From: Gammaproteobacteria bacterium
Lineage (GTDB): Bacteria > Pseudomonadota > Gammaproteobacteria > Burkholderiales > Burkholderiaceae_C
Length of the DNA stretch: 64,000 nt
Direction: 5' to 3'
Assembly: GCA_018828125.1 (NCBI GenBank)
Contig: JAHJWB010000006.1
Location: forward strand, 124,001 to 188,000
The position numbers and the translations under genes were made by a program. Under the pieces are notes generated by a model, which made no database searches, was not told the DNA's origin, and saw only the letters and a program-made list of their open reading frames with translations. Below, piece by piece: positions 1-64,000 of the stretch; positions within the stretch are counted from its first letter, which is position 1; each line of letters starts with the position of its first letter.

Positions 1-2
1 TG

Positions 3-2135
3 TTCACCGTGCATTTCGATGACCTTGAGCTGATGGACGAGTCGCAGATCAACGACAGCGTGGAGCGCGCCCGTGCCCGGCAGGTTCTGATCTCTGCGGT
101 AGAAGGCCCCCTGGCTGACCTGGACGCGCTGGTTTGCGCGGCGCTGGGCTTGCCGCGGGTGCAACCCGAGCACAACCCCCTGCGACCCGAGGTCTTCCTG
201 CAGGCGCTGCAGGTCGTGGTGTCACAGATGCAGGTGTCCACGCAGGTGCGGCACGACTGGATAGGGCACATGTCCCAGGCGCTGGGCGCTGAGCTGCGCG
301 CGCTGTACAAGGCGCAGGTGGATCGCCTCCGGCACAAGGGCGTGCAGCCCGTGGGCTATGCCATGCGCCAGGCCAGCGGCGAGTACGTGTACGTCGCGCC
401 CGCCGCCGCAGGTGCAGCGCCCGGATTCGCCTCTGACAACGACTTGTCTACCGCGGCCAGTTCTGGTGACCCCCTGCTGACGCTCGACCGCCTGCGCCGC
501 CTGCTGCTGGGTGAGTTCAAGGACAACGCTGCGCACGCGCAAGGGGCTGCCGCCACGGTCGCGTCCATGTCAGCCTCAAGGGATCAGGCAGAGGCAGAGG
601 CAGAGGCAGAGGCAGAGGCAGAAGAAGACTTTGCCGAACGTTTTGCCCGCGAGTTCGAAAGCCCTGGCCAGCTCCCCCTGCTTGATGCGCCGGCCACCGA
701 TTTCGCATCCACCGTGCCCGCCGCATTCGAGGCGCTGCAGGAGATGAACCAGGTCGGCCACATGATGGAACGGCTGGGCAACAACCAGCGCGCCCAGGAC
801 ACCAGCAGCCAAGGGGGCGGCAGTGACGGCGCCCCACCCCGCAAACATGCCGCTGGCCTGGGCGAGGCCCTGAGCATGGAAGTGGTGGCCCTGATGGTGG
901 ACAACATCGCACGCGACACGCGGCTGCTGTGGCCCGTGCAGCAGTTCATCCGCGCGCTGGAGCCCGCGCTGATGCAACTGGCCGTGGCCGACCCGCGGTT
1001 CTTCAGCCATAAGGAACATGCCGCGCGCCGCCTGCTGCAGGACATCACCGACCGCAGCCTGGCCTTCAACAGCACCGACGCGCCAGGTTTTCAGAGCTTC
1101 ATGCGGTCCCTCATGAACCTGGCCGGCCCGCTGGCCACCGCCACCATCGAAGGGCCCGACGACTTTGAGCACGCACTGCAGCAACTGCATGCCAACTGGG
1201 CTAATAAAGACAAACAGCACAAGCAAGAACGCCAGCGTGCCATCGAGACCCTGCAGCACGCCGAGCAGCGCCACCGGCTGGCCGCGCAGATAGCGCGCGA
1301 GCTCTGGCTGCTGCCGGACATCGGCAAGGTGCCGGATGAGATCTCCCGCTTTTTGATGGGCCCCTGGGCCCAGGTCATGGCCCAGGCTCGCCTCACCAAC
1401 AACAGCGGTGCCCACGACCCAGGCGCCACCACAGGCAGCACTGCCCCAGCCCGCTATGAAGAACTGGTGGGCGCCTTGGTCTGGAGCACACAGCCCGCGC
1501 TGACCCGCGCGAGCACGGGCCAACTGGCGCGTTTGCTGCCCCCAATGCTGGCCACTCTGCGGGAGGGACTGGCATCCATCGACTACCCCGCGGAGCGCAC
1601 CGAGGCCGTTTTCGAGTTGCTGATGCAACTGCACGAACAAGCCTTCAAGCCCGTTCCGGGCGCCGCAGCGTCCCCGGGAAAGCAACCCGAAGCACCCATC
1701 GACGTGACTGCGGTGGAAGCCATTTCAGAGCACGGCTCCTTGGACGACGAAGACCCCTGGGTCGCGCCAGCCGAAGCCAAGGAGTCGGGCTACATGGATG
1801 TCTCCCTGTCGCCAGAACCCGAAAGCACGGCCCCGGTGTCTGTAACCACTGCCTCTGGGATGCTGACCCTGCCCCCGCTGGCCACCGGCATGTGGGTAAA
1901 CCTGCTGGTAGGGGGCGAGTGGGAGCGCACGCAGTTGTCATGGATCGGCTCGCACGGCAACCTGTTCCTGTTTACCAGTGCTACCGGCCGTACGCAGTCC
2001 ATGACGCTGCGACTACTGGACCGGCTGATGCAGCAAGGCGCGTTGCAGATACTGACCGAACAAAACGTGGTGGACGGCGCGCTGGACGCCGTCGCTCAGC
2101 TTGCGATGCACAACAGCATGGAGAGCAGGTTGTGA
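3..2135 (+). CDS. DUF1631 family protein (5' partial)
   Basis: Long acidic protein of unknown function matching the DUF1631 family of beta- and gammaproteobacteria. The reading frame is open to the window edge, and the conserved segment LELMDESQINDSVERAR, which lies well inside family members, appears about ten residues in, so the N-terminus is missing; the GTG at 9 is probably internal. A Gln/Ala/Glu low-complexity stretch encoded by a GAGGCA hexamer repeat (about 585-625) separates the N-terminal part from the conserved helical middle. The C-terminal segment beginning GMWVNLLVGGEWERTQL is typical of the family. There is no signal peptide or membrane segment in the visible part, so it is probably cytoplasmic. 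Assignment to the family is by recognition of sequence pattern; no role can be read from the sequence. Confidence 0.8.
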   Translation, partial: FTVHFDDLELMDESQINDSVERARARQVLISAVEGPLADLDALVCAALGLPRVQPEHNPLRPEVFLQALQVVVSQMQVSTQVRHDWIGHMSQALGAELRALYKAQVDRLRHKGVQPVGYAMRQASGEYVYVAPAAAGAAPGFASDNDLSTAASSGDPLLTLDRLRRLLLGEFKDNAAHAQGAAATVASMSASRDQAEAEAEAEAEAEEDFAERFAREFESPGQLPLLDAPATDFASTVPAAFEALQEMNQVGHMMERLGNNQRAQDTSSQGGGSDGAPPRKHAAGLGEALSMEVVALMVDNIARDTRLLWPVQQFIRALEPALMQLAVADPRFFSHKEHAARRLLQDITDRSLAFNSTDAPGFQSFMRSLMNLAGPLATATIEGPDDFEHALQQLHANWANKDKQHKQERQRAIETLQHAEQRHRLAAQIARELWLLPDIGKVPDEISRFLMGPWAQVMAQARLTNNSGAHDPGATTGSTAPARYEELVGALVWSTQPALTRASTGQLARLLPPMLATLREGLASIDYPAERTEAVFELLMQLHEQAFKPVPGAAASPGKQPEAPIDVTAVEAISEHGSLDDEDPWVAPAEAKESGYMDVSLSPEPESTAPVSVTTASGMLTLPPLATGMWVNLLVGGEWERTQLSWIGSHGNLFLFTSATGRTQSMTLRLLDRLMQQGALQILTEQNVVDGALDAVAQLAMHNSMESRL
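585..625 (+). repeat. GAGGCA hexanucleotide tandem repeat inside DUF1631 gene
   Basis: About six tandem copies of GAGGCA encode alternating Glu and Ala. Unit length is a multiple of three, so copy-number change would lengthen or shorten the linker without shifting the frame. Confidence 0.85.
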
Positions 2136-2141
2136 TTTGCT

Positions 2142-2204
2142 CCTGAATTGTGAGCTTTAAGCGCTTATCAGATAAGCGCTAGAGGCATATTTCACTTGAA
2201 ATTT
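2142..2204 (-). repeat. Interspersed palindromic repeat, copy A
   Basis: Core AGCGCTTATC-A-GATAAGCGCT (2160-2180) is a perfect 10-bp inverted repeat. It is followed by TAGAGGC and an AT-rich flank ending TTGAAAT, the reverse complement of the flank seen at the copies near 20640 and 32130. It lies a few bases after the DUF1631 stop codon. Confidence 0.8.
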
Positions 2205-2364
2205 CGAGCACACAGCGTTTCGCTGAAAGCCCACCATCCCACTTTCAGAACGCGGATGCCACTGATCCGTCACTGCGAGATAGGTGGTCAAACTCGACAT
2301 ACGGTGATACTCTGCAACGTCACTCCAGGGCTTTGCAGAATTCAGCGGAATTTGTCAGGGCCTT

Positions 2365-2388
2365 AGCCCGCTTACGCGGGCTTTTTTA
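2365..2388 (+). terminator. Rho-independent terminator
   Basis: Stem AGCCCGC / GCGGGCT with loop TTAC is followed by a T run (2382-2387). It lies 230 bases after the DUF1631 stop. The stretch between (2205-2364) holds no ORF; a GATACT -10-like element at about 2310 would allow a separate short RNA ending here, but that is only a possibility. Confidence 0.8.
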
Positions 2389-2413
2389 CGCCCTTGCTTC
2401 AGTGCGCATCCCT

Positions 2414-3835
2414 TCACACCGTTTCGCTCGCGGCGGGTAACCTCAGCACTGCCCGCAAACCGCCCAAGGTAGCGGGCTCCAACTCCAGCCGACCGCCGTA
2501 CATGGACGCCAGTTCATGCACGATCGCAAGGCCGAGTCCTGAACCTGTCACGGTTTCGTCCAGCCGCACGCCGCGCTCTACCGCCTGCGTGCGCTGCGCA
2601 GCGCCAATACCGGGCCCGTCATCCTCTACCCAGACCGAAAGATGACGCAGCGAACCACTGCGCGTGTCGGTCTGCGCCTGCAGGCTCACAGCAGACCGAG
2701 CCCACTTGCAAGCGTTGTCGAGCAAGTTGCCCAGCATTTCCTGCAGGTCCTGCGCCTCGCCGGCAAAGAGCAGCGGGGCATCGGGCAGTGCAAAGGTGAT
2801 GTCCAGGCCCCGCCCTGCATGCACTTTGTTCATCACCCGCACCAGTCCACCTACCACCGGCTCCAGTGCCGTGCGCTGTCCAGGCAAATGCACCGAGGCC
2901 GCCATGCGTGCGCGTGCCAAGTGCCAGTCGATGTGGCGGCGTGCGACCTGCACCTGATCGCGCACCAGATCAGCCAGTGCTGGGCCGTCACTCGGCGTCG
3001 GCGCGTGGGCCGCATTCTCCAGGACAGCCAGCGGAGTTTTCAGTGCATGCGCCAGATTGCCCGCCTGGGTGCGCGCGCGCTCGACCACCTCCGCATTGCG
3101 GCACAACACGGCATTGAAGTCATCCACCAGCGGCTGCACCTCGGCAGGGAAGGCGCCCTGCAACTGGGTGGTGCGCGCCTGCTGCACATCCTGCAAGCCA
3201 CGCTGCAGCGCCTGCAATGGCTTGAGCCCTACGGCCACCTGGGCCCAGGCGGCTGCGGCCAGCAGCACCAGCAGGGCCGTCAGCGACAGCGCCAGCACGC
3301 GCGTGAACTGCGCGATGGCCGCTTGGGTGGCCTGCAGATCGGCCGCCACGATCAGGCGCCAGCGTGCTGCATCCACGCCCTCAGCACGCACGGTGCGCTC
3401 CAGCACCAGCAAGGGCGCGCCCTGCGGGCCTGCCAATTCGTGCACATGCACGGTACCGTCAGCCAGCGCATCTACCTGGAGAGCCAGGCTGGTGTCCCAC
3501 AACGAGCGCGAGCGCAGCACCCTGGCCCGGCCGCTTTCATCGGGCGCCATGGCGTCCACCTGCCAGTACAGGCCCGAGTAGGGCTTGAGCCAGCGCGGGT
3601 CTGACAACGCCTGCGCGGCAATCGCCGGCTGGCCTTGGCCATCAAATTCCAGCCGCGCCGTGATCTGGTCCAGTTGCTGCACAAGGGCCGCCTCGAACTG
3701 GCGCTGCACATGCTCGCGGAACAGCCCGCTCAGCACCAAGCCCGCCAGCGCCACTGCCACCGCCAGTCCCGCCACGGTCACGGCCAGCAGCCGAAGCCGT
3801 AGAGAGCGTGACCAATGCAAACCGCCCCGGTTCAT
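2414..3835 (-). CDS. Two-component sensor histidine kinase
   Basis: Membrane sensor kinase of 473 residues that should phosphorylate the regulator encoded just upstream. A first transmembrane helix lies near residues 12-35, a periplasmic domain of about 140 residues follows, then a second helix near 180-200. The H-box GNLAHALKTPLAVL (about residue 260) is of the PhoQ-like type, with the N-box NLLDNACKWA and the G-boxes DDGPGIG and GSGLGLAI completing the ATP-binding domain. It overlaps the response regulator by four bases (ATGA), so the two are translationally coupled. The neighbouring PepSY and cytochrome genes suggest, but do not prove, that it controls the redox cluster. QseC and PhoQ are the nearest named relatives; the signal is unknown. 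Confidence 0.9.
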   Translation of the reverse strand: MNRGGLHWSRSLRLRLLAVTVAGLAVAVALAGLVLSGLFREHVQRQFEAALVQQLDQITARLEFDGQGQPAIAAQALSDPRWLKPYSGLYWQVDAMAPDESGRARVLRSRSLWDTSLALQVDALADGTVHVHELAGPQGAPLLVLERTVRAEGVDAARWRLIVAADLQATQAAIAQFTRVLALSLTALLVLLAAAAWAQVAVGLKPLQALQRGLQDVQQARTTQLQGAFPAEVQPLVDDFNAVLCRNAEVVERARTQAGNLAHALKTPLAVLENAAHAPTPSDGPALADLVRDQVQVARRHIDWHLARARMAASVHLPGQRTALEPVVGGLVRVMNKVHAGRGLDITFALPDAPLLFAGEAQDLQEMLGNLLDNACKWARSAVSLQAQTDTRSGSLRHLSVWVEDDGPGIGAAQRTQAVERGVRLDETVTGSGLGLAIVHELASMYGGRLELEPATLGGLRAVLRLPAASETV

Positions 3836-4506
3836 GACGCCACCAAGCGGTAGCCCATGCCACGCACCGTCTCGATGCGGGCCGCGCTGGCCGACGGCGA
3901 CTGCAGTTTTTTGCGCAAGCGCCCCACAAAAACCTCAATGGTGTTGGAGTCCCGATCAAAGTCCTGCGCGTAGATGTGCTCGGTCAGCTCCGCACGGGAC
4001 ACCAGCACGCCAGGCCGGTGCATGAGGTAGTCGAGCACCTTGTACTCATGCGCCGTGAGCGCCACGGGCTGGCCTGCGCAAGTCACACGGCCGCTGCGGG
4101 TGTCCAGCGACCAGTCGCCACACTGCAGCACCGCAGACGCCTGCCCGCTGGCGCGGCGGATCAGCGCACGCAGGCGTGCCAGCAGTTCTTCGAGGTGAAA
4201 GGGCTTGGTCAGATAGTCATCGGCACCCGCATCAATGCCCGCCACCTTCTCGTGCCAGTTGTCCCGCGCGGTGAGGATCAGCAGCGGCATGTTGCGCCCC
4301 TCGGCCCGCCAGCGCTTGAGGACCGTGAGCCCGTCCACCACCGGCAGGCCCAGGTCCAGCACCACGGCATCCACGGCCTCGGTGTCGCCCAGGAACTGCG
4401 CGTCGCGCCCGTTGTCGGCTTCGTCCACGGTGTAGCCCGCGCCTTGCAGCGCTGTGCGCAACTGGGTGCGCAGCTGCGTGTCGTCTTCTACGAGGAGGAT
4501 GCGCAT
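3832..4506 (-). CDS. OmpR-family response regulator
   Basis: Response regulator of 224 residues. The receiver domain (1-115) carries the acidic pair near residues 7-8 (EDD), the phospho-acceptor Asp in VVLDLGLPVVDG, Thr in LILTARD and Lys in DDYLTKPF. The C-terminal winged helix (125-224) contains the recognition-helix region SNTIEVFVGRLRKKL and ends in the usual GMGYRL motif. It is co-transcribed with the kinase downstream (four-base overlap) and probably with the PepSY gene upstream (123-base gap with no terminator seen). QseB/PmrA-type regulators are the closest named group. Targets are unknown; the cytochrome genes transcribed divergently beyond the PepSY gene are a reasonable guess. Confidence 0.93.
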   Translation of the reverse strand: MRILLVEDDTQLRTQLRTALQGAGYTVDEADNGRDAQFLGDTEAVDAVVLDLGLPVVDGLTVLKRWRAEGRNMPLLILTARDNWHEKVAGIDAGADDYLTKPFHLEELLARLRALIRRASGQASAVLQCGDWSLDTRSGRVTCAGQPVALTAHEYKVLDYLMHRPGVLVSRAELTEHIYAQDFDRDSNTIEVFVGRLRKKLQSPSASAARIETVRGMGYRLVAS

Positions 4507-4628
4507 GAGCTTTAGAACCTGTTCAGTGTCTTAGGGTCGCACAAGTACCTTGCCCCAAGGGTTGGGGCGACATCGGGCGATTGGAAGCCTCGTCTGCTTG
4601 CATGGGCACGAGCCCACGAGGGGCAGTC

Positions 4629-5006
4629 TTAGCGGTGTTCTCGGCCGGTACGTTGATCGTCGCGCGATTTGACGCGCAGCACCTCGGCCGTGCGCGCATC
4701 GAGCTTGACCTTGGTCAACTGCCCGGCAGGCGTCAGCAGCTTGATCTCGTAAATCCAGCGCTCCCGCTCCTGCTCCAGCTCCACTTCGAGCACTTGCCCC
4801 GGCACCTCGCGCTGCAGGCGGTCTAGCACAGTGGGCAGCGGCAGCACCTGGCCCGCCTGCACGGCCTGCCGGGCGCGGTCGTGGTCGTCCTTGCCGCTGG
4901 CCAAGGCGTTTGGCGCGATTACCGCTGCCGCCCACAGTAGACAAACCGCCGCGCCCCAGCGCACGGCTTGGCAGCGCTCTGAAGCACGGTGGGGGGAAAA
5001 AAACAT
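4629..5006 (-). CDS. PepSY-domain periplasmic protein
   Basis: Small exported protein of 125 residues. The chosen ATG at 5006 gives a signal peptide with a basic N-terminus, hydrophobic core and cleavage near LASG; the frame continues upstream but only through residues that look non-coding. The mature part is one PepSY domain, recognisable from HDRARQAVQAGQVLPL, followed by strands EVELEQERERWIYEIKLL and KVKLDARTAEVLRV. PepSY domains are found in peptidase propeptides and in small periplasmic proteins often encoded beside two-component systems, where a sensory or inhibitory role has been suggested. Here it lies upstream of and in line with a regulator-kinase pair and divergent from a cytochrome operon. 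Confidence 0.85.
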   Translation of the reverse strand: MFFSPHRASERCQAVRWGAAVCLLWAAAVIAPNALASGKDDHDRARQAVQAGQVLPLPTVLDRLQREVPGQVLEVELEQERERWIYEIKLLTPAGQLTKVKLDARTAEVLRVKSRDDQRTGREHR

Positions 5007-5123
5007 GGGTGCATTGTCCTGCGCAGTGTCTGAACGGCCGATGAACAGCCCTTTCACGCGCCGTTCAGGCAGGGATTTCAACAATGGCTGCGCACAACAA
5101 CAAGCACCCACAAGGACACCACG

Positions 5124-5528
5124 ATGACAACTGTTCGCACCCTGGCCCTGGCTGCACTGTGCCTCTGGGCCGCAGCCAGCCCGAGCCACGCCGCCGACAC
5201 CACCGCCGCCCAGCAGCTCGCGCACTGGAGCGCACAGGCAGGCAGCCCCGGCAACGCCAACAAGGGCAAGGTGTTCTTCACCACCCGGCACGGCGGCGAG
5301 TGGTCTTGCGCATCCTGCCACGGCACGCCGCCCACCGCGCAGGGCAAACACGCCAGCACCGGCAAGTCGATAGCGCCCCTGGCCCCTGCCTTCAACCCCA
5401 AGGCCTTCACTGACACCTCCAAGGTGGACAAGTGGTTCCGCCGCAACTGCAACGACGTGCTGAGCCGCGAATGCACGGCGCTGGAAAAGGCCGATGTGCT
5501 GGCCTACCTCAACGCACTCAAGCCCTGA
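5124..5528 (+). CDS. DUF1924 / SHP-type monoheme cytochrome c
   Basis: Exported class I c-type cytochrome of 134 residues. A clear signal peptide ends at SHAAD; the single heme-binding motif is CASCHGTPP (about residue 60). Sequence and context match the DUF1924 family, which includes the SHP (sphaeroides heme protein) cytochromes. SHP genes are known to lie with a diheme cytochrome c and a membrane cytochrome b561, and the next two genes here are exactly those. An AAGGA ribosome-binding site precedes the ATG. The expected role is electron transfer in the periplasm, taking electrons from the diheme cytochrome; the physiological oxidant is unsettled for the family. Confidence 0.9.
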   Translation: MTTVRTLALAALCLWAAASPSHAADTTAAQQLAHWSAQAGSPGNANKGKVFFTTRHGGEWSCASCHGTPPTAQGKHASTGKSIAPLAPAFNPKAFTDTSKVDKWFRRNCNDVLSRECTALEKADVLAYLNALKP

Positions 5529-5591
5529 AGCTACTCACGCCATGAAAAATCTCGCCCCCTCCGCCCAGCCGCGCATGCCGCTGTTCTTTGC

Positions 5592-6056
5592 ATGCTGGTG
5601 CTCTCCAGCGCCCAGGCAGACAGCGGGCGCTCAATGCCAGGCAACGTGCCAAGCGCTTATACGCAGGAATGCGCCGCCTGCCACACCGCCTACCCACCGG
5701 GCCTGCTGCCTGCCGCGTCATGGAACCGCTTGATGACGGGTCTTAACAAGCACTACGGCACCGATGCATCGCTGGACGCCACCACCGTACGCCAGCTCAA
5801 CCAGTGGCTGCAAGCCAATGCGGGCACCCACAAGCGTGTGAATGAGGAACCACCCGAGGACCGCATCACACGCTCCGCATGGTTTGAACGCAAGCACCGA
5901 AATATCGAACCTGCCACCTGGAAACTCGCTAGCGTGAAAAGTGCCGCCAATTGCGCCGCCTGTCACACGGGCGCGGACCAGGGGCAGTTCGACGAACACA
6001 ACCTGCGCATGCCGGCTGGTCTGGACACCCGCTCTCGCCGCGCATGGAACGACTGA
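5592..6056 (+). CDS. Diheme cytochrome c, signal peptide split by an apparent one-base deletion
   Basis: Small c-type cytochrome with two CAACH heme motifs (ECAACHTAYPP and NCAACHTGADQ), matching the diheme cytochrome c family that partners SHP. The frame shown begins at ATG 5592, which leaves only MLVLSSAQA before the mature region, too short and uncharged for export. The natural start is almost certainly ATG 5542, which reads MKNLAPSAQPRMPLFFA in the next frame. One extra base near 5590 would join the two into a normal signal peptide ending SSAQA. The gene is therefore either damaged or carries a sequence error. It is preceded by the SHP gene and followed after 15 bases by cytochrome b561. 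Confidence 0.82.
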   Translation: MLVLSSAQADSGRSMPGNVPSAYTQECAACHTAYPPGLLPAASWNRLMTGLNKHYGTDASLDATTVRQLNQWLQANAGTHKRVNEEPPEDRITRSAWFERKHRNIEPATWKLASVKSAANCAACHTGADQGQFDEHNLRMPAGLDTRSRRAWND

Positions 6057-6071
6057 CCCAAGGAAAACACA

Positions 6072-6827
6072 ATGAACAACACTTCACCCCTCCACCCGGC
6101 CAGCGACACGCCGCAGCCAGCCCCCGCCAAGGGCCCCAGCCGCAGGGTCACCGATGCGCCCACGCGCATGTTCCATTGGCTGTTTGCACTGTGTTTTGTA
6201 GGCGCCTACGCCACCTCAGATGGTGAACATTGGCGGCTGCTGCACGTCACGCTGGGTTACACCATGGCGGGCCTGCTGGGCTTTCGCGTGCTGTACGGCA
6301 TCTTTGGACCGCGCACCTCGGGCCTGGGCCTGCTGTGGCGCAAGCTGGCGGGGGCGCCGGCCTGGCTGCGCGCCATGCCAGATGCCACGTCTCTCACACA
6401 GGTCAACTGGCGCCAAGGCCAGAACCTGCTGATGGCAGCAGCCATTGTGTTGTTGCTGGTACTGGTGGCGCCGCTCACGCTGAGTGGCTACGCCACCTAC
6501 AACGACTGGGGCGATGTCCTGGGTGGCGACTGGATGGATGAGGTGCATGAGTTTCTTGGAAACGCCCTGCTATTTGTGGTGCTGTCACACGTGGCGCTGA
6601 TTGCAGGCTTGAGCGTGCTGCGCCGCAAGAACCAGGCATTGCCCATGCTGACAGGCCGCGTGGAGGGCAAAGGGCCGGACCTGGTCCCTAAAAACCGCAC
6701 CTGGCTGGCTGCCCTGCTGCTGATCGCAGCACTGGCCTTTGGCGCCTGGCAATGGCAGCAATCACCCAGCGGCTGGATCGGCAGCGGCACATCGACCGAA
6801 GGCAGCCGGCACCACGATGACGACTGA
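6072..6827 (+). CDS. Cytochrome b561 family membrane protein
   Basis: Membrane-bound b-type cytochrome of 251 residues. It has four core helices and histidines placed as heme ligands: FHWLF (helix 1), WRLLHVTLGY (helix 2), MDEVHEFLGN and LSHVALI (helices 3-4). A fifth hydrophobic segment near residues 210-228 precedes a hydrophilic His/Asp-rich tail. It matches the family that includes the b-subunit of Ni/Fe hydrogenase and the b561 encoded with SHP and diheme cytochrome c. The expected role is to pass electrons from the quinone pool to the diheme cytochrome. It is the third gene of the run starting at 5124, with an AAGGA site before its ATG. Confidence 0.9.
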   Translation: MNNTSPLHPASDTPQPAPAKGPSRRVTDAPTRMFHWLFALCFVGAYATSDGEHWRLLHVTLGYTMAGLLGFRVLYGIFGPRTSGLGLLWRKLAGAPAWLRAMPDATSLTQVNWRQGQNLLMAAAIVLLLVLVAPLTLSGYATYNDWGDVLGGDWMDEVHEFLGNALLFVVLSHVALIAGLSVLRRKNQALPMLTGRVEGKGPDLVPKNRTWLAALLLIAALAFGAWQWQQSPSGWIGSGTSTEGSRHHDDD

Positions 6828-6857
6828 ACCAGTGCAACAACATGAGGAATCCACACC

Positions 6858-6995
6858 ATGAAAATCTACATGTGCGTCGTCTGCGGCTGGATCTATGACG
6901 AGACAGAAGGCCTTCCCGACAAGCGCATCCCACCGGGAACCTTGTGGGCAGACGTACCCAACACCTGGCGGTGCCCCGAGTGCAATGTCGGCTAA
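6858..6995 (+). CDS. Rubredoxin, C-terminus cut short by an apparent one-base insertion
   Basis: Small iron protein with the two rubredoxin knuckles CVVCGWIYDE and CPECNVG and the intervening IPPGTLWADVPNTW, enough to bind one iron through four cysteines. It stops after 45 residues, whereas rubredoxins usually have 52-55 and end in a short acidic-hydrophobic tail. Dropping the T at 6993 gives VGKADFVLCEV and a stop at 7021-7023, a 54-residue protein of normal length. The stop is thus best explained by a one-base insertion or sequence error. It follows cytochrome b561 by 30 bases and probably belongs to the same transcript as a soluble electron carrier. Confidence 0.85.
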   Translation: MKIYMCVVCGWIYDETEGLPDKRIPPGTLWADVPNTWRCPECNVG

Positions 6996-7113
6996 GGCGG
7001 ACTTTGTGTTGTGCGAGGTGTGATCTGTGAGATAGCAGCGCCAGCGCACAGACACACCAGCCGATCGACGGTATAAGAAGAATGAATTGCCTCAGGGCTC
7101 CTACGGCCCCCAC

Positions 7114-9657
7114 ATGCCTGCAAAACTGCAACCGACCGGCCTCGACCCCAACATAGCCGCCCAGCGCCTGCGCGACGAAGGCCCCAACGAACTGGGCATC
7201 AGCCAGCGCCGTACGCTGCGCGACATGGCCTGGGACGTGGTGCGCGAGCCCATGTTCTTGCTGCTGCTGGGTGCAGGCGGCATCTACTTGGCAATGGGCG
7301 ACGCGCACGAGGCCCTGATCCTGCTGGGGTTTGTGGTGATCATCATGACCATCACGGTGCTGCAAGAGCGCCGCACCGACAACACCCTCAACGCCCTGCG
7401 CGACCTCTCCAGCCCCCGCGCGCTGGCGCTGCGAGGCGGCACCATGGTGCGCATCCCAGGCCGCGATGTGGTGCGCGAGGACCTGCTGATGATTGCCGAG
7501 GGCGACCGCATCCCGGCTGACGGCACCCTGCTGCAGGCGCACGAGCTGGCCACCAACGAGTCGATGCTGACCGGTGAATCCGAGCCTGTGGCCAAGCAGA
7601 TTGCCGACAAGGTATTTGCAGGCACGCTGGTGGTCAGCGGCCAGGGCCTGCTGCAGGTGACGGCCGTGGGGCGCAACACCGAGCTGGGCCGCATTGGCCA
7701 GTCGCTCGACACCATTGCGCTGCAGGCTTCGCCGTTGCGCGAAGAAATGGCACGGCTCACCCACAAGCTCGTGCTGATTGGCCTGTCGCTGTGTGTGCTG
7801 CTGGTGGCGTTGTTCTGGGCGCTGCGCGGCGACGCGTTGCAAGCCGTGCTGGCAGGCATCACCCTGGCCATGGGCATCCTGCCGCAAGAGCTTCCGGTGA
7901 TCATGATCGTCTTCTTGGCCTTGGCTGCACGGCGGCTGGCGGCGCAGCAAGTGCTGACCCGGCGGCTCAACGCCATTGAGACACTCGGGCAGACCACCGT
8001 GCTGTGCGTGGACAAGACCGGCACCCTCACGCAAAACCGCATGGCCGTGGCGGCGCTGTGCGTTGCGGGCGAGGAGCTAGATGTGTTGAACCTGCCTGCC
8101 GCAGCGGATGGCAGCGTGCTGCCCGAGGCCTTTCACGAACTGCTCGAATATGCCGTGCTGGCCAGCGAGATCGAACCGCACGACCCCATGGAGCAGGCCT
8201 TTCACCGAATGGCGGGAGATCATCTGGCAGGCACCGAGCACCTGCACCCCGCCTGGTCGCTGGCGCGCGAATATGAGCTCTCGCCCCAGCTGCTGGCCAT
8301 GAGCCACTTGTGGCGCGACGGCACATCCGCGCACGACACCGTGGCCACCAAGGGTGCGCCCGAAGCCGTGGCCGACCTGTGCCATCTGCCTGACGCTGAG
8401 CGGGCCACCGTCAGCGCCCAGGCCGCCCGTCTGGCCGACCGGGGCCTGCGGGTGCTGGGCGTGGCCAAGGCCCGGCACCGCGTGCAAGACGACTGGCCCG
8501 GCATTCAGCACGACTTTGACTTTGAATGGCTGGGCCTCGTGGCCCTGGCCGACCCCCTGCGACCCGAGGTGCCCCAGGCGATTGCAGAGTGTCACCAGGC
8601 GGGTATCCGCGTGGTGATGATCACGGGCGACCACCCCCGCACCGCACGCGCGATTGCAGCCCAGGGGGGCATCGCCCACGACCAGGTCGTCACCGGCGAT
8701 GAAATGGCCTTGATGTCCCCCGACATGCTCACCGGCAAAGTCCGGCAGGTCAGCGTGTTTGCACGCATCAAGCCGCACCAGAAACTGGCGCTGGTCGAAG
8801 CCCTCAAGGCCCAGGGCGAGGTGGTGGCCATGACGGGCGATGGCGTGAACGACGCCCCCGCCCTCAAGGCCGCCCACATCGGCATCGCCATGGGCCAGCG
8901 CGGCACCGACGTGGCGCGCGAGGCCGCAGCGCTGGTGCTGCTGCACGACGACTTCGCAGCCATTGTTCAGGCCATCCACCGGGGGCGGCAGACCTTTGCC
9001 AACCTGCGCCAGGCCATGGTCTACACGCTGGCCGTGCATGTGCCCATCATCGGGCTGGCGCTGCTGCCGGTGCTGTTTGGGCTGCCGCTGGTGCTGGCAC
9101 CGCTGCACATTGCGTTTCTGGAACTGGTCATCGACCCGGCCTGTTCCATCGTCTTTGAGGCCGAGGAAGGTGCGGCCGACCTTATGCAGCAGCCGCCGCG
9201 CCGCGCCGATGAACCCCTGCTGTCAGCGCGTCACATCTTGTTGAGTCTGGTGCAAGGCAGCGTGGTGACGGCCGCCGTGGTAGGGCTGTATGCCTGGCTC
9301 CTGGGTCAGCCGGCACATGCAGCCACCGCCAGCACGGCCGCGTTTGTGGTGCTGGTGGCGGCCAACGCCGCACTCATCCTGCCCAGCCGCAGCAGTGACA
9401 CCCCCAGCGTTTGGGGCTGGCGCAGCCTGTGGGCAGGCCTCACCCCGGTCAGCCTGTGGGTGGCAGGCGGCACACTGGCAGCGCTGACAGCCATCACCAC
9501 CGTGCCGTGGCTGTCCAAGGCCTTCAAGTTTGCACCGCTGTCGCCCTCGCACTGGTTCATGGCTCTGCTGGCCGGGCTGATGCTGACGGTGGTGTTTGCA
9601 GCCAACAAGCGGTGGCTGAAGCCAGCGACACTGGCGCACAATCATCCGTCTGCTTGA
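7114..9657 (+). CDS. P-type cation-transporting ATPase
   Basis: Ion pump of about 847 residues with every hallmark of a P-type ATPase: the actuator motif TGES, the catalytic aspartate in DKTGTLTQNRM, a nucleotide-binding segment around TKGAPEA, and the hinge TGDGVNDAPALK. Hydrophobic pairs lie near the N-terminus and around residues 245-285, and six helices close the protein. The helix-4 ion-site motif is PQELP, related to PEGLP of P2-type calcium pumps but not identical, so the ion cannot be named. The ATG at 7114 is preferred because upstream residues look non-coding. Cation-ATPase N-terminal features (GLDPNIAAQRLRDEGPNEL) fit P2 rather than heavy-metal pumps, which would carry CPC. It appears to be a single-gene unit. 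Confidence 0.92.
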   Translation: MPAKLQPTGLDPNIAAQRLRDEGPNELGISQRRTLRDMAWDVVREPMFLLLLGAGGIYLAMGDAHEALILLGFVVIIMTITVLQERRTDNTLNALRDLSSPRALALRGGTMVRIPGRDVVREDLLMIAEGDRIPADGTLLQAHELATNESMLTGESEPVAKQIADKVFAGTLVVSGQGLLQVTAVGRNTELGRIGQSLDTIALQASPLREEMARLTHKLVLIGLSLCVLLVALFWALRGDALQAVLAGITLAMGILPQELPVIMIVFLALAARRLAAQQVLTRRLNAIETLGQTTVLCVDKTGTLTQNRMAVAALCVAGEELDVLNLPAAADGSVLPEAFHELLEYAVLASEIEPHDPMEQAFHRMAGDHLAGTEHLHPAWSLAREYELSPQLLAMSHLWRDGTSAHDTVATKGAPEAVADLCHLPDAERATVSAQAARLADRGLRVLGVAKARHRVQDDWPGIQHDFDFEWLGLVALADPLRPEVPQAIAECHQAGIRVVMITGDHPRTARAIAAQGGIAHDQVVTGDEMALMSPDMLTGKVRQVSVFARIKPHQKLALVEALKAQGEVVAMTGDGVNDAPALKAAHIGIAMGQRGTDVAREAAALVLLHDDFAAIVQAIHRGRQTFANLRQAMVYTLAVHVPIIGLALLPVLFGLPLVLAPLHIAFLELVIDPACSIVFEAEEGAADLMQQPPRRADEPLLSARHILLSLVQGSVVTAAVVGLYAWLLGQPAHAATASTAAFVVLVAANAALILPSRSSDTPSVWGWRSLWAGLTPVSLWVAGGTLAALTAITTVPWLSKAFKFAPLSPSHWFMALLAGLMLTVVFAANKRWLKPATLAHNHPSA

Positions 9658-9674
9658 CCACACCGCCGCACACC

Positions 9675-10061
9675 ATGCCCATCGTTCTGGATTCACTCGA
9701 CCACGTCGTCCTCACCGTTGCCAGCATTGACAAAACCATTGCGTTTTATGAGGGCGTGCTCGGCATGACCGCGCGGGAGTTCAAGCCCCAGCGGTATGCG
9801 CTGCACTTTGGCGCACAGAAGATCAACCTGCACGAAGTGGGCACCGTGGTGGACTCCAACGTGCGCCACGCCACTGCGGGCTCGGGCGACCTGTGTTTTC
9901 TCACGCAAACCCCGTTGGAAGAAGTGGTGGCACATCTGCAAGCCCAAGGCGTCACCATCGTGCAAGGGCCGGTGGGCGCGACAGGTGCACGTCACCCATT
10001 GCGGTCGGTGTACATCTATGACCCGGACGAAAACCTCATCGAAATTGCCAACGAGGTGTGA
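9675..10061 (+). CDS. VOC (glyoxalase/bleomycin-resistance fold) family protein
   Basis: Single-domain vicinal-oxygen-chelate protein of 128 residues. It shows the paired beta-alpha-beta-beta-beta layout: LDHVVLTVASIDKTIAFYEGVLGM with the first metal-ligand His, KINLHEVG, then a second module ending SVYIYDPDENLIEIAN with the C-terminal Glu ligand. These proteins include lyases, isomerases, dioxygenases and resistance factors, so the substrate cannot be told from sequence. It starts 17 bases after the ATPase gene and is convergent with the TetR gene (four bases between the stops), so it may be cotranscribed with the ATPase. Confidence 0.88.
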   Translation: MPIVLDSLDHVVLTVASIDKTIAFYEGVLGMTAREFKPQRYALHFGAQKINLHEVGTVVDSNVRHATAGSGDLCFLTQTPLEEVVAHLQAQGVTIVQGPVGATGARHPLRSVYIYDPDENLIEIANEV

Positions 10062-10065
10062 GCGG

Positions 10066-10683
10066 TCAAAGGTCCATGGAGGTGGCCGCGCGCAGCAGTG
10101 ATGCAGCGGGCGCCACCAGCTCCTGCAGCTGTCCGGCGCGCCCCTGTTCGATGGACTGGAGCACCATCTCGTTGATCCCCCCCACCACCGCCATGGCCAT
10201 CATGGGCTGCAGCGGGTTCTTGCGCAGAGGCTCTCCCGGGCGGTTGTTCACCACCTCCAGCATCAGCTCTACCAACTGCTGATTCACGCGCCGCCGCGCG
10301 GCCAGGCCGGGCATGCCCAGGCCCAGGATCTCAATGAACAAAGTGCGCAGCAGGGCCGGATTGCACGCAAGCGCACCGAAATACGCCGACAGCGCCTGCT
10401 CCAGCTGGGCCTGCCAGTCGCTTTGGGGGTTGATGGCGCCACGCAGCACGGCCAGTGCATTGGCGCTGGCGGATTCATACAGCGCCGTGAGGCATTCAGC
10501 CTTGTCGGCAAAGTGTTCGTAGAACGTGCGGCGCGACACACCGGCCTCGCGCACGATGTCCGCGATGGTGGTGTCGGAATAGCCTTTGGCCGCCACGGCG
10601 CGCGCCATGCCTTCCTGCAGGCGGGTGCGGTGTTCCGCGCCCACGGATGGGGTTGCGGGGGCTGTGTTTTGCGCTGTGACCAT
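10066..10683 (-). CDS. TetR/AcrR family transcriptional regulator
   Basis: One-component repressor of 205 residues. The N-terminal helix-turn-helix is clear: TTIADIVREAGVSRRTFYEHFADKAECL. The C-terminal ligand domain (about 85-205) is helical and diverse, so the ligand is unknown. ATG 10683 is preferred; the frame runs further upstream, but translation there would cross the operator-like repeats. The gene is divergent from a metal-dependent hydrolase (10819), and the 135-base gap holds two identical-architecture inverted repeats. This is the classic arrangement for a TetR regulator controlling itself and its neighbour. Confidence 0.92.
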   Translation of the reverse strand: MVTAQNTAPATPSVGAEHRTRLQEGMARAVAAKGYSDTTIADIVREAGVSRRTFYEHFADKAECLTALYESASANALAVLRGAINPQSDWQAQLEQALSAYFGALACNPALLRTLFIEILGLGMPGLAARRRVNQQLVELMLEVVNNRPGEPLRKNPLQPMMAMAVVGGINEMVLQSIEQGRAGQLQELVAPAASLLRAATSMDL

Positions 10684-10710
10684 GGCTTGCAGATCTCCAT
10701 AAGGATGACA

Positions 10711-10726
10711 GGTACTTGACAGTACC
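10711..10726. promoter_or_regulatory. Candidate TetR operator, site 1
   Basis: GGTAC-TTGACA-GTACC, a perfect inverted repeat with a six-base spacer; the spacer is itself a consensus -35 hexamer for the rightward promoter. Confidence 0.7.
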
Positions 10727-10744
10727 ACATGCACCACCCATGAT
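10716..10744 (+). promoter_or_regulatory. Candidate promoter for the 10819 gene
   Basis: A -35 element TTGACA (10716-10721) is followed after 17 bases by CATGAT (10739-10744; 4 of 6 to consensus). The start would fall just before operator site 2, so a repressor bound at both sites would cover the promoter from both ends. Confidence 0.55.
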
Positions 10745-10754
10745 GGAGACCGCT

Positions 10755-10770
10755 GGTACCAACACGTACC
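10755..10770. promoter_or_regulatory. Candidate TetR operator, site 2
   Basis: GGTAC-CAACAC-GTACC, the same arms and spacing as site 1, 44 bp away centre to centre (about four helical turns), with flanking T and A extending the arms by one. Confidence 0.7.
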
Positions 10771-10818
10771 AACAGTTCCAGCCATGTTTTTTCACCGCGC
10801 TCCCGGAGACTCTTTCCC

Positions 10819-11640
10819 ATGACCGAACTTGTCGTGCGACGCCTGCTCATTGACCTGGAAACGCCTTTTGCAGACCACTGGTGCGGCGGCGATGCCTTTC
10901 GCACCGCGTTTTTCAATGCGCTGTCGATGAGCTTCCCCGTAGGCGAGCAGTTCTTTATCGACGCGGTGCGCGATGGCCACAAGGCCATGCCGCCCGAGCA
11001 ACAGGCGCAGTTTGCCGACGAGGTCCGCGGCTTCATCGGGCAAGAGGCCACCCACCGCCGCATCCATGCGCTGTTCAACGGGCATCTTGAAAAGCAGGGC
11101 TTGGTCAACGAATGGGCTCCGCGCGCGCAAGAGCGCATGAAGCTTTTTGCCGGTGCCGACCCCCGCCACCCCCTGGCCGTGACCGCTGCCAACGAGCACT
11201 TCACCGCCCTGCTGGCCGAGTGGCTGCTGGCCCACCCTGAAACACTGGCAGGTGCTGAGCCTCGCCTGGCCACGATGTGGCAATGGCACTGCGCGGAAGA
11301 GGCCGAGCACAAGAACACGGCGTTTGACATCTACCAGGCCCTGGGCGGCAACCACGAATGGCGCATCACCTGGTTTCGCCGCATCACCCTTGTCTTTTTG
11401 GGCGACACCTTGCGCCAGACCGCGCTGAACCTGCGCCACAACGGCATGCTATGGAAGTGGAGCACCTGGGCCAGCGCAGCGCGCACGCTATTTGGCAAGG
11501 GCGGACTGGTGCGCGAGACCTGGCGCCCCTGGCGGCAATACCTGCGCCCAGACTTTCACCCCAGCCAGCATGGCACCGACCTGTCGGAGCGCTGGCTTGC
11601 AGAGCACAGCGATGTCTACATGCCAGTAGGCGCCCGCTGA
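10819..11640 (+). CDS. Metal-dependent hydrolase family protein (PF10118-like)
   Basis: Soluble helical protein of 273 residues matching the predicted metal-dependent hydrolase family (COG3687/PF10118). Conserved Glu and His clusters resemble a ferritin-like diiron site: RGFIGQEATHRRIHALFN, TAANEHFTALLAEW and WQWHCAEEAEHKNTAFD. The enzyme activity of this family is not established; members are often encoded beside TetR regulators and lipid- or steroid-related enzymes. Here it is transcribed away from a TetR gene through a promoter flanked by twin operators. A GGAG element lies 13-17 bases before the ATG. Confidence 0.85.
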   Translation: MTELVVRRLLIDLETPFADHWCGGDAFRTAFFNALSMSFPVGEQFFIDAVRDGHKAMPPEQQAQFADEVRGFIGQEATHRRIHALFNGHLEKQGLVNEWAPRAQERMKLFAGADPRHPLAVTAANEHFTALLAEWLLAHPETLAGAEPRLATMWQWHCAEEAEHKNTAFDIYQALGGNHEWRITWFRRITLVFLGDTLRQTALNLRHNGMLWKWSTWASAARTLFGKGGLVRETWRPWRQYLRPDFHPSQHGTDLSERWLAEHSDVYMPVGAR

Positions 11641-11658
11641 GCCCCACGCAAAAAACGC

Positions 11659-12513
11659 TCAGTGGCGGCGCAGCACCAGCATGCCAAACAGCGGCGCCAT
11701 CACATACATGCTGACCGAGTAGATAGCGGCGGGCAGCGCCAGCTGAAAGTTATTGAGCACGGACAGCGCGATGAAGATCGCGAGCGTGGAGTTGTGAATG
11801 CCGATCTCAAAGCCGATGGCAGTGGCCAGGGGTTTGTCCATGCCCAGGGCGCGTGGCACAAAGTACCCCACCCCCAGGCTGAGTGCGTTGAACAGCAGCA
11901 CTGCGGGCCCGATGTCGGAAAACGATGCGGACAGGGCAGCCCACTCCTTGGCAATCGCGATCAGCGCAAAAGACGCCAGCACCACGGCACTGAAGATCTT
12001 CATGGGCTTTTCCATGCGGGCGCTGAACCGGGGCGCCCGCCGGTGGACCCACGTGCCCAGCAGCACGGGCAACAGCACGATGACGATCACCTCCAGCACC
12101 TTGCCAAACTGCAGAGGCACCACCTGCCCTGTGCGTGCAAACGTGCTGATGGCCCAGTTGGTGATGAGCGGCAGGCTCACGATGGAAAGCAGCGTGTTGA
12201 TGGCGGTGAGCGAAATATTCATCGCCACATTGCCGCCAAACAGGTGGCTGAACAGATTGGCCGACACCCCGCCTGGCGATGCTGCCAGTAGCATCAGCCC
12301 CACGGCATACAGCGGCGGCACGCCCAGCAACACGATCAGGCCATAACAGGCAGCAGGCAGCACCAGCACCTGCAATACCAAGGCCAGCACCACGGCGCGC
12401 GGGTGGTGCAGCAAGCGCTTGAAGTCGGTCGCCGTGAGCGACAACCCCAGGCCAAACATGACAAGGCCCAGCGCGACAAACAGCAGCGTGGGCAGAACGG
12501 AAACAAAGCTCAT
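11659..12513 (-). CDS. Bile acid:sodium symporter family transporter
   Basis: Integral membrane protein of 284 residues with nine or ten hydrophobic segments across its whole length. The family signatures are present: LLAASPGGVSANLFSHLFGGNVAMN (cited here in part; the ASPGGVSAN core is the crossover region) and GFEIGIHNSTLAI in the second half. Homologues (BASS family) couple sodium to uptake of bile acids, pantoate, pyruvate or other organic anions, so the substrate is open. It is convergent with the metal-dependent hydrolase gene (18 bases between stops). The 178-base stretch upstream to the next gene shows no ORF. Confidence 0.88.
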   Translation of the reverse strand: MSFVSVLPTLLFVALGLVMFGLGLSLTATDFKRLLHHPRAVVLALVLQVLVLPAACYGLIVLLGVPPLYAVGLMLLAASPGGVSANLFSHLFGGNVAMNISLTAINTLLSIVSLPLITNWAISTFARTGQVVPLQFGKVLEVIVIVLLPVLLGTWVHRRAPRFSARMEKPMKIFSAVVLASFALIAIAKEWAALSASFSDIGPAVLLFNALSLGVGYFVPRALGMDKPLATAIGFEIGIHNSTLAIFIALSVLNNFQLALPAAIYSVSMYVMAPLFGMLVLRRH

Positions 12514-12691
12514 GGTGATAACACGCAGTCATGGGCCATGCTGCGCTCCTGTGACAAGGCGCACTGCATTCATTTGCAGCGGCCCGAACCAGACGAAAGG
12601 AACCCTGTAGTCGCCAACCCACCGCTTCGGGTGAATAGCGGCAGATGGATGGCGCGTGACCAGAGAAGTACGCGCCACGGAACGCCATAGA

Positions 12692-13219
12692 TCAGGCCGT
12701 GGCCGCTGGCCCCGTCCGCAAGCGCACGGGTCCGCTGCGCTCCTCCATCGCCTTTTGCACCTCTTTGCGCAGGCCGAACAAAAACCCCAGCTCAGCCACC
12801 ACAAACAATGGCCCCACGATGAGCCCCATCAGGTCATCCACAAACGCGGGCTTGCGGCCTTCGTAGTAATGCCCCACAAACTGGATCACCCAGCCCACCA
12901 CAAACAGCCCCACACCTGAAACCAGCCACAGGGCCGTGGTCTGCAGCGCCAGCCACTGCCCGCCCACCAGCATGGCCGACAGCAGCGCGGCCATCGTCAC
13001 GCCATAGCGGAAGTCGAGCCGGAAGTAAAAGAAACAACTCGCCAGCGCTGCCAGCAGCGCAGGGCTCATGGGCAGGTCGCCCATCTGCCACGCGGGGCGC
13101 GACAGCAGCACCACCACGGCAAACATGATCATGGGCACGCCTACAAAATGGGTGTAAATGTTGCGTGGATCGCGGTGGTACGAGGCGTACTGGGCCAGGT
13201 GATCGATCAGGGTTTTCAT
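12692..13219 (-). CDS. Mpo1-like (DUF962) membrane protein
   Basis: Membrane protein of 175 residues. It has four hydrophobic segments and the conserved histidine motifs of the DUF962/Mpo1 family: YHRDPRNIYTHFVGVP near the N-terminus and QFVGHYYEGRKPAF near residue 120. Yeast Mpo1 is an iron-dependent dioxygenase acting on 2-hydroxy fatty acids; whether bacterial members share that reaction is not shown by sequence alone. It is divergent from the Crp-type regulator at 13343, with an inverted repeat between them, and an AGGAGA ribosome site precedes its ATG. Confidence 0.88.
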   Translation of the reverse strand: MKTLIDHLAQYASYHRDPRNIYTHFVGVPMIMFAVVVLLSRPAWQMGDLPMSPALLAALASCFFYFRLDFRYGVTMAALLSAMLVGGQWLALQTTALWLVSGVGLFVVGWVIQFVGHYYEGRKPAFVDDLMGLIVGPLFVVAELGFLFGLRKEVQKAMEERSGPVRLRTGPAATA

Positions 13220-13280
13220 GGGTGTCTCCTGGTATTGTTTTGAGCAGCATCAATACTCGCTCTGCCGCGGCGCCAACGTC

Positions 13281-13296
13281 TGTCGTGCACACGACA
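13281..13296. promoter_or_regulatory. Crp/Fnr-type operator candidate
   Basis: TGTCGTG-CA-CACGACA is a perfect 7-bp inverted repeat with a two-base centre. Read as TGTCG-N6-CGACA it has the same half-site spacing as Crp-family sites (TGTGA-N6-TCACA). It sits 47 bases before the Crp-type gene at 13343 and 62 bases before the divergent Mpo1-like gene. Confidence 0.6.
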
Positions 13297-13342
13297 AAAC
13301 ACCACGCCCTGCCCCATCCCGCCCTCCTATCGCCTCTCCTGC

Positions 13343-14047
13343 ATGACCGACCCCGCTGCCTATCTGCCCGTCCTCCAGTCCGGCCGCTGGTTTGCCCACC
13401 TGCCGCCCGACTTTGCGCAGCCGCTTCTGGCCATGGCGCAGGTGCGGCATCTGCAAACCGGGGAGGTGCTGTTTCTGCGGGGCGATGCACCGTGTGGGCT
13501 GTATGCGGTGGTGCGCGGTGCCGTCAGCATCTCTGGCACCGGGGGCCGGGCCAACGAGGCACGGGCAGCGTTGCTGATCCGGCTGGAGCCACCGCACTGG
13601 TTTGGCGAGATCTCGGTGTTCGACAACTCGGCGCGCACGCACGATGCCCACGCCACCGAGCCCACCACGCTGCTGCAGGTGCCGCACGAGCGGCTGCAGG
13701 CGTGGCTGCAGGCCCACCCGCAGCATTGGCACGCGCTGGCACTGTTGCTCACCGACAAGCTGCGCGCTGCGTTCGTGGCCATGGAAGAGCTGGCGCTGCT
13801 GCCCGCGCCGCAGCGCCTGGCGCGCCGCCTGGTGATGATGGCCGAAGGCTACGGCCAGTGGACAGCCGAGGGGCAGTCGCGCCGCGTGTTGTCCATCTCG
13901 CAAGAGCAACTGTCGCTGATGCTGGCCATCTCGCGCCAGACCACCAACCAGATCCTCAAAGACCTGGAGTCGCGCCATCTGGTGCGCGTGCAGCGTGGCG
14001 AGGTGGAAATCCTGGACCTGGGCGCCTTGCGTGCCACCTGCCATTGA
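13343..14047 (+). CDS. Crp/Fnr family transcriptional regulator
   Basis: Regulator of 234 residues. The N-terminal cyclic-nucleotide-binding-type beta barrel (about 20-130) contains GEVLFLRGDAPCGLYAVVRGAVSIS and HWFGEISVFDN. The C-terminal winged helix (about 150-225) contains LSISQEQLSLMLAISRQTTNQIL, whose recognition helix includes the Arg-Gln pair common in this family. There is no cysteine pattern for an iron-sulfur cluster, so it is not a classical FNR. A palindrome of Crp-like geometry just upstream suggests autoregulation. It precedes the aldehyde dehydrogenase gene by about 100 bases, with a repeat element between them. Confidence 0.92.
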   Translation: MTDPAAYLPVLQSGRWFAHLPPDFAQPLLAMAQVRHLQTGEVLFLRGDAPCGLYAVVRGAVSISGTGGRANEARAALLIRLEPPHWFGEISVFDNSARTHDAHATEPTTLLQVPHERLQAWLQAHPQHWHALALLLTDKLRAAFVAMEELALLPAPQRLARRLVMMAEGYGQWTAEGQSRRVLSISQEQLSLMLAISRQTTNQILKDLESRHLVRVQRGEVEILDLGALRATCH

Positions 14048-14052
14048 ATAGC

Positions 14053-14114
14053 TACCAAATATGTAGCTGCAATCGCTTTATGCATAAGCGCTACCGGCAC
14101 TTTTCATTCAAATA
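14053..14114 (-). repeat. Interspersed palindromic repeat, copy B
   Basis: Degenerate copy: TAGCTGCAATCGCTTTATG-CATAAGCGCTACC, with the AT-rich flank TTTTCATTCAAAT. It lies between the Crp-type regulator and the aldehyde dehydrogenase start. Confidence 0.7.
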
Positions 14115-14150
14115 CTAAGCACACATTTCATTTCCGGGCAAAATACGGTC

Positions 14151-15584
14151 ATGCAACTGAACTACATCGCCAATGCCTCGGTTCCGTCCGCCTCGGGCCG
14201 CACGATCCCCGTGATCGACCCGTCTGACGGCCAGACCTTCGACGAGATCCAGCGCAGCTATGCCGACGATATCGACGCGGCGGTGCACGCAGCGCGGCAG
14301 TGCTACAACGCCGTGTGGCAAAAGCTGGCCCCGGTGGAGCGCGGCCGGCTGCTGCAAAAGCTCTCGGCCAAGATCCTGGAGCATGCCGACGAGCTGACCG
14401 CGCTGGAGCAGCGCGACTGCGGCAAGCCCATCAAGCAGGCGCGGGCTGATGCGATTGCGCTGGCGCGCTACTTCGAGTTCTACGCCGGGGCCTGCGACAA
14501 GTTCCACGGCGAGACGATTCCCTACCCCGACGGCTACAGCGTGCTGACTTGGCGCGAGCCCCACGGCGTGACCGGCCATGTGATCCCCTGGAACTACCCC
14601 ATGCAGATCTTTGGCCGCAGTGTGGGCGGCGCTCTGGCGGCGGGAAATGTGTGCGTGGTCAAGCCGGCTGAAGACGCCTGTTTGTCGCTGATCCGCGTGG
14701 CGCAGCTGGCAGCCGAAGTCGGCTTTCCATCGGGTGCGCTCAATATCGTCACCGGCTACGGCCACGAGGTGGGCGACGCGCTGGCGCGTCACCCCGGCAT
14801 TGACCACATCAGCTTTACCGGCAGCCCCAACGTGGGCACGATCATTCAGCAGGTGGCCGCCGAGCGACACTGCCCCGTGACGCTGGAGCTGGGCGGCAAA
14901 AGCCCGCAAATCATCTTTGCCGATGCCGACCTCGATGCCGCGATCCCCGTGGTCATCAACGCCATCGTGCAAAACGCCGGGCAGACCTGCTCGGCGGGTT
15001 CGCGCGTGCTTATCGACTCTCTCATCTACGAACCGCTGCTGGAGCGCCTTGGCAAGGCCTTTGACAAGTTGCGTGTGGGCCCCGCCGCCATGGACCTGGA
15101 CGTGGGCCCGCTGATCCGCCAGACGCAGCAGCAACGCGTATGGGACTTTTTGTCGGACGCTCAGGTGGCTGGCATCCCCATGGTGGGCCAAGGCGTGGTG
15201 GTGGATGAAGCGCCCGAAACCGGCTACTACCAAGCGCCCACGCTGCTGCGCGACGTGCCGGTGAACCACCGCCTGGCGCAGGAAGAAGTCTTCGGCCCTG
15301 TGCTGTGCGCCATGGCGTTTCAGGACGAGGACCACGCGGTGGAACTGGCCAACGCCACGCAGTTTGGCTTGGTGGCTGGCATCTGGACCCGCGACGGCGC
15401 GCGCCAGTTCCGCATGGCCAAGCGCGTGCACAGCGGCCAGGTGTTCATCAACAACTACGGCGCTGCGGGCGGCGTGGAGCTGCCGTTTGGCGGCGTCAAG
15501 TCCAGCGGCTACGGGCGCGAGAAAGGTTTTGAAGCGCTTTACGGCTTCACCACCTTGAAAACCGTCGCCATCAAGTACGGCTGA
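14151..15584 (+). CDS. NAD(P)-dependent aldehyde dehydrogenase
   Basis: Aldehyde dehydrogenase superfamily enzyme of 477 residues, oxidising an aldehyde to its acid. The catalytic Cys is in NAGQTCSAGSRV (near residue 284) and the general-base Glu in LELGGKSPQI (near 250); GHVIPWNYPMQIFG, FTGSPNVG and EEVFGPVL are the usual cofactor and structural motifs. The closest general resemblance is to betaine-aldehyde dehydrogenase-like enzymes, but the substrate is not determined. It is followed by a DUF2889 gene and an SDR gene in the same direction, and preceded by a Crp-type regulator, which suggests a small catabolic unit. Confidence 0.92.
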   Translation: MQLNYIANASVPSASGRTIPVIDPSDGQTFDEIQRSYADDIDAAVHAARQCYNAVWQKLAPVERGRLLQKLSAKILEHADELTALEQRDCGKPIKQARADAIALARYFEFYAGACDKFHGETIPYPDGYSVLTWREPHGVTGHVIPWNYPMQIFGRSVGGALAAGNVCVVKPAEDACLSLIRVAQLAAEVGFPSGALNIVTGYGHEVGDALARHPGIDHISFTGSPNVGTIIQQVAAERHCPVTLELGGKSPQIIFADADLDAAIPVVINAIVQNAGQTCSAGSRVLIDSLIYEPLLERLGKAFDKLRVGPAAMDLDVGPLIRQTQQQRVWDFLSDAQVAGIPMVGQGVVVDEAPETGYYQAPTLLRDVPVNHRLAQEEVFGPVLCAMAFQDEDHAVELANATQFGLVAGIWTRDGARQFRMAKRVHSGQVFINNYGAAGGVELPFGGVKSSGYGREKGFEALYGFTTLKTVAIKYG

Positions 15585-15675
15585 TCGCGCCCCCGTGGTG
15601 TCGCGCCTGCGCGCGACGGCGCGGCCGTGCACCGCTAATCTCTGATCCTTCTGTACGACGCCTTTATTTTTCTCC

Positions 15676-16350
15676 ATGCCCCTGAGTCCCCCCGCCCCCC
15701 GCACCCTGAAGCATGTCCGCCGGGTGAACTACCAGGGCTTTGAACGCGACGATGGCCTGTGGGACATCGAAGGCGAGCTGCACGACAGCAAGGCCTACGA
15801 CGCCACCTCGTTCCGCGACGCCAACAAACAGCGACTGGCGGGCGAAGCCATCCACCACATGTGGCTGCGGGTCACGGTCAACCGCCAGCTGGTGGTGCAG
15901 GCCATTGATGTAGCCATGGACTCCCACCCCCTCAAGGGCTGCACCGAGGCCCAAGCCGCGCTGCAGCAGATGGTGGGCTGCAGCATGGCGCGCGGCTGGC
16001 GCCAGGCCATTCAGAAACACCTGGGCGGCGTGGCCAGTTGCACGCATCTGCGCGAGTTGCTGTTCAACCTGGCTACGGCCGCGTTTCAGTCGGTGCCCGC
16101 CGTTTTTTCGTCCAGCAATCCCGAAGAGCCGCCGCGCCATTTGGGCCAGTGCACGGGGTGGGACTTCAATGGCAACGGCGTAAAGGAATACTTTCCGCAG
16201 TTCTATGGCCGGGTGCCCCATGTGCCCACGTCTGCCCCTGCCCCTGCCCCTGCCCCTGCCCTTGCCCTTGCCCTTGCGACCGTTGCATCAGGCGCATCTT
16301 CACAGCTACCCAACCCAGAAATATCAGTCAAACAGGCCTCTAGCGCTTGA
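15676..16350 (+). CDS. DUF2889 family protein ending in a repeat-derived tail
   Basis: Protein of 224 residues matching DUF2889 in its first 180 residues (RTLKHVRRVNYQGFERDDG, WDIEGELHDSKAYD, HHMWLRVTVN). The function is unknown; family members are often found beside dehydrogenases acting on aromatic or short-chain compounds. After FPQFYGRVPHVP the sequence becomes an Ala-Pro/Ala-Leu repeat encoded by a CCTGCC-type hexamer, then runs into an interspersed repeat element whose core supplies the TGA stop (codons GCT TGA at 16345-16350). The natural C-terminus was therefore probably near residue 185, and the present tail is added sequence. Confidence 0.82.
   Translation: MPLSPPAPRTLKHVRRVNYQGFERDDGLWDIEGELHDSKAYDATSFRDANKQRLAGEAIHHMWLRVTVNRQLVVQAIDVAMDSHPLKGCTEAQAALQQMVGCSMARGWRQAIQKHLGGVASCTHLRELLFNLATAAFQSVPAVFSSSNPEEPPRHLGQCTGWDFNGNGVKEYFPQFYGRVPHVPTSAPAPAPAPALALALATVASGASSQLPNPEISVKQASSA
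16232..16277 (+). repeat. CCTGCC/CTTGCC hexanucleotide tandem repeat
   Basis: About seven hexamer units inside the DUF2889 reading frame, drifting from CCTGCC to CTTGCC, encoding Ala-Pro then Ala-Leu. Confidence 0.85.
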
Positions 16351-16382
16351 TACATAAGCGCTACCAGCTATCAAATTTGATT
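16329..16382 (+). repeat. Interspersed palindromic repeat, copy C
   Basis: GGCCTCTAGCGCTTGATAC-ATAAGCGCTACCAGCTATCAAA, in the same orientation as copies D and E. Its core carries the stop codon of the DUF2889 gene, and it ends 26 bases before the SDR start codon. Confidence 0.88.
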
Positions 16383-16408
16383 TCCCCAATACATCCATCG
16401 GAGACCCC

Positions 16409-17170
16409 ATGCGCGCACAGAACAAATCCATCATCGTCACCGGCGCCGGCAACGGCATTGGCGAAGGCATTGCCAAGCGCCTGGCGGCCGAAGGCGGCAA
16501 GGTCCTCGTCAATGACATCAACGAGGTGGGCGGACAGCGCGTGGTGGCCGAGATCACGGCCGCCGGCGGCACAGCCGCCTTCTTCAAGGCCGACGTGACG
16601 AAGTCCGCCGAGGTCAAGGCCATGGTGGACGAGGCCGTGCGCCTGTATGGCCAGCTCGACGTGGTGGTGAACAACGCAGGCTGGACACACCGCAACCGCC
16701 CCATGCTCGAAGTGAGCGAGGACGAGTTCGACAAGGTCTATGCCATCAACATGAAGAGCATCTACCTGTCAGCCATCCACGCCGTGCCCGCACTGCGCAA
16801 GGCCGGTGGCGGCAGCATCATCAACATCGCCTCTACCGCCGGGCTGCGTCCGCGCCCAGGCCTCACCTGGTACAACGGCTCCAAGGGCGCGGTCATCATC
16901 ACCAGCAAGTCGATGGCGGCCGAACTGGGCCCCGACAACATCCGCGTGAACTGCATCAACCCCGTGTTTAACCCCGACACCGGCCTGGCGGCCGAGTTTG
17001 CGGGCGGCCCGGTGGACGAGGCGCGCCGCGCCAAGTTTCTGGCCACCATCCCGCTGGGCCGCTTTTCTACCGCGCTGGATGTGGCCAACGCGGCTCTGTA
17101 CCTGGCGAGCGACGAGGCATCCTTCATCAGCGGCGTGTGCATCGAGGTGGACGGCGGGCGCTGCGTTTGA
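16409..17170 (+). CDS. SDR family oxidoreductase
   Basis: Classical short-chain dehydrogenase/reductase of 253 residues using NAD(P). The nucleotide-binding loop is TGAGNGIGEG (11-20); NNAG is near 88; the catalytic Ser lies in IASTAGLRPRPG and the Tyr-x3-Lys pair in TWYNGSKGA (about 153-157); the C-terminus ends SGVCIEVDGGRCV. The Asp at the end of the second strand (VNDIN) favours NAD over NADP. The substrate is unknown. A GGAGA site precedes the ATG, and it is the last gene of the aldehyde dehydrogenase/DUF2889/SDR run. Confidence 0.92.
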   Translation: MRAQNKSIIVTGAGNGIGEGIAKRLAAEGGKVLVNDINEVGGQRVVAEITAAGGTAAFFKADVTKSAEVKAMVDEAVRLYGQLDVVVNNAGWTHRNRPMLEVSEDEFDKVYAINMKSIYLSAIHAVPALRKAGGGSIINIASTAGLRPRPGLTWYNGSKGAVIITSKSMAAELGPDNIRVNCINPVFNPDTGLAAEFAGGPVDEARRAKFLATIPLGRFSTALDVANAALYLASDEASFISGVCIEVDGGRCV

Positions 17171-17263
17171 CGCCCTGCAGTAAGCCCCAAAACTTGACCG
17201 CAATCAACTTCCTAGGAAGGGCCATGCTCCATCGCTGAGTCCCATGCGGCAAAATCGCCCCTT

Positions 17264-18403
17264 ATGGCCGAACGTGTGATTCCTCTGGTGGACCAACGCA
17301 TCGCCGCTCTGGCGGCGCGGGTGCCCACACACCCCGTGGCCCCCACCGGCCTGCTCACCGACACCCGCGGCCGCCCGCTGCGCGACCTGCGCATCAGCGT
17401 GACCGACCGCTGCAACTTCCGCTGCAACTACTGCATGCCCAAGGAAGTGTTCGACAAGGACTACCCCTATCTGCCCCACAGCGCGCTGCTCAGTTTTGAA
17501 GAGGTCACGCGGCTGGCGCGGCTGTTTTTGGCACACGGCGTGCGCAAGATCCGCCTGACGGGCGGCGAGCCCCTGCTGCGCAAGAACCTGGAAGAACTGG
17601 TGGGCCAGCTGGCGCAGCTGCGCACGGTGGATGGCGTGCCGCCCGACCTCACGCTGACCACCAACGGATCGCTGCTCGCGCGCAAGGCCCGGGCGCTGAA
17701 GGACGCAGGTCTGAACCGCGTCACCGTGAGCCTGGACGGGCTGGACGACGCGATCTTTCGGCGCATGAACGATGTGGACTTTCCGGTAGCCGACGTGCTG
17801 GAGGGCATCGAGGCGGCGCATGCGGCAGGGCTGTCGCACATCAAGGTCAACATGGTGGTCAAACGCGGCACCAACGACCACGAGATCTTGCCCATGGCGC
17901 GCCACTTTCGCGGCACGGGCACTACGCTGCGGTTCATCGAATACATGGATGTGGGCGCCACCAACGGCTGGCGCATGGACGAAGTGCTGCCCTCGGCCGA
18001 ATTGATCGCACGCCTGCGCGCCGACCTGCCCCTGGTGCAGCTCGACCCGAGCAGCCCCGGCGAAACCGCCGAGCGCTGGGGTTATGCCAACGCTGCGGGC
18101 CAATACGACCCGGCGCTGGGCGAAGTGGGCGTGATCAGCAGCGTGACCCGGGCTTTCTGCCACGACTGCAACCGCGCGCGGCTGTCCACCGAAGGCAAGC
18201 TTTACCTGTGCCTTTTTGCATCGCAAGGCTACGACCTGCGCACCCTGCTGCGCGGCGGCGCCAGCGACGAAGCCATTGCCTCGGCCATCGCCCCCATCTG
18301 GCAGCAGCGCACGGACCGCTATTCGGAGCTGCGCAGCAGCCTGCCTGCAGACAACTCGGCCCCGGGAGCACGGCGGGTGGAGATGAGTTACATAGGAGGG
18401 TAG
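17264..18403 (+). CDS. moaA: GTP 3',8-cyclase MoaA
   Basis: Radical-SAM enzyme of 379 residues that carries out the first step of molybdenum cofactor synthesis, converting GTP to the 3',8-cyclo intermediate. The N-terminal [4Fe-4S] cluster motif is [14 protein letters not shown] (CxxxCxxC), followed by [10 protein letters not shown] for SAM binding. The C-terminal cluster cysteines are in [10 protein letters not shown] and the following LYLCLF, and the short C-terminal tail lies beyond them. Length is slightly above the usual 330-360 because of an N-terminal extension. It heads a run of Moco genes (mobA, GNAT, moeA). An upstream TTGACC (17194-17199) and palindrome CTTCCTAGGAAG (17208-17219) may be regulatory. 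Confidence 0.96.
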
Positions 18404-18493
18404 CCGACGCGCCTTGTCCCAGCCCTTGTGGCGGTGGAAAGCTGTACGCGCCTTCTTCGGCAATGCTGCCCAGAACATCTAAGAACAATTTCC

Positions 18494-19132
18494 ATGACCC
18501 AAACCCAAGACATCACCGGCCTCGTGCTCGCAGGCGGACGCGGCTCCCGCATGGGCGGCGTGGACAAAGGCCTGCAGAATTTTCGCGGCCTGCCGCTGGC
18601 GCTGCACACGCTGATGCGGCTGCAGATGCAGACCGGCGCCAGCATGGTCAACGCCAATCGCAACCTGGCCGCATACGAAGCCTTTGGCGCGCCAGTGTGG
18701 CCCGACGTGCTGAGCGACTATGCGGGGCCCCTTGCGGGCTTCCTCACCGGGCTGGAGCGCTGCGAAACCCCCTGGCTGCTGACAGTGCCTTGCGACACGC
18801 CCCTGTTCCCGCTGGACCTGGCCGAGCGGCTGATGGCCGCGGCCGAGCAGAACAACGCCGACATGGCCATGGCCGCCGCGCCCGAGGACGATGGCGCCGG
18901 CCACATCACCGTGCGACCCCAACCTGTGTTCTGCCTGTTGCGTGTGGACCTGCTTGAAAGCCTGGTCGCGTTCACCCAGGCTGGTGGCCGCAAGATCGAT
19001 GCGTGGACCGGCCAGCACCACTGCGCCATCGTCCCGTTCGATGCGCCGGGTGACGACCCCAAGGCATTTTTCAACGCCAACACCTTGGCCGAGCTGCATG
19101 CGCTGGAGAGCGCGAGCACGCCGCAGGCCTGA
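18494..19132 (+). CDS. mobA: Molybdenum cofactor guanylyltransferase MobA
   Basis: Nucleotidyltransferase of 212 residues that attaches GMP to molybdopterin to form the guanine dinucleotide cofactor. The GTP-binding signature [20 protein letters not shown] is at residues 8-27, and [13 protein letters not shown] carries the metal-binding Asp. The frame is open upstream, but ATG 18494 places the signature at the usual distance from the start. It lies between moaA and a small GNAT gene (13 bases downstream), consistent with a Moco operon. Confidence 0.95.
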
Positions 19133-19145
19133 CCGCGTCACCGCG

Positions 19146-19691
19146 ATGAAGGGGCGCACGCCAGTGGTCACCGGTGCAGTGTCGATCCGCCCATTGGCAG
19201 CCGCCGACGCCGTGGCCTACAAAGCCTTGCGCGACGAAGCGCTGCGCACCGCGCCCGATGCCTTCACGTCCGACTACGAATCCTCGGTGGGCCGCGATGC
19301 CAGCGAGTACGTGGCACGCTTTGGCGCCTTGGAATCGGGTCAGTTTTTTCTGGGTGCTTTCGACGCCACCGGCCAGTTGATCGGCTGCCTGGGGTGCGAG
19401 CGCGAACAGCGCACCAAACAACGCCACTGCGCCGTGGTGGTGGGCATGATGGTGGCGCCCCGTGCGCAGCGCCAGGGCATCGGCCAGCAACTGATCGCCG
19501 ACTGCGTAGAAGCCGCCCGCCGCGTGCCTGGCCTGACCCAGCTGGTGCTGACGGTGACGGCATCCAACACCCACGTCGTACAGCTGTATGAGCGGGCCGG
19601 TTTCCGCGCCTGGGGGCTGCTGCCCAACGCCATCGTGGTGGACGGCGTGGGCTTTGACAAACTGCACATGGTGCGCGTACTGCACCACTGA
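19146..19691 (+). CDS. GNAT family N-acetyltransferase
   Basis: Acetyl-CoA-dependent acyltransferase of 181 residues. It begins with the usual GNAT opening strand (VSIRPLAAADAVAYKALRDEALR) and carries the pyrophosphate-binding loop APRAQRQGIGQQLIADC followed by LTVTASNTHVVQLYERAGFRAWG, the standard C-terminal half. The acceptor is unknown. The start at ATG 19146 lies 13 bases after mobA, and the stop is 19 bases before moeA, so it is cotranscribed with Moco genes. Nothing in the sequence ties it chemically to that pathway. Confidence 0.88.
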   Translation: MKGRTPVVTGAVSIRPLAAADAVAYKALRDEALRTAPDAFTSDYESSVGRDASEYVARFGALESGQFFLGAFDATGQLIGCLGCEREQRTKQRHCAVVVGMMVAPRAQRQGIGQQLIADCVEAARRVPGLTQLVLTVTASNTHVVQLYERAGFRAWGLLPNAIVVDGVGFDKLHMVRVLHH

Positions 19692-19710
19692 TGGAAAGCC
19701 ACTGAAACCC

Positions 19711-21069
19711 ATGAAAACCATTGCCCAGATTGCCGCCGAGTTGCAAGGCTATGACCCGCAGGCCCTGAGCGCCACCGACGTCAACGTGTTTCTCGAACGC
19801 CTGGTCGAGCCCGTCACCGAAACCGAAACGCTGGGCATTTTCGAGGCCTTGGGCCGTGTGCTGGCGAGCGACGTGATCTCCCCCGTCAGCGTGCCGCCGC
19901 ACGACAACTCGGCCATGGATGGCTACGCCTTTGCGGGCGCACAGCTGGTAGCGGGCCAGCCCCTGATGCTGCGCGTAGTGGGCACCGCGCTGGCCGGCAA
20001 GGCCTGGACGGGCACAGTAGCGGCGGGCGAGTGCGTGAAGATCATGACCGGCGCCATCATGCCCACGGGCCTGGACACCGTGGTGCCGCAAGAGTTCACC
20101 ACCACGGTAGGCGGCGGCCAGCACATCACCATCGCTGCCGATGTGCTCAAAACCGGTGACAACCGCCGCTTCAAGGGCGAGGACATCATGGAAGGCCAGG
20201 TAGCCCTGGCCCGTGGTGCGCTGCTGACACCCGCCGCGCTGGGCCTGGTTGCCAGCCTGGGGTTGCCCACCGTGACGGTGTTCCGCCGCCTGCGCGTGGC
20301 GTATTTTTCGACCGGCGACGAAATCCTGAGCCTGGGAGAGCCCCCGCGCGAAGGCGCCGTGTACGACAGCAACCGTTACACCGTGTTCGGCCTGCTCACC
20401 CGCTTGGGTGTGCAGGTGATCGACATGGGTGTGGTGCGTGATGAACCCGCATTGCTGGAGGCGGCTTTTCGCGACGCCGCAGAGCAGGCAGACGCCATCA
20501 TCACCAGCGGCGGCGTGAGCGTGGGTGAGGCCGACCATACCCGCACCATGATGAAGAAACTGGGTGACGTGGCCTTCTGGCGCATCGCGATGCGACCCGG
20601 TCGCCCCATGGCGGTCGGAAGCATCTCGGCGTCTAAATTTCAAGCCAAAATGGCCTCTAACGCTTATCTATCAAGCGCTAACAGCTATCAAAATGATACC
20701 AATAAGCCCAAAGAAGGTGCCGTGCTATTTGGGCTGCCCGGCAACCCTGTGGCGGTGATGGTGACGTTTCTGGCCTTTGTGCGCCCCGCCCTGCTGCGCA
20801 TGATGGGCAGCACCCACACCGCGCCCCCGCTGCTGCGAGCCACCAGCACCGAAGCCATGCGCAAAAAGCCCGGCCGCACGGAGTACCAACGCGGCACCGT
20901 CACCACCGCTGCCGACGGCACGCTGCAGGTGTGCACCACCGGCAACCAGGGTTCGGGCGTGCTCAGCTCCATGGTGCAGGCCAACGGGCTCATCGTGCTG
21001 CACCACGGGCAAGGCAATGTGGCGGTGGGCGATGCGGTGGATGTGATGGTGTTTGACGGCGTGATCTGA
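19711..21069 (+). CDS. moeA: Molybdopterin molybdenumtransferase MoeA with an in-frame repeat insertion
   Basis: Enzyme of 452 residues that inserts molybdate into adenylylated molybdopterin. MoeA features are present: VPPHDNSAMDGYAF, the GIIMPxG-type loop MTGAIMPTGLDTVVPQE, the MoCF-binding region FSTGDEI and TSGGVSVGEADHTR, then LFGLPGNPVAVMVTF and a C-terminal barrel. Between RPGRPMAVG and VLFGLPGNP, where homologues have only a few residues, lie about 30 extra residues (SASKFQAKMASNAYLSSANS and onward) translated from interspersed repeat copy D. The insertion keeps the frame and adds a polar loop beside the active-site domain. Function is probably retained. It is the last Moco gene of the run. 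Confidence 0.95.
   Translation: MKTIAQIAAELQGYDPQALSATDVNVFLERLVEPVTETETLGIFEALGRVLASDVISPVSVPPHDNSAMDGYAFAGAQLVAGQPLMLRVVGTALAGKAWTGTVAAGECVKIMTGAIMPTGLDTVVPQEFTTTVGGGQHITIAADVLKTGDNRRFKGEDIMEGQVALARGALLTPAALGLVASLGLPTVTVFRRLRVAYFSTGDEILSLGEPPREGAVYDSNRYTVFGLLTRLGVQVIDMGVVRDEPALLEAAFRDAAEQADAIITSGGVSVGEADHTRTMMKKLGDVAFWRIAMRPGRPMAVGSISASKFQAKMASNAYLSSANSYQNDTNKPKEGAVLFGLPGNPVAVMVTFLAFVRPALLRMMGSTHTAPPLLRATSTEAMRKKPGRTEYQRGTVTTAADGTLQVCTTGNQGSGVLSSMVQANGLIVLHHGQGNVAVGDAVDVMVFDGVI
20636..20698 (+). repeat. Interspersed palindromic repeat, copy D, inside moeA
   Basis: The best-preserved full copy: AATTTCAAGCC-AAAATGGCC-TCTAACGCTTATCT-ATCAAGCGCTAAC-AGCTATCAAAATGAT. It lies wholly inside the moeA reading frame without a stop codon. 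Confidence 0.92.
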
Positions 21070-21169
21070 CACCGCAACGCGCAGCAGGCCGGTGCCGGTC
21101 GCCGACCCTGCCGATAGGCTGAAACCACGGAGCCCTACTTCACGTATTTTTATCTCATTGCACACCACC

Positions 21170-21502
21170 ATGCCCTACGCAGCCCATCACCTTGCCCAAC
21201 CCCCATCGCGCGACGAGGTGGACCGCCTCGCGGGCGCCACTGTTGTCGAATTCGGCACCCCGTGGTGCGGCCATTGCCTGCGGGCGCAGCCCTTGATCGA
21301 AGGCGCACTCAAAGAGCGCCCAGACATCGCCCACATCAAAGTGGAAGACGGCCCCGGTCAACGCCTGGGGCGCACGTTTGGCGTCAAGCTCTGGCCCACG
21401 CTGGTGTTTTTGAAGGGTGGCCAAGAGGTGGCGCGGTTGGTGAGGCCGCAGGCGCAGCAGGAAGTGCTTGATGCCGTCCAGGCAACCATGGCACCGGTGT
21501 GA
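21170..21502 (+). CDS. Thioredoxin family protein
   Basis: Small cytoplasmic thioredoxin-fold protein of 110 residues. The redox motif is FGTPWCGHCLRAQPL (CGHC rather than the CGPC of thioredoxin 1), followed by IAHIKVEDGPGQRLGRTFGV and the cis-proline loop KLWPTLVFLKGGQEV. The CGHC motif and the TPW opening suggest a thioredoxin-like reductase of less general use. ATG 21170 is chosen since upstream residues do not fit the fold. It stands 100 bases after moeA and is closed by a strong terminator. Confidence 0.88.
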   Translation: MPYAAHHLAQPPSRDEVDRLAGATVVEFGTPWCGHCLRAQPLIEGALKERPDIAHIKVEDGPGQRLGRTFGVKLWPTLVFLKGGQEVARLVRPQAQQEVLDAVQATMAPV

Positions 21503-21531
21503 TCGACAACCCCTCCTCCGTCCACTGAATC

Positions 21532-21560
21532 AAAAGAAGCCCGCAGGGCTTCTTTTTTTA
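21532..21560. terminator. Bidirectional rho-independent terminator
   Basis: Stem AGAAGCCC / GGGCTTCT with loop GCA, A-rich on the left and seven Ts on the right. It serves the thioredoxin gene from the left and the RND pump gene from the right. Confidence 0.9.
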
Positions 21561-21592
21561 ACGCCCCCTCACGGGTCTCACGCTGGAGGCGG

Positions 21593-24500
21593 CTACTTCG
21601 CCACGTAATCGTGCCCCCGTGGCGGTAAGGGGTGCGCAGGCTCTTCCACAGCTACCGCCGTATTCGCGCCCGGCACCACCTTGCGCGCAAACAACGTGTA
21701 CATGGTGGGCACCACAAAAATCGTGAGCAGCGTGCCCAGCGACATGCCACCCACAATCACCCAGCCAATCTGCATGCGGGTTTCAGCCCCGGCGCCGGAC
21801 GCCAATGCAAGGGGAATCGCACCCAGCACCATGGCGCCGGTGGTCATCAGAATGGGGCGCAGGCGCTGGGCAGAGGCCTTTACGAGTGCGTCGACCATTT
21901 CCATGCCCTGCTCACGCAGTTGATTGGTGAATTCGACAATCAAAATGCCGTGTTTGGTGATCAGCCCGACCAGCGTGATGAGCCCGATCTGTGAATACAC
22001 GTTGATCGACCCACCGCTCCATTTCAGCGCCAGCAATGCACCGATCATCGACAGCGGCACGGACACCATGATCACCAGCGGGTCAATGAAGCTCTCGAAC
22101 TGCGCAGCCAGCACGAGAAAGATGAACACCAGTGCGAGCACAAACACAATGCCCAAAGCGCCTTGCGAACTCTTGAACTCGCGCGAGATTCCGTTCAGGT
22201 CGGTGGTGTAGCCGGGCCTGAGCACCTTGGCGGCTGTGGTGTCCATGAAGGTGAGTGCCTCGCCCAGCGAGTAGTCGGCGGACAGATTGGCCGTGATGGT
22301 GGCTGAGCGCCGCTGGCCAAAGTGGTTCAGCTCGCGGGGGCTGACGCTTTCGCGCACATTGACCAGGCTGGACAGCGGGATCATGGCGTCGTTGCGGCCC
22401 CGCACATAAATGGTGTCGATGTTCTCGGGCGTGGTGCGCCCGCGCGCTGCGGTCTGCACGATCACGTCGTACTGTTCGGCATCACGCTTGTAGCGTGTCA
22501 CCGTGCGGCCCCCCAGCATGGTTTCAATGGCCTTGGCGACCACATCCACGCCCACGCCCAAGTCGGCAGCGCGTTCACGGTTGACCTCGATGCGCAATTC
22601 GGGCTTGTTCAGCCGCAGGTCCACGTCAGGGCCCACGATGCCCGGGTTCTTGGCGATTTCTGCCATGAATGCGGTGGCGACCTGGTTGAGGTTTTCGTAG
22701 CTGTCCGAGGTCTGGATCACGTAGGTCAGCGGACGTGAGCGAAAACCCTGCCCCAGCGAAGGCGGCGTGATGAGAAACGCGTTGACGCCTGGCAGGCCAG
22801 AGACCTTGGGTTGCAGCTGCCGCGCCAGATCCAGCGTGGTCCGGTCGCGTTTTTCCCAGTCCACCGTGCGGTAAATCACACTGCCCTGGGCCACCGTGGG
22901 GTTGCCGATGTTGGCAAACACGCGGTCGAACTCAGGGTAGTCGCGGCCGATTTTTTCCAGCTCCAGGGCGTAGCGGTTGGTGTAGTCCAGCGTGGCACCA
23001 TCCGGCGCGGTGACGCTGGCCAAAATTGTGCCCCGGTCTTCCAGCGGCGACAGCTCTTGCCGCATGCTGGGGTAGACAAATACCAGCGCCGCGCCGCTGA
23101 TGGCCATCACGGCCACCACGATCCAGCGGGCCTGAAACACCGTACCGCGCACACCACCCCGATCGTTGCCTTTGCTGCGCCAGCGCGCCGTCACCAGCCA
23201 GCGCAGCAGGCGGCCGTAGGCATCCGACAGAGCGGTCAGCCAGCGCTCCATGGAGCGGTCAAACCAGTTGGGTTTGGGGTTGTGCTTGAGCAGCAGCGAA
23301 CACATCATGGGCGACAGCGTCAGCGCCACAAAGCCCGACACCACCACGGCCCCTGCGAGGGCCAGCGCAAACTCCATGAACAAGCGGCCGGTGCGGCCCG
23401 GGGTAAAGGCCAGCGGCGCATACACCGCCACCAGGGTCAGCGTCATGGCCACGATGGCAAAGCCGATTTCACGCGCGCCCTTGATGGCGGCAGAGAACGG
23501 GTCCAGCCCTTCTTCGATGTGGCGATAGATGTTCTCCAGCATCACGATGGCATCGTCCACCACCAGACCGATGGCCAGCACCAGCGCCAGCAACGTGAGG
23601 GTGTTGATCGAAAAACCCGCCAGCGACATCAGCGCAAAACTGCCCACCAGGCTGACCGGGATGGTGATGATGGGAATGATGGACGCACGGAAGGTGCGCA
23701 GGAAGACGAAGATGACCAGGGCCACCAGCACCACGGCCTCAGCGATGGTGGTGTAGACGCTCTTGATGGAGCGGTCGATGAACAGCGAGTTGTCGTTGGC
23801 AATGTCGATGCCGATGTCGGGCGGCAAGTCGGCCTGCAATGTCGGCAGCATGGCGCGCACGCCTTGCGACAGCTCCAGCGGGTTGGCGGTGGCCTGGCGG
23901 ATCACCCCGACCGAGATGGCATCGCGGCCGTTAAGCCGCACGCGGCTGCGGTCACTGGCGGGGCCCTCTTCCACCCGCGCCACATCCTGGATGCGCACGG
24001 GGAAGCCGTTGACAGTGCGGATCACCACGTTGGAAAACTGCGCCGCAGTTGTCAAATCGGTCTGCGCCGTCACGCTGAACTCGCGCTGCTGCGACTCGAT
24101 GCGCCCGGCGGGCAGCTCCAGATTGTTGCGGCGGATGGCGTCTTCCACGTCTTGTGTGGTCAGGCGGTAACCCGCCATGCGCTCGGGGTCGAGCCAGACA
24201 CGCATGGCGTATTTGCGCTCGCCATAGATGGGCACGTCGGCCACACCGGTCACAGTCTGCAGGCGTGGTTTGACGATGCGGTTGACCAGGTCGTTGATCT
24301 CCAGCGGGCTGCGGGTTTCGCTGCTGAAGGCGAGCCACATCACGGGAGATGCATCGGCCTCGACCTTTGCAATGACGGGTTCATCGACCGCGTCCGGCAG
24401 GCGGTTGCGCACACGGGCGGTTCGGTCACGCACCTCGGCGGCGGCGTTGTCGGCGTCTTTCTCCAGGCGAAAGCGCACGCTGATCTGGCTTTGTTCGGCG

Positions 24501-24754
24501 CGGCTGATGGAGGTGATCACGTCCACCGCGTCAATGCCGGCAATCGAATCTTCGAGCGGCTTGGTGACCTGCGACTCGATCACCTCGGCCGATGCACCTG
24601 CGTACCGCACGCTCACGGTGACCACCGGCTCGTCGATCTTGGGATATTCGCGCACCGACAGGCGCGTAAAGCTGACCGCGCCGATCAGCAGCACCAGCAG
24701 CGACAACACGGTGGCAAAGACCGGCCGCCGTATGGAGATTTCAGCGAGTTGCAT
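21593..24754 (-). CDS. RND-family multidrug efflux permease (HAE1 type)
   Basis: Inner-membrane proton-driven efflux pump of 1053 residues. It starts with the usual ISIRRPVFATVLSLLVLLIG helix, has two large periplasmic loops (about 40-330 and 560-850), and 12 predicted helices. The proton-relay aspartates are in GLVVDDAIVMLENIYRHIEE of helix 4. GTLLTIFVVPTMYTLFAR closes the last helix. Length and the GARxIGFA segment match the AcrB/MexB-like HAE1 group, closer in style to MdtB/MexI-like proteins than to heavy-metal pumps. It lies downstream of the adaptor gene (50-base gap). No outer-membrane channel gene is nearby, so it probably uses one encoded elsewhere. Confidence 0.95.
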   Translation of the reverse strand: MQLAEISIRRPVFATVLSLLVLLIGAVSFTRLSVREYPKIDEPVVTVSVRYAGASAEVIESQVTKPLEDSIAGIDAVDVITSISRAEQSQISVRFRLEKDADNAAAEVRDRTARVRNRLPDAVDEPVIAKVEADASPVMWLAFSSETRSPLEINDLVNRIVKPRLQTVTGVADVPIYGERKYAMRVWLDPERMAGYRLTTQDVEDAIRRNNLELPAGRIESQQREFSVTAQTDLTTAAQFSNVVIRTVNGFPVRIQDVARVEEGPASDRSRVRLNGRDAISVGVIRQATANPLELSQGVRAMLPTLQADLPPDIGIDIANDNSLFIDRSIKSVYTTIAEAVVLVALVIFVFLRTFRASIIPIITIPVSLVGSFALMSLAGFSINTLTLLALVLAIGLVVDDAIVMLENIYRHIEEGLDPFSAAIKGAREIGFAIVAMTLTLVAVYAPLAFTPGRTGRLFMEFALALAGAVVVSGFVALTLSPMMCSLLLKHNPKPNWFDRSMERWLTALSDAYGRLLRWLVTARWRSKGNDRGGVRGTVFQARWIVVAVMAISGAALVFVYPSMRQELSPLEDRGTILASVTAPDGATLDYTNRYALELEKIGRDYPEFDRVFANIGNPTVAQGSVIYRTVDWEKRDRTTLDLARQLQPKVSGLPGVNAFLITPPSLGQGFRSRPLTYVIQTSDSYENLNQVATAFMAEIAKNPGIVGPDVDLRLNKPELRIEVNRERAADLGVGVDVVAKAIETMLGGRTVTRYKRDAEQYDVIVQTAARGRTTPENIDTIYVRGRNDAMIPLSSLVNVRESVSPRELNHFGQRRSATITANLSADYSLGEALTFMDTTAAKVLRPGYTTDLNGISREFKSSQGALGIVFVLALVFIFLVLAAQFESFIDPLVIMVSVPLSMIGALLALKWSGGSINVYSQIGLITLVGLITKHGILIVEFTNQLREQGMEMVDALVKASAQRLRPILMTTGAMVLGAIPLALASGAGAETRMQIGWVIVGGMSLGTLLTIFVVPTMYTLFARKVVPGANTAVAVEEPAHPLPPRGHDYVAK

Positions 24755-24804
24755 GGCAGTGCGGATACTTTAGAAGTGACGACCGAGCGCCGTGATGAAC
24801 AGCA

Positions 24805-26253
24805 TTACGCCGGTGGACGCGCTGGCACACGAGACGCCGGGTGCATCGGGCTGGACCGGCCGGGCGTGCCTGCCAGTTGGCACGGGTTGGGTCCGGGCAG
24901 TGGGGTCACCACACTGGCAACAACTTTCGCCTGCAGATTGGCGGAAGGCGCTTGGGCACCTGCGACAGCGGTCTCGGCCGGTGACGCAGCGGGTGCCGCT
25001 GCCACCGCAGCGCGCGGCGCAGCCCCGTCAACGACCGGGCCCTGGGTTGCGGGCCCAGAGGCTGCACGCGCTGCGGGCCCGGAACCGTTGCTGCCTGTCG
25101 CACCCAGTTCGACCACCCGCACGGCAGTTCCGTCGCGCTGAATGCGCTGCTGGCCCGCCGCGACCACTAGGTCGCCAGTGCTCAACCCGCTCACCACTTC
25201 TACAAAACCCGGCATGCGGGCACCCAGAGTGACGGGGGTGCGCTGGGTTACGCGTGTGCCAGGCTCCTTGCCATCCACAATTTTCAGCACATAGGGGCTG
25301 GCGCCATCGGGCACCACAGCCTCTTCGGGAATCACGCGGGCGTCACTGCGCTCGGAAAACACGGCAGTGACGCGGGCAAACATGCCCGGGCGCAGTTGCA
25401 TGCGGCGATTGTCAATACAGCCGCGCACGACAACGGCACGGCCGTCTGCATCGATCTGGGGATTGATGGCCTGCACCACGGCGGGGTACCGCACGCCCGG
25501 CAGCGCGTCAAACGTGACCTGGGCGGTTTGCCCAGTGCGAATCTTGCTCTGCAAGCGCTCTGGAAGTCGGAAGTCGATGTACACGGCGTCCAGGTCTTCA
25601 ACGTTGACGATGTCTGCGCCGTCTTTCAGGTAGTCACCCACGTTCACACCGCGAATGCCGGCAATACCATCAAACGGCGCCACGATCTTGAGCCGAGACG
25701 CTGTGGCCTGCGCCAGCGCCAGCTTGGCTTGCGCGACTTGCATGTTGGCAGCGCTTTCATCGACCGAACGCTGGCTGATGAAGCCCTGGGCCACCAGCTC
25801 CTGGTTGCGTTTGTGGTTGGCCTTGGCAATGGACAACTCGGCCTGGCTTTGCTGGACTTGGGCGCGCGGCAACTGGTCGTCAAACTGCACCAGCACCTGC
25901 CCGCGCCGCACCCGCTCGCCATCGCGGAAATTGAGCTGCGTGATGCGCCCGCTGACCTCGGGGCGCAGCACCACACTCTGGCGAGACCGCAGGCTGCCCA
26001 CGGCTTCGGCATCGTCGCGCAGCGCCATCTGCTTGACGGCGACCACCTCCACCGCCACGGGCCGACCCGCGCCGCCCGTGCCACCTGAAGGACCGCCTCG
26101 CGCCGGACCACCCGCAGAGGGACCACTGCCAGCCGCCCCGCTAGACGCTTCCGTTCGAGGCGCCTGGCCAGGTTTTTGGAGCCACCAAGCAGCACCGGAT
26201 GCGGCAGCAATGCCGATGACCGCGAAAACGATGTAACTGTTCTTGGACGCCAT
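24805..26253 (-). CDS. RND efflux periplasmic adaptor subunit
   Basis: Membrane fusion protein of 482 residues that links the RND permease to an outer-membrane channel. An N-terminal membrane anchor (SYIVFAVIGIAAASGAAWWL) is followed by a Gly/Ala/Pro-rich linker. Then come the lipoyl half-motifs (GRITQLNFRDGERVRRGQVLVQFDD and LKIVAPFDGIAGIRGVNVGDYL), an alpha-helical hairpin between them, the beta-barrel domain, and a low-complexity Ala/Pro tail of about 90 residues, unusually long for the family. ATG 26253 is preferred to the longer frame because it places the anchor at the N-terminus. Confidence 0.93.
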   Translation of the reverse strand: MASKNSYIVFAVIGIAAASGAAWWLQKPGQAPRTEASSGAAGSGPSAGGPARGGPSGGTGGAGRPVAVEVVAVKQMALRDDAEAVGSLRSRQSVVLRPEVSGRITQLNFRDGERVRRGQVLVQFDDQLPRAQVQQSQAELSIAKANHKRNQELVAQGFISQRSVDESAANMQVAQAKLALAQATASRLKIVAPFDGIAGIRGVNVGDYLKDGADIVNVEDLDAVYIDFRLPERLQSKIRTGQTAQVTFDALPGVRYPAVVQAINPQIDADGRAVVVRGCIDNRRMQLRPGMFARVTAVFSERSDARVIPEEAVVPDGASPYVLKIVDGKEPGTRVTQRTPVTLGARMPGFVEVVSGLSTGDLVVAAGQQRIQRDGTAVRVVELGATGSNGSGPAARAASGPATQGPVVDGAAPRAAVAAAPAASPAETAVAGAQAPSANLQAKVVASVVTPLPGPNPCQLAGTPGRSSPMHPASRVPARPPA

Positions 26254-26398
26254 GGATCGGTGAAACCGGTGGGGTGGAAAGGCAATCAGCCAATGTATCA
26301 GTGTGTGTCTAGTGCTGCAGCCCCCCCCGGGCCAAGACCCCAGGGCCAATCGCGCAGGTTCTGCGGGGCTTTTACGCAGGCTTTACATGTCGGGTCGT

Positions 26399-26420
26399 AA
26401 AAAAGGCTCCTTTCGGAGCC
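26399..26420 (-). terminator. Rho-independent terminator downstream of rnhA
   Basis: Read on the minus strand: GGCTCC-GAAA-GGAGCC followed by six Ts. It lies 55 bases after the rnhA stop. Confidence 0.9.
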
Positions 26421-26474
26421 CTTGTGTCGAGTTACGCGCAGCGCCCGGTATGGCAAAGCGCAGCAAGCTTGGTA

Positions 26475-26924
26475 TTAAGCCCTGCCCAAAGCCTTGTCGA
26501 CGCCCTTGTTGGCCAGTCCATCAGCGCGCTCGTTGCCAGGGTCGCCCGAGTGCCCCTTCACCCAGCGCCACTCGATGCGGTGCCCGCCCGTGCTGACGAG
26601 CGCGTCCAGGCGCTGCCACAACTCCACATTTTTCACCGGCTGCTTGGATGCCGTCTTCCAGCCCCTGGCTTTCCAGCCATGAATCCATTCGGTGATGCCC
26701 TTGCGCACATATTCGCTGTCAAGGTACAGCGTGACTGCGCACGGCCTTTTGAGCGCAGAGAGTGCCTCGATCACCGCCAACAACTCCATGCGGTTGTTGG
26801 TCGTGCCCAGCTCTCCGCCAAACAGTTCTTTTTCGGTGGGGCCCGAGCGCAGCAGCACCCCCCAACCGCCGGGGCCTGGGTTGCCCTTGCAGGCGCCATC
26901 GGTATATATCTCGACCTGATTCAA
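26475..26924 (-). CDS. rnhA: Ribonuclease HI
   Basis: Endonuclease of 149 residues that cuts the RNA strand of RNA-DNA hybrids. The four catalytic acidic residues of the family are visible: Asp in [17 protein letters not shown], Glu in [13 protein letters not shown], Asp in [12 protein letters not shown] and Asp in [10 protein letters not shown]. The basic protrusion [15 protein letters not shown] is present. Length is the same as typical rnhA products. It is downstream of the methyltransferase gene in the same orientation, an order common in proteobacteria (gloB divergent, methyltransferase, rnhA, often followed by dnaQ; dnaQ is absent here). Confidence 0.97.
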
Positions 26925-27007
26925 TCTGTGTTCCTGTCCATAGGTTCATGGGGGCGTGGCAATGCGGGCAGTTGGCTTGTTGGCCGCTCGCCGTAGCATC
27001 CGCACCT

Positions 27008-27853
27008 TCACCCGCTTGTCTGTTTGGCAGCGGTGGAAAGGCCCTCTCCGACAGCATGGGCGCGGTTGGCAACGGGCACCGAGGCCGCAGCGCGCTGGCG
27101 CTGGGTGCGCCATGCGGGCTCCAGCAAACGCATGCCATGCACCCGTTTTACCGCTACCAAAAAATACGCAGCGCCAAAGATGGGCCACCACTTTTCACCC
27201 AAAGGGTCCATCCAGCCAAAGCGATCCAGCCACTGGGTGCTGCTCACCGCTGGACGATAACAGCCAAACTGCGCCGACTCGACCTCGAAGCTCAAAAGCC
27301 GCAGCCAGTCGCGCAGGCGGCGATAGCCAATGAATTCGCCGACATCAGGCAAATACAGCGTTCCTTTGCCCAAACGCTGGTATAGCCGCGCGCGCCGCTG
27401 GCGCAAGCCCCACAGGCTGGCGGGGTTCAGGCCGCTGATGACCACGCGCCCTTCAGGCACCAGCACGCGTTCGACTTCGCGCAGCGCGGCGTGGGGATCT
27501 ATGCTCAGCTCCAGGGTGTGGGGCAAGACCAGAAGATCCAGGCTTGCCTCCGGGAAGGGCAAAGCCACAGGTTCGGTCAGTAGATCCACGGCACGGCGCT
27601 GCACCGTAGCGTCGCCACTACCGGTCTGCAGAAAGGCAATCGAGCCATCCACCGCTTCTTGGCCCAAGGCCAGCCATTGGTGGGGCATGCGGTTGGCGCG
27701 AAGGCCGTCCAGCAGCGGCATCCCCAGCTGCAGGCTGTGGTAGCCAAAGATGTCGGCCACCGCTTCATCGAAGCGCTCCTGCTCCCACGCGAGGAGGTAG
27801 CGGCCCGGTGGAGAGTCGAACCAGTGGTGCAAACCTATAATTTGATCGCTCAT
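27008..27853 (-). CDS. Class I SAM-dependent methyltransferase-like protein
   Basis: Protein of 281 residues with the C-terminal half of a class I methyltransferase: LDLLVLPHTLELSIDPHAALREVERVLVPEGRVVISGLNPASLWG, of which the LVLPHTLELS and VPEGRVVISG parts are the strand 4 and 5 motifs. The glycine-rich SAM loop expected near the N-terminus is not evident (DIFGYHSLQLGMPLLDGL takes its place), a known feature of this gloB-linked group. The role is unknown. ATG 27853 overlaps the divergent gloB ATG (27852) by two bases, so either start deserves checking; there is no strong ribosome site before this one. Confidence 0.8.
   Translation of the reverse strand: MSDQIIGLHHWFDSPPGRYLLAWEQERFDEAVADIFGYHSLQLGMPLLDGLRANRMPHQWLALGQEAVDGSIAFLQTGSGDATVQRRAVDLLTEPVALPFPEASLDLLVLPHTLELSIDPHAALREVERVLVPEGRVVISGLNPASLWGLRQRRARLYQRLGKGTLYLPDVGEFIGYRRLRDWLRLLSFEVESAQFGCYRPAVSSTQWLDRFGWMDPLGEKWWPIFGAAYFLVAVKRVHGMRLLEPAWRTQRQRAAASVPVANRAHAVGEGLSTAAKQTSG
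27836..27841 (+). promoter_or_regulatory. -10 element TATAAT directly before gloB
   Basis: A perfect TATAAT ends ten bases before the gloB ATG, so transcription should start within about three bases of the start codon. The -35 region is weak and no ribosome-binding site is present, which fits a leaderless or near-leaderless mRNA. Confidence 0.55.
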
Positions 27854-28628
27854 GAACTTGCTGCCACTGCCCGCCTTTACCGACAACTACATCTGGATGC
27901 TGCACGACGGCCACCAGGCAATCGTCGTAGACCCGGGGGATTCTGCGCCTGTGTTGCAGACACTTAAGGACCTGCAACTCACGCTGCAAGCCATTCTAGT
28001 CACGCACCACCACGCCGATCATGTCGGTGGCGTGGACGCCTTGCGCGATGCCACCGGGGCCACGGTCTACGGCCCGGCGCGCGAACACATTCCCGAGCCG
28101 CTGGTGCGCTTGACCCAGGGTGACGTGGTACAGGTTTTGGGCCTGCGTTTTGAGACCATCGACGTGCCAGGGCACACCGCAGGCCACATCGCCTACTACT
28201 GCCCCGAGATGGATGGCGCGCCGTTGCTGTTCTGTGGCGACACCCTGTTTTCCGGGGGCTGTGGGCGGCTTTTTGAAGGCACACCGGCACAAATGCTCGA
28301 TTCGCTCGATCAGCTTGCGGCCTTGCCCGCAAACACACGTGTGTGCTGCACCCATGAGTACACGTTGTCCAATCTGAAATTTGCGCGGGCGGTGGAACCC
28401 GGCAACTCCGCGTTGCTCCATTACAGCAGCCAGTGCGAAGCACTGCGTGCGCAAAACCTGCCTACGCTGCCTTCTCAGATGGCGCTCGAACAAGAGATCA
28501 ACCCTTTCCTGCGCGTGCGCCAGACCGCGGTGGCCCAGGCCGCCCAGGGCTATGACGCGCGGGTACATCAAGACGACGCAGTGGCGGTATTGGCCGCGCT
28601 GCGCCAATGGAAAAACGAGTTTCGATGA
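27852..28628 (+). CDS. gloB: Hydroxyacylglutathione hydrolase (glyoxalase II)
   Basis: Metallo-beta-lactamase-fold hydrolase of 258 residues that splits S-lactoylglutathione to lactate and glutathione in methylglyoxal detoxification. The metal-binding motif THHHADHVGG is near residue 53; further ligands are in VPGHTAGHIAYY, FCGDTLFSGGCGR and CCTHEYTLSNLKFA. The glutathione-binding C-terminal region (NPFLRV) is present, and length is normal. The gene starts in a two-base overlap with the divergent methyltransferase start, and its stop overlaps the mltD start codon (ATGA), implying translational coupling. Confidence 0.96.
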   Translation: MNLLPLPAFTDNYIWMLHDGHQAIVVDPGDSAPVLQTLKDLQLTLQAILVTHHHADHVGGVDALRDATGATVYGPAREHIPEPLVRLTQGDVVQVLGLRFETIDVPGHTAGHIAYYCPEMDGAPLLFCGDTLFSGGCGRLFEGTPAQMLDSLDQLAALPANTRVCCTHEYTLSNLKFARAVEPGNSALLHYSSQCEALRAQNLPTLPSQMALEQEINPFLRVRQTAVAQAAQGYDARVHQDDAVAVLAALRQWKNEFR

Positions 28629-30145
28629 AAATTTTGAACATCGCCTGCCTGGCCGGTGCACTCTGGCTCACAGGTTGCGCCACCACCGGGCCTTCGCAGA
28701 CCGACACAGCGGGCACCACCGCACCGGCAAGCCCCAGTACCCCATCACCACAAGCCCCTCATATACCGGTCTACCCCAATGGCCCGCTTCAGCCTATCGC
28801 GTTGGCGCAGGCGTCGGGTGGCGAGGTGGCGTCGTTGTCTACACCTGCAGATCTGTGGGACCGCATCCGCCGGGGCTTTGCAATGCCGGACTTGCAGCAC
28901 GAGCTCGTGCAGGACCGTGAGCAGTGGTATGCCACGCGCCCCGACTATATGCAGCGCATGACGGAGCGATCCAGCAAATACCTGTTTCACATCGTTGAAG
29001 AGCTGGAGCGCCGTGGCATGCCCACCGAATTGGCGCTGCTGCCCTATATCGAAAGTGCGTTCAACCCACAGGCAGTCTCCAGCGCCAAGGCCGCAGGCAT
29101 GTGGCAGTTCATGCCCGCTACCGGAACGTACTTCGACTTGAAGCAAAACGCATTCCGCGACGACCGCCGCGACGTGCTGGCGTCCACCCGCGCTGCGCTG
29201 GACTATCTGCAAAAGCTGTACGGAATGTTTGGCGACTGGCACCTGGCTCTGGCCGCCTACAACTGGGGTGAAGGCAGCGTAGGCCGGGCCATTGCGCGCA
29301 ACCAGAAGTTGGGGCTGGGCACCAGCTACAACGAACTGACCATGCCCGCTGAAACGCGCATGTATGTGCCCAAGCTGCAGGCTGTGAAGAACATCGTGGC
29401 CAACCCCGATGCGTTCAAGACCGAGTTACCGCTGATCGAAAACCACCCTTACTTCCAGACGGTGGACATCACCCACGACATCGATGTGGAACTGGTCGCC
29501 ACCTTGGCCGACATTCGGGAAGCTGATTTTCGCGCGCTCAACCCATCGTTTAACCGACCGGTGATTTTTGCCGCTGGAACTCCCCAGATCCTGCTGCCCT
29601 GGGACAACGCCAAGGTGTTTCGCCGCAACTTGGAAGCCCGCAAGGAAGGCCAGTACGCCAGCTGGACGGTCTGGTCGGTACCTTCGACCATGAGTGTCTC
29701 AGAGGCCGCCCAGCGCGCAGGGATCAGTGAGAACGATCTTCGCAAGGTCAATGACATCCCGCCTCGCATGCTGATCAAGGCAGGCTCTGCCCTGATGGTG
29801 CCAAGGTCGACCACCACGCGGCAGGACGTATCGTCGCACCTGGCAGACAACGGGCAGCTAGCGTTCACACCAGAGGTCGTGACCCGCCGCACGACCGTGC
29901 GCGCTGGCAAGGGCGAAACGGTGGCCAGCATTGCCCGGCGCTACAAGCTGGCTGCTGGAAATGTGGCCGACTGGAACGATGTGCGCGCCAATGCGGCGTT
30001 TAAAGCAGGCCAGCAAGTCGTGGTGTATCTGCCGGTACGCCCACCACAGGCACGCCGCTCCGCATCGCGGACCACGACCAGTAGCAAGCGCCCCGTGGCG
30101 CAAGTGCGCAAGGGCGGGACGCCGTCGAAGGTCAAGCGGCGCTGA
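28625..30145 (+). CDS. mltD: Membrane-bound lytic murein transglycosylase D
   Basis: Lipoprotein of 506 residues that cleaves peptidoglycan glycan strands. The signal peptide ends in the lipobox LTGC. The SLT catalytic domain (about 120-270) has the catalytic Glu in LLPYIESAFNPQAVSSAKAAGMWQF and the conserved WHLALAAYNWGEGSVGRAI, here given in two parts. Two LysM-like peptidoglycan-binding stretches follow (about 345-400 and 430-480), the second reading TVRAGKGETVASIARRYKL. The C-terminus is basic and Ser/Arg-rich. It is coupled to gloB by ATGA overlap, a common arrangement. Confidence 0.95.
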   Translation: MKILNIACLAGALWLTGCATTGPSQTDTAGTTAPASPSTPSPQAPHIPVYPNGPLQPIALAQASGGEVASLSTPADLWDRIRRGFAMPDLQHELVQDREQWYATRPDYMQRMTERSSKYLFHIVEELERRGMPTELALLPYIESAFNPQAVSSAKAAGMWQFMPATGTYFDLKQNAFRDDRRDVLASTRAALDYLQKLYGMFGDWHLALAAYNWGEGSVGRAIARNQKLGLGTSYNELTMPAETRMYVPKLQAVKNIVANPDAFKTELPLIENHPYFQTVDITHDIDVELVATLADIREADFRALNPSFNRPVIFAAGTPQILLPWDNAKVFRRNLEARKEGQYASWTVWSVPSTMSVSEAAQRAGISENDLRKVNDIPPRMLIKAGSALMVPRSTTTRQDVSSHLADNGQLAFTPEVVTRRTTVRAGKGETVASIARRYKLAAGNVADWNDVRANAAFKAGQQVVVYLPVRPPQARRSASRTTTSSKRPVAQVRKGGTPSKVKRR

Positions 30146-30160
30146 GGCGTCGGCAGGCGA

Positions 30161-30313
30161 TCACAATTTCAACGAGCTCATCCCCATCAGCCCCAGAACG
30201 CCCATGACGATGAGATAAATCGCCACGATGAAATTGAGCAGGCGCGGCATGATCAGAATGAGAATGCCCGCGATCAAAGAGACAAGTGGGCCAATACTGA
30301 GAGAGAGCGACAT
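30161..30313 (-). CDS. DUF3096 family small membrane protein
   Basis: Fifty-residue protein almost entirely hydrophobic, with two membrane helices: SIGPLVSLIAGILILIMP and LLNFIVAIYLIVMGVLGLMG, joined by a short basic turn (RLLN). This matches the small DUF3096 family, whose function is not known. An AAGGA ribosome site lies before the ATG (read on the minus strand). It is convergent with mltD, 15 bases between the stops. The 157 bases upstream to the binding-protein gene hold nothing recognisable. Confidence 0.85.
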   Translation of the reverse strand: MSLSLSIGPLVSLIAGILILIMPRLLNFIVAIYLIVMGVLGLMGMSSLKL

Positions 30314-30470
30314 GGAGTAATCCTTGTTGAAGAAGAGATGGTGGGGTGTTGGTTTGTCAATATGCCGAGGCTAAGGCATACCAAGCGCTGGCCAATGTAA
30401 GCCATTGCCCCGACCGAAAAGCAGCAGAGCGAAAACCGCTGCAGCGCTATCAGCTTTCCTCTGCGTCGCC

Positions 30471-31523
30471 TTAGACGTTGTACTTCTGGCGAGCCTTGCG
30501 CACAAATTCGTCGGTGTAGGTGCGCGCCAGCTCCACCTTGGTATCTGCAAGCTCCGGGTAGGCGCGCGAGAGTACCCGCAAGGCGGTGGCCGCACCGTCT
30601 TCGGGCATCAAGCCATTGGGGGAATAGGTTTCGCGCACACGGCCGAAGGCAGCCAGATACAGCCCGCGATCGCCCATCAAGAAACTGGCTGGCACGGCCT
30701 TCACCAGATCTGCCGGGGCCGCCGTCTGCAGCCACTTGAGCGCATGCACGACCCCATTGGCCAATGCCTGGACCTGCGCTGGCTGCTTTTGTATGAATGC
30801 CTGGGGCGCATACAGACAGCTCGCCGGCAAGTTGCCCCCCAATATGTCTTGCGCTGCCTTGAGCGACCGAAGGTCTCCCACGATGCGCATGTCGGCCTTT
30901 TGCTCCAGCAGCGTCATGATGGGGTCCGCATGGCAAAGCCCATGCACTTGGCCGGAGCGCAAGGCGTTCATCGCTGCGGTGCCCGAGCCGACGCCCACAA
31001 ACGTCACATCACGGGGACCGATGCCGGCGCGGGCCAGCAGCAGCGCCGCAGCCAGATGGGTAGACGACCCGACCGATGACACCCCCACGCGGCGCCCCGC
31101 CAGATCTCCCAGATCTTTGTATCCAGGCAGGGCCCGCATCGACACACCCAGCGCCAGTTGAGGCGCACGACCCTGCACCACCAGCGACCGGTATGAAAGC
31201 CCCTTTGCCTGCTGCCGGAGGGTGTGCTCAAAGGCCCCTGAGCACACATCGGCCATGCCCTCTTGCACCGCCTGCAATGCCAAGGCACCGGCAGAAAAAT
31301 CGCGCACCGTGACCTCCAACCCCTCCGCCCGAAAGTACCCCAGGTGGTCCGCCAGGGCCAAAGGCAGGTGGTACAGCACCCCTTGCCCTCCCACCGCAAT
31401 GGTGACGCGACCCAGCGCTGTTGGACTGCTGGCTTGTGCCATCAGTCCAGGCGCGCACACCGAAGCTGCCGACACGGCAGACAGGGTGGCAAACGCACGG
31501 CGGGTGAGCAGAGGAGATGGCAC
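30471..31523 (-). CDS. ABC transporter substrate-binding protein (SsuA/NMT1-like)
   Basis: Periplasmic binding protein of 350 residues from the family that serves nitrate, taurine, aliphatic sulfonate or thiamine-precursor transporters. The N-terminus LTRRAFATLSAVSAASVCAP resembles a Tat signal (twin Arg). The mature part has the typical opening VTIAVGGQGVLYHLPLALADHLGYF, here YFRAEGLEV follows, and later DLAGRRVGVSSVGSSTHLAA. No ATPase or permease gene is adjacent, so it is an orphan: it may work with a transporter elsewhere or be a sensor component. The ligand cannot be inferred. Confidence 0.88.
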   Translation of the reverse strand: MPSPLLTRRAFATLSAVSAASVCAPGLMAQASSPTALGRVTIAVGGQGVLYHLPLALADHLGYFRAEGLEVTVRDFSAGALALQAVQEGMADVCSGAFEHTLRQQAKGLSYRSLVVQGRAPQLALGVSMRALPGYKDLGDLAGRRVGVSSVGSSTHLAAALLLARAGIGPRDVTFVGVGSGTAAMNALRSGQVHGLCHADPIMTLLEQKADMRIVGDLRSLKAAQDILGGNLPASCLYAPQAFIQKQPAQVQALANGVVHALKWLQTAAPADLVKAVPASFLMGDRGLYLAAFGRVRETYSPNGLMPEDGAATALRVLSRAYPELADTKVELARTYTDEFVRKARQKYNV

Positions 31524-31581
31524 GGATCAGAGGAAGAGAAAAGGCAGATGCTGCATTGCAACAATCGTGCCTCAATGCAAG

Positions 31582-31615
31582 GAAACCCGCATCAGGGAGA
31601 GCCCCCGCGGGTTTC
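31582..31615. other. Inverted repeat between binding-protein and MAPEG genes
   Basis: GAAACCCGC (31582-31590) pairs perfectly with GCGGGTTTC (31607-31615) across a 16-base loop. No T run follows on either side, so it is a weak terminator candidate for the MAPEG transcript or simply a hairpin. Confidence 0.4.
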
Positions 31616-31703
31616 TACGTACCTTGACTTTGAGCAACGCGGCTGCCGCCTGCAGCGTGACACACTACGGCTTCGCGAGGGTCACCCCTGTGTCGCTAGT
31701 GCG

Positions 31704-32129
31704 TCAGCGGTAACCGATGAACAGGATGGCGATGTTGACCAGAAACGCACCTGCCCACAATGCGCTGCGCGCCGTAGGCATGTCGGACACGTACATCATG
31801 ATGTAGAAGATGCGCAACATGACGTACAAAAATGCCAGGATGTCCAAAAGTGTCTGCCCTGCTCCCAGCAAGTGCGCAATGATCACCGCGCCGATAAAAA
31901 ACGGCAGCGCTTCAAAACTATTGGCCTGCGCCGCATTGGCGCGCGCGTGCCAGTCGGTCTGCTGCGCCATCCAGGCGCGCGGGTTGTGGTTGTCAAAACC
32001 GCCGTTCTTGCGGGGCTTGCCGAAGCTGCCGCTTTTGGCCAGCCAGGCGCAAACAATGGGTAGCAGTGCGGCGATCAGAACGCACCAGTAGGCCACCGTA
32101 AACCGTGCGACATGCATGGTGGTATTCAT
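31704..32129 (-). CDS. MAPEG family membrane protein
   Basis: Integral membrane protein of 141 residues with four hydrophobic segments. It matches the bacterial MAPEG group (membrane-associated proteins in eicosanoid and glutathione metabolism) by RANAAQANSFEALPFFIGAV and ILAFLYVMLRIFYIMMYVSD. Eukaryotic members are glutathione transferases or leukotriene-pathway proteins; the bacterial reaction is not established. Interspersed repeat copy E abuts the start codon, so the ribosome-binding region (AAAAGG on the minus strand) is part of the repeat. Confidence 0.87.
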   Translation of the reverse strand: MNTTMHVARFTVAYWCVLIAALLPIVCAWLAKSGSFGKPRKNGGFDNHNPRAWMAQQTDWHARANAAQANSFEALPFFIGAVIIAHLLGAGQTLLDILAFLYVMLRIFYIMMYVSDMPTARSALWAGAFLVNIAILFIGYR

Positions 32130-32188
32130 ATTTCAAGCCTTTTAGGGCTCTAGCGCTTGATATACAAGCGCTAGTAGCTATTAATTTG
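32129..32188 (+). repeat. Interspersed palindromic repeat, copy E
   Basis: ATTTCAAGCC-TTTTAGGGC-TCTAGCGCTTGATA-TACAAGCGCTAGTAGCTATT. It abuts the MAPEG start codon and separates that gene from recR. Confidence 0.9.
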
Positions 32189-32243
32189 GGAGTATTCTAC
32201 CCACAGAGGTGAAATCGGCTGCGCACTGCAGGACATCTAAGAG

Positions 32244-32834
32244 TTAACGACGATCCACCAGCGCATGGGCGATCGTACCCAGGTCCACGTACTCCAACTC
32301 ACTGCCCACCGGCACACCGCGTGCCAGCCGCGTGACATGCAGGCCTCGGCTCTTGAGCGCCTCGCTGATCACATGGGCCGTGGCCTCGCCCTCGGCATTG
32401 AAGTTGGTGGCCAGAATCACTTCCTGCACCTCGCCGCTGGTGGCCCGCTCCATGAGCTTTTGCAGGCCAATTTCCTTGGGGCCAATGCCATCAAGCGGGC
32501 TCAGCCGCCCCATCAACACAAAATACAACCCCTTGAAAGCCCCTGTGCGCTCCAACGCCGACTGGTCCGCGGGGGTCTCCACCACACACAAACGCGTGGC
32601 ATCACGCTCCGGGTCCAGACAGGTGCTGCACACCTCGGCCTCGGTAAAGGTGTGGCACCGCGCGCAATGGTGCACGGTACCCACCGCCTCCCCCAGTGCT
32701 CGCGACAACGCCAACGCGCCTTCACGGTCATGCTGTAGCAAATGGAAGGCCATGCGCTGCGCTGACTTCACCCCCACCCCCGGCAGGCGGCGCAGCGCCT
32801 GGATCAAGACATCAAGGGAGTTGGTAGCGGACAT
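32244..32834 (-). CDS. recR: Recombination mediator RecR
   Basis: DNA-repair protein of 196 residues that, with RecO, loads RecA at gaps. Order of domains: an N-terminal helix-hairpin-helix ([20 protein letters not shown]), a four-cysteine zinc finger ([18 protein letters not shown]), a TOPRIM domain with [16 protein letters not shown], and the C-terminal Walker-like region [12 protein letters not shown]. Length is typical. It is in the usual block with ybaB and dnaX, all on the same strand, though a 239-base spacer holding repeat sequences separates it from ybaB. Confidence 0.97.
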
Positions 32835-32880
32835 GGCTATGAAAACAATTGGGAAACTGAGGGAAATAGAAGCTCAAGAG

Positions 32881-32910
32881 CAGGCTTCGACAAGCTCAGC
32901 CCGAACGGTA
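32881..32910. repeat. Short repeat of the TTCGACAAGCTCAGCCCGAACGG type
   Basis: The sequence GCTTCGACAAGCTCAGCC followed by CGAACGG matches a short motif that I recall as recurring between genes in many proteobacteria. Only one copy is in the window, so the repeat nature rests on general knowledge. Confidence 0.55.
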
Positions 32911-32974
32911 GGAGGCCTTTCTGGCCTGCCGCCATTCACGCCCCAGCCTCAAGGGCGTAGCGAGCGGGATCAGC

Positions 32975-33066
32975 TGCTAGGCGGACGGAGCACAGGAACC
33001 GGAACGTACTTGAAGTACGTGAGGATTCCGAGCACCGCCCAACGACGCAGATGGCCCGCGCAGTAG
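32975..33066. other. Hairpin-rich spacer between recR and ybaB
   Basis: Contains the near-perfect palindrome CGTACTT-G-AAGTACG (33005-33019) inside a GC-rich stretch that ends CGCAGTAGCC. It has no ORF. It resembles dispersed sequences I recall in Comamonadaceae spacers, but only one copy is present here. Confidence 0.4.
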
Positions 33067-33073
33067 CCAACAG

Positions 33074-33406
33074 TCAGAAAGGGAATTTCATGCCGCCGGG
33101 GAGGCCTGGCATGCCTTGTGTAAGCTTGCCCATCTTCTCCGCCGAAGTCTCCTCGGCCTTGCGCACCGCCGCATTGAATGCCGCCGCCACCAGGTCTTCG
33201 AGCATGTCTTTGTCTTCCGCCAGCAAGCTGGGGTCGATGGTGATGCGCTTGACGTCGTGTTTGCACGTCATCACAACCTTCACCAGGCCCGCGCCCGACT
33301 CGCCTTCTACCTCGACAAAAGCCAGCTCGTCCTGCGCCTTCTTGAGGTTGTCCTGCATCGCCTGGGCTTGTTTCATGAGGCCGGCGAGTTGTCCTTTGTT
33401 GAACAT
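33074..33406 (-). CDS. YbaB/EbfC family nucleoid-associated protein
   Basis: Small DNA-binding protein of 110 residues. The family pattern is complete: [25 protein letters not shown] (first helix), the central strands [32 protein letters not shown], and the C-terminal helix [17 protein letters not shown], ending in the Gly/Pro/Met-rich tail LPGGMKFPF. It lies between dnaX and recR on the same strand, as in most bacteria. EbfC homologues bind DNA as dimers and affect gene expression and nucleoid structure. Confidence 0.95.
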
Positions 33407-33547
33407 GAATGTTTCCTTTGCTTTCTCTGGTTGATCGACTTCCCAAAAGGGGAAGGTTGAAATTCGGTATGAATCAATGATTCACAAGATTGTCGTACGT
33501 GCTGCCCACACCACTTCAAACGTGCGCGGCCCCCAATGCGTGCACCC

Positions 33548-33630
33548 GTGGAACTGGCTTTGCCAGGCCGCCGGGTGCGTCCCCCTCCCGCGCAGCGAGA
33601 GAGGGGGAAGATGCGAAGCATCTCAGGGGG
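33548..33630. repeat. Second interspersed element, copy 1
   Basis: Starts GTGGAACTGGCTTTGCC, contains a CCCCCTC/GAGGGGG inverted repeat, then GGAAGATGCGAAGCATCTCAG. It aligns with the spacer at 41835-41903. It lies between dnaX and ybaB. Confidence 0.65.
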
Positions 33631-33641
33631 AGCTTCATGGA

Positions 33642-35648
33642 TCACGCTGGCTTGATGCTGCCCGGCACGATTCTCGCGCCGTAGTCGCGCATCAGCGATT
33701 GCACAAACGGATCGTTGTTCACGATTTCTTCGGCCCGGCGTTGGCGTTCAGCGGCCGCAGCCGCGTTGCGACGGGCAGGGCTATCGATCACGACCCCCAC
33801 TTCCACCGTGATCTGGGCTGCATGGCCTGCGGCTTCCAATGCAGCACGCAGGCGTTCACGGGCCGTAGGCTGATTGAGCGACTCTCGCTCAACGCGCAGC
33901 AGCCAGTGACTGCCGTCGCGAGCCACCAGTTGCGATTGCAAGGCGAGCTCGCGCACCAGCGCGGTGATCGCTTCTGCCGCCACCATCTGCTGCACGGTGG
34001 TGTGCCAGACATCGCCCTCCTCAGTGGGTGTGTAGCGCGCCGAGACAGGGGTGGGCGCCGACAGCGGCAGGGGCTGCAGCCGCTCACCAGGCTCCGGCGA
34101 CTCGCGCACGGGAATCGCTACATATTCAGGCGCTGCTTGCGCACTACTGCTCTGCGCTGGGGCCTGATTTCGATCAAAACTGTCCGTGGTGCGCACAGGC
34201 AGCGCGGTCGCGGTGGAGGCTGCGACCCCCAAGGTATCTGACTCGTCTGAACCCGGCCAGGGAGGTGGCTCGGAGGCATCCGAAACTTCGGGAGGAGGTT
34301 CTTGCGACGGAGCAGACGCGGGTGCTGGCGCGGAGATTTGCGCCGCAGGTGCGGGGGAGATGACAGCAGTTGGGACGGGAGCCACCACCACAGCGGCCTC
34401 CGTTGGGCGAGCCGCCGGAGTGAGATCTGGAGTAGCAGTCGCAGGCGCCGGGACAGCCGGAGCGGCTGCAGAACCAGCAGCAGCGAGGCCCGAAGACGCA
34501 GTTTCAGTCCGCGTCAGAGTTTTTTTTTCAGCCGGTTCGCCCTGGGGCTTGAAGGCCAGCAGGCGCAGCAGCACCATGGTCAACGCCGCATACTCATCGG
34601 GCGCCAGGCCAAGTTCTGCACGCCCATGCAGGCACAGGCTGTAAAGCAATTGCGTTTCATCGGCGGGCATCAGTGCAGCCAGCCGAGCCGTCTCCAACGC
34701 CTCGGGGTCGTCTGCATCTACAGCGCCTGCCATCTGCGGCACGGCCTGGAATACGGCCATGCGCTGCAGCACTGCGCTCATCTCTTCGAGCGTGGAGGCG
34801 GCCGACAGGCCGTTGAGACGCAGCGAGTCCGACGTTTCCACCACGGTCTTGCCGTCGCCCTGGGCCAGCGCGTCGATGAGGCGGAACACATAGGAGCGGT
34901 CCACCGCGCCCAGCATCTGGCGCACGGCGGCCTCTTGCAACTGGCCGCTGCCAAAGGCGATGGCTTGGTCGGTGAGCGACAGCGCATCGCGCATCGAACC
35001 CCGCGCGGCCCGCGAGAGCAAGCGCAAAGCCTGGGGCTCGGAAGACACATTCTCGGACGAGAGCACCTGCGTGAGGTGACTCAGCACCGTCTCGGGCGCC
35101 ATGGGGCGCAGATTGAACTGCAGGCAACGGCTCAGCACCGTGACCGGCACCTTCTGCGGGTCGGTCGTGGCCAACACAAACTTGAGGTACTCCGGCGGCT
35201 CTTCCAGCGTCTTGAGCATGGCGTTGAACGCCGTGTTCGTGAGCATGTGCACTTCGTCGATCATGAAGACCTTGAAGCGCCCCTGCACCGGCTTGTAGAC
35301 AGCCTGCTCCAGCAGGTTCTGAACTTCGTCCACGCCACGATTCGATGCCGCGTCCAGCTCGGTGTAGTCCGGGAAGCGGCCGCTGTCGATGTCGGTACAG
35401 GCGGAACACACGCCACACGGCGTCGCGGTGATGCCGCCCTGCCCGTCTGTGCCCTGGCAATTGAGTGACTTGGCGAGAATGCGCGACACCGTGGTCTTGC
35501 CCACACCCCGTGTACCTGTAAAAAGGTAAGCATGGTGCAGCCGCCGCGTGTTGAGCGCGTTGGTAAGGGCCTGCACCACGTGCTCCTGTCCCACCATTTC
35601 GGTGAAATTGCGGGGGCGGTACTTGCGGGCGAGCACGAGGTAGGACAT
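33642..35648 (-). CDS. dnaX: DNA polymerase III subunit tau (and gamma)
   Basis: Clamp-loader ATPase of 668 residues. Walker A is GTRGVGKTTVSRILAK, the zinc finger CGVCSACTDIDSG follows, Walker B is VFMIDEVHML, and sensor 1 lies near LATTDPQKVPVTVLSRCLQF. Domains I-III end near residue 370. A long Ala/Pro/Glu-rich tau linker and a C-terminal polymerase-binding domain follow. ATG 35648 (MSYLVLARKYRPRNF) is the family start; upstream residues in the same frame are not coding. A run of nine A (34520-34528) in codons 374-377 could yield a short gamma form. The 4.5S RNA gene is divergent 97 bases upstream. Confidence 0.97.
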   Translation of the reverse strand: MSYLVLARKYRPRNFTEMVGQEHVVQALTNALNTRRLHHAYLFTGTRGVGKTTVSRILAKSLNCQGTDGQGGITATPCGVCSACTDIDSGRFPDYTELDAASNRGVDEVQNLLEQAVYKPVQGRFKVFMIDEVHMLTNTAFNAMLKTLEEPPEYLKFVLATTDPQKVPVTVLSRCLQFNLRPMAPETVLSHLTQVLSSENVSSEPQALRLLSRAARGSMRDALSLTDQAIAFGSGQLQEAAVRQMLGAVDRSYVFRLIDALAQGDGKTVVETSDSLRLNGLSAASTLEEMSAVLQRMAVFQAVPQMAGAVDADDPEALETARLAALMPADETQLLYSLCLHGRAELGLAPDEYAALTMVLLRLLAFKPQGEPAEKKTLTRTETASSGLAAAGSAAAPAVPAPATATPDLTPAARPTEAAVVVAPVPTAVISPAPAAQISAPAPASAPSQEPPPEVSDASEPPPWPGSDESDTLGVAASTATALPVRTTDSFDRNQAPAQSSSAQAAPEYVAIPVRESPEPGERLQPLPLSAPTPVSARYTPTEEGDVWHTTVQQMVAAEAITALVRELALQSQLVARDGSHWLLRVERESLNQPTARERLRAALEAAGHAAQITVEVGVVIDSPARRNAAAAAERQRRAEEIVNNDPFVQSLMRDYGARIVPGSIKPA
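34520..34528 (-). promoter_or_regulatory. A9 slippery run in dnaX
   Basis: Codons GAA AAA AAA ACT (374-377) contain nine consecutive A. Loss of one A gives CTC TGA at once (377-residue product). A minus-one shift gives five more codons and TGA (381 residues). An AGGGCG Shine-Dalgarno-like stretch lies about 12 bases before the run. Confidence 0.6.
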
Positions 35649-35732
35649 CCGGGAGATTCTACGGGCTAGGCCAGGTGTCCTTTCAGCCGCCCGGGCAACG
35701 GGCGATTCAGAAAAGCGCCGTCGCATCCGGCG

Positions 35733-35738
35733 TACAAT
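35733..35738 (+). promoter_or_regulatory. -10 element for 4.5S RNA gene
   Basis: TACAAT, placed eight bases before the predicted 5' end of the RNA. The -35 region is weak. Confidence 0.5.
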
Positions 35739-35745
35739 CGCTCCC

Positions 35746-35841
35746 TGACGGGCCTCCTCGCATGGTGAAGCGGCCAACCGGGTCAGGTGGGGAACCAAGC
35801 AGCCCTAACTGTGGAGTCAGTGCCGGGGGTAAGGCTCGTCA
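35746..35841 (+). ncRNA. ffs: Signal recognition particle 4.5S RNA
   Basis: RNA of the signal recognition particle that, with Ffh, targets membrane proteins. The conserved core is present: GGTCAGGTGGGGAACCAAGC followed by AGCCC, which forms the asymmetric internal loop and GGAA tetraloop region. The ends TGACG (35746-35750) and CGTCA (35837-35841) pair to close the hairpin, giving about 96 bases, in line with proteobacterial 4.5S RNA. A pyrimidine-rich run follows and probably ends transcription. Position beside dnaX is shared with many betaproteobacteria. Confidence 0.95.
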
Positions 35842-36063
35842 ACTTCTTCTTTTCTCTCTCTTTCATTTGCGCACTTGCGCCGATGAATGTCTCGTTTCCG
35901 TTCCCTCTTTTGGTTGTAGTGCGTCAGCGTTATCACTGAGACGGCTCCGCTGCCGTGTCGGCGGCGTCCCACGTGGGGATGGGCTGCTGGCTGTATCTAT
36001 GCGCTCAAAGTCGGAGCACAATTTGTGGCATCCGTTTCATCCTTTGCCACATCGGGTGCCGCC

Positions 36064-36834
36064 ATGCCAAACATCCAGACAGCGCAAGCGCCAGTGTTGT
36101 CACTTTGCCGTCCCATCGGCGTCCCCTGCGACAACCCCTTCCAACCGCGCGCACCAAGGCTGAATCATTCGGGATTTTGCGGACACATCCCTCTGATGGC
36201 CGTGTCTTGGCTGTGTTTGTTGGCTGCCCTACCTGCGCATGCCGCAGAAACGTCTTTTGGTGAAGAAACACTGGCCACCTGGCTGGACGACGAAAAAGAG
36301 AACCGGGCTATGGCATCTTTTGAAGTCAACACCAGCGTTTTGCCCAGCGTGAACAACACACTCCGCGCTCGCACCCCTTCGGAGCGCGGCGGCGCAACGG
36401 CCAGCTACAACGCTGTCCAACATCTGGATGTCACGCGCTGGCTCAGCCAAGACCCACAGAGCCGCTTTGGCCTGACCCTCGGACTGAGTGCGCCCACCCC
36501 CTTTGCATCGGCACCATTCGCTCCAATGGCGACGGGCACAGGCTCGCAGTCAGCGCCGCAATTGGATCTTGGGCTTCGGTGGCGCTCAGAATTGCAGCGA
36601 GGGCGCCACCTTGACGTGTCTGCCTGGGCCCAAGCGCCGGATGCGGCGAGCCAGATCTGGCAGACCCAATCAGCGAGCTACGGCACCCGCGTGGAGGTGC
36701 AATGGGCTTCATCGCGCACTCGAGGACTGATGCCCGAGTTTGGCGCCATCGGCGTGCAACTGCAGGGCGGCTCCAAGCTCGTGCTGCGGGCCCGCAAGGG
36801 CGGCCCCATGCTGTATTACCGGGCTAAGTTCTGA
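36064..36834 (+). CDS. Exported protein, possible small outer-membrane beta-barrel
   Basis: I do not recognise a family. A hydrophobic export segment (MAVSWLCLLAALPAHAAETS) starts at codon ATG 36196; the upstream ATG at 36064 supplies basic residues before it, and the true start is uncertain. The mature part, about 195 residues, alternates polar and hydrophobic residues in strand-like stretches (SRFGLTLGLSAP, LDLGLRWRSEL, GTRVEVQWA, GAIGVQLQGG, KLVLRARKG, MLYYRAKF) and ends in Phe, the usual terminal residue of outer-membrane barrels. Eight strands would fit. It is a single-gene unit between 4.5S RNA and the convergent flavoprotein gene. The 222 bases before it show no further features. Confidence 0.65.
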   Translation: MPNIQTAQAPVLSLCRPIGVPCDNPFQPRAPRLNHSGFCGHIPLMAVSWLCLLAALPAHAAETSFGEETLATWLDDEKENRAMASFEVNTSVLPSVNNTLRARTPSERGGATASYNAVQHLDVTRWLSQDPQSRFGLTLGLSAPTPFASAPFAPMATGTGSQSAPQLDLGLRWRSELQRGRHLDVSAWAQAPDAASQIWQTQSASYGTRVEVQWASSRTRGLMPEFGAIGVQLQGGSKLVLRARKGGPMLYYRAKF

Positions 36835-36867
36835 TTTCACCAGCCGCGCACTTCAGCCCGAAAGGTT

Positions 36868-38223
36868 TCAGGTGTGGGACTGAGCCAGCCAACGCCGGGC
36901 GCCCTCGCCTGCCCGTCGTCCACTCGCCATGCTGGCGGTGAGCAAGTAGCCGCCCGTCGGGGCCTCCCAGTCGAGCATTTCGCCCGCGCAGAACACGCCC
37001 GGTAGCGCGGTGGCCATCAAATGGGGGTCGAGGGCCTCGAAACTCACTCCCCCTGCGGTACTGATAGCCTCATCCAGCGGACGCGGAGCCACCACGGTAA
37101 TGGGCAAGGCCTTGATCGCGTGGGCCAATGCCACCGGGTCGTTCATGCCGTCTTTACCCAGGTGCTCGTACAGAATGCCCGCCTTGATCCCCTCCAGACC
37201 CAGGCGGCTCTTGAGGTGGCTGGACAACGACCGAGACCCGCGCGGATGTCGCACTTCCACCAGCACGCGCTCGGGGCTGTGGTCGGGCAAAAGGTCCAGA
37301 TGAAACGTGGCGTGACCGTGGGCCTCGACTTCGTCGCGCAGCAGGTGCGACACGGCGTAGACCAAACTGCCCTCCACGCCCGCCGCAGTGACCACAAACT
37401 CGCCCCGACGGCTAAAACTCTGGCCCTGGCTGTCGGTAAAACTGAGCGCCACCGTCTTGAACGGCTGGCCCCCAAAGCGCTCGGCAAAATGCGGCGTCCA
37501 ACCCACCGCTGGGGTCGGCGTGCGGCCGATCAGTTCCTGCAAAAAAGCGCGGCGGGTTTCGCCCGCGGGGGCATCGGCCCGCAACACGTCGAAGCCACAG
37601 TTGGAAGCGCGCAGCGGCGCCACTGCCACGCCGCGCTGCGCCAGCAAAGGCACCCAGGCGCCGTCGGACCCCAGACGCGCCCAGCTGCCGCCGCCCAGCG
37701 CCAACACCACGGCGCGCGCCGTGACCTGCACCTCGCCACCGGGCGATGCAAAACGCAGTGCGCCATCGTCGCCCCAACCCAGCCAGCGGTGGCGCATGTG
37801 GAACAACACGCCCTGCGCGCGCAGACGCTGCAGCCACGCACGCAGCAGGGGCGCTGCTTTCATGTCGGCGGGGAACACGCGGCCCGACGTGCCCACAAAG
37901 GTTTCCACCCCCAGCCCCTGCGCCCAGGCGCGCACCTCGGGCCCGCCAAAACTTTGCACCAGCGGCTCGACCTGCCGCTCGCGCCCGGCGTAGCGGCTGA
38001 CGAACGGCGCGTGAGGCTCGGAATGGGTGAGGTTGAGTCCGCCCTTGCCCGCCAGCAGAAATTTGCGCCCCACCGAGGGCATGGCATCAAACAGATGCAC
38101 CGCCACACCCGCTTGCGCGAGCACCTCGGCCGCCATCAGTCCCGCGGGGCCGCCTCCCACGATGACGGCATCGCAGCCCAAAGAGGTGGCGGCGTTGGCT
38201 GCCAAGGGGGTGGGGGCATTCAT
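36868..38223 (-). CDS. BaiN/HI0933-family flavoprotein (TIGR03862-like)
   Basis: FAD-dependent oxidoreductase-like protein of 451 residues. The Rossmann motif DAVIVGGGPAGLMAAEVLA lies at 18-36, followed by the family marker SVGRKFLLAGKGGLNLTHSE and, near the C-terminus, TAGGVSFEALDPHLMATALPGVFCAGEMLDWEAPTGGYLL (the parts SFEALDP and FCAGEMLDWEAPTGGY are diagnostic). The reaction is unknown for most members; some act on bile-acid intermediates. ATG 38223 is chosen for its AAGG site; an ATG at 38244 is possible. It is 35 bases downstream of the addA stop in the same direction. Confidence 0.9.
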   Translation of the reverse strand: MNAPTPLAANAATSLGCDAVIVGGGPAGLMAAEVLAQAGVAVHLFDAMPSVGRKFLLAGKGGLNLTHSEPHAPFVSRYAGRERQVEPLVQSFGGPEVRAWAQGLGVETFVGTSGRVFPADMKAAPLLRAWLQRLRAQGVLFHMRHRWLGWGDDGALRFASPGGEVQVTARAVVLALGGGSWARLGSDGAWVPLLAQRGVAVAPLRASNCGFDVLRADAPAGETRRAFLQELIGRTPTPAVGWTPHFAERFGGQPFKTVALSFTDSQGQSFSRRGEFVVTAAGVEGSLVYAVSHLLRDEVEAHGHATFHLDLLPDHSPERVLVEVRHPRGSRSLSSHLKSRLGLEGIKAGILYEHLGKDGMNDPVALAHAIKALPITVVAPRPLDEAISTAGGVSFEALDPHLMATALPGVFCAGEMLDWEAPTGGYLLTASMASGRRAGEGARRWLAQSHT

Positions 38224-38258
38224 GGGAGAAACCTTTAAATCCATCGAAATCAGTCCAT

Positions 38259-41200
38259 TCAGAACAGGGAGCCTTGCGCGGAACCCGGGGGAGTGCCCGA
38301 GGCAGAGCCCGACTTGGACGTTGGCGCCGGTGCGGGCGCGGTCGGTGCAGAGGCCGTTGGCGCGGGGGCGAGAGTATGCCGCACAGGCTCTTCCCCCGGT
38401 TCGGAGCCCGTCGCCAGAGCCACGTCGGGGCTGGACATGCCATCGCCCGGCACCTGCACCAAACGCCCGTCGCCCGTCAGGAAGGCCGCCCGCACGCGCT
38501 CGCCGGGCGCCTGGCCCATCACCGCTGCGCGGTAGCGTTGCAGCTGGGCCATGAGCGCAGGTTGGTGCTCGGGCTGGGTCGCGCTTTTGTAGTCCAGCAC
38601 CCACCAGCCCGCACGCTCGGGTGGCTGGTGGCAATGCACCAGGCGGTCGATGCGCAGGCTCTGGCCTTGGTAGCGCAACGGGGCTTCATTGATCGTGGCG
38701 TCCACCACGTTCGCGTCCCAAGCCCAGGCGCCCTCTCCCGCCAGGATGCGCTGGGCAGTCTGGACGGCAGTGCGCGCTGCACCCATGGCGATGTCGAAAT
38801 CTTGTGCCAGCCGCGCCACACGCGCAGCGGGCCAGCCGTGGGTACGCAGCTCGTCCAGCGGAGCGCCCGCCACACCGGCCTGCTCCAAAAGCTGGTGCAT
38901 GGCCTCGCCCAGGCGCGATGCGGGCGTGGACAGCGAGGGGTCCAGATCGGCAGGATCAGCCACGTCTTCGACCGCCCGAGGCACGACCCGCAATTCTGGG
39001 GGAAGCACCGGCAACTCGGCCAGAGTGAAATGGTCGTGTGCGCTGTCTTGCACACCCGCCGCCACACTGCCATCCGTTTGAAGCGCTGGGACTGGCAAAG
39101 GTGCGTCGGCCAGCAACGGCGCCAGCCGATTCCACCAGCTGCCCGGCGCGGACACGCTGGGCAGCACCGACGACAGTGCCAGGCAGTGTTTGGCGCGCGT
39201 CATGGCCACGTACAGCATATTGAGCTCTTCGCGCTGGCGGGCCTGTTGCTCGGCGGTCAGCGCGGCTTCGGCGCTGGGGGGCGGGCTCGATTCGCTGGCC
39301 AGAAAGACAAAGCCTGCGGGTTCGGTCTTTTCGCCCGGCCAGTCCACCAGCACGCCCATGGTCTCGGCCTTTTGCGGGCGGGTGTCCGTGTCCAGCAGCA
39401 GGACGCAGCGTGCCTCCAACCCTTTGGCGCCGTGCACGGTGAGCAGGCGCACTGCCTGCGCATCCACCCGACCAGGTGCGCGCACGCCACCCTTCTTCAT
39501 GGCTCGCACAAAGGCATAAGGCGTGAGGTAACGGCCACCATCGTGCTGCAGCGACGCCGACAGCAGCGCGCGCAGGTTGGCCAGCACCGCCATGCGCTGC
39601 GCACCGGGTGATGCAGCGGCAAAGCGGGCCAGCACGTCGCCATGCTGGTAGATGGCGTGCAGCGCGTCGTGCGGCGGCAGGGCATCCACCCAGGCTTTGT
39701 ATTGAGCCAAATTGGCACCTAGCGCTTGTTTATCAAGCGCCAGCAGCTCACTTTTTTGTAGCAAATCAAACCAACTGCTGCCCGCATGCTCGGTTTGGCG
39801 GCGCAGCGCAGCCAGAGCCACCAGGGCATCGTCACCCAGGCCAAACAGCGGCGACTTGAGCGCGCGGGCCAGCGATAGGTCGTGCCCGGTGGACACCAGC
39901 GCATCCAGCAGCGCCACCATGTCCTGCACCTCGGGTGCGTCGAACAGGTCGGCCTTTTCGGGCTGCACGCAGGGCACATGCAGGGCGCGAAGAGCGTCCT
40001 GCATGGCGGCAAGCCGGTCGCGCTTGCGGGCGAGCACCAGCACCTCGTGGGGCGGCGTGCCTGCGGCAATCTGCTCCGCCACCCAGGCGGCGGCCTGGGT
40101 GCATTCCCGCATGCGCTGGGTTTCTTCGGCCTCGTGGCGCGGCTCGGTCAGGCTGTCGCGCCAGGCGAACGGGTCGGCGCCGCCGCCCGCGTCGGTATCG
40201 GGCGGCAGGATGGCGGGAAGGCGCAGCAACACACCGGGGTCTTTGGACTCGGTGGTGTGGTCGCGAAAGCAGCTCGTCTCCTGCTGCGCCTGGGCCGCGC
40301 CCATGACGTGGTTCACGGCGGCGATCACGCTGGTGGCGTTGCGGCGGGTGTGGTCGCAGCTGAGCAGGTCGCCGCCCAAACCATCCCGCACAAAGGCCTG
40401 TGCGGCGATGAACACCTGCGGCTCGGCGCGGCGAAATCGGTAAATGCTCTGCTTGGGGTCGCCCACGATGAAGACGCTGGGCGGCTTTTGACCGCTGGCA
40501 CCACCGCCCGACCCGGCATAGCCCGACAGCCACGCATGCAGCGCCTGCCATTGCAGCGGGTTGGTGTCCTGAAACTCATCGATCAACAGGTGGCGGATGC
40601 GGGTATCCAGCCGCTCCTGCACCCAACCCGACAAGATCGGGTCAGCCAACATGACCTGGGCGGTGCGCTCCACGTCGTTCATGTCCACCCAGCCGTGCTG
40701 GTGCTTGACGGCCCCAAACTCCGCCAGCAAACAGCGCGCCAGGCGGGCCATGCGCTGCTGGTGCTGCCAGGCATCGTGCTGGCGGCGGGCAGTCAGCAAG
40801 CGCTGCAGCTCGGGTTCTGCCTCCTGGGCGGCCGCAAACTTTTCGAGGTTCTTCGACAGCCGGTCTTCCTTGGCCACGAACATGGCCTTGCGCAGCATGT
40901 CAAGGCGCTGGTTCAGGTCTTCACAGGCCATCGCATCAATGATGGCGTCGGCCGCTTTTTGCGGCGTCTTGTTGGCCTCGGCCCCCAGCGCTTTGGCGTA
41001 CGTGAGCCAGCGTGCGTGAAAGACGTCACCCCGCAGTGCATCGGCAGGTTCGTTGCATGCGGCCAGCTCCGGGTACTGCACCTGAAACGGCGGCACTGAG
41101 GCATCGACCACGCCTGCTGCGTCGGCCAGATCAAACTCGACCCGCTTGGACAGCGCCGCCGCCAGCGCCTTGTGGGTTTGAGAGCGGCCATGGCGGGCCA

Positions 41201-41771
41201 CGACGGCCTCGTAGTCGGCGCGCAATGTAGCGCTGGTCGCCACGGTGTGCAGAAACGGCCCCCACACCTCACGCACCGCTTCGGCATCGTCTTCGAGCAG
41301 CTCAAAGTTGGCAGGCAGACCCTGCGCTTGCAGCAACGCAAGCGGAGCCGTGCCCAGCAACGCTGCAAACCAGCTGTGAAAGGTGCGAATCTGCGCCGGG
41401 CGGCCGCTGGCCAGCATCAGGCGGTATAAATTTTGTAGCGCTTCGCGCTTATCCAGCGCGCGCTCGGGGCTTATTCCTCTTGCAACCAGCTCCGCAGTCA
41501 GTGTATCCAGCGGGGCCTGGGCAAACGTCTCCAGCCATTCCTGCAACCGTTGGCGCATTTCGCCTGCGGCCTTTTTGGTGAAGGTGATGGCCAAGATCTC
41601 GTGCGGCGCGGCGCCGTCGAGCAAGGCGCGCAGCATGCGCGAGACCAGCATCCAGGTTTTGCCCGCGCCCGCGCAGGCCTCCACGGCCACACTACGGACG
41701 GGGTCGCAGGCAATGGCGTAGAAAGCCTCGCGTGAGACGGGCCGGCCGTTGTGTTCATACGCGGCTTGCAC
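38259..41771 (-). CDS. addA: UvrD-type helicase-nuclease, AddA-like
   Basis: Double-strand-break repair helicase-nuclease of 1170 residues. Superfamily 1 motifs run in order: Walker A EACAGAGKTWMLVSRML (31-47), motif Ia ILAITFTKKAAGEMR, motif II LLIDEFQDTNPLQWQ, motif III IVGDPKQSIYRFRRAEP, motif V/VI around LLTVHGAKGLEARCV and LYVAMTRAKH. A RecB-type nuclease domain is at the C-terminus (RYQGQSLRIDRLVH, WWVLDYKSA). The start is GTG 41771. About 20 residues near 670-690 (LLQKSELLALDKQALGAN) are translated from interspersed repeat copy F. It is partnered with the AddB-like gene upstream. RecB is the alternative name, but the Fe-S nuclease partner favours AddAB. Confidence 0.88.
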   Translation of the reverse strand: MQAAYEHNGRPVSREAFYAIACDPVRSVAVEACAGAGKTWMLVSRMLRALLDGAAPHEILAITFTKKAAGEMRQRLQEWLETFAQAPLDTLTAELVARGISPERALDKREALQNLYRLMLASGRPAQIRTFHSWFAALLGTAPLALLQAQGLPANFELLEDDAEAVREVWGPFLHTVATSATLRADYEAVVARHGRSQTHKALAAALSKRVEFDLADAAGVVDASVPPFQVQYPELAACNEPADALRGDVFHARWLTYAKALGAEANKTPQKAADAIIDAMACEDLNQRLDMLRKAMFVAKEDRLSKNLEKFAAAQEAEPELQRLLTARRQHDAWQHQQRMARLARCLLAEFGAVKHQHGWVDMNDVERTAQVMLADPILSGWVQERLDTRIRHLLIDEFQDTNPLQWQALHAWLSGYAGSGGGASGQKPPSVFIVGDPKQSIYRFRRAEPQVFIAAQAFVRDGLGGDLLSCDHTRRNATSVIAAVNHVMGAAQAQQETSCFRDHTTESKDPGVLLRLPAILPPDTDAGGGADPFAWRDSLTEPRHEAEETQRMRECTQAAAWVAEQIAAGTPPHEVLVLARKRDRLAAMQDALRALHVPCVQPEKADLFDAPEVQDMVALLDALVSTGHDLSLARALKSPLFGLGDDALVALAALRRQTEHAGSSWFDLLQKSELLALDKQALGANLAQYKAWVDALPPHDALHAIYQHGDVLARFAAASPGAQRMAVLANLRALLSASLQHDGGRYLTPYAFVRAMKKGGVRAPGRVDAQAVRLLTVHGAKGLEARCVLLLDTDTRPQKAETMGVLVDWPGEKTEPAGFVFLASESSPPPSAEAALTAEQQARQREELNMLYVAMTRAKHCLALSSVLPSVSAPGSWWNRLAPLLADAPLPVPALQTDGSVAAGVQDSAHDHFTLAELPVLPPELRVVPRAVEDVADPADLDPSLSTPASRLGEAMHQLLEQAGVAGAPLDELRTHGWPAARVARLAQDFDIAMGAARTAVQTAQRILAGEGAWAWDANVVDATINEAPLRYQGQSLRIDRLVHCHQPPERAGWWVLDYKSATQPEHQPALMAQLQRYRAAVMGQAPGERVRAAFLTGDGRLVQVPGDGMSSPDVALATGSEPGEEPVRHTLAPAPTASAPTAPAPAPTSKSGSASGTPPGSAQGSLF
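39705..39768 (+). repeat. Interspersed palindromic repeat, copy F, inside addA
   Basis: GCCAAATTGGCACC-TAGCGCTTGTTTATCAAGCGC-CAGCAGCTCACTTTTTTG. It is translated on the minus strand without a stop. A weaker match (GTAGCGCTTCGCGCTTATCC) lies at about 41436 in the same gene. Confidence 0.82.
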
Positions 41772-41834
41772 ACGACCTCACTTTCGAAGATTGAATACCC
41801 GTAGAAACTGCCGCTCGCGAGACCAGCGAATGCC

Positions 41835-41903
41835 GTGGAACGGGCTTTGCCCGGCCACTGGCATCGTCCGCTTGAGGGGAAGGCGCCGCAGGCGACTCAG
41901 GGA
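41835..41903. repeat. Second interspersed element, copy 2
   Basis: GTGGAACGGGCTTTGCCCGG, then a CTTGAGGGGAAGGCGCC stretch and GCGACTCAGGGA. It aligns with 33548-33630 with a shorter middle hairpin. It lies in the spacer between addB and addA. Confidence 0.65.
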
Positions 41904-41912
41904 TGTACCAGG

Positions 41913-44510
41913 TCATGCCCAGAAATCCTTGCGGCACAGCCCGCGTGCTGCACAGTAGTCACACACAGCGCCCTCGCCCAGCGCAGGCATCGGTGCGCCC
42001 GCGGCGATGCGTTCGAAGTCGTGCTGTATGCCCTCCACCAACAGGTCACGCAGGTGCACCACCTCATCCTGTTCATGCATCTGCGTCTCGCCGCGCTCTC
42101 CCACATTCACGTAGGCGGCACGCAGCGTGTCGTGGCTGAGCAAGGCAGCGTAGAACGCGAGCTGGGTGTCTTCAGCACCGGCACCGATGCGCTTGCGCGT
42201 GACCGTGTCGTTTTCGGTCTTGTAGTCGATGACCAGCGGCGTGGGCTCACCCGTGGACGAGACGGCATCGATGCGATCGATGGTGCCCACCAGCTGCAAC
42301 GCCCCCAGCGGCTGGCTGGCTTGCACCTCAGCCTGCCGAAAGTGCCCCCCAGCTTGTTCGTGCTGCGCAAGCCAGCGCAGATAGCCGTCGCGCACCTGCG
42401 GCCAGCCTGCAGCGAATGGCAAAAAATCACCTTCGCCCAAACCTTGCTCCAGCGTGATGGCCTGCGCAGCGCTGTCCATGCGGGCGATGCGGGCTGCTGT
42501 GTCTTCGGTGGGGTCGGCCAACAAAGCCTCATGAAAATGCTGCAGCACCGCATGCAGCCAGTTGCCGAAGTCGCGCTTGTCCACTTCGGCAGCCAGTTCA
42601 TCGGCCTCTTGCAGGCCCAGCTGGCGCAGGGCAAAAAAGCGGTAGGGGCAGTGGCGCAGGTCGGAATACGCGGTGGATGACAGCCGCACCACCGGCAACG
42701 CCCGCCCGTCGGGCAAGGGCCTTGCGGTAGGCGTGGCTGTGACGGCGCGCCGGGTGCGGTCGTCCGCGCCCTCGGTGGCCGCGCCGTCGAGATGCAGCGC
42801 CAGCACCAGCGCGCTGGCCAGCAGGGGCTCGCCGCCTTCATCGCCGGTGCGCCACAGCACATCCACCGACGGTGTTTGAAGCGCATGCTGCCAGGCAGCG
42901 CGCTGGGCTGCTTCCAGCGATTCGCGCGTGGGCAGGCCCCAGGCTTGGCGCTGCGCCTGGGTCCAGTCGCCCACGGGCTCTGGCGAGGGCTGCAGGCGTT
43001 TTTCATCACAGCCGGGCAGCACCAGGGCTGCAAACGGACGTGCCAGCAACTGGGGCAGGGGCAAAACGACAACGGGCGCATCGCCCATCAAAGGGGGGAC
43101 ATACCGCGCGGCCTCCAGCACCTCGTTGGCCCAGCGGGTGAACTCGGCGAGGGCCATGCGCCGGCCAGCGCTGTCCCAGCCCTCCAGTTCGGCCTCTTGG
43201 CCTTCTTGCAGGCGCAACGCCGTCAGCACGCGGGCGCCCGCGGCGTCGTCCTCAAGCTTGGACCACTGGCCGCTGGCCACCAGCAACGCGCGCAAGGACT
43301 GCAACCACTGCGCAAGCGGACGCGGCGCGCGAAAGGCCCCGCGCCACTCTTGCACTTGGAACACAGCAGCTGCCAGATCGGGTTTGTCCGCCCAGTCGCG
43401 CCCGCAAGCGCCTGACCAGCTTGCTATCGAGGCCTTTCGCAGTGCACGCTCTAAGCCATTGACCAGCGTCCGTTTGATGGCCGGCGCGTGCTTGAGCCAG
43501 TCCAGCACGTCATCGGCCGATGCATTCCACGCGCAGGCCTGGAGTGCGGCCATCATCTGCGCGGCAGCCCGGGTGGTGGAGAGCGTCCAACCGTTTTCAT
43601 CGCGCACCGCCACGCCACCGCTGGCCAAGTGCGCGCCGATGCGTCGCGTGAGGGCGCGGTCGTTGGCCGCCAGCGCTACCGGGGTGCGCCCCGCCAACAC
43701 ATGGTCCAGCACGCAGGCGGCGGCGCGCTGGGCCTCGTCCTCGGCGTCCTGCGCGGCGTGCAGCGCGATGTGGCGGGAGGATTGGGGTTCTGTCGGCGCA
43801 GGCGGCAGCGCCAGGGCCACTGCCTTGTCGCCCCAGTGGGCCTGCAGAGCCTGCGCCAGGGGCTCCACCTGAAAGCCCTGCAGCACCACCAAGGCGTCCA
43901 CCGACTGGCGCACGCCGAGATCGAACAACACGTCAGTGGCATGGCGCGATGCCAGCACCCATTCGAGTGCAATGCGGGCCACCACGGCCTCAAAACGCAA
44001 GGTGGAGCCCTCGTCAGGCTCAGGCAGAAGGCTGCGCGCCTGAGTACCCCAGGCCTCTCTCTGCACCGGGGGAACCGCCGCCGCAGCCACCGCCAGCTGG
44101 GCGGCAGCCTCTTGCAGGGGCACAGCCAACACGTCGCGTTGCGCGGCCAAGCCCGCTCGATCCAGCAGCGCGCGCGCGGTGAGCGTGTCGCGCGCCACAT
44201 CCCCCGCCAGGTCGTCCCCCAACGGCACAAAGGCGGCCAGTTGGCGGGCCCAGTTGCGCGTTGTTTCAAAACGGGGGGCAAAACCATCGGTATGGTGCAA
44301 AGCCCAGTAGCGCTGCGCCCAGGGCATGAGCTGGGCATAGGGAACCAGCACCACGGTGCGCGCTGGATGGGCGCCAAGCCCTTGCATGTGTACCTCCACC
44401 TGCGAGAGCACACGCCTCCACAGCGCCGCACATTGATCGCTTTTCGCTATGACAGTCATAGCGTCGCAAGGCCCGGCCACACCGGTGAACGTGGGATTGG
44501 TTTCTGTCAC
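41913..44510 (-). CDS. addB: PD-(D/E)XK nuclease, AddB-like
   Basis: Partner nuclease of 865 residues for the AddA-like helicase. The N-terminal half is a degenerate helicase fold (VVLVPYAQLMPWAQRYWAL, then ARPFAALVLPGCDEKRLQPS). The C-terminal nuclease domain has a Cys in HCPYRFFALRQLGL, the GTIDRIDAV and VIDYKTEND acidic-Lys catalytic motifs, and a closing cysteine cluster CDYCAARGLCRKDFW. One early plus three late cysteines is the iron-sulfur arrangement of AddB-type nucleases. The spacer of 141 bases to addA holds a repeat. It is divergent from trxA, with 58 bases between the starts. Confidence 0.86.
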   Translation of the reverse strand: MTETNPTFTGVAGPCDAMTVIAKSDQCAALWRRVLSQVEVHMQGLGAHPARTVVLVPYAQLMPWAQRYWALHHTDGFAPRFETTRNWARQLAAFVPLGDDLAGDVARDTLTARALLDRAGLAAQRDVLAVPLQEAAAQLAVAAAAVPPVQREAWGTQARSLLPEPDEGSTLRFEAVVARIALEWVLASRHATDVLFDLGVRQSVDALVVLQGFQVEPLAQALQAHWGDKAVALALPPAPTEPQSSRHIALHAAQDAEDEAQRAAACVLDHVLAGRTPVALAANDRALTRRIGAHLASGGVAVRDENGWTLSTTRAAAQMMAALQACAWNASADDVLDWLKHAPAIKRTLVNGLERALRKASIASWSGACGRDWADKPDLAAAVFQVQEWRGAFRAPRPLAQWLQSLRALLVASGQWSKLEDDAAGARVLTALRLQEGQEAELEGWDSAGRRMALAEFTRWANEVLEAARYVPPLMGDAPVVVLPLPQLLARPFAALVLPGCDEKRLQPSPEPVGDWTQAQRQAWGLPTRESLEAAQRAAWQHALQTPSVDVLWRTGDEGGEPLLASALVLALHLDGAATEGADDRTRRAVTATPTARPLPDGRALPVVRLSSTAYSDLRHCPYRFFALRQLGLQEADELAAEVDKRDFGNWLHAVLQHFHEALLADPTEDTAARIARMDSAAQAITLEQGLGEGDFLPFAAGWPQVRDGYLRWLAQHEQAGGHFRQAEVQASQPLGALQLVGTIDRIDAVSSTGEPTPLVIDYKTENDTVTRKRIGAGAEDTQLAFYAALLSHDTLRAAYVNVGERGETQMHEQDEVVHLRDLLVEGIQHDFERIAAGAPMPALGEGAVCDYCAARGLCRKDFWA

Positions 44511-44568
44511 AATGCCCTGACTTTAAACGTACACCGGTCACAACCCGATCAAAATCAAGGAATCCGCC

Positions 44569-44901
44569 ATGGCCAGCGAACTCATCAAACATGTCTCTGA
44601 CGCCAGCTTTGAAGCCGACGTGCTCCAACCCGGCTCCGCCGTGCTGGTGGACTATTGGGCCGAATGGTGCGGCCCCTGCAAAATGATTGCCCCCATCTTG
44701 GACGAAGTCGCAGGCACCTACCAAGGCAAGCTGCAGATCGCCAAGATGAACGTGGACGAAAACCGCGAGATCCCTGCCAAGTTCGGCATTCGCGGCATCC
44801 CGACGCTGATGCTGTTCAAAGATGGTCAACTGGCCGCCACCAAGGTCGGAGCCATGAGCAAGGCGCAACTGACCGCCTTCATTGATCAGCAACTGGCCTG
44901 A
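44569..44901 (+). CDS. trxA: Thioredoxin 1
   Basis: General disulfide reductase of 110 residues. The active site is [15 protein letters not shown] (CGPC), preceded by the conserved Asp in LVDYW and followed by the cis-Pro loop [12 protein letters not shown]. An AAGGAA ribosome site precedes the ATG. It lies upstream of rho, as in many proteobacteria. This is the housekeeping thioredoxin, in contrast to the CGHC protein at 21170. Confidence 0.97.
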
Positions 44902-44913
44902 TCTGCATCCACA

Positions 44914-44941
44914 ACCCCGCGCCTGCCCATGCACGCGGGGT
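44914..44941 (+). terminator. Possible terminator after trxA
   Basis: ACCCCGCG (44914-44921) pairs with CGCGGGGT (44934-44941) over a 12-base loop; the following TGATTT is only moderately T-rich. Confidence 0.45.
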
Positions 44942-45021
44942 GGTTGATTTACACGACACTGATTTCAGCGCCAGACACAGACCGAATTCGGCTCCCGTGA
45001 ATCTCCCGCTTTTTTTCCTGT

Positions 45022-45027
45022 CATAAT
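45022..45027 (+). promoter_or_regulatory. Candidate -10 element of rho
   Basis: CATAAT after a T-rich stretch, leaving a leader of about 125 bases that is C-rich and G-poor near its end (45110-45140). Such leaders allow Rho to limit its own transcription in other bacteria. Confidence 0.4.
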
Positions 45028-45162
45028 TCCTTCAGATCACCGGCCTGCACGCATTGGCAGCCGGACCGAGATCCCCGGCGAGCCAGACCTGCAAACAGCA
45101 GCCCATCTGGCACCTGCCCTCCTCCCCCAAGATTCATACCAGCTCCGCGAAGGAGTCATTCC

Positions 45163-46425
45163 ATGCACTTAAACGAACTCAAGGCACTGCACGTGTCTGA
45201 AGTCCTGAAGCAAGCCGAAGAACTCGAAATCGAAAATACCGGCCGCATGCGCAAGCAGGAGCTGATGTTTGCGATCATCAAGAAGCGAGCCAAGACAGGT
45301 GAGCAAATCATTGCCGACGGTGTGCTGGAAATCCTGCCCGACGGCTTTGGCTTTTTGCGCAGCCCCGACACCAGCTTCACGGCCAGCACGGACGATATCT
45401 ACATCAGTCCGAGTCAGGTGCGCCGTTTCAATCTGCACACCGGCGACATGATCGAAGGCGAAGTCCGCACACCCAAAGATGGGGAACGGTACTTTGCGCT
45501 GAACAAGCTCGACTCGGTCAATGGAGGCCCGCCCGAGCAGAACAAACACAAGGTGATGTTTGAAAACCTGACGCCCCTGTTCCCCAAGGAGCAGATGCGC
45601 CTGGAACGCGACGTCAAGAGCGAAGAGAACATCACCGGCCGCATCATCGACATCATCGCGCCCATCGGCCGCGGCCAGCGCGCCCTGATCGTCGCCCCGC
45701 CCAAGAGCGGCAAGACGGTGATGATGCAGCACATCGCCCACGCCATCACGGCCAACAACCCCGACGTGCACCTGATGGTGTTGCTGGTGGACGAGCGTCC
45801 TGAAGAAGTGACCGAAATGCAGCGCACGGTGAAGGGCGAAATCATCGCCTCCACTTTCGACGAGCCCGCCGCACGCCACGTGCACGTGGCCGAAATGGTG
45901 ATCGAGCGCGCCAAGCGCCTGGTGGAATTGAAAAAGGACGTGGTGATCCTGCTGGACTCCATCACCCGCCTGGCCCGCGCCTACAACAATGTCGTACCTT
46001 CCAGTGGCAAGGTGCTGTCGGGTGGTGTGGACGCTGCAGCACTTCAGCGCCCCAAGCGCTTCTTTGGAGCAGCCCGCAAGGTTGAGGAAGGCGGTTCGCT
46101 GACCATCATCGCCACCGCGCTCGTCGATACCGGCAGCCGCATGGACGAGGTGATTTTTGAAGAATTCAAGGGCACCGGTAACTGCGAAATTCATCTGAAC
46201 CGCCGCCTGTACGAAAAGCGCGTGTTCCCCGCCATCGAGCTCAACAAGAGCGGCACCCGCCGCGAAGAGCTGCTGCTGGCGCCCGAGATCCTGCAAAAGA
46301 CCCGCATCCTGCGACAGTTCATGTACAACATGGACGAAATCGAGTCGATGGAGCTCATGATCAAGAACATGAAGGCCACTAAGACCAATGTGGACTTCTT
46401 TGACATGATGCGTCGCGGCGGATAA
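45163..46425 (+). CDS. rho: Transcription termination factor Rho
   Basis: Hexameric RNA helicase of 420 residues that ends transcription. The N-terminal RNA-binding domain contains [15 protein letters not shown]. The P-loop is [15 protein letters not shown] (near 180), Walker B lies in [18 protein letters not shown], and the Q- and R-loops are in [19 protein letters not shown] and the following segment. Length equals the E. coli protein within one residue. An AAGGAG ribosome site precedes the ATG. Confidence 0.98.
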
Positions 46426-46467
46426 GCGGCTTAACGCCTCAAAAACCAACGCCCGAAACCCCCGGGC

Positions 46468-46473
46468 TATAAT
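46468..46473 (+). promoter_or_regulatory. -10 element of rpmE2
   Basis: A perfect TATAAT, 95 bases before the rpmE2 ATG; the -35 region is poorly conserved. Confidence 0.5.
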
Positions 46474-46567
46474 CAGTGGCTTTTTCTGCGGAAAGTACGC
46501 TGAATGTTCCACGGCGCAAAGGTTGCATCGGGTTCAGCACGGCTCCCGCACTTGACAAGGATTGATC

Positions 46568-46822
46568 ATGAAAGAAGGCATTCACCCCAACTACCGCGAA
46601 GTTCTGTTTTCGGACCTGTCCAACGGCTTTAAGTTTGTGACCCGTTCGTGCGCAAATACGAAGGAAATGGAAACCTTCGAAGGCAAGGAATATCCGCTGT
46701 TCAAGCTGGACACCTCCTCCGAATCGCACCCCTTCTACACTGGCACGCAAAAGTCGGTGGACAACATGGGTGGCCGCGTGGAGCGCTTCCGCAACCGTTT
46801 CGGCAAGACCGCAGCGAAGTAA
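46568..46822 (+). CDS. rpmE2: Ribosomal protein bL31, type B
   Basis: Large-subunit ribosomal protein of 84 residues. It begins [20 protein letters not shown] and has the family-typical [21 protein letters not shown]. Only one cysteine (SCANT) is present, so the CxxC zinc site of type A L31 is missing, which defines the zinc-independent type B form. The position behind rho matches rpmE placement in many bacteria. It is closed by a strong terminator. Confidence 0.97.
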
Positions 46823-46843
46823 TTCGACTTCTGCGTTACCGCC

Positions 46844-46880
46844 AAAAAGGCAGCCCGGGCAACCGGGCTGCCTTTTTTTA
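46844..46880. terminator. Strong rho-independent terminator
   Basis: AAAAAGGCAGCCCGG pairs with CCGGGCTGCCTTTTTTT over a GCAA loop. A runs on one side and T runs on the other make it functional in both directions. Confidence 0.95.
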
Positions 46881-46928
46881 TTGTTTTTGGCCTTATTCTC
46901 GGTGGCTCTGCTTGCTGCCCACTGAAGT

Positions 46929-48629
46929 GTGACTCCACCAACCCCCGCCATCGTTACCCAGAATGCCGTAAGCCCGCTTCCACGCTGGGCGCTGATCCTT
47001 CTGTGCATTGCCTACGTAGTGCCGGGCTTCATAGGGCGTGATCCCTGGAAAAGTGCCGACGTGACGGCCTTTGGCTACATGCTGGAGCTGGCCCACGGGC
47101 GCACGCCGTGGTTCAGCCCGCTCTTGGGCGGAATGGCGCCGGAAACCGAAGGGCTGCTGCCCTATTGGCTGGGGGCATGGGCTATCCAGATCGCACCGGC
47201 ATGGATCTCTGCAGAGCTGGCCGTTCGCCTGCCTTTTGCCGGGTTGCTGGCCATCACGCTCATTGCCACCTGGTACGCCGTCTACTATCTCGCACGCAGC
47301 CCGGGGGCCCAACCTGTGGCGTTTGCCTTTGGCGGTGAAGCCAACGCACCCGACTATGCCCGCGCCATCGCTGATGGCGGATTGCTGGCCCTGATTGCCT
47401 GCCTGGGGCTGGCACAGTTGTCGCACGAGGTGACCAGCTACTTGGTGCAGTTGAGCTGCACGGCGCTCACCTTTTTTGCCGTAGCGGCAATGCCGCACCG
47501 CACGGTGGCCCCGGCTGTCGCACTGGTCGCGGGCATGGTGGGGCTCACGCTGGCGGGCGCCCCGACGCTCGCCACCTTGTTGGGTGCAGGCAGTATCGCG
47601 GTGGTGGTCTACGCGCCCGGCAGCCACTCCGACCAACGCCTGCGCTGGGCGCTTTTCCTGGTCGCCGTCGGGGTAATAGTTGCACTGTTGGCGTGGAGCC
47701 TGGACCTGTGGCGCTGGCGGATCGTGGGAGCGGACACGAATGGCAAAGAGTGGCAAAGCCTTGCGAGATTGCTGCTGTGGTTTGGCTGGCCCGCGTGGCC
47801 GCTGGCCTTGTGGACGCTCTGGCGCTGGCGCCAACAGATCTTCAGCCGCCCCGGGCACCGGCACTTGTTGCTGCCTCTGTGGTTCTCGGCCGTCTCGATT
47901 GCGGCCACCCTCACCACATTGCCTGCCGACCGGTCGCTTCTGCTGGGCCTCCCCGCCATGGCTGCGCTGGCGGCTTTTGCTTTGCCTACGCTGCGCCGCA
48001 GCGTAGGAGCGTTGATCGACTGGTTCACCCTCCTGTTTTTCACGGCGTCTGCGCTCGCAATCTGGGTGATCTGGATTGCCATGCAGACCGGATTTCCCGC
48101 CAAACCCGCAGCGAATGTAGCCAAGCTGGCGCCGGGCTTTGTGCCCGAATTTTCAGCGTTGGCGTTGGTGGTTGCCCTTGCGGCCACCATTGCCTGGGGC
48201 AGCTTGGTGTGGTGGCGTGCGTCCCGCGACCGCGCCCCAATCTGGAAGAGTCTGGTGCTGCCAGCGAGCGGTGCGGCACTGGGCTGGCTGCTGCTGATGA
48301 CTTTGTGGCTGCCTTTGTTGGACTTTGCACGCAGCTACGCCCCCCAGGTGCGCAGCGTGATAGCGGTCGTGGGCCCCGAGCCTGGCTGCGTTCAAACCGT
48401 GGGGCTCAGTCGCGCGCAGGTGGCGGCGTTGCAGTACCACGGCGCGCTCACGCTGGAGCGAGCGGGGTTGCAGGATGAATGCGAATGGCTGTTGGCAGAT
48501 ATTGCGTCTTGGCCAGCGTCGGAGCGCATGGTGGCTGCCGCCTTCTGGGAGCTCAAGGCCACCATTGCACGCCCCACCGACAAGAACGACCACCTTCTGG
48601 TGTTCCGCCGCGCAGGATCTGCGCGCTGA
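46929..48629 (+). CDS. GT-C-like polytopic membrane protein (ArnT/PMT-like)
   Basis: Membrane protein of 566 residues with about 12 hydrophobic segments. The N-terminal loop after the first helix reads RDPWKSADVTAFGYMLELAHG, similar to the acidic first-loop motif of GT-C glycosyltransferases such as ArnT, which use lipid-linked sugars. A soluble C-terminal domain of about 80 residues has a Cys pair. Donor and acceptor are unknown, and the family match is by pattern only. The start is GTG 46929. Its stop overlaps the ATG of the MATE pseudogene (TGATG), so the two formed one operon. Confidence 0.7.
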   Translation: MTPPTPAIVTQNAVSPLPRWALILLCIAYVVPGFIGRDPWKSADVTAFGYMLELAHGRTPWFSPLLGGMAPETEGLLPYWLGAWAIQIAPAWISAELAVRLPFAGLLAITLIATWYAVYYLARSPGAQPVAFAFGGEANAPDYARAIADGGLLALIACLGLAQLSHEVTSYLVQLSCTALTFFAVAAMPHRTVAPAVALVAGMVGLTLAGAPTLATLLGAGSIAVVVYAPGSHSDQRLRWALFLVAVGVIVALLAWSLDLWRWRIVGADTNGKEWQSLARLLLWFGWPAWPLALWTLWRWRQQIFSRPGHRHLLLPLWFSAVSIAATLTTLPADRSLLLGLPAMAALAAFALPTLRRSVGALIDWFTLLFFTASALAIWVIWIAMQTGFPAKPAANVAKLAPGFVPEFSALALVVALAATIAWGSLVWWRASRDRAPIWKSLVLPASGAALGWLLLMTLWLPLLDFARSYAPQVRSVIAVVGPEPGCVQTVGLSRAQVAALQYHGALTLERAGLQDECEWLLADIASWPASERMVAAAFWELKATIARPTDKNDHLLVFRRAGSAR

Positions 48630-49996
48630 TGTCCGAGCTTTCCACCATCGGCCGGCACGCCATCACAGTGCTGGCAGGGCAACTTGCGGTCATGGCGTTC
48701 GGTGTGACCGACACCATGGTGGCGGGTCGCCACGGCGAGGTATCGCTTGCTGCACTTTCGGTGTGCGCGCCGCGATTTTTATCAGCGTCTACGTGGCACT
48801 GATCGGCGTTCTGCAGGCGTTGCTTCCCGTGTGGGCGAAACAGCGTGGCGCACGCGAAACGGAGTCGTGGGCCGCTCGCTGCGCCAAGCGCTCTACCTGT
48901 GCGGCGCCTTGTCGCTCGTCGGCATAGCGATCCTGCCGTCCCCCGTCCCTTTGTTGCGATGGACAGAAGTGCCCCCGGCCTTGCGGGTAGAGGTTGGCAA
49001 CTATCTTGCCGTTCTGGCGTTGGCCCTGCCGCCAGCCTTTCTGTTTCGTATTTACAGCACGCTCAACCAGGCCTCTGGGCTGCCCCAAGTTGGTCACGTT
49101 GTTGCAGGTGGGCTCGCTGTTCATCAAAGTGCCACTGTCCATCTGGTTTACTTTTTTTCGGAGAGGGGCTGCCCGCGCAGGGTGTGGTGGGCTGCGCCTG
49201 GGCCACGCTGGTGGTCAATTGCAGCCTGTTCGCACTGGCCACCTGGCTGCTGCGCACCCAGGACCTCTATGAGCCACTTTGTATCTGGCGGCGGATGGAG
49301 CCTCCAAACTGGCCCACGATTGCAGGTTTGCACGGCTGGGCATACCCGCCGGACTTGCCGTTATGGTGGAAGTCACGTCCTTCACGCTGATGGCGCTATT
49401 CATCGCGCGACAAGGCACCACGGCCTCGGCCGCTCACCAGATTGCATCCAATCTGGCAGCGTTGTTGTACATGGTGCCGCTGTCATTGGCAATCGCCACC
49501 AGCGCGCGCGTCAGCTATTGGCTGGGCGCATAAGACCCTGTACGTGCCCGCGCTATGACCTTTATAGGTTTTAGGCTTGTAGCGCTTACTGGTATTCCGT
49601 CGACAGCTATATTATTAATAGCAAAATATCATATTGGCAGCATTTACTCCACCAATGCAGGCGTGGTAGCCATGACCGGCAGCGTACTGCTGTGGGTGGC
49701 CGCGTACCATGCTGCCGACGCCCTGCAAACCGTGTGCGTGTTTGTCTTGCAGTGCTACCGCATCACCGTGGCTCCATTAGTGGTGTTGCGGATTGTTATG
49801 GGGAGCTGGCCTGGGAGGCGGCTACTGGTTGGCTTACCGGCGAACAGGTCCTTGGGCGATGAACCCCTCCCCTACACCGTTCTGGGCAGCCAGCGCATTG
49901 GCATTGATGGCCACGGCAGCCCTGTTTGTGGCCATGCTCTGGCGGGCCGTCAGCCCGGCAGCACAAAGCCACGCAGCCGATTCGCCGGGAAGGTGA
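48629..49996 (+). pseudogene. MATE-family efflux transporter pseudogene
   Basis: The whole length of a MATE (NorM/MdtK-like) transporter can be followed, but only by moving among reading frames. It starts MSELSTIGRHAITVLAGQLA and GVTDTMVAGRHGEVSLAALS, then changes frame near 48770, 48860, 49090, 49155 and 49335. It meets an in-frame TAA at 49531 (LGA-stop-DP) and changes frame again near 49790 before ending PAAQSHAADSPGR. That is six frameshifts plus one nonsense codon. The flanking genes are intact, so this is decay and not poor sequence. An AT-rich segment (49560-49640) has a degenerate repeat copy. The 3' end overlaps convergent phoR by 47 bases. Confidence 0.88.
49571..49620 (+). repeat. 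Degenerate interspersed repeat, copy G, in MATE pseudogene
   Basis: GGCTTGTAGCGCTTACTGG followed by ACAGCTATATTATTAATAG keeps the left arm and right flank of the family, but the right arm is lost. Confidence 0.4.
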
Positions 49997-51293
49997 CCGA
50001 AAAAACCGACCCCTTGCCCAAAACACTGGCAATGTCCAACGTAGCGCCATGACGCTGCAGCACATGCTTGACGATCGCCAGGCCCAGTCCGGTTCCGCCT
50101 GTTTCCCGCGAACGGCTGCGGTCCACCCGGTAAAATCGCTCTGTCAGGCGTGGAATATGTTCCGGTGCAATACCTGGGCCGGTGTCGTGCACCGAAAAAA
50201 CGGCGCTGCCATCGTCCTTGCGGAGCCACTGCACTGAAATAGCCCCCCCCGCTGGCGTATATCGCACCGCATTGCTGATCAAGTTGGACAGCGCGCTTTG
50301 CAGCTCGGTCGGCACGCCTGCCACCTCCCCTTCCAAGCGCAAGACCTCCTGGGACGGGAACTGCAGAACGTGCGTCTGCTGCTGGTTCTGCGTGAGCAAG
50401 GAGGACAACGCGCGGCCCTCTTCTTCACACCGTGTGAGCAGCGCCTGCACGGGCGTCCATTCGGCCATTCCCGGGGGCGGGCTGCCCTCCAGACGCGACA
50501 GCGTGAGCAAGTCCTGCACCACGCTTTGCATGCGCAACGCCTGCTGGGCCATCATGCCCAGGTAGCGCGAGCGCTCTTCTGCAGTCAATGGCAGCGTCTG
50601 CAGGGTTTCCACAAAACCAGTGAGAACGGTGAGCGGTGTGCGGATTTCGTGCGAGACATTGGCCACAAAGTCCCGGCGCATGGCATCTGCCTGCTCCAGA
50701 GCCGTCACGTCGCGCGACAGCAGCAAAGTGCGGCCGTCCCCATACGGATGCAGGTGCACGGAGATCCGCACAGGACGTGAGGGAGTGCTGTATCGTCCTT
50801 CAAGGACCACGTCGTGGCTGAAATCCTGCCCCGAGAAATAGGCGGTGAACTCAGGGTCGCGCACCAAGTTGCCAATCGACTGCGCCACGTCGCGCTGCGC
50901 ATCAAAGCCGAACTGATTGGCCGCCATCTGGTTGCACCACTCGATGCGCCCCTGCGCGTCCAGAAGCACGACGCCATTGGGCGTGGCTTGCAACGCGGCC
51001 AGAATCTCCTGCAGCCGGTCTTGGCTATCACGGATCAAAGCCTCCTGCCTGCGCAACAGGCGTCGTGCACGGTCGGCGGCCTCTCCCCAGATGCCTCGCA
51101 TCGACGGGACTTCGGAAAGGTCGCCTGTACGCAACCAGCGCAACACGCGCGCGCCGCGCAGCAAGTCCCATACAAACCAAGCCCACGCAGCCAATGCGGC
51201 CCCCAGGGCTGCACCCCAGGGCCCGCCCTGCCATAGACCCAGGCCACCACCCGCTATCTGCCAGAGCAGGAAATACGAAATACGCCACAGCAT
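49950..51293 (-). CDS. phoR: Phosphate regulon sensor kinase PhoR
   Basis: Membrane-linked histidine kinase of 447 residues that phosphorylates PhoB when phosphate is low. Two closely spaced N-terminal hydrophobic segments are followed by a PAS domain (about 90-200; LQATPNGVVLLDAQGRIEWCN). The H-box is FVANVSHEIRTPLTVLTGFVE (H near residue 217), and the N, D, F and G boxes are NLISNAVRYT, DTGPGIA, RFYRVDRSRS and GTGLGLAIVKH. There is no large periplasmic domain, as expected for PhoR, which senses through the Pst-PhoU complex. It is the last gene of the pst-pho operon. Confidence 0.96.
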   Translation of the reverse strand: MLWRISYFLLWQIAGGGLGLWQGGPWGAALGAALAAWAWFVWDLLRGARVLRWLRTGDLSEVPSMRGIWGEAADRARRLLRRQEALIRDSQDRLQEILAALQATPNGVVLLDAQGRIEWCNQMAANQFGFDAQRDVAQSIGNLVRDPEFTAYFSGQDFSHDVVLEGRYSTPSRPVRISVHLHPYGDGRTLLLSRDVTALEQADAMRRDFVANVSHEIRTPLTVLTGFVETLQTLPLTAEERSRYLGMMAQQALRMQSVVQDLLTLSRLEGSPPPGMAEWTPVQALLTRCEEEGRALSSLLTQNQQQTHVLQFPSQEVLRLEGEVAGVPTELQSALSNLISNAVRYTPAGGAISVQWLRKDDGSAVFSVHDTGPGIAPEHIPRLTERFYRVDRSRSRETGGTGLGLAIVKHVLQRHGATLDIASVLGKGSVFSVTFPANRLRGFVLPG

Positions 51294-51364
51294 GCGGTCA
51301 GCAAAGCCTTCTCAGAAAACCGGGGCACGACGGTCGCCCCATCGAAAACATCAGGCCTGCGGCA

Positions 51365-52072
51365 TCACGCCTGCAACTGCACCTGGGGCTGGGCGGTCAG
51401 CCGGTAACCCGCTCCGCGCACGGTTTCCACCATGACGGATGCAGCGCCCAAAGCCTCACGCAGGCGCTTGACGTGAACGTCCACCGTGCGCTCTTCAATG
51501 AACACATGGTCGCCCCACACCTTGTCGAGCAATTGCGAACGGCTGTGCACACGCTCGGCATGTTTCATCAAAAAATGCAACAGCTTGAACTCGGTAGGCC
51601 CCACCTTGAGCGGCTGCCCTTGGTACGACACGCGGTAAGTTGCGGCGTCAAGCACTAGGTCGGCAATCGTCACACTGTCGCTCACCTGCTCCGGTGCCCG
51701 GCGTCGCAACACGGCACGAATGCGGGCCAACAGCTCTTGGGTGGAAAACGGCTTCGTGATGTAGTCATCGGCGCCCGCATCCAGCCCTGCGATCTTGTCG
51801 GGCTCGTCGCCCCGGGCCGTGAGCATGAGGATGGGAATGGGCTTTGTGCGGCTGTCGGCACGCCATTTGCGGGCCAGCGACAGGCCACTTTGCCCGGGCA
51901 GCATCCAGTCCAGCAAGATGACGTCTGGCAACACCGCGTCCAGCTCGCGCTGGGCAGAGTCACCGTCTTCCGCCCAGAAGGGCTGGAATCCGTTGTGTCG
52001 CAGATTGACGGCAATCAGCTCGGCAATTGCGGGTTCGTCCTCGACGATCAGGACGCGTGGGAGCTTTCTCAT
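51365..52072 (-). CDS. phoB: Phosphate regulon response regulator PhoB
   Basis: OmpR-type regulator of 235 residues. The receiver domain has the acidic pair in IVEDEPA, phospho-Asp in VILLDWMLPGQSGL, Thr in LMLTARGDE and Lys in DDYITKPFST. The winged helix contains VGPTEFKLLHFLMKHAERVHSR and ERTVDVHVKRLREAL, both characteristic of PhoB, and ends GAGYRL. ATG 52072 is used; the longer frame upstream is not conserved. It lies 71 bases before phoR and 22 bases after phoU. Its probable sites are the three Pho boxes in this window. Confidence 0.97.
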   Translation of the reverse strand: MRKLPRVLIVEDEPAIAELIAVNLRHNGFQPFWAEDGDSAQRELDAVLPDVILLDWMLPGQSGLSLARKWRADSRTKPIPILMLTARGDEPDKIAGLDAGADDYITKPFSTQELLARIRAVLRRRAPEQVSDSVTIADLVLDAATYRVSYQGQPLKVGPTEFKLLHFLMKHAERVHSRSQLLDKVWGDHVFIEERTVDVHVKRLREALGAASVMVETVRGAGYRLTAQPQVQLQA

Positions 52073-52094
52073 AGTGGTGCCAAAGCCCTTTCGC

Positions 52095-52796
52095 TTACAA
52101 GACCGCCGACTCGATCTCGTCCAAGGCAGTGTGGCGCACATCCTTGCCCTTGACCAGATAGATGATCAGTTCGGCCACGTTCTTGGAGTGGTCTCCGATG
52201 CGCTCGATCGCCTTGGCCAGGAACAGCAGGTCCAGACTGGGCGAAATGGTGCGCGGGTCTTCCATCATGTAAGTGACCAGCTTGCGTACAAAACCATCAA
52301 ACTCCCTGTCGATCAGGTCGTCTTCCTTGAGGATGTCCACTGCCATCTTGGTGTCCAGGCGTGCAAAGGCATCCAGCGCCTTGCGCAACAGGCCCGAGGC
52401 CAATTCGGCCGCCACCCGCAAATCGCTGGATGGCAACGAACGCGGGGCACCGCTTTCGATGATGGAGCGCACCATGCGGGCCATCTTATTGGCCTCGTCG
52501 CCCATACGTTCCAGATTGGCCGTGGCTTTTGAAAACGCCAACAGGAGGCGCAGATCGCGCGCAGTGGGCTGACGGCGGGCGATGATGGAAGACAACTCCT
52601 GGTCGATCTCGACCTCCATTGCATTCACGCGCGTCTCTATCGACGCCACGGTTTCCACCGCTTCGAGGCTGAACTGGGACAGGGCATATACCGCCTGGCG
52701 AATCTGAGACTCCACCAGACCGCCCATCTCCATTACGCGGGCGGAGACGCTGTTGAGTTCGCTATCGAACTGTGACGAAAGATGTTTATCGGGCAT
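52095..52796 (-). CDS. phoU: Phosphate signalling protein PhoU
   Basis: Helical protein of 233 residues that represses the Pho response when phosphate is plentiful, linking PstSCAB to PhoR. It contains the two repeated metal-binding helices of the family: the first around EVEIDQELSSIIARRQPTARDLR, the second around AKAIERIGDHSKNVAELIIYLV with the E-R-x-x-D-H pattern. Length is typical. It lies 11 bases after pstB and 22 bases before phoB in one operon. Confidence 0.97.
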   Translation of the reverse strand: MPDKHLSSQFDSELNSVSARVMEMGGLVESQIRQAVYALSQFSLEAVETVASIETRVNAMEVEIDQELSSIIARRQPTARDLRLLLAFSKATANLERMGDEANKMARMVRSIIESGAPRSLPSSDLRVAAELASGLLRKALDAFARLDTKMAVDILKEDDLIDREFDGFVRKLVTYMMEDPRTISPSLDLLFLAKAIERIGDHSKNVAELIIYLVKGKDVRHTALDEIESAVL

Positions 52797-52807
52797 CTGG
52801 TGTCTCC

Positions 52808-53596
52808 TTAGCCGAAACGGCCGGTAATGTAGTCTTCGGTTTCTTTGCGCTCAGGCTTGAAGAAGATCTGCTCAGTGGCGCCAAACTCGATCATCTCGCC
52901 CAAGTACATGTAGGCTGTGTAGTCACTGCAGCGGGCGGCCTGCTGCATGTTGTGCGTCACGATGGCAATCGTGTAATCGTGTTTGAGTTCATCGATCAAC
53001 TCTTCGATCTTGGCGGTAGACAAAGGATCAAGCGCCGATGTGGGCTCGTCCAGCAACAGCACCGAGGGCTTCACAGCGACGCTGCGTGCAATACACAGGC
53101 GCTGCTGCTGGCCACCCGACAGGGACAGGCCACTCTGGCTGAGCTTGTCCTTGACTTCCGTCCACAACGCGGCCTTAGACAGCGCCCATTCCACGCGGTC
53201 GTCCATTTCGCTCTTGCTCAAGGTTTCGTAGAGCTTCACGCCAAAAGCGATGTTGTCGTAGATGGACATGGGAAACGGTGTGGGCTTTTGGAACACCATG
53301 CCAATGCGCGCGCGAAGCAGGTTGATGTCCTGCTTCGCATCCAGGATGTTCTGGCCGTAGAAGTTGATGGAGCCTTCCGCGCGCTGGCCGGGATAAAGGC
53401 TGTACATGCGGTTGAGCGTGCGCAGCAAGGTCGATTTGCCGCAACCCGACGGACCGATAAAGGCGGTGACCTTGTGTTCAGCGATGTCCAGGCTCACATT
53501 GCGCAAGCCTTGGAACTTGCCGTAGAAGAAACTCAGATTTCGCAGTTCCAGCGCATTTTTCGCGACGGAGGCTGGGGCAGTAGCAGTGGCGTTCAT
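52808..53596 (-). CDS. pstB: Phosphate ABC transporter ATPase PstB
   Basis: ATP-binding subunit of the high-affinity phosphate importer, 262 residues. Walker A is [17 protein letters not shown], the Q-loop [16 protein letters not shown] is the PstB type, the signature is [14 protein letters not shown], Walker B is [13 protein letters not shown], and the switch His lies in [17 protein letters not shown] 53596 is preferred over the longer frame because it begins at the usual distance from the nucleotide fold. Confidence 0.97.
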
Positions 53597-53652
53597 TGTC
53601 AAATCCTGAGAATGGTGGCGTTCGTGTCTAGTAAGTCGTGTTCCGTCGAGCG

Positions 53653-54507
53653 TCAAACGCGGTTCTTCTCGCGCAGGAACACCCGGGCCACGACATTGAG
53701 AATCAGCACCGACAGCGTGATGAGCAGTGCGCCCCCCCAAGCCAGGCGGACCCAGTTTTCATAAGGGCTCAAGGCAAACTGGAAGATCACCACGGGCAGG
53801 TTGGCGATGGGCGCATTCATGTTGGTGCTGAAGAACTGGTTGTTCAGGGCCGTGAACAGCAGGGGGGCAGTCTCTCCGCTGATGCGGGCAACCGCTAGCA
53901 ACAAACCAGTCATGACACCGCTGCGTGCCGCCCGCAGGGTCACCATGGTGGACACCTTCCAGCGAGGCGCACCCAGCGCAAATGCAGCCTCGCGCAAGCT
54001 TCCCGGCACAAGACGCAGCATGTTTTCGGTCGTACGTACCACTACCGGCACAGCAATCAGTGACAGCGCCAGGCTACCCGCCCAGCCCGAGAAATTGCCC
54101 ACCGTGGCAACGGCAATCGCATAAACAAACAAGCCCAGCACGATGGAAGGCGCCGACAACATGATGTCTGTCACAAAGCGGGTGAGCTCTGCGGTTTTGC
54201 TCTGATCACCGTACTCCGCCAGATACACCCCGGCCAGCACACCCACCGGTGTGGACACCAACACGGTAAAGCCCACCATCATGAGGCTGCCCACGATGGC
54301 GTTGGCCAAGCCACCCCCTTCAGATCCAGGCGCCGGGGTGGACTGGGTGAACATGTTCCAGTCCAGCGCGGCAAAGCCGTTGGACAACAGAACGCTCAAA
54401 ATCCAGAGCAGCACGAACAGGCCGAGCCCCATGGCGCCCAGAGACAGGGTCAGGCCGATGGCGTTGGAGCGCTGCCGCTTTTTGTAGAGTTGTTGATTGA
54501 ATTCCAT
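53653..54507 (-). CDS. pstA: Phosphate ABC transporter permease PstA
   Basis: Inner-membrane permease of 284 residues with six predicted helices. The cytoplasmic EAA-like loop that contacts PstB reads [19 protein letters not shown]. The periplasmic loop near the start ([21 protein letters not shown]) is typical of PstA. It is located between pstC and pstB with spacers of about 50 bases. Confidence 0.96.
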
Positions 54508-54558
54508 GGGGCTTCTCTCAAAAGGGTTTCACGTTCGAAGCAAGCGAATGAAAACTGG

Positions 54559-55548
54559 TCAAAGTCCCTTGGCCTTCTCAGCGCGCAACATCAAAATCTT
54601 GGCGGCCGACAGCACCACAAAAGTGATCACGAAGAGCAGGAAACCCAAGGCAAAAAGCGTGGAGAGATGGAAATCTGCCGCCTCTCCAAACTCGTTAGCC
54701 AATGTGGATGCGATGGAGGTTCCGGGTGAAAAGAGCGAGGTGGGCATGCGATTGGCGTTTCCGATCACAAAGGTCACAGCCATGGTTTCACCCAAGGCAC
54801 GTCCCAGGCCCAGCATCACCCCGCCAATGACGCCCTTTTGTGTGTAAGGCAGCACCACGCGGCGTACCACTTCCCAAGTTGTGCAGCCCAGACCGTAGGC
54901 CGACTCGCGCAGGATGGGGGGAACAATCTCGAACACGTCGCGCATCACCGCAGCCACGAACGGCAGCACCATGAAAGCCAGCACAATGCCTGCTGCCAAA
55001 ATCCCAAAGCCATTAGTGCTACCGCCAAACAGAAATCCCACCAGCGGCATGGAACCGAGCAGCTTTTGCACCGGCATCTGGAAGTAGTCTGCGAACAAGG
55101 GCGCGAATACAAACAGCCCGAACATGCCGTAAATGATGGATGGCACCGCTGCAAGCAGCTCCACCGCAGTCCCCAAGGGGCGGCGCAGCCACACCGGGCA
55201 GGTTTCGGTCAAAAACAGGGCAATCCCAAACGCCAGCGGAACCGCAATCAGCAGCGCAATTCCAGCACTGGCCAACGTACCCACGATGGCAATTGCAGCG
55301 CCAAATTCTTCATTGATGATGTCCCACTCCACGCGCCAGATGAACTGGACCCCGAACTTGTGAAAAGTCGGCCAGGCGTAGACGAAGAGCGAGACGATGA
55401 TGGCCAGCAGTGCCGCAAGCACCAACAAAGAGAGGCTCTGGGTCAGCCGATGGAAAAAGATGTCTTGCAGTCGCTGCCGCTTGGCAATCGACACCATGGA
55501 CTTTGTGGGGACGTCCGTCGCTTTGGCGGACATTGGTTGCGAACTCAT
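54559..55548 (-). CDS. pstC: Phosphate ABC transporter permease PstC
   Basis: Inner-membrane permease of about 329 residues with six main helices. The family motifs are AAVPSIIYGMFGLFVFAP and the EAA-like loop LRESAYGLGCTTWEVVRRVV. A large periplasmic loop lies between residues 60 and 90. The start is uncertain: ATG 55548 has GGGA seven bases upstream; ATGs at 55566 and 55533 are alternatives. A 110-base spacer separates it from pstS, enough for an RNA structure that lowers expression of the transporter relative to the binding protein, though I could not define one convincingly. Confidence 0.95.
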   Translation of the reverse strand: MSSQPMSAKATDVPTKSMVSIAKRQRLQDIFFHRLTQSLSLLVLAALLAIIVSLFVYAWPTFHKFGVQFIWRVEWDIINEEFGAAIAIVGTLASAGIALLIAVPLAFGIALFLTETCPVWLRRPLGTAVELLAAVPSIIYGMFGLFVFAPLFADYFQMPVQKLLGSMPLVGFLFGGSTNGFGILAAGIVLAFMVLPFVAAVMRDVFEIVPPILRESAYGLGCTTWEVVRRVVLPYTQKGVIGGVMLGLGRALGETMAVTFVIGNANRMPTSLFSPGTSIASTLANEFGEAADFHLSTLFALGFLLFVITFVVLSAAKILMLRAEKAKGL

Positions 55549-55658
55549 GGTGGTTCCCAGGCTCATGTTGACTCCCATCTGGCTTCTGAAAACCCCACAA
55601 ACCAGCACCCACCAGCCAGACCAGCTGGCCAATGGACGCTATTTTGGGGCAGACTGGT

Positions 55659-56681
55659 TTACTTCTTGATTTGCGACCAGACTTTGGAGCGGATCTCAGC
55701 AGTCAGGCTGTCCGGCAGGGGCACGTAGTCCAGTTCAGCCGCCATGACCTTGCCATTCTTGAAAGCCCAGTCAAAGAACTTCAGAACTTCAGCCGACTGG
55801 GCCTTATCGGCGGGGTCTTTGTACATCAGGATGAAAGAGGCAGTGCTCACAGGCCAGCTATCTGCGCCCTTGGCGTTGACCATGGAAACGCCCATTCCTG
55901 GCACGCTGAACCAGTCGGCACCAGCCGCAGCAGATGCAAAGGTCTTGTCGTCGGGACTCACGTACTTGCCGTCAGCGTTTTGCAGCTGCAAGAAGTTCAT
56001 GTTGTTCTTCTTGACGTATGCGTACTCGACGTAGCCAATAGCACCCTTGACGCGCGTTACGTTGGCGGCCACGCCCTCGTTGCCTTTGCCCCCCACAGAG
56101 GAAGGCGCTGGCCATTTGACCGCAGCTCCCTTGCCAACCGTGTCAGCCCAGTCTTTGCTTACAGCTGACAGATAGTCTGTCCAGTTAAAGGTGGTGCCAG
56201 AACCATCGGCGCGGTGCACGATGGTGATGTTTTGGTCAGGCAGTGACTTTCCGGGGTTCAGAGCCGTCAGCTTGGGATCATTCCACTTGCTGATCTTGCC
56301 CAAGAACATTTCGGCCAGCACAGGGCCCGTCACACGCAGCTCACCCGGCTTGAAGCCCTCCAGATTGATCACGGGCACCGTGCCACCAATGATGGCTGGG
56401 AACTGAACCATGCCATCCTTGTCGAGGTCAGCGCCTGGCACCGGTGCGTCCGATGCACCGAAAGCGACAGTCTTGGCGCGAATCTGGCGAATGCCGCCGG
56501 ACGAACCGATGGACTGATAGTTCAGACCAGTACCGGTTTCCTTCTTGTAGGCTTCAGCCCATTTGGCGTACATAGGGAACGGAAACGTTGCTCCAGCACC
56601 AGTAATGTCTGCCGCAAAAGCGCTGCCAACGGCCATAGCGGCAAGCGCTACAGCAACGGTTTTGAGAAATGTGCGTTTCAT
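55659..56681 (-). CDS. pstS: Phosphate-binding protein PstS
   Basis: Periplasmic phosphate-binding protein of 340 residues. The signal peptide (MKRTFLKTVAVALAAMAVGS, cleaved after AFA) precedes the conserved ITGAGATFPFPMYAKWAEAY. Phosphate-binding loops are SIGSSGGIRQI, FGASDAPV and HRADGSGTTFNWTDYL. It is the first gene of the pst-pho operon, with a Pho box 55 bases upstream of the start codon. Confidence 0.98.
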   Translation of the reverse strand: MKRTFLKTVAVALAAMAVGSAFAADITGAGATFPFPMYAKWAEAYKKETGTGLNYQSIGSSGGIRQIRAKTVAFGASDAPVPGADLDKDGMVQFPAIIGGTVPVINLEGFKPGELRVTGPVLAEMFLGKISKWNDPKLTALNPGKSLPDQNITIVHRADGSGTTFNWTDYLSAVSKDWADTVGKGAAVKWPAPSSVGGKGNEGVAANVTRVKGAIGYVEYAYVKKNNMNFLQLQNADGKYVSPDDKTFASAAAGADWFSVPGMGVSMVNAKGADSWPVSTASFILMYKDPADKAQSAEVLKFFDWAFKNGKVMAAELDYVPLPDSLTAEIRSKVWSQIKK

Positions 56682-56719
56682 TCGAGACCTTTCGGCTAAG
56701 GGTTAACAGAACAGGACGA

Positions 56720-56725
56720 ACTCTA
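56720..56725 (-). promoter_or_regulatory. -10 element of pstS
   Basis: TAGAGT on the minus strand, ten bases after the Pho box, which takes the place of the -35 element as in known Pho promoters. Confidence 0.55.
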
Positions 56726-56735
56726 GGGGTGCAAG

Positions 56736-56753
56736 ATGACAATTCAGTGACAC
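56736..56753 (-). promoter_or_regulatory. Pho box upstream of pstS
   Basis: Minus strand GTGTCAC-TGAA-TTGTCAT: two seven-base direct repeats separated by four bases, against the consensus CTGTCAT-N4-CTGTCAT. PhoB is encoded in the operon it would control. Confidence 0.85.
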
Positions 56754-56802
56754 AAACGGGGCGCTGCACAGAGTTGCCATCCAACATTTCAACCCCGAGA
56801 AA

Positions 56803-56820
56803 TCGTCACCCGTCTGTCAC
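56803..56820 (+). promoter_or_regulatory. Pho box upstream of ppx
   Basis: TCGTCAC-CCGT-CTGTCAC on the plus strand, same 7+4+7 geometry, pointing at ppx; a weak CACACT hexamer lies ten bases on. Confidence 0.7.
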
Positions 56821-56936
56821 AAAGCCAAGGCACACTCCACAAACCACCGCCGTTGCCCGGCTTGCGAAGGTTGATCAGCGGTTGCGCGGCAAAATGCTCG
56901 CGGTACGATGCCGAACGAATCTCCACCAAGAACTAC

Positions 56937-58415
56937 ATGCAGAACGGCACACGTCTCGCCGCGGTCGACCTCGGCTCCAACAGTTTTCGCCTAGAAATCG
57001 GGCGCTATGAATATGGGCACATCCAACGCGTGGAGTACCTCAAGGAAACGGTGCGCCAGGGCAACGGCCTGGACGAAGACCGCAACCTGACCCGCGACGC
57101 CATGGAGCGTGGCTGGGCATGCCTTGCGCGCTTCGGTGAGCGCCTGGCAGGCTTCCCTCCTGCTCACGTGCGGGCCGTGGCTACGCAGACTTTGCGAGAA
57201 GCCCGCAACCGCGATGAATTTCTGTCACGCGGCCGCGAAGTCCTCGGTTACCCCATTGATGTGGTGTCTGGCCCCGAAGAAGCACGACTTATCTACCAAG
57301 GTGTGGCCCGCCTGCTCCCGCAGTCGGATGAACGCCGGTTGGTGGTTGACATCGGTGGTCGCTCCACCGAGCTGATCCTGGGCCAACAGTTCACACCCCA
57401 TGCAGTCGCGTCCTTCCGGGTGGGCAGTGTCGCCTGGTCACAACGCTACTTTGCAAAAGGCGAATTCAGCGCGCAGGCATTTTTGGCCGCCGAAATTGCA
57501 GCAAAAGCAGTGCTAGACGAAGCGCAAGCGACCTTTCGGCCCGGCACATGGGATATTGCCTACGGGTCGTCAGGCACCGCTGGGGCGGTGGGCGACGTGC
57601 TGGCCGCGGCAGGTGGCCCGCAGGGCCTTATCACCCGTGATGGACTGAACTGGCTGCAAGACAAAGTCTTGCGTGCGCAATCGGCAGACCGCTTGCGTAT
57701 GGAGGGGCTGAAAGAAGAACGCCGAGCCGTTATTGGAGGCGGCATCAGTGTGCTGAGAGCCGTTTTCGACCTTCTGGAAATTGACCAGATGCAAGTGGCC
57801 CAAGGGGCTCTGCGCCAAGGCGCACTGTATGACCTGTTGGACCGCGAACAACCCGGCACCGACCTACGCACCACCACAGTCAATGGGCTCATGCACCGGT
57901 TTGGTGTCGATAGAGAACATGCAGATCGAGTGGCACGCACAGCATGCGCGTTGTTTGACCAGGCGGCACCTGCGGGCAGCGAGCGCGCATCGCGCAAGCT
58001 GGACTGGGCAGCAAGGCTGCACGAGATAGGCTGCATCGTCTCGCACAGCGACCACCATCGGCACGGTGCCTATATCCTCGACAACACCGACGCTGCAGGC
58101 TTTGCTTTGCCGGAGCTGCATCGGCTGGGCGTGCTGGTACAAGGGCAGCGTGGCAAGGTTCGCAAGTTGGAACTCGATCTGGACGACTCAATCTTCGCGC
58201 TGCAACTGCTCAGCCTGCGGTTAGCCGTTGCCCTGTGCCACGCCCGCCGAGACCCCGATACCAAAGGACTCTCCCTGCAGCGCGATGATCGGCGTTTTCG
58301 CATCACCACCCGTTCAGGTTGGAGCGCTACCTACCCGCAGTCTGCCCATCTGTTGAGAGAAGAAATGCAGGCGTGGCAGAAGACACCTTGGGTGCTGGTG
58401 GCGGAGTTGCCTTGA
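56937..58415 (+). CDS. ppx: Exopolyphosphatase (Ppx/GppA family)
   Basis: Enzyme of 492 residues that removes terminal phosphates from polyphosphate, and may act on pppGpp. The ASKHA-fold phosphate loops are LAAVDLGSNSFRLEIGRYE and VVDIGGRSTELILG. The catalytic Glu lies near TQTLREARN, and GSSGTAGAVGDVL forms the third motif. The C-terminal HD-like domain includes LHEIGCIVSHSDHHRHGAYIL. ATG 56937 (MQNGTRLAAVDLGSNSF) is the natural start; upstream codons overlap the promoter. It is divergent from pstS, sharing a 255-base region with two Pho boxes. Confidence 0.95.
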   Translation: MQNGTRLAAVDLGSNSFRLEIGRYEYGHIQRVEYLKETVRQGNGLDEDRNLTRDAMERGWACLARFGERLAGFPPAHVRAVATQTLREARNRDEFLSRGREVLGYPIDVVSGPEEARLIYQGVARLLPQSDERRLVVDIGGRSTELILGQQFTPHAVASFRVGSVAWSQRYFAKGEFSAQAFLAAEIAAKAVLDEAQATFRPGTWDIAYGSSGTAGAVGDVLAAAGGPQGLITRDGLNWLQDKVLRAQSADRLRMEGLKEERRAVIGGGISVLRAVFDLLEIDQMQVAQGALRQGALYDLLDREQPGTDLRTTTVNGLMHRFGVDREHADRVARTACALFDQAAPAGSERASRKLDWAARLHEIGCIVSHSDHHRHGAYILDNTDAAGFALPELHRLGVLVQGQRGKVRKLELDLDDSIFALQLLSLRLAVALCHARRDPDTKGLSLQRDDRRFRITTRSGWSATYPQSAHLLREEMQAWQKTPWVLVAELP

Positions 58416-58440
58416 ACAGTTCATAAAAACGATATAAACT
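58412..58440 (+). promoter_or_regulatory. Candidate promoter of the histone-like gene
   Basis: TTGAAC (58412-58417), 17-base spacing, TAAACT (58435-58440). The -35 element overlaps the last codons of ppx. Confidence 0.5.
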
Positions 58441-58447
58441 GTTTATA
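58433..58447. promoter_or_regulatory. Palindrome over the promoter of the histone-like gene
   Basis: TATAAAC-T-GTTTATA, perfect 7-bp arms with a one-base centre, lying on the -10 region. It is a plausible self-binding site for the ribbon-helix-helix domain of the downstream product. Confidence 0.5.
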
Positions 58448-58467
58448 CCGTTTAATCAAAAACTGCC

Positions 58468-58977
58468 ATGACAACTTCCATTCCTGCATCGACACCCACT
58501 GCACCAGCCCCGCAAACATCCGCCCCAGCCAAGTCAGCAAAGCCTGTAAGTGCGCCGAAGGCTGCTCCCACTGCAGCGGCGAAGGCCGTCAAGGTCGCTC
58601 CAAAGCCCGCGGTCAAAAAGGCGCCCGCAGCAAAGAAAGTCGTGGTGACGAAAACGATCAAGGCAGCGACACCCATTGCAGCCAAGGACGCGAAGGTAAA
58701 GAAACCAAAGTTGGTGCGCGATAGCTTCACCATTCCCAAAGACGAGTACGCCGTTATTGAGACCCTCAAGCAACGCGCCTCCACTTTGGCCCACCCCGTC
58801 AAGAAAAGTGAACTGCTGCGGGCCGGCTTGAAATTGTTGGCAACTCTGACCGACAGCGGCCTGCGAACCGCGCTACAGGCCGTTCCATCGATCAAGACCG
58901 GGCGCCCGAAAGCAGAAGCTGCTGAGGCACCCAAGGCCTCCAACGCCAAGGCTCCAGCCAAGTCTGTCCGCAAATAA
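58468..58977 (+). CDS. Histone-H1-like tail fused to a ribbon-helix-helix-like domain
   Basis: Basic protein of 169 residues in three parts. Residues 1-78 are Ala/Lys/Pro-rich with repeated APKxA and PAKK-type motifs, like bacterial histone-H1-like tails. Residues 80-140 are folded: LVRDSFTIPKDEYAVIETLKQ, then AHPVKKSELLRAGLKLLATL, a strand followed by two helices as in ribbon-helix-helix DNA-binding domains. The last 20 residues are Ala/Lys-rich again. I know of no established function. It lies between ppx and the sixA-ppk1 unit, suggesting a tie to polyphosphate. In Pseudomonas, the histone-like protein AlgP is associated with polyphosphate granules, so a similar role is a reasonable hypothesis. 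Confidence 0.8.
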   Translation: MTTSIPASTPTAPAPQTSAPAKSAKPVSAPKAAPTAAAKAVKVAPKPAVKKAPAAKKVVVTKTIKAATPIAAKDAKVKKPKLVRDSFTIPKDEYAVIETLKQRASTLAHPVKKSELLRAGLKLLATLTDSGLRTALQAVPSIKTGRPKAEAAEAPKASNAKAPAKSVRK

Positions 58978-59028
58978 ATGGCTGCTGATACGGAGCGCGT
59001 GGAGCATCCGCCCTTTGCAAAGACATTC

Positions 59029-59068
59029 GTGCAATCGCCAGCTTTTACAGAAATTCTGGCGATTGCAC
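59029..59068. terminator. Perfect 13-bp inverted repeat at the 3' end of sixA
   Basis: GTGCAATCGCCAG (59029-59041) and CTGGCGATTGCAC (59056-59068) pair exactly over a 14-base loop. The right arm encodes the last residues of SixA. T-rich sequence is lacking, so it may act as a convergent terminator or transcript-end stabiliser. Confidence 0.5.
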
Positions 59069-59509
59069 GGTGATCAGCACCGTTTGACTCTCCTCCAGCC
59101 GCTGTCTCTGGCGCAGCCACCAGACGGAGCCCTTGCGCACGGCGCATTCTGGCGCCTGCAAGCCCAGTAGCTGGGCAATGGTCTGCCCCAGCACCGGCTG
59201 ATGTCCAACGATCAGCACCGCGCCGCGTGCCCGTGGCCACTGGGCTAAATCCAATACATCCTGTGGCATGGCGCCGGGCAAAAGCTCGGCGCGCATCTTG
59301 AACTTACGGCCCAGCGCACTCGCGGTCTGTTCGGTCCGCCGGGCGGGACTTGCCAGTACCCGCAAGCCTTCAGGCAGCTGGCGATCCAGCCACGCCGCCA
59401 TACGGGCTGCCTGTTTTTCGCCACGGGCGGTCAATGTCCGGGCGAGGTCATCACAACCGTCCCCAGGCTCCTCTGCCTCTGCGTGGCGCCACAGAATCAG
59501 GTCCATCAT
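59045..59509 (-). CDS. sixA: Phosphohistidine phosphatase SixA
   Basis: Histidine-phosphatase-superfamily enzyme of 154 residues. The catalytic motif is LILWRHAEAEEPGDG (RHG-type with Ala in place of Gly), the second His lies in VLIVGHQPVLGQT, and supporting Arg residues are in LASPARRTEQTA. SixA removes phosphate from phosphohistidine on phosphotransfer proteins; in E. coli a role with the nitrogen-related phosphotransferase system is described. The gene overlaps ppk1 by four bases (ATGA on the minus strand), so the two are coupled. This linkage with polyphosphate kinase, itself a histidine-phosphorylated enzyme, is notable. Confidence 0.92.
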   Translation of the reverse strand: MMDLILWRHAEAEEPGDGCDDLARTLTARGEKQAARMAAWLDRQLPEGLRVLASPARRTEQTASALGRKFKMRAELLPGAMPQDVLDLAQWPRARGAVLIVGHQPVLGQTIAQLLGLQAPECAVRKGSVWWLRQRQRLEESQTVLITVQSPEFL

Positions 59510-61710
59510 GCCGTTCCTTTTTCAATCCTGGCGACCAATCCAGAGGTCTTGGGCCCGTAGCGAACCATCAGTGCATCTTGCGCGCCAAGGCCATCCTGGG
59601 TGCGAGCGGCACGATCGTAGGTACCGCTTGCGTTCAGCGTCCATGCATCCCGGTCGTCATGGAGATACGCCACAAGACACTCATCCACGATCTGTTGACG
59701 CAGGCCGGGGTCCGTCACCGGCCACGCCAGTTCCACACGTCGCATCATGTTGCGATTCATCCAGTCGGCGCTGGAGAGATACAAGTCCTCCTGCTCACCG
59801 CTTCGAAAGTAAAAAACGCGTGTGTGCTCCAGAAATCGACCAATCACGGAGCGCACCCGAATGTTGTCGGTCGCGCCCGGCACCTGGGCTGCCAGCATGC
59901 AGGCTCCTCGTACGATCAGATCGATGCGCGCGCCACGCTGCCCGGCCAGAATCAATGCGCGGATCAAAGCCTCGTCGGTCAGGGCATTCATTTTGGCGAC
60001 GATGCGTGCATCTTCCCCTCGGCTTGCTGCGAAGCCGACCTGTTCAATCTTCTCGACCATTCTGTGGTGCAAGTGAAAAGGCGCCAGGATCAGCTTGCGC
60101 AATTTCGGTGGCCGGTTCTGGCTCGCGAGGTGATTGAAAACCCCGTCCATGTCGGCCGTCGTTTCAACGTCGCCGGTCAGGTAACTCAGATCGGTGTACA
60201 GCCTTGCGGTACGCACGTTGTAGTTGCCGGTAGACAAATGCCCATAACGCCGCAGCTGACGCCCTTCCCGGCGCGTCACCAGCAGCATTTTGGCGTGTGT
60301 TTTCAGCCCTACTACGCCATATACAACCTGCGCACCAATGGACTCCAGCGCTTCCGCCCAGTTGATATTGGCCTCTTCGTCAAACCGCGCCTTCAATTCG
60401 ACAACGGCCATTACTTCCTTGCCCCGGCGTACCGCCTCACTCAACAGGTCCATCAGTTCGGAATCAGCACCTGTGCGGTAGATCGTCTGCTTGATGACCA
60501 AGACATCGGGGTCATTCACGGCCTCCCGCAAGAATTCAAGCAAGCCGTCAAAGCTCTCGAAGGGCTGGTGGATCAACACGTCCCTCTGGCGCAGTTGCTC
60601 CATGATGGAAACCCCGGGCTGCAGCTGCCTTGGCCACGCTGAGCTCCATGGCGCGAAAAGCAGCGAAGGATCGTTCACCAGATCCACCAGCTGAGTCAGC
60701 CGGACCAAATTGACAGGGCCGTGTACGCGGTAAAGAGCGGCGCGGGGCAAGCCAAATTGCTCCAGCAGAAAGTGCGCAAGGAAGGACGAGCAGCCTGCGG
60801 ATACTTCCAGCCGAACCGCCTGTCCATAGTGGCGATGTTGCAACCCTTGTCGCAACGCTGTGCGCAAGTTTCGGACATCCTCCTCATCCAGCGCAAGGTC
60901 TGAGTGGCGTGTAACGCGGAACTGAGAAAACTCGGTGACCTCGCGACCCGGGAACAGATCATCGAGATGCGCGCGAATGATGCTTGAAAGACTGACGAAC
61001 AGCGACTCTTGAGGGGCCACCTTGGCAGGCATGCGAACCAGCCGGGGCAGCGCACGCGGCACTTTGACAATGGCGATTTCATTTTCGCGGCCGAAGGCGT
61101 CACGCCCCTTCAGACGCACAATGAAGTTCAATGACTTGTTGGCCACCTGGGGAAACGGGTGCGCGGGATCCAACCCCACGGGGATCAGCAAGGGCCGCAC
61201 TTCCTGCACAAAATAGTCATGCACCCACCGCTTTTGCGCACTGGTCCGATCTCCGTGCGAAACAATTCGAATTCCGAGCTGGGCAAAAGCGGGGACTAAA
61301 ACATCGTTGAACAAGGCGTACTGGCGCTCTACCAGATCATGGACTTTGGCAGCCAGCGCCTCAAACGAGTCCGTGGTGTAAAGCCCCTTGGTCTCGCCCT
61401 TTTGGGCAGCAGTAATGTGCGCCTCCGCACGGACCTCAAAAAACTCGTCCAAGTTCGAGGACACGATACACAGGTAGCGCAGCCGCTCCAGCAATGGCAC
61501 GTCAGCACGAACTGCCCAATCAAACACCCGCTCATTGAAGGCCAGGATGCTGTGGTCGCGGTCCAGAAATACGTGCGGCGACCGGCCAGGGACTACAGCG
61601 CTGCTTGGCACGTCAACTTCATGTGCGTGCGATGGGGAACCGTTGTCAACCCCGATGTTGGAGGGCTCCGGATGCAGCGACGGAACGTCTTGAGGGGGCA
61701 TGGGCAACAT
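59506..61710 (-). CDS. ppk1: Polyphosphate kinase 1
   Basis: Enzyme of 734 residues that makes polyphosphate from ATP through a phosphohistidine intermediate. The N-terminal domain begins DRDHSILAFNERVFDWA and contains RLRYLCIVSSNLDEFFEVR. The catalytic His is in VVGLKTHAKMLLVTRRE, and the phospholipase-D-like domain continues with HLSTGNYNVRTARLYTDLS and FYFRSGEQEDLYLSSADWMNRNM (the second catalytic site, here FRSGEQEDLYLSSADWM). The N-terminus has about 45 extra low-complexity residues. A Pho box lies 51 bases upstream, within the end of the preceding gene. Confidence 0.97.
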   Translation of the reverse strand: MLPMPPQDVPSLHPEPSNIGVDNGSPSHAHEVDVPSSAVVPGRSPHVFLDRDHSILAFNERVFDWAVRADVPLLERLRYLCIVSSNLDEFFEVRAEAHITAAQKGETKGLYTTDSFEALAAKVHDLVERQYALFNDVLVPAFAQLGIRIVSHGDRTSAQKRWVHDYFVQEVRPLLIPVGLDPAHPFPQVANKSLNFIVRLKGRDAFGRENEIAIVKVPRALPRLVRMPAKVAPQESLFVSLSSIIRAHLDDLFPGREVTEFSQFRVTRHSDLALDEEDVRNLRTALRQGLQHRHYGQAVRLEVSAGCSSFLAHFLLEQFGLPRAALYRVHGPVNLVRLTQLVDLVNDPSLLFAPWSSAWPRQLQPGVSIMEQLRQRDVLIHQPFESFDGLLEFLREAVNDPDVLVIKQTIYRTGADSELMDLLSEAVRRGKEVMAVVELKARFDEEANINWAEALESIGAQVVYGVVGLKTHAKMLLVTRREGRQLRRYGHLSTGNYNVRTARLYTDLSYLTGDVETTADMDGVFNHLASQNRPPKLRKLILAPFHLHHRMVEKIEQVGFAASRGEDARIVAKMNALTDEALIRALILAGQRGARIDLIVRGACMLAAQVPGATDNIRVRSVIGRFLEHTRVFYFRSGEQEDLYLSSADWMNRNMMRRVELAWPVTDPGLRQQIVDECLVAYLHDDRDAWTLNASGTYDRAARTQDGLGAQDALMVRYGPKTSGLVARIEKGTA

Positions 61711-61744
61711 GGAAACGCGAACGCGGCGAGTGCAGGATGGCTCC

Positions 61745-61750
61745 AGTATT
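61745..61750 (-). promoter_or_regulatory. -10 element of ppk1
   Basis: AATACT on the minus strand, ten bases after the Pho box, next to the glycosyltransferase stop codon. Confidence 0.5.
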
Positions 61751-62838
61751 TAACGCCCAGATGACAAAGATGTGACAGTGTTTGTGACAGTCACGCAGAC
61801 TTTTGCACCTGAATGGGCTGGTACCAGGTGCTGCTGAAATAGCTTCGCCGCTTCGGCCCACGTGAAATCGAGCGCCCGACTGCGCGCTTCTGACCGCGCC
61901 ACGGCCAAAGCCCCCTGGGCTGCTACCAGCAGACTGTCATGAAGCACGCCCCCACGGGGCGGTTGCGCCGAGTGCGCCCCCAGCACCTCCATGGGACCAT
62001 CCACCGGGAAAGCAGCCACCGGGGTGCCACATGCCATGGCTTCCAGCATCACAAGGCCAAAGGTTTCAGAGCGGCTAGGGAACACAAACACATCGGCAGC
62101 GGCATAAACCTGCGCCAAAGCGGCCCGATCCAGAATGCCCAGCCAGCGCACGTGAGGGTACTTTGCTTTCAACCTTGCCTCCAGAGGGCCCACACCGCAC
62201 ACGACTTTGGTGCCGGGCATGTCCAGCTGCAAAAAAGCCTCGATATTTTTCTCGTAGGAAATACGCCCCACATAAAGGGATACGGGATGCGCCAATGTCC
62301 CAGTAAGTGGGCTCGGACGAACTTCTCCATGAAAGGGAAAGGCCTGGGTATCAACACCGTGAGTCCATGGCTTCAGATTGCAGAAACCCCGCCGCGCCAG
62401 CATCTGCAATACACCTTGCGTGGGCACCATGATCCCGGACGAAGGTCGGTGAAAATGCCGGAACAGCTCATATCCCCATGACAGCGGAACCCGCAATGCA
62501 GCATGGAGAATTTCAGGGAACCGCGTATGAAACGCGGTGGTGAAGGCAAGGCGATTGCGCACGCAGTATCGACGTCCGGCCCAGCCCAGAGGACCTTCCG
62601 TCGCCAGATGAATGGCATCAGGCTTCATCGCCTCAAGCATTTGAGTCAAATGCTTGTTTGGCCGCACGGCCAAGTCAATGCCCGGATAGCCCGGACAAGG
62701 CCGCGTAGAGAACTGGCCGGGGTGCACAACCTGCACCTCGTGCCCGACTGCTTCCAGTTCGTGCACCAGTTCCCGCAACGTAGTCACCACGCCATTGACC
62801 TGTGGCATCCACGCGTCTGTGACCAAGGCGATTTTCAT
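61750..62838 (-). CDS. GT4-family glycosyltransferase
   Basis: Retaining glycosyltransferase of 362 residues with the GT-B fold. The N-terminal domain starts [20 protein letters not shown]. The C-terminal donor domain has [16 protein letters not shown] and the E-x7-E motif in [22 protein letters not shown]. Similar proteins transfer mannose or glucose to lipid acceptors, and genes like this are often paired with an LpxH-like hydrolase and an OlsB-like acyltransferase, as here, hinting at glycolipid or ornithine-lipid synthesis under phosphate limitation. The last 16 residues ([16 protein letters not shown]) are encoded by the Pho-box repeats of ppk1. It overlaps the upstream gene by four bases. 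Confidence 0.9.
61761..61778 (-). promoter_or_regulatory. Pho box upstream of ppk1, inside the glycosyltransferase gene
   Basis: Minus strand CTGTCAC-ATCT-TTGTCAT (7+4+7). A third CTGTCAC unit lies 12 bases further upstream (61784-61790), giving three TGTCA units in a row. Confidence 0.85.
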
Positions 62839-63707
62839 ACAGCAACCTCAGCCTTCATGGGGCGGGCATGGGTGGTCGATACCGCAGGCCATTGCACCAG
62901 CTCAAGCCGACCGTCCAGATGCTCGACAAGCGCTGTGTGGCTCTCCACCCAATCGCCATCATTGCAGTACAACGTGCCACTAATTTCACGCATCTCGGCG
63001 CGGTGGATATGTCCACAGACTACGCCGTCGAGGCCTCGCCGCCGCGCCTCGGTGGCCACGGCAACTTCAAAATCGGTCACGTAGTTGAGCGCCTTTTTTA
63101 CCTTGCCCTTCAGGTACGCCGACAACGACCAATACGGCAAGCCCATGCGTGCACGCAGTGTGTTGAGGTGGCGGTTGAGCTTGAGGGTGAACTCATACAG
63201 GTTGTCGCCCAGGTACGCCAGCCATTTGGCGCATTGAATGACTCCATCAAAGTGGTCTCCGTGTGTAACCCACAAACGTCGACCATCGGCCGTGGTGTGC
63301 ACCGCATCGGCCACTACCTCGATACCGCCGAAAGAGTGACCCACAAAGGCGCGCGCAAACTCATCGTGGTTGCCTGGCACAAACACCACCCGACAGCCCT
63401 TGCGGGCGCGCCGCAGCAGTTTTTGCACCACGTCGTTGTGCGCCTGCGGCCAAAACCATTTGCGGCGCAGCTGCCAGCCGTCGACGATGTCTCCCACCAG
63501 ATACAAGCAATTGCTGGGGTGGTGTTTGAGAAAGTCCAACAATGCTTCGGCTTGGCAGCCTGGAGTGCCCAAATGCAGGTCGGATATGAACACCGCGCGG
63601 AACCTGCGTGCCCCCGGGGACTGGGCATGCACCTCGGCGCCAGTGTCATCGGAACCGATGGTCTCGCTCATCCACGGGCCGAGTGCGTCAAACGCGGCGC
63701 GCATCAC
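62835..63707 (-). CDS. LpxH-like metallophosphoesterase
   Basis: Calcineurin-type phosphoesterase of 290 residues. The dimetal motifs run in order: [41 protein letters not shown] and [10 protein letters not shown]. The pattern resembles UDP-2,3-diacylglucosamine hydrolase (LpxH/LpxH2), but many such proteins beside glycosyltransferases act on other substrates. Start at ATG 63707, or ATG 63671 (MSETIGSDD). Its ends overlap both neighbours by four bases, so acyltransferase, phosphoesterase and glycosyltransferase form one tightly coupled operon. Confidence 0.88.
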
Positions 63708-64000
63708 GCCCCCAGAAAGTGCTTGCGGTAGCGGGGGTGCAGGTCGGCCAGCCGCATGAGCATCGGGAGGTCAGCGGTATTGAAATCAGGGTCCCACGCG
63801 GGAGCCCCCAGAACACGCGCACCCAGGCGCAGATAGCCCTTGATAAGGGCAGGCGGCTCTACCGAAATGGAGGCGTCCAGCTGGTCCACCGGCAGTGGCA
63901 AACGCGGAAGCACGTGGTACTCAATGGGTGCGAGATGGGTTTGGCGCACCTGCTGCCAGATACTTGCGGCCACATCGCCACTGACCACTCCGTTGTAAAG
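63704..64000 (-). CDS. OlsB-like GNAT acyltransferase (5' partial)
   Basis: Only the last 99 codons are in the window; the frame is open to its edge. The sequence SVEPPALIKGYLRLGARVLG followed by APAWDPDFNTADLPMLMRL and HPRYRKHFLG matches the C-terminus of the ornithine-acyl-ACP N-acyltransferase/hemolysin-like acyltransferase group. In other bacteria ornithine lipids replace phospholipids when phosphate is short, so its place upstream of a glycosyltransferase and next to a Pho-controlled ppk1 is suggestive. The exact substrate is not proven by this fragment. Confidence 0.75.
   Translation of the reverse strand, partial: LYNGVVSGDVAASIWQQVRQTHLAPIEYHVLPRLPLPVDQLDASISVEPPALIKGYLRLGARVLGAPAWDPDFNTADLPMLMRLADLHPRYRKHFLGA

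Follow-up and report, generated by a model that had tools for sequence, protein, structure and literature searches.

Genetic context of the H1-tailed gene

The stretch of DNA analyzed here, the window, comprises 64,000 nucleotides and carries, among polyphosphate genes, an ORF for a protein in which a basic histone H1-type tail is joined to a probable ribbon-helix-helix (RHH)-like core (Table 1). The original prediction, which read this protein as a candidate linker between polyphosphate and the nucleoid, was confirmed as an observation (tail plus RHH-like core, polyphosphate gene setting, and palindrome) and supported in part as an interpretation. It had placed the gene between ppx and ppk1, which holds for the cluster setting, the strict order being ppx, the H1-tailed gene, sixA, and then ppk1; the start it had given, position 58412, overlaps the end of ppx, and the gene itself begins downstream.

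The ppx ORF matches Pfam Ppx-GppA (E = 4.7e-74) and scores 301.7 bits with the NCBIfam exopolyphosphatase model, slightly below the cut-off of 307. The sixA ORF exceeds the Pfam His_Phos_1 cut-off and reaches 70.7 bits with NCBIfam sixA, slightly below 74.5, while ppk1 scores 856.8 bits with TIGR03705 (cut-off, 465.85). The H1-tailed protein has a net charge of +25 as a whole and of +15 over residues 1 to 80; its own genome holds one strong match to it.

Table 1. Features of the H1-tailed gene and its surroundings in the window
Feature	Position	Strand	Remarks
ppx (Ppx-GppA phosphatase)	56853..58415	+	First in-frame ATG at 56937; stop at 58413-58415
Operator array (predicted), four GTWTAWAC-like units, 9-bp period	58423..58457	+	Units at 58423 (6/8), 58432 (7/8), 58441 (8/8), and 58450 (7/8)
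Palindrome TATAAACTGTTTATA	58433..58447	.	Exact; lies within the array
Gene of H1-tailed RHH-like protein, 169 aa	58468..58977	+	ORF, ATG start
N-terminal Ala/Lys/Pro tail, residues 1-79	58468..58704	+	Presumably disordered
Conserved core, residues 80-148	58705..58911	+	Predicted from profile alignment: strand RDSFTIP; helix A; helix B with KKSELLRAG; C-terminal helix
KTGRP motif, residues 143-147	58894..58908	+	AT-hook-like by eye only; no Pfam match
sixA-like histidine phosphatase	59045..59509	-	Pfam His_Phos_1, NCBIfam sixA
ppk1 (polyphosphate kinase 1)	59506..61710	-	TIGR03705

A conserved core with a probable RHH-like fold

Neither Pfam nor NCBIfam gave a match to the window protein at E ≤ 1, PHROGs and PDB queried with the single protein yielded nothing useful either, and no match was found in phage records. 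Homologs are abundant: 5,330 of 8,000 scored candidates were homologous at E ≤ 1e-3. Among the 120 matches listed, those bearing a name were nearly all "hypothetical" or "uncharacterized," and the UniRef name of one homolog starts with "Histone H1-like nucleoprotein H." By sequence comparison, the core defines an unnamed family for which Pfam and NCBIfam offered no match; the family, its KTGRP motif, the 9-bp GTWTAWAC array, and the repeated gene linkage described below go beyond the original prediction.

A first set of homologous loci (L001 to L080) came from one search with peptide patterns, FTIPKDEY among them, in which at least 86 were confirmed and 80 kept; because it derives from a single search and consists mostly of Comamonadaceae, its members are not independent. 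The KTGRP motif, which was no search pattern, is nearly invariant at the core end, being present in 164 of 181 homologs (161 of 178 distinct ones), and its spacing from RDSF was constant in all 81 homologs of the first set among the matches listed, the window's protein included. The distinct counts here and below exclude three repeats in the family draw (L199 = L024, L206 = L033, and L246 = L078).

The fold was approached through profiles. Alignment A2 retained 47 sequences after removal of the divergent L143, L144, L145, L147, and L152 and the near-repeats L151, L154, and L157, so that its invariant columns are valid for these 47 only. Pfam RHH_1 was matched at E ≤ 1 by 4 of the 47 family cores, with a sub-threshold best value of 0.055. 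Compared by hhalign with 22 RHH_1 domains (out of 25 read), A2 gave a local score of 25.7 (probability, 74.5) that none of 150 column shuffles equaled, the reversed profile scoring 8.4; in global mode the score was 21.8 (probability, 15.7; P = 3.7e-4). The core profile falls in register with known RHH domains over the strand and both helices. The alignments matched PDB entries weakly, most of them designed repeat proteins; two ParD chains appeared, at E = 1.6 and 1.9. By profile comparison, then, nothing unlike RHH emerged and the core is probably an RHH-like, DNA-gripping domain, in line with the earlier reading of an RHH-like core with an H1-type tail.

A variable basic tail

Across the 178 homologs (of 181) that were measurable, the N-terminal tail had a median length of 81 aa, a net charge of +15, and an Ala, Lys, and Pro content of 0.62. 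In L201, L214, and L232, the Ala/Lys/Pro tail is C-terminal instead (charge of the C-terminal stretch, +12 to +16), and in L069, L078, L246, and L250 it is short or scarcely charged. Of these last, L069, L078, and L246 are linked to sixA-ppk1 despite their weak tails, which counts against the tail being essential. The predicted architecture of tail and core therefore stands in modified form, with KTGRP as part of the core, a tail at either end, and a few members almost without one. Total charge showed no difference between the 39 family-set proteins linked to polyphosphate genes and the 21 unlinked ones (P = 0.66). The tail may contact polyphosphate, and other polyanions would serve as well.

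A putative autoregulatory operator array

The palindrome noted in the original prediction is exact. It turned out to be part of an array of GTWTAWAC units spaced by 9 bp rather than a lone element. Allowing up to three mismatches, the window contains no second copy (expected number, 0.04; SD, 0.24), a result matched by 1 of 100 shuffles. Across the 5.18-Mb genome, no further place has fewer than two mismatches. All sites with at most one mismatch in this genome lie within the gene's own upstream region.

An operator matrix was built from 44 unique sites of L001 to L050 and tested on 130 other loci (127 distinct). The score exceeded the 99th percentile of 5,200 shuffles at 119 of the 130 loci (116 of 127 distinct) and the shuffle maximum at 109 (106 distinct). 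Among the 43 test loci without polyphosphate neighbors, 39 were above the 99th percentile and 36 above the maximum. Eleven test loci had no site above the 99th percentile; start codons were assigned to the first ATG, a choice that may set the start too far upstream for L137, L156, L157, L224, and L230, all of them operator misses. At least three units in the 9-bp register were found in 114 of 178 distinct upstream regions and in none of the 157 shuffles, out of 905, that passed an equal first bar.

Allowing no more than one mismatch, the 120 genomes of the family draw contained 57 sites, of which 52 were located within 900 bp upstream of the gene's core. A site was present in 38 of 62 gene-positive genomes (in 36 of them at the gene) versus 2 of 58 gene-negative genomes (Fisher P = 2.6e-12), the other 24 gene-positive genomes having none at this stringency. 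At the level of sequence, the array is thus closely tied to its gene. A short repeated or palindromic operator at the own gene is a common, not universal, trait of RHH proteins, one that conservation indicates for this family. The array is probably an autoregulatory operator, and the case for self-regulation made in the original prediction is much strengthened by its conservation across homologs. A promoter scan found no sigma-70-like promoter; we therefore infer an overlap of array and promoter from the position of the array, which in the window ends 10 bp before the start codon. Patterns with up to three mismatches were rarer in the own genome than those of the reversed control (22 versus 49 and 13 versus 65), and no regulon beyond the gene itself is therefore claimed.

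Recurrent linkage to polyphosphate genes

Linkage was assessed in two draws. The family draw covered 60 of 65 places; the other five were that of the window itself, G788 (a partial hit), G790, G778, and a second G814 place (the last lies inside a fetched stretch and was not counted separately). The order draw covered, with wider flanks, 40 of 45 places, the f38 places G124, G162, and G197 being left out and G000 and G049 counted in the family set. Some locus flanks end at contig ends. Within 5 kb, 39 of the 60 family loci had a ppx, sixA, ppk1, or phoU gene, in 38 cases no more than 1 kb away; for the 40 loci outside the family, scanned over flanks of up to 8 kb per side, the figure was 21, of which 18 had the gene within 3 kb. 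None of 20 control windows, placed by hand at round coordinates and matching the family set in their 10-kb span, contained such a gene. The association predicted with ppx and ppk1 hence extends well past the genus. It occurs in several gene orders and families, including an f25 (Gallionella-like) order in which the gene stands between sixA and ppk1. The window's own order is shared by, for example, Acidovorax delafieldii and Curvibacter gracilis. Of three annotated plasmid copies, one adjoins phoU and another a gene called phosphate transport regulator. A tree on 69 columns implied 17 linkage changes, 3 of them forced by starred branches; as it is too poorly resolved for counting independent gains, we claim several arrangements and no number of events.

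No such gene was nearby at 21 of the 60 family loci and 19 of the 40 loci outside the family. An all-against-all comparison of neighbors of at least 80 aa at 42 of 43 unlinked loci revealed no other partner, the family itself aside, at more than 4 of the 42: one neighbor (by eye a cyclic-di-GMP EAL-type protein) recurred in four and two in three. Among gene-negative genomes, 25 were checked, 23 of them from the 58 in the family draw and two from a different draw. A ppk1 gene was found in 24, and in every one of these sixA or ppx lies no more than about 1.5 kb from ppk1. The protein is therefore dispensable for the polyphosphate enzymes and their clustering, and these relatives, together with the many unlinked copies, mark it as an accessory factor.

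A possible tether between polyphosphate and chromosome

The question addressed by these data is how polyphosphate granules, themselves polyanions, associate with a polyanionic chromosome. With its tail, a probable DNA-gripping domain, an apparent site of its own, and frequent polyphosphate gene neighbors, the H1-tailed protein is a good candidate for such a link. Given the unlinked loci in both draws and the retention of ppk1 by relatives lacking the gene, we put this linker role forward as a good hypothesis, not as a result. Our preferred reading, to which we give close to an even chance, is that the gene supplies polyphosphate-storing beta-proteobacteria with a small nucleoid protein that limits its own level and anchors granules to the nucleoid. 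The RHH core would act as a dimer, gripping DNA sequence specifically on GTWTAWAC units and loosely elsewhere, with KTGRP perhaps contributing a minor-groove contact, and the disordered polycationic tail would contact other polyanions, chiefly polyphosphate. Nascent granules would thereby be held to the nucleoid and spaced along it, the role that has been suggested for AlgP in Pseudomonas. Unbound dimers would stack side by side on the 9-bp array and shut the gene off; accumulating polyphosphate would draw the protein off and derepress the gene, supply tracking granule load. If this titration step, argued purely from logic, is true, granule load would directly set tether supply, because the core reads its own array while polyphosphate draws off the tail.

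An alternative is an H1-like nucleoid protein of general function, one that would compact or bridge DNA via RHH core and tail and regulate itself without any special role in polyphosphate, its place in the cluster reflecting a shared need in starvation or just operon history. The equal charge of the proteins at unlinked loci, the operator kept at 39 of the 43 such loci, and the polyphosphate enzymes of gene-negative relatives all speak for it; we nonetheless deem it unlikely, if worth serious thought, since ppx, sixA, ppk1, and phoU are by far the most recurrent neighbors, in several gene orders and families, and phosphate-related genes flank two of the three plasmid copies. The same linkage, and the Gallionella-like order in particular, could instead point to a local transcription regulator of ppx, sixA-ppk1, and phoU, the tail serving as a cofactor or DNA-affinity aid and polyphosphate as a possible inducer. 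Many RHH proteins are regulators, but the own-genome sites all lie upstream of the gene itself, none before ppx or ppk1, and 52 of 57 sites in the family genomes likewise precede the H1-tailed gene, which makes this improbable.

More improbable still is that the protein tethers or partitions some other cargo, whether as a PhaM/PhaF-type linker of polyhydroxybutyrate granules or as an RHH protein that, like omega or ParG, binds a centromere, the array being a parS-like site. This reading finds parallels in PhaM and PhaF, described as using histone-like DNA-binding domains (PMC13052382), and in the RHH ParB protein omega of pSM19035, which likewise has contiguous repeats over its own promoter according to the published description (PMC9499535). 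The homolog L120 adjoins a ParA/MipZ-like ATPase, the single one among 20 neighbors scanned, but no ParA ATPase is adjacent in the window or recurrent at the 42 unlinked loci, where the neighbor counts exclude a regular ParA or pha partner, and the array occurs at one place only in its own genome. A faint ParD likeness (Pfam E = 0.18 in 1 of 30 cores, besides the two PDB chains) would suit the RHH half of a toxin-antitoxin pair, which we consider scarcely credible in view of the missing recurrent partner gene among the ORFs of at least 80 aa compared and of the gene's position in the window, alone between ppx and the convergent sixA.

Relation to known systems

MetJ, CopG, and Arc are RHH proteins with tandem operator repeats. 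Bacterial H1-like proteins such as Hc2 of Chlamydia and BpH1 of Bordetella contain lysine-rich low-complexity sequence resembling the family tail; we know of no RHH core in Hc2 or BpH1, nor in PhaF, PhaM, or PhaH. These Pha proteins, two of which (PhaF and PhaM) have a histone-like domain, are described as tethering granules by nonspecific DNA binding and differ from the family in binding PHB granules via their N-terminal ends (PMC13052382). Omega shares with the family an RHH-like core and contiguous short repeats by its own promoter, its unit as published being 7 bp and nonpalindromic in contrast to the near-palindromic GTWTAWAC unit with a 9-bp period (PMC9499535). The family further differs from omega in its H1-like tail and in that no regular ParA partner was found.

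In the relevant text of a 2025 review, AlgP, in one species, is the sole protein given for the association of polyphosphate granules with the chromosome (PMC13052382). The family would provide a testable candidate in a large order, with the array as a built-in reporter and gene-free relatives as natural controls. That it is, across this beta-proteobacterial order, the polyphosphate-chromosome tether, invented separately from AlgP for the job AlgP does in Pseudomonas and sensing polyphosphate by titration, we hold to be possible yet doubtful. By its published description, AlgP of Pseudomonas aeruginosa has an N-terminal part predicted to be helical and a C-terminal KPAA domain of 154 aa, localizes to polyphosphate granules in dependence on polyphosphate kinases, and spaces them, the KPAA tail being required (PMC9239181). 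In the algP mutant, granules are fewer and larger. The family, known here from sequence, resembles it in the Lys/Ala/Pro-rich H1-like tail, polyphosphate context, and proposed DNA association and granule-nucleoid tethering, and is set apart from AlgP as there described by its RHH-like core, usually N-terminal tail, KTGRP motif, and operator array (PMC9239181).

A family of H1-tailed RHH-like proteins, chiefly in the Burkholderiales

In the window, the gene for the H1-tailed ribbon-helix-helix (RHH)-like protein lies between ppx upstream and the convergent sixA and ppk1 genes downstream, with pst and phoU ORFs (assigned by eye) on the opposite strand ahead of ppx, a block conserved in relatives. 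The protein has a net charge of +25, its residues 1 to 80 being rich in Ala, Lys, and Pro (net +15). Neither PHROGs at E≤5 nor, at E≤1, Pfam and NCBIfam gave a family match for it, and the single strong match in its own 5.18-Mb genome was the window copy itself. Many relatives also keep in place the glycosyltransferase and metallophosphoesterase genes found beyond ppk1 in the window (61750 to 63707).

The protein is a member of a real family. At least 80 homolog loci, most from Comamonadaceae, were recovered by genome-contig search (the first set), and a protein search in which 8000 candidates were scored gave 5330 homologs at E≤1e-3. Members were seen in Acidovorax, Diaphorobacter, Curvibacter, Malikia, Limnohabitans, Ramlibacter, and Methylophilus, with Sulfuricella and Gallionella among the relatives of the proteins from two other families of the order (f15 and f25, respectively). 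The gene was present in 43 of 200 genomes drawn across the order and in 62 of 120 drawn within the window's own family (119 genera). Draws at class and phylum level yielded 7/274 genomes (two from the same family, five labelled outside the order) and 8/299 (all eight inside the order); with so few matches outside, the family is confined chiefly to the Burkholderiales.

Of the five class-draw genomes labelled outside the order, one has a strong homolog (G446:C1:3063804-3064004, locus L161, E 1.3e-28), for which transfer is possible. Another locus, L078 (CALPRQ020000013.1), is titled Chitinophaga pinensis; its homolog resembles that of Malikia (L079) and adjoins sixA-ppk1, and the record is probably a mislabelled metagenome bin. 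Two genomes carry two gene copies, on opposite strands 4 kb apart in G814 (C117:2960 and 6896) and on separate contigs in G824.

Core and basic tail

The spacing between DSFTIP and KTGRP was identical in 81/81 sequences of the first set, the window's own included. Across 47 aligned cores spanning the order (five divergent matches and three near-repeats dropped beforehand), the invariant residues were R-D in the strand, the second lysine of KKSE, the arginine of LRAG, and G-R within KTGRP. Strict KTGRP occurred in 164 of 181 homologs, or 161 of 178 when only distinct ones are counted, and a loose form in 174 of 181; by eye, its lysine-flanked GRP resembles the centre of an AT-hook. At E≤1, four of the 47 cores had a match to Pfam RHH_1, the best with E 0.055, and the weak PDB matches of the family include two ParD antitoxin chains. 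When the family was compared by hhalign with 22 aligned RHH_1 domains from genomes of the same order, its strand fell on the RHH_1 strand and KKSELLRAG on the second helix (global mode: score 21.8, probability 15.7, P 3.7e-4; local mode: score 25.7, probability 74.5). As local-mode controls, 150 column shuffles peaked at 15.4, and the reversed profile scored 8.4. Judged from these profiles, the family probably belongs to the RHH fold.

The N-terminal tail, measurable in 178 of 181 homologs with the first ATG taken as start, had a median length of 81, a net charge of +15, and an A+K+P fraction of 0.62. Three homologs (L201, L214, and L232) have a short N-tail and carry their A/K/P stretch after the core, with a net charge of +12 to +16; because the tail swaps ends yet keeps its composition, selection may act on its make-up. 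The tail is short or nearly uncharged at L069, L078/L246, and L250, and since three of the four poorly tailed loci are linked to sixA-ppk1, such members speak against its being indispensable.

Linkage to polyphosphate genes

At least one of ppx, sixA, and ppk1 lay in the fetched flanks of 77/80 first-set loci, with the exact order ppx > gene > < sixA < ppk1 in 66/80; the flanks of L051, L052, and L071 contained none of the three. Counting phoU as well, such neighbours occurred within 5 kb at 39/60 loci of the family draw (38/60 within 1 kb) and within 8 kb at 21/40 loci outside the family (18/40 within 3 kb), compared with 0/20 control 10-kb windows from gene-positive genomes. Gene order varies between families (see the table; plasmid neighbours are from three annotated records, the Variovorax record being unannotated). 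Among 42 loci without such neighbours, no other gene recurred in more than four.

Features of the window gene and arrangement of its homologs
Feature	Location	Coordinates	Strand	Remarks
H1-tailed RHH-like protein gene	window	58468-58977	+	ORF, 169 aa
Array units	window	starts 58423, 58432, 58441, 58450		
Homolog	f25			between sixA and ppk1
Homolog	f15			ahead of phoU and ppx
Homolog	f14 (L122), f8 (L131)			after ppx
Homolog	f9			by sixA, ppx, ppk1
Homolog	f39			beside pstS with ppk1 4 kb further, or beside ppx
Homolog	plasmid pBN1, Paraburkholderia			beside phoU
Homolog	plasmid pTB101, Aquabacterium			beside a PPDK_N gene and a gene annotated 'phosphate transport regulator' (PhoU_div match sub-threshold, E 0.0032)
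Homolog (L340)	Comamonas aquatica plasmid NZ_CP104280.1	26043-26492		right after arsH, end of arsenic resistance cluster

The L340 homolog has its own operator-like site; arsenate is a phosphate mimic.

Gene-negative relatives retain ppk1 (24/25), with sixA or ppx within ~1.5 kb of it in 24/24; the polyphosphate enzymes thus do not need the H1-tailed RHH-like protein. In one such relative the ppk1 match is in two pieces ~2.4 kb apart, as if interrupted (G093:C1:1527780-1532272).

An operator-like array travels with the gene

The palindrome ahead of the gene, a 15-mer within an array of GTWTAWAC units, was exact in 34/80 first-set loci, and 65/80 agreed with it in at least 13 of its 15 positions; the surrounding sequence in relatives is ATAAACGGTATAAACTGTTTATACCGTTTAT. 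A 35-column matrix built from 44 unique sites of L001 to L050 was tested on 130 other loci, of which 119 scored above the 99th percentile and 109 above the maximum of 5200 shuffles (116/127 and 106/127 minus three repeated loci), the 15-mer starting mostly 28 to 50 bp ahead of the start codon. Test loci without ppx, sixA, ppk1, or phoU nearby scored similarly (39/43 and 36/43), and three of four plasmid copies exceeded the shuffle maximum (scores 32.0, 52.2, and 20.1), the fourth (L342; 4.5) passing the percentile only. The site being kept at loci without polyphosphate neighbours and on plasmids, it therefore travels with the gene.

Extra units lie at −9, +9, and +18 bp from the best unit, with mean matches of 5.2, 6.4, and 4.6 of 8 positions, respectively, versus ~2.5 in shuffles. 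At least three units were in register in 116/181 regions (114/178 distinct), and 10 regions were without any unit of seven or more matches; among 905 shuffled controls, 157 passed this first bar, five had two units, and none had three. When one mismatch was allowed, the 120 genomes of the family draw contained 57 two-unit sites, of which 52 lay within 900 bp upstream of the gene's core; the reversed pattern gave 26 sites. Of the 62 gene-positive genomes, 38 had such a site (36 of them at the gene itself) and 24 had none, versus 2/58 gene-negative genomes with a site (p 2.6e-12). The window's own genome contained no second good operator site. An autoregulator that has no regulon would leave such a pattern, the array being its putative binding site. 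Among the five sites not fronting the gene, one (G791:C13:35339) is a second two-unit site ~10 kb from the gene's own.

A putative autoregulated polyphosphate-DNA tether

Searches of the open-access literature, with subscription papers mostly outside their scope, returned no paper on polyphosphate granules with ribbon-helix-helix proteins, plant work alone for ppk1 with ribbon-helix-helix, and trypanosomatid work alone for histone H1-like, betaproteobacteria, and nucleoid; titles and abstract openings of further open-access literature mentioned no such protein, which is no proof of absence. The closest comparison is AlgP of Pseudomonas aeruginosa, which is reported to localise to polyphosphate granules, to require its KPAA tail for granule spacing, and apparently to spread over the nucleoid without polyphosphate kinases; tethering of granules to DNA by AlgP is there a speculation of the authors (PMC9239181). 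A 2025 review places AlgP with polyphosphate and PhaM, PhaF, and PhaH with PHB (PMC13052382). AlgP and the window protein have ingredients in common but are differently built: the latter has what is probably a sequence-specific DNA-binding core where AlgP has a helical part, and the tail of its family is mostly at the opposite end. We hypothesise that the family works like AlgP, a likeness of function that implies no AlgP membership. For repeats over the gene's own putative promoter, as in the window's array, a precedent is the RHH protein omega, with contiguous repeats over its own promoter (PMC9499535).

The AlgP-like ingredients and the omega precedent together lead us to read the H1-tailed RHH-like protein as a tether of polyphosphate to DNA with autoregulation. 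The protein, through its tail, would bind polyphosphate and would repress its own gene via the array; titration of the protein by polyphosphate is suggested as the sensing step. At one locus, the homolog of genome G139 adjoins a gene for a ParA/MipZ-like ATPase (L120:7170-7802, minus strand; CbiA E 1.2e-11, MipZ 9.8e-11); the pairing of an RHH-like protein with an ATPase of the positioning type is suggestive but is a single case.
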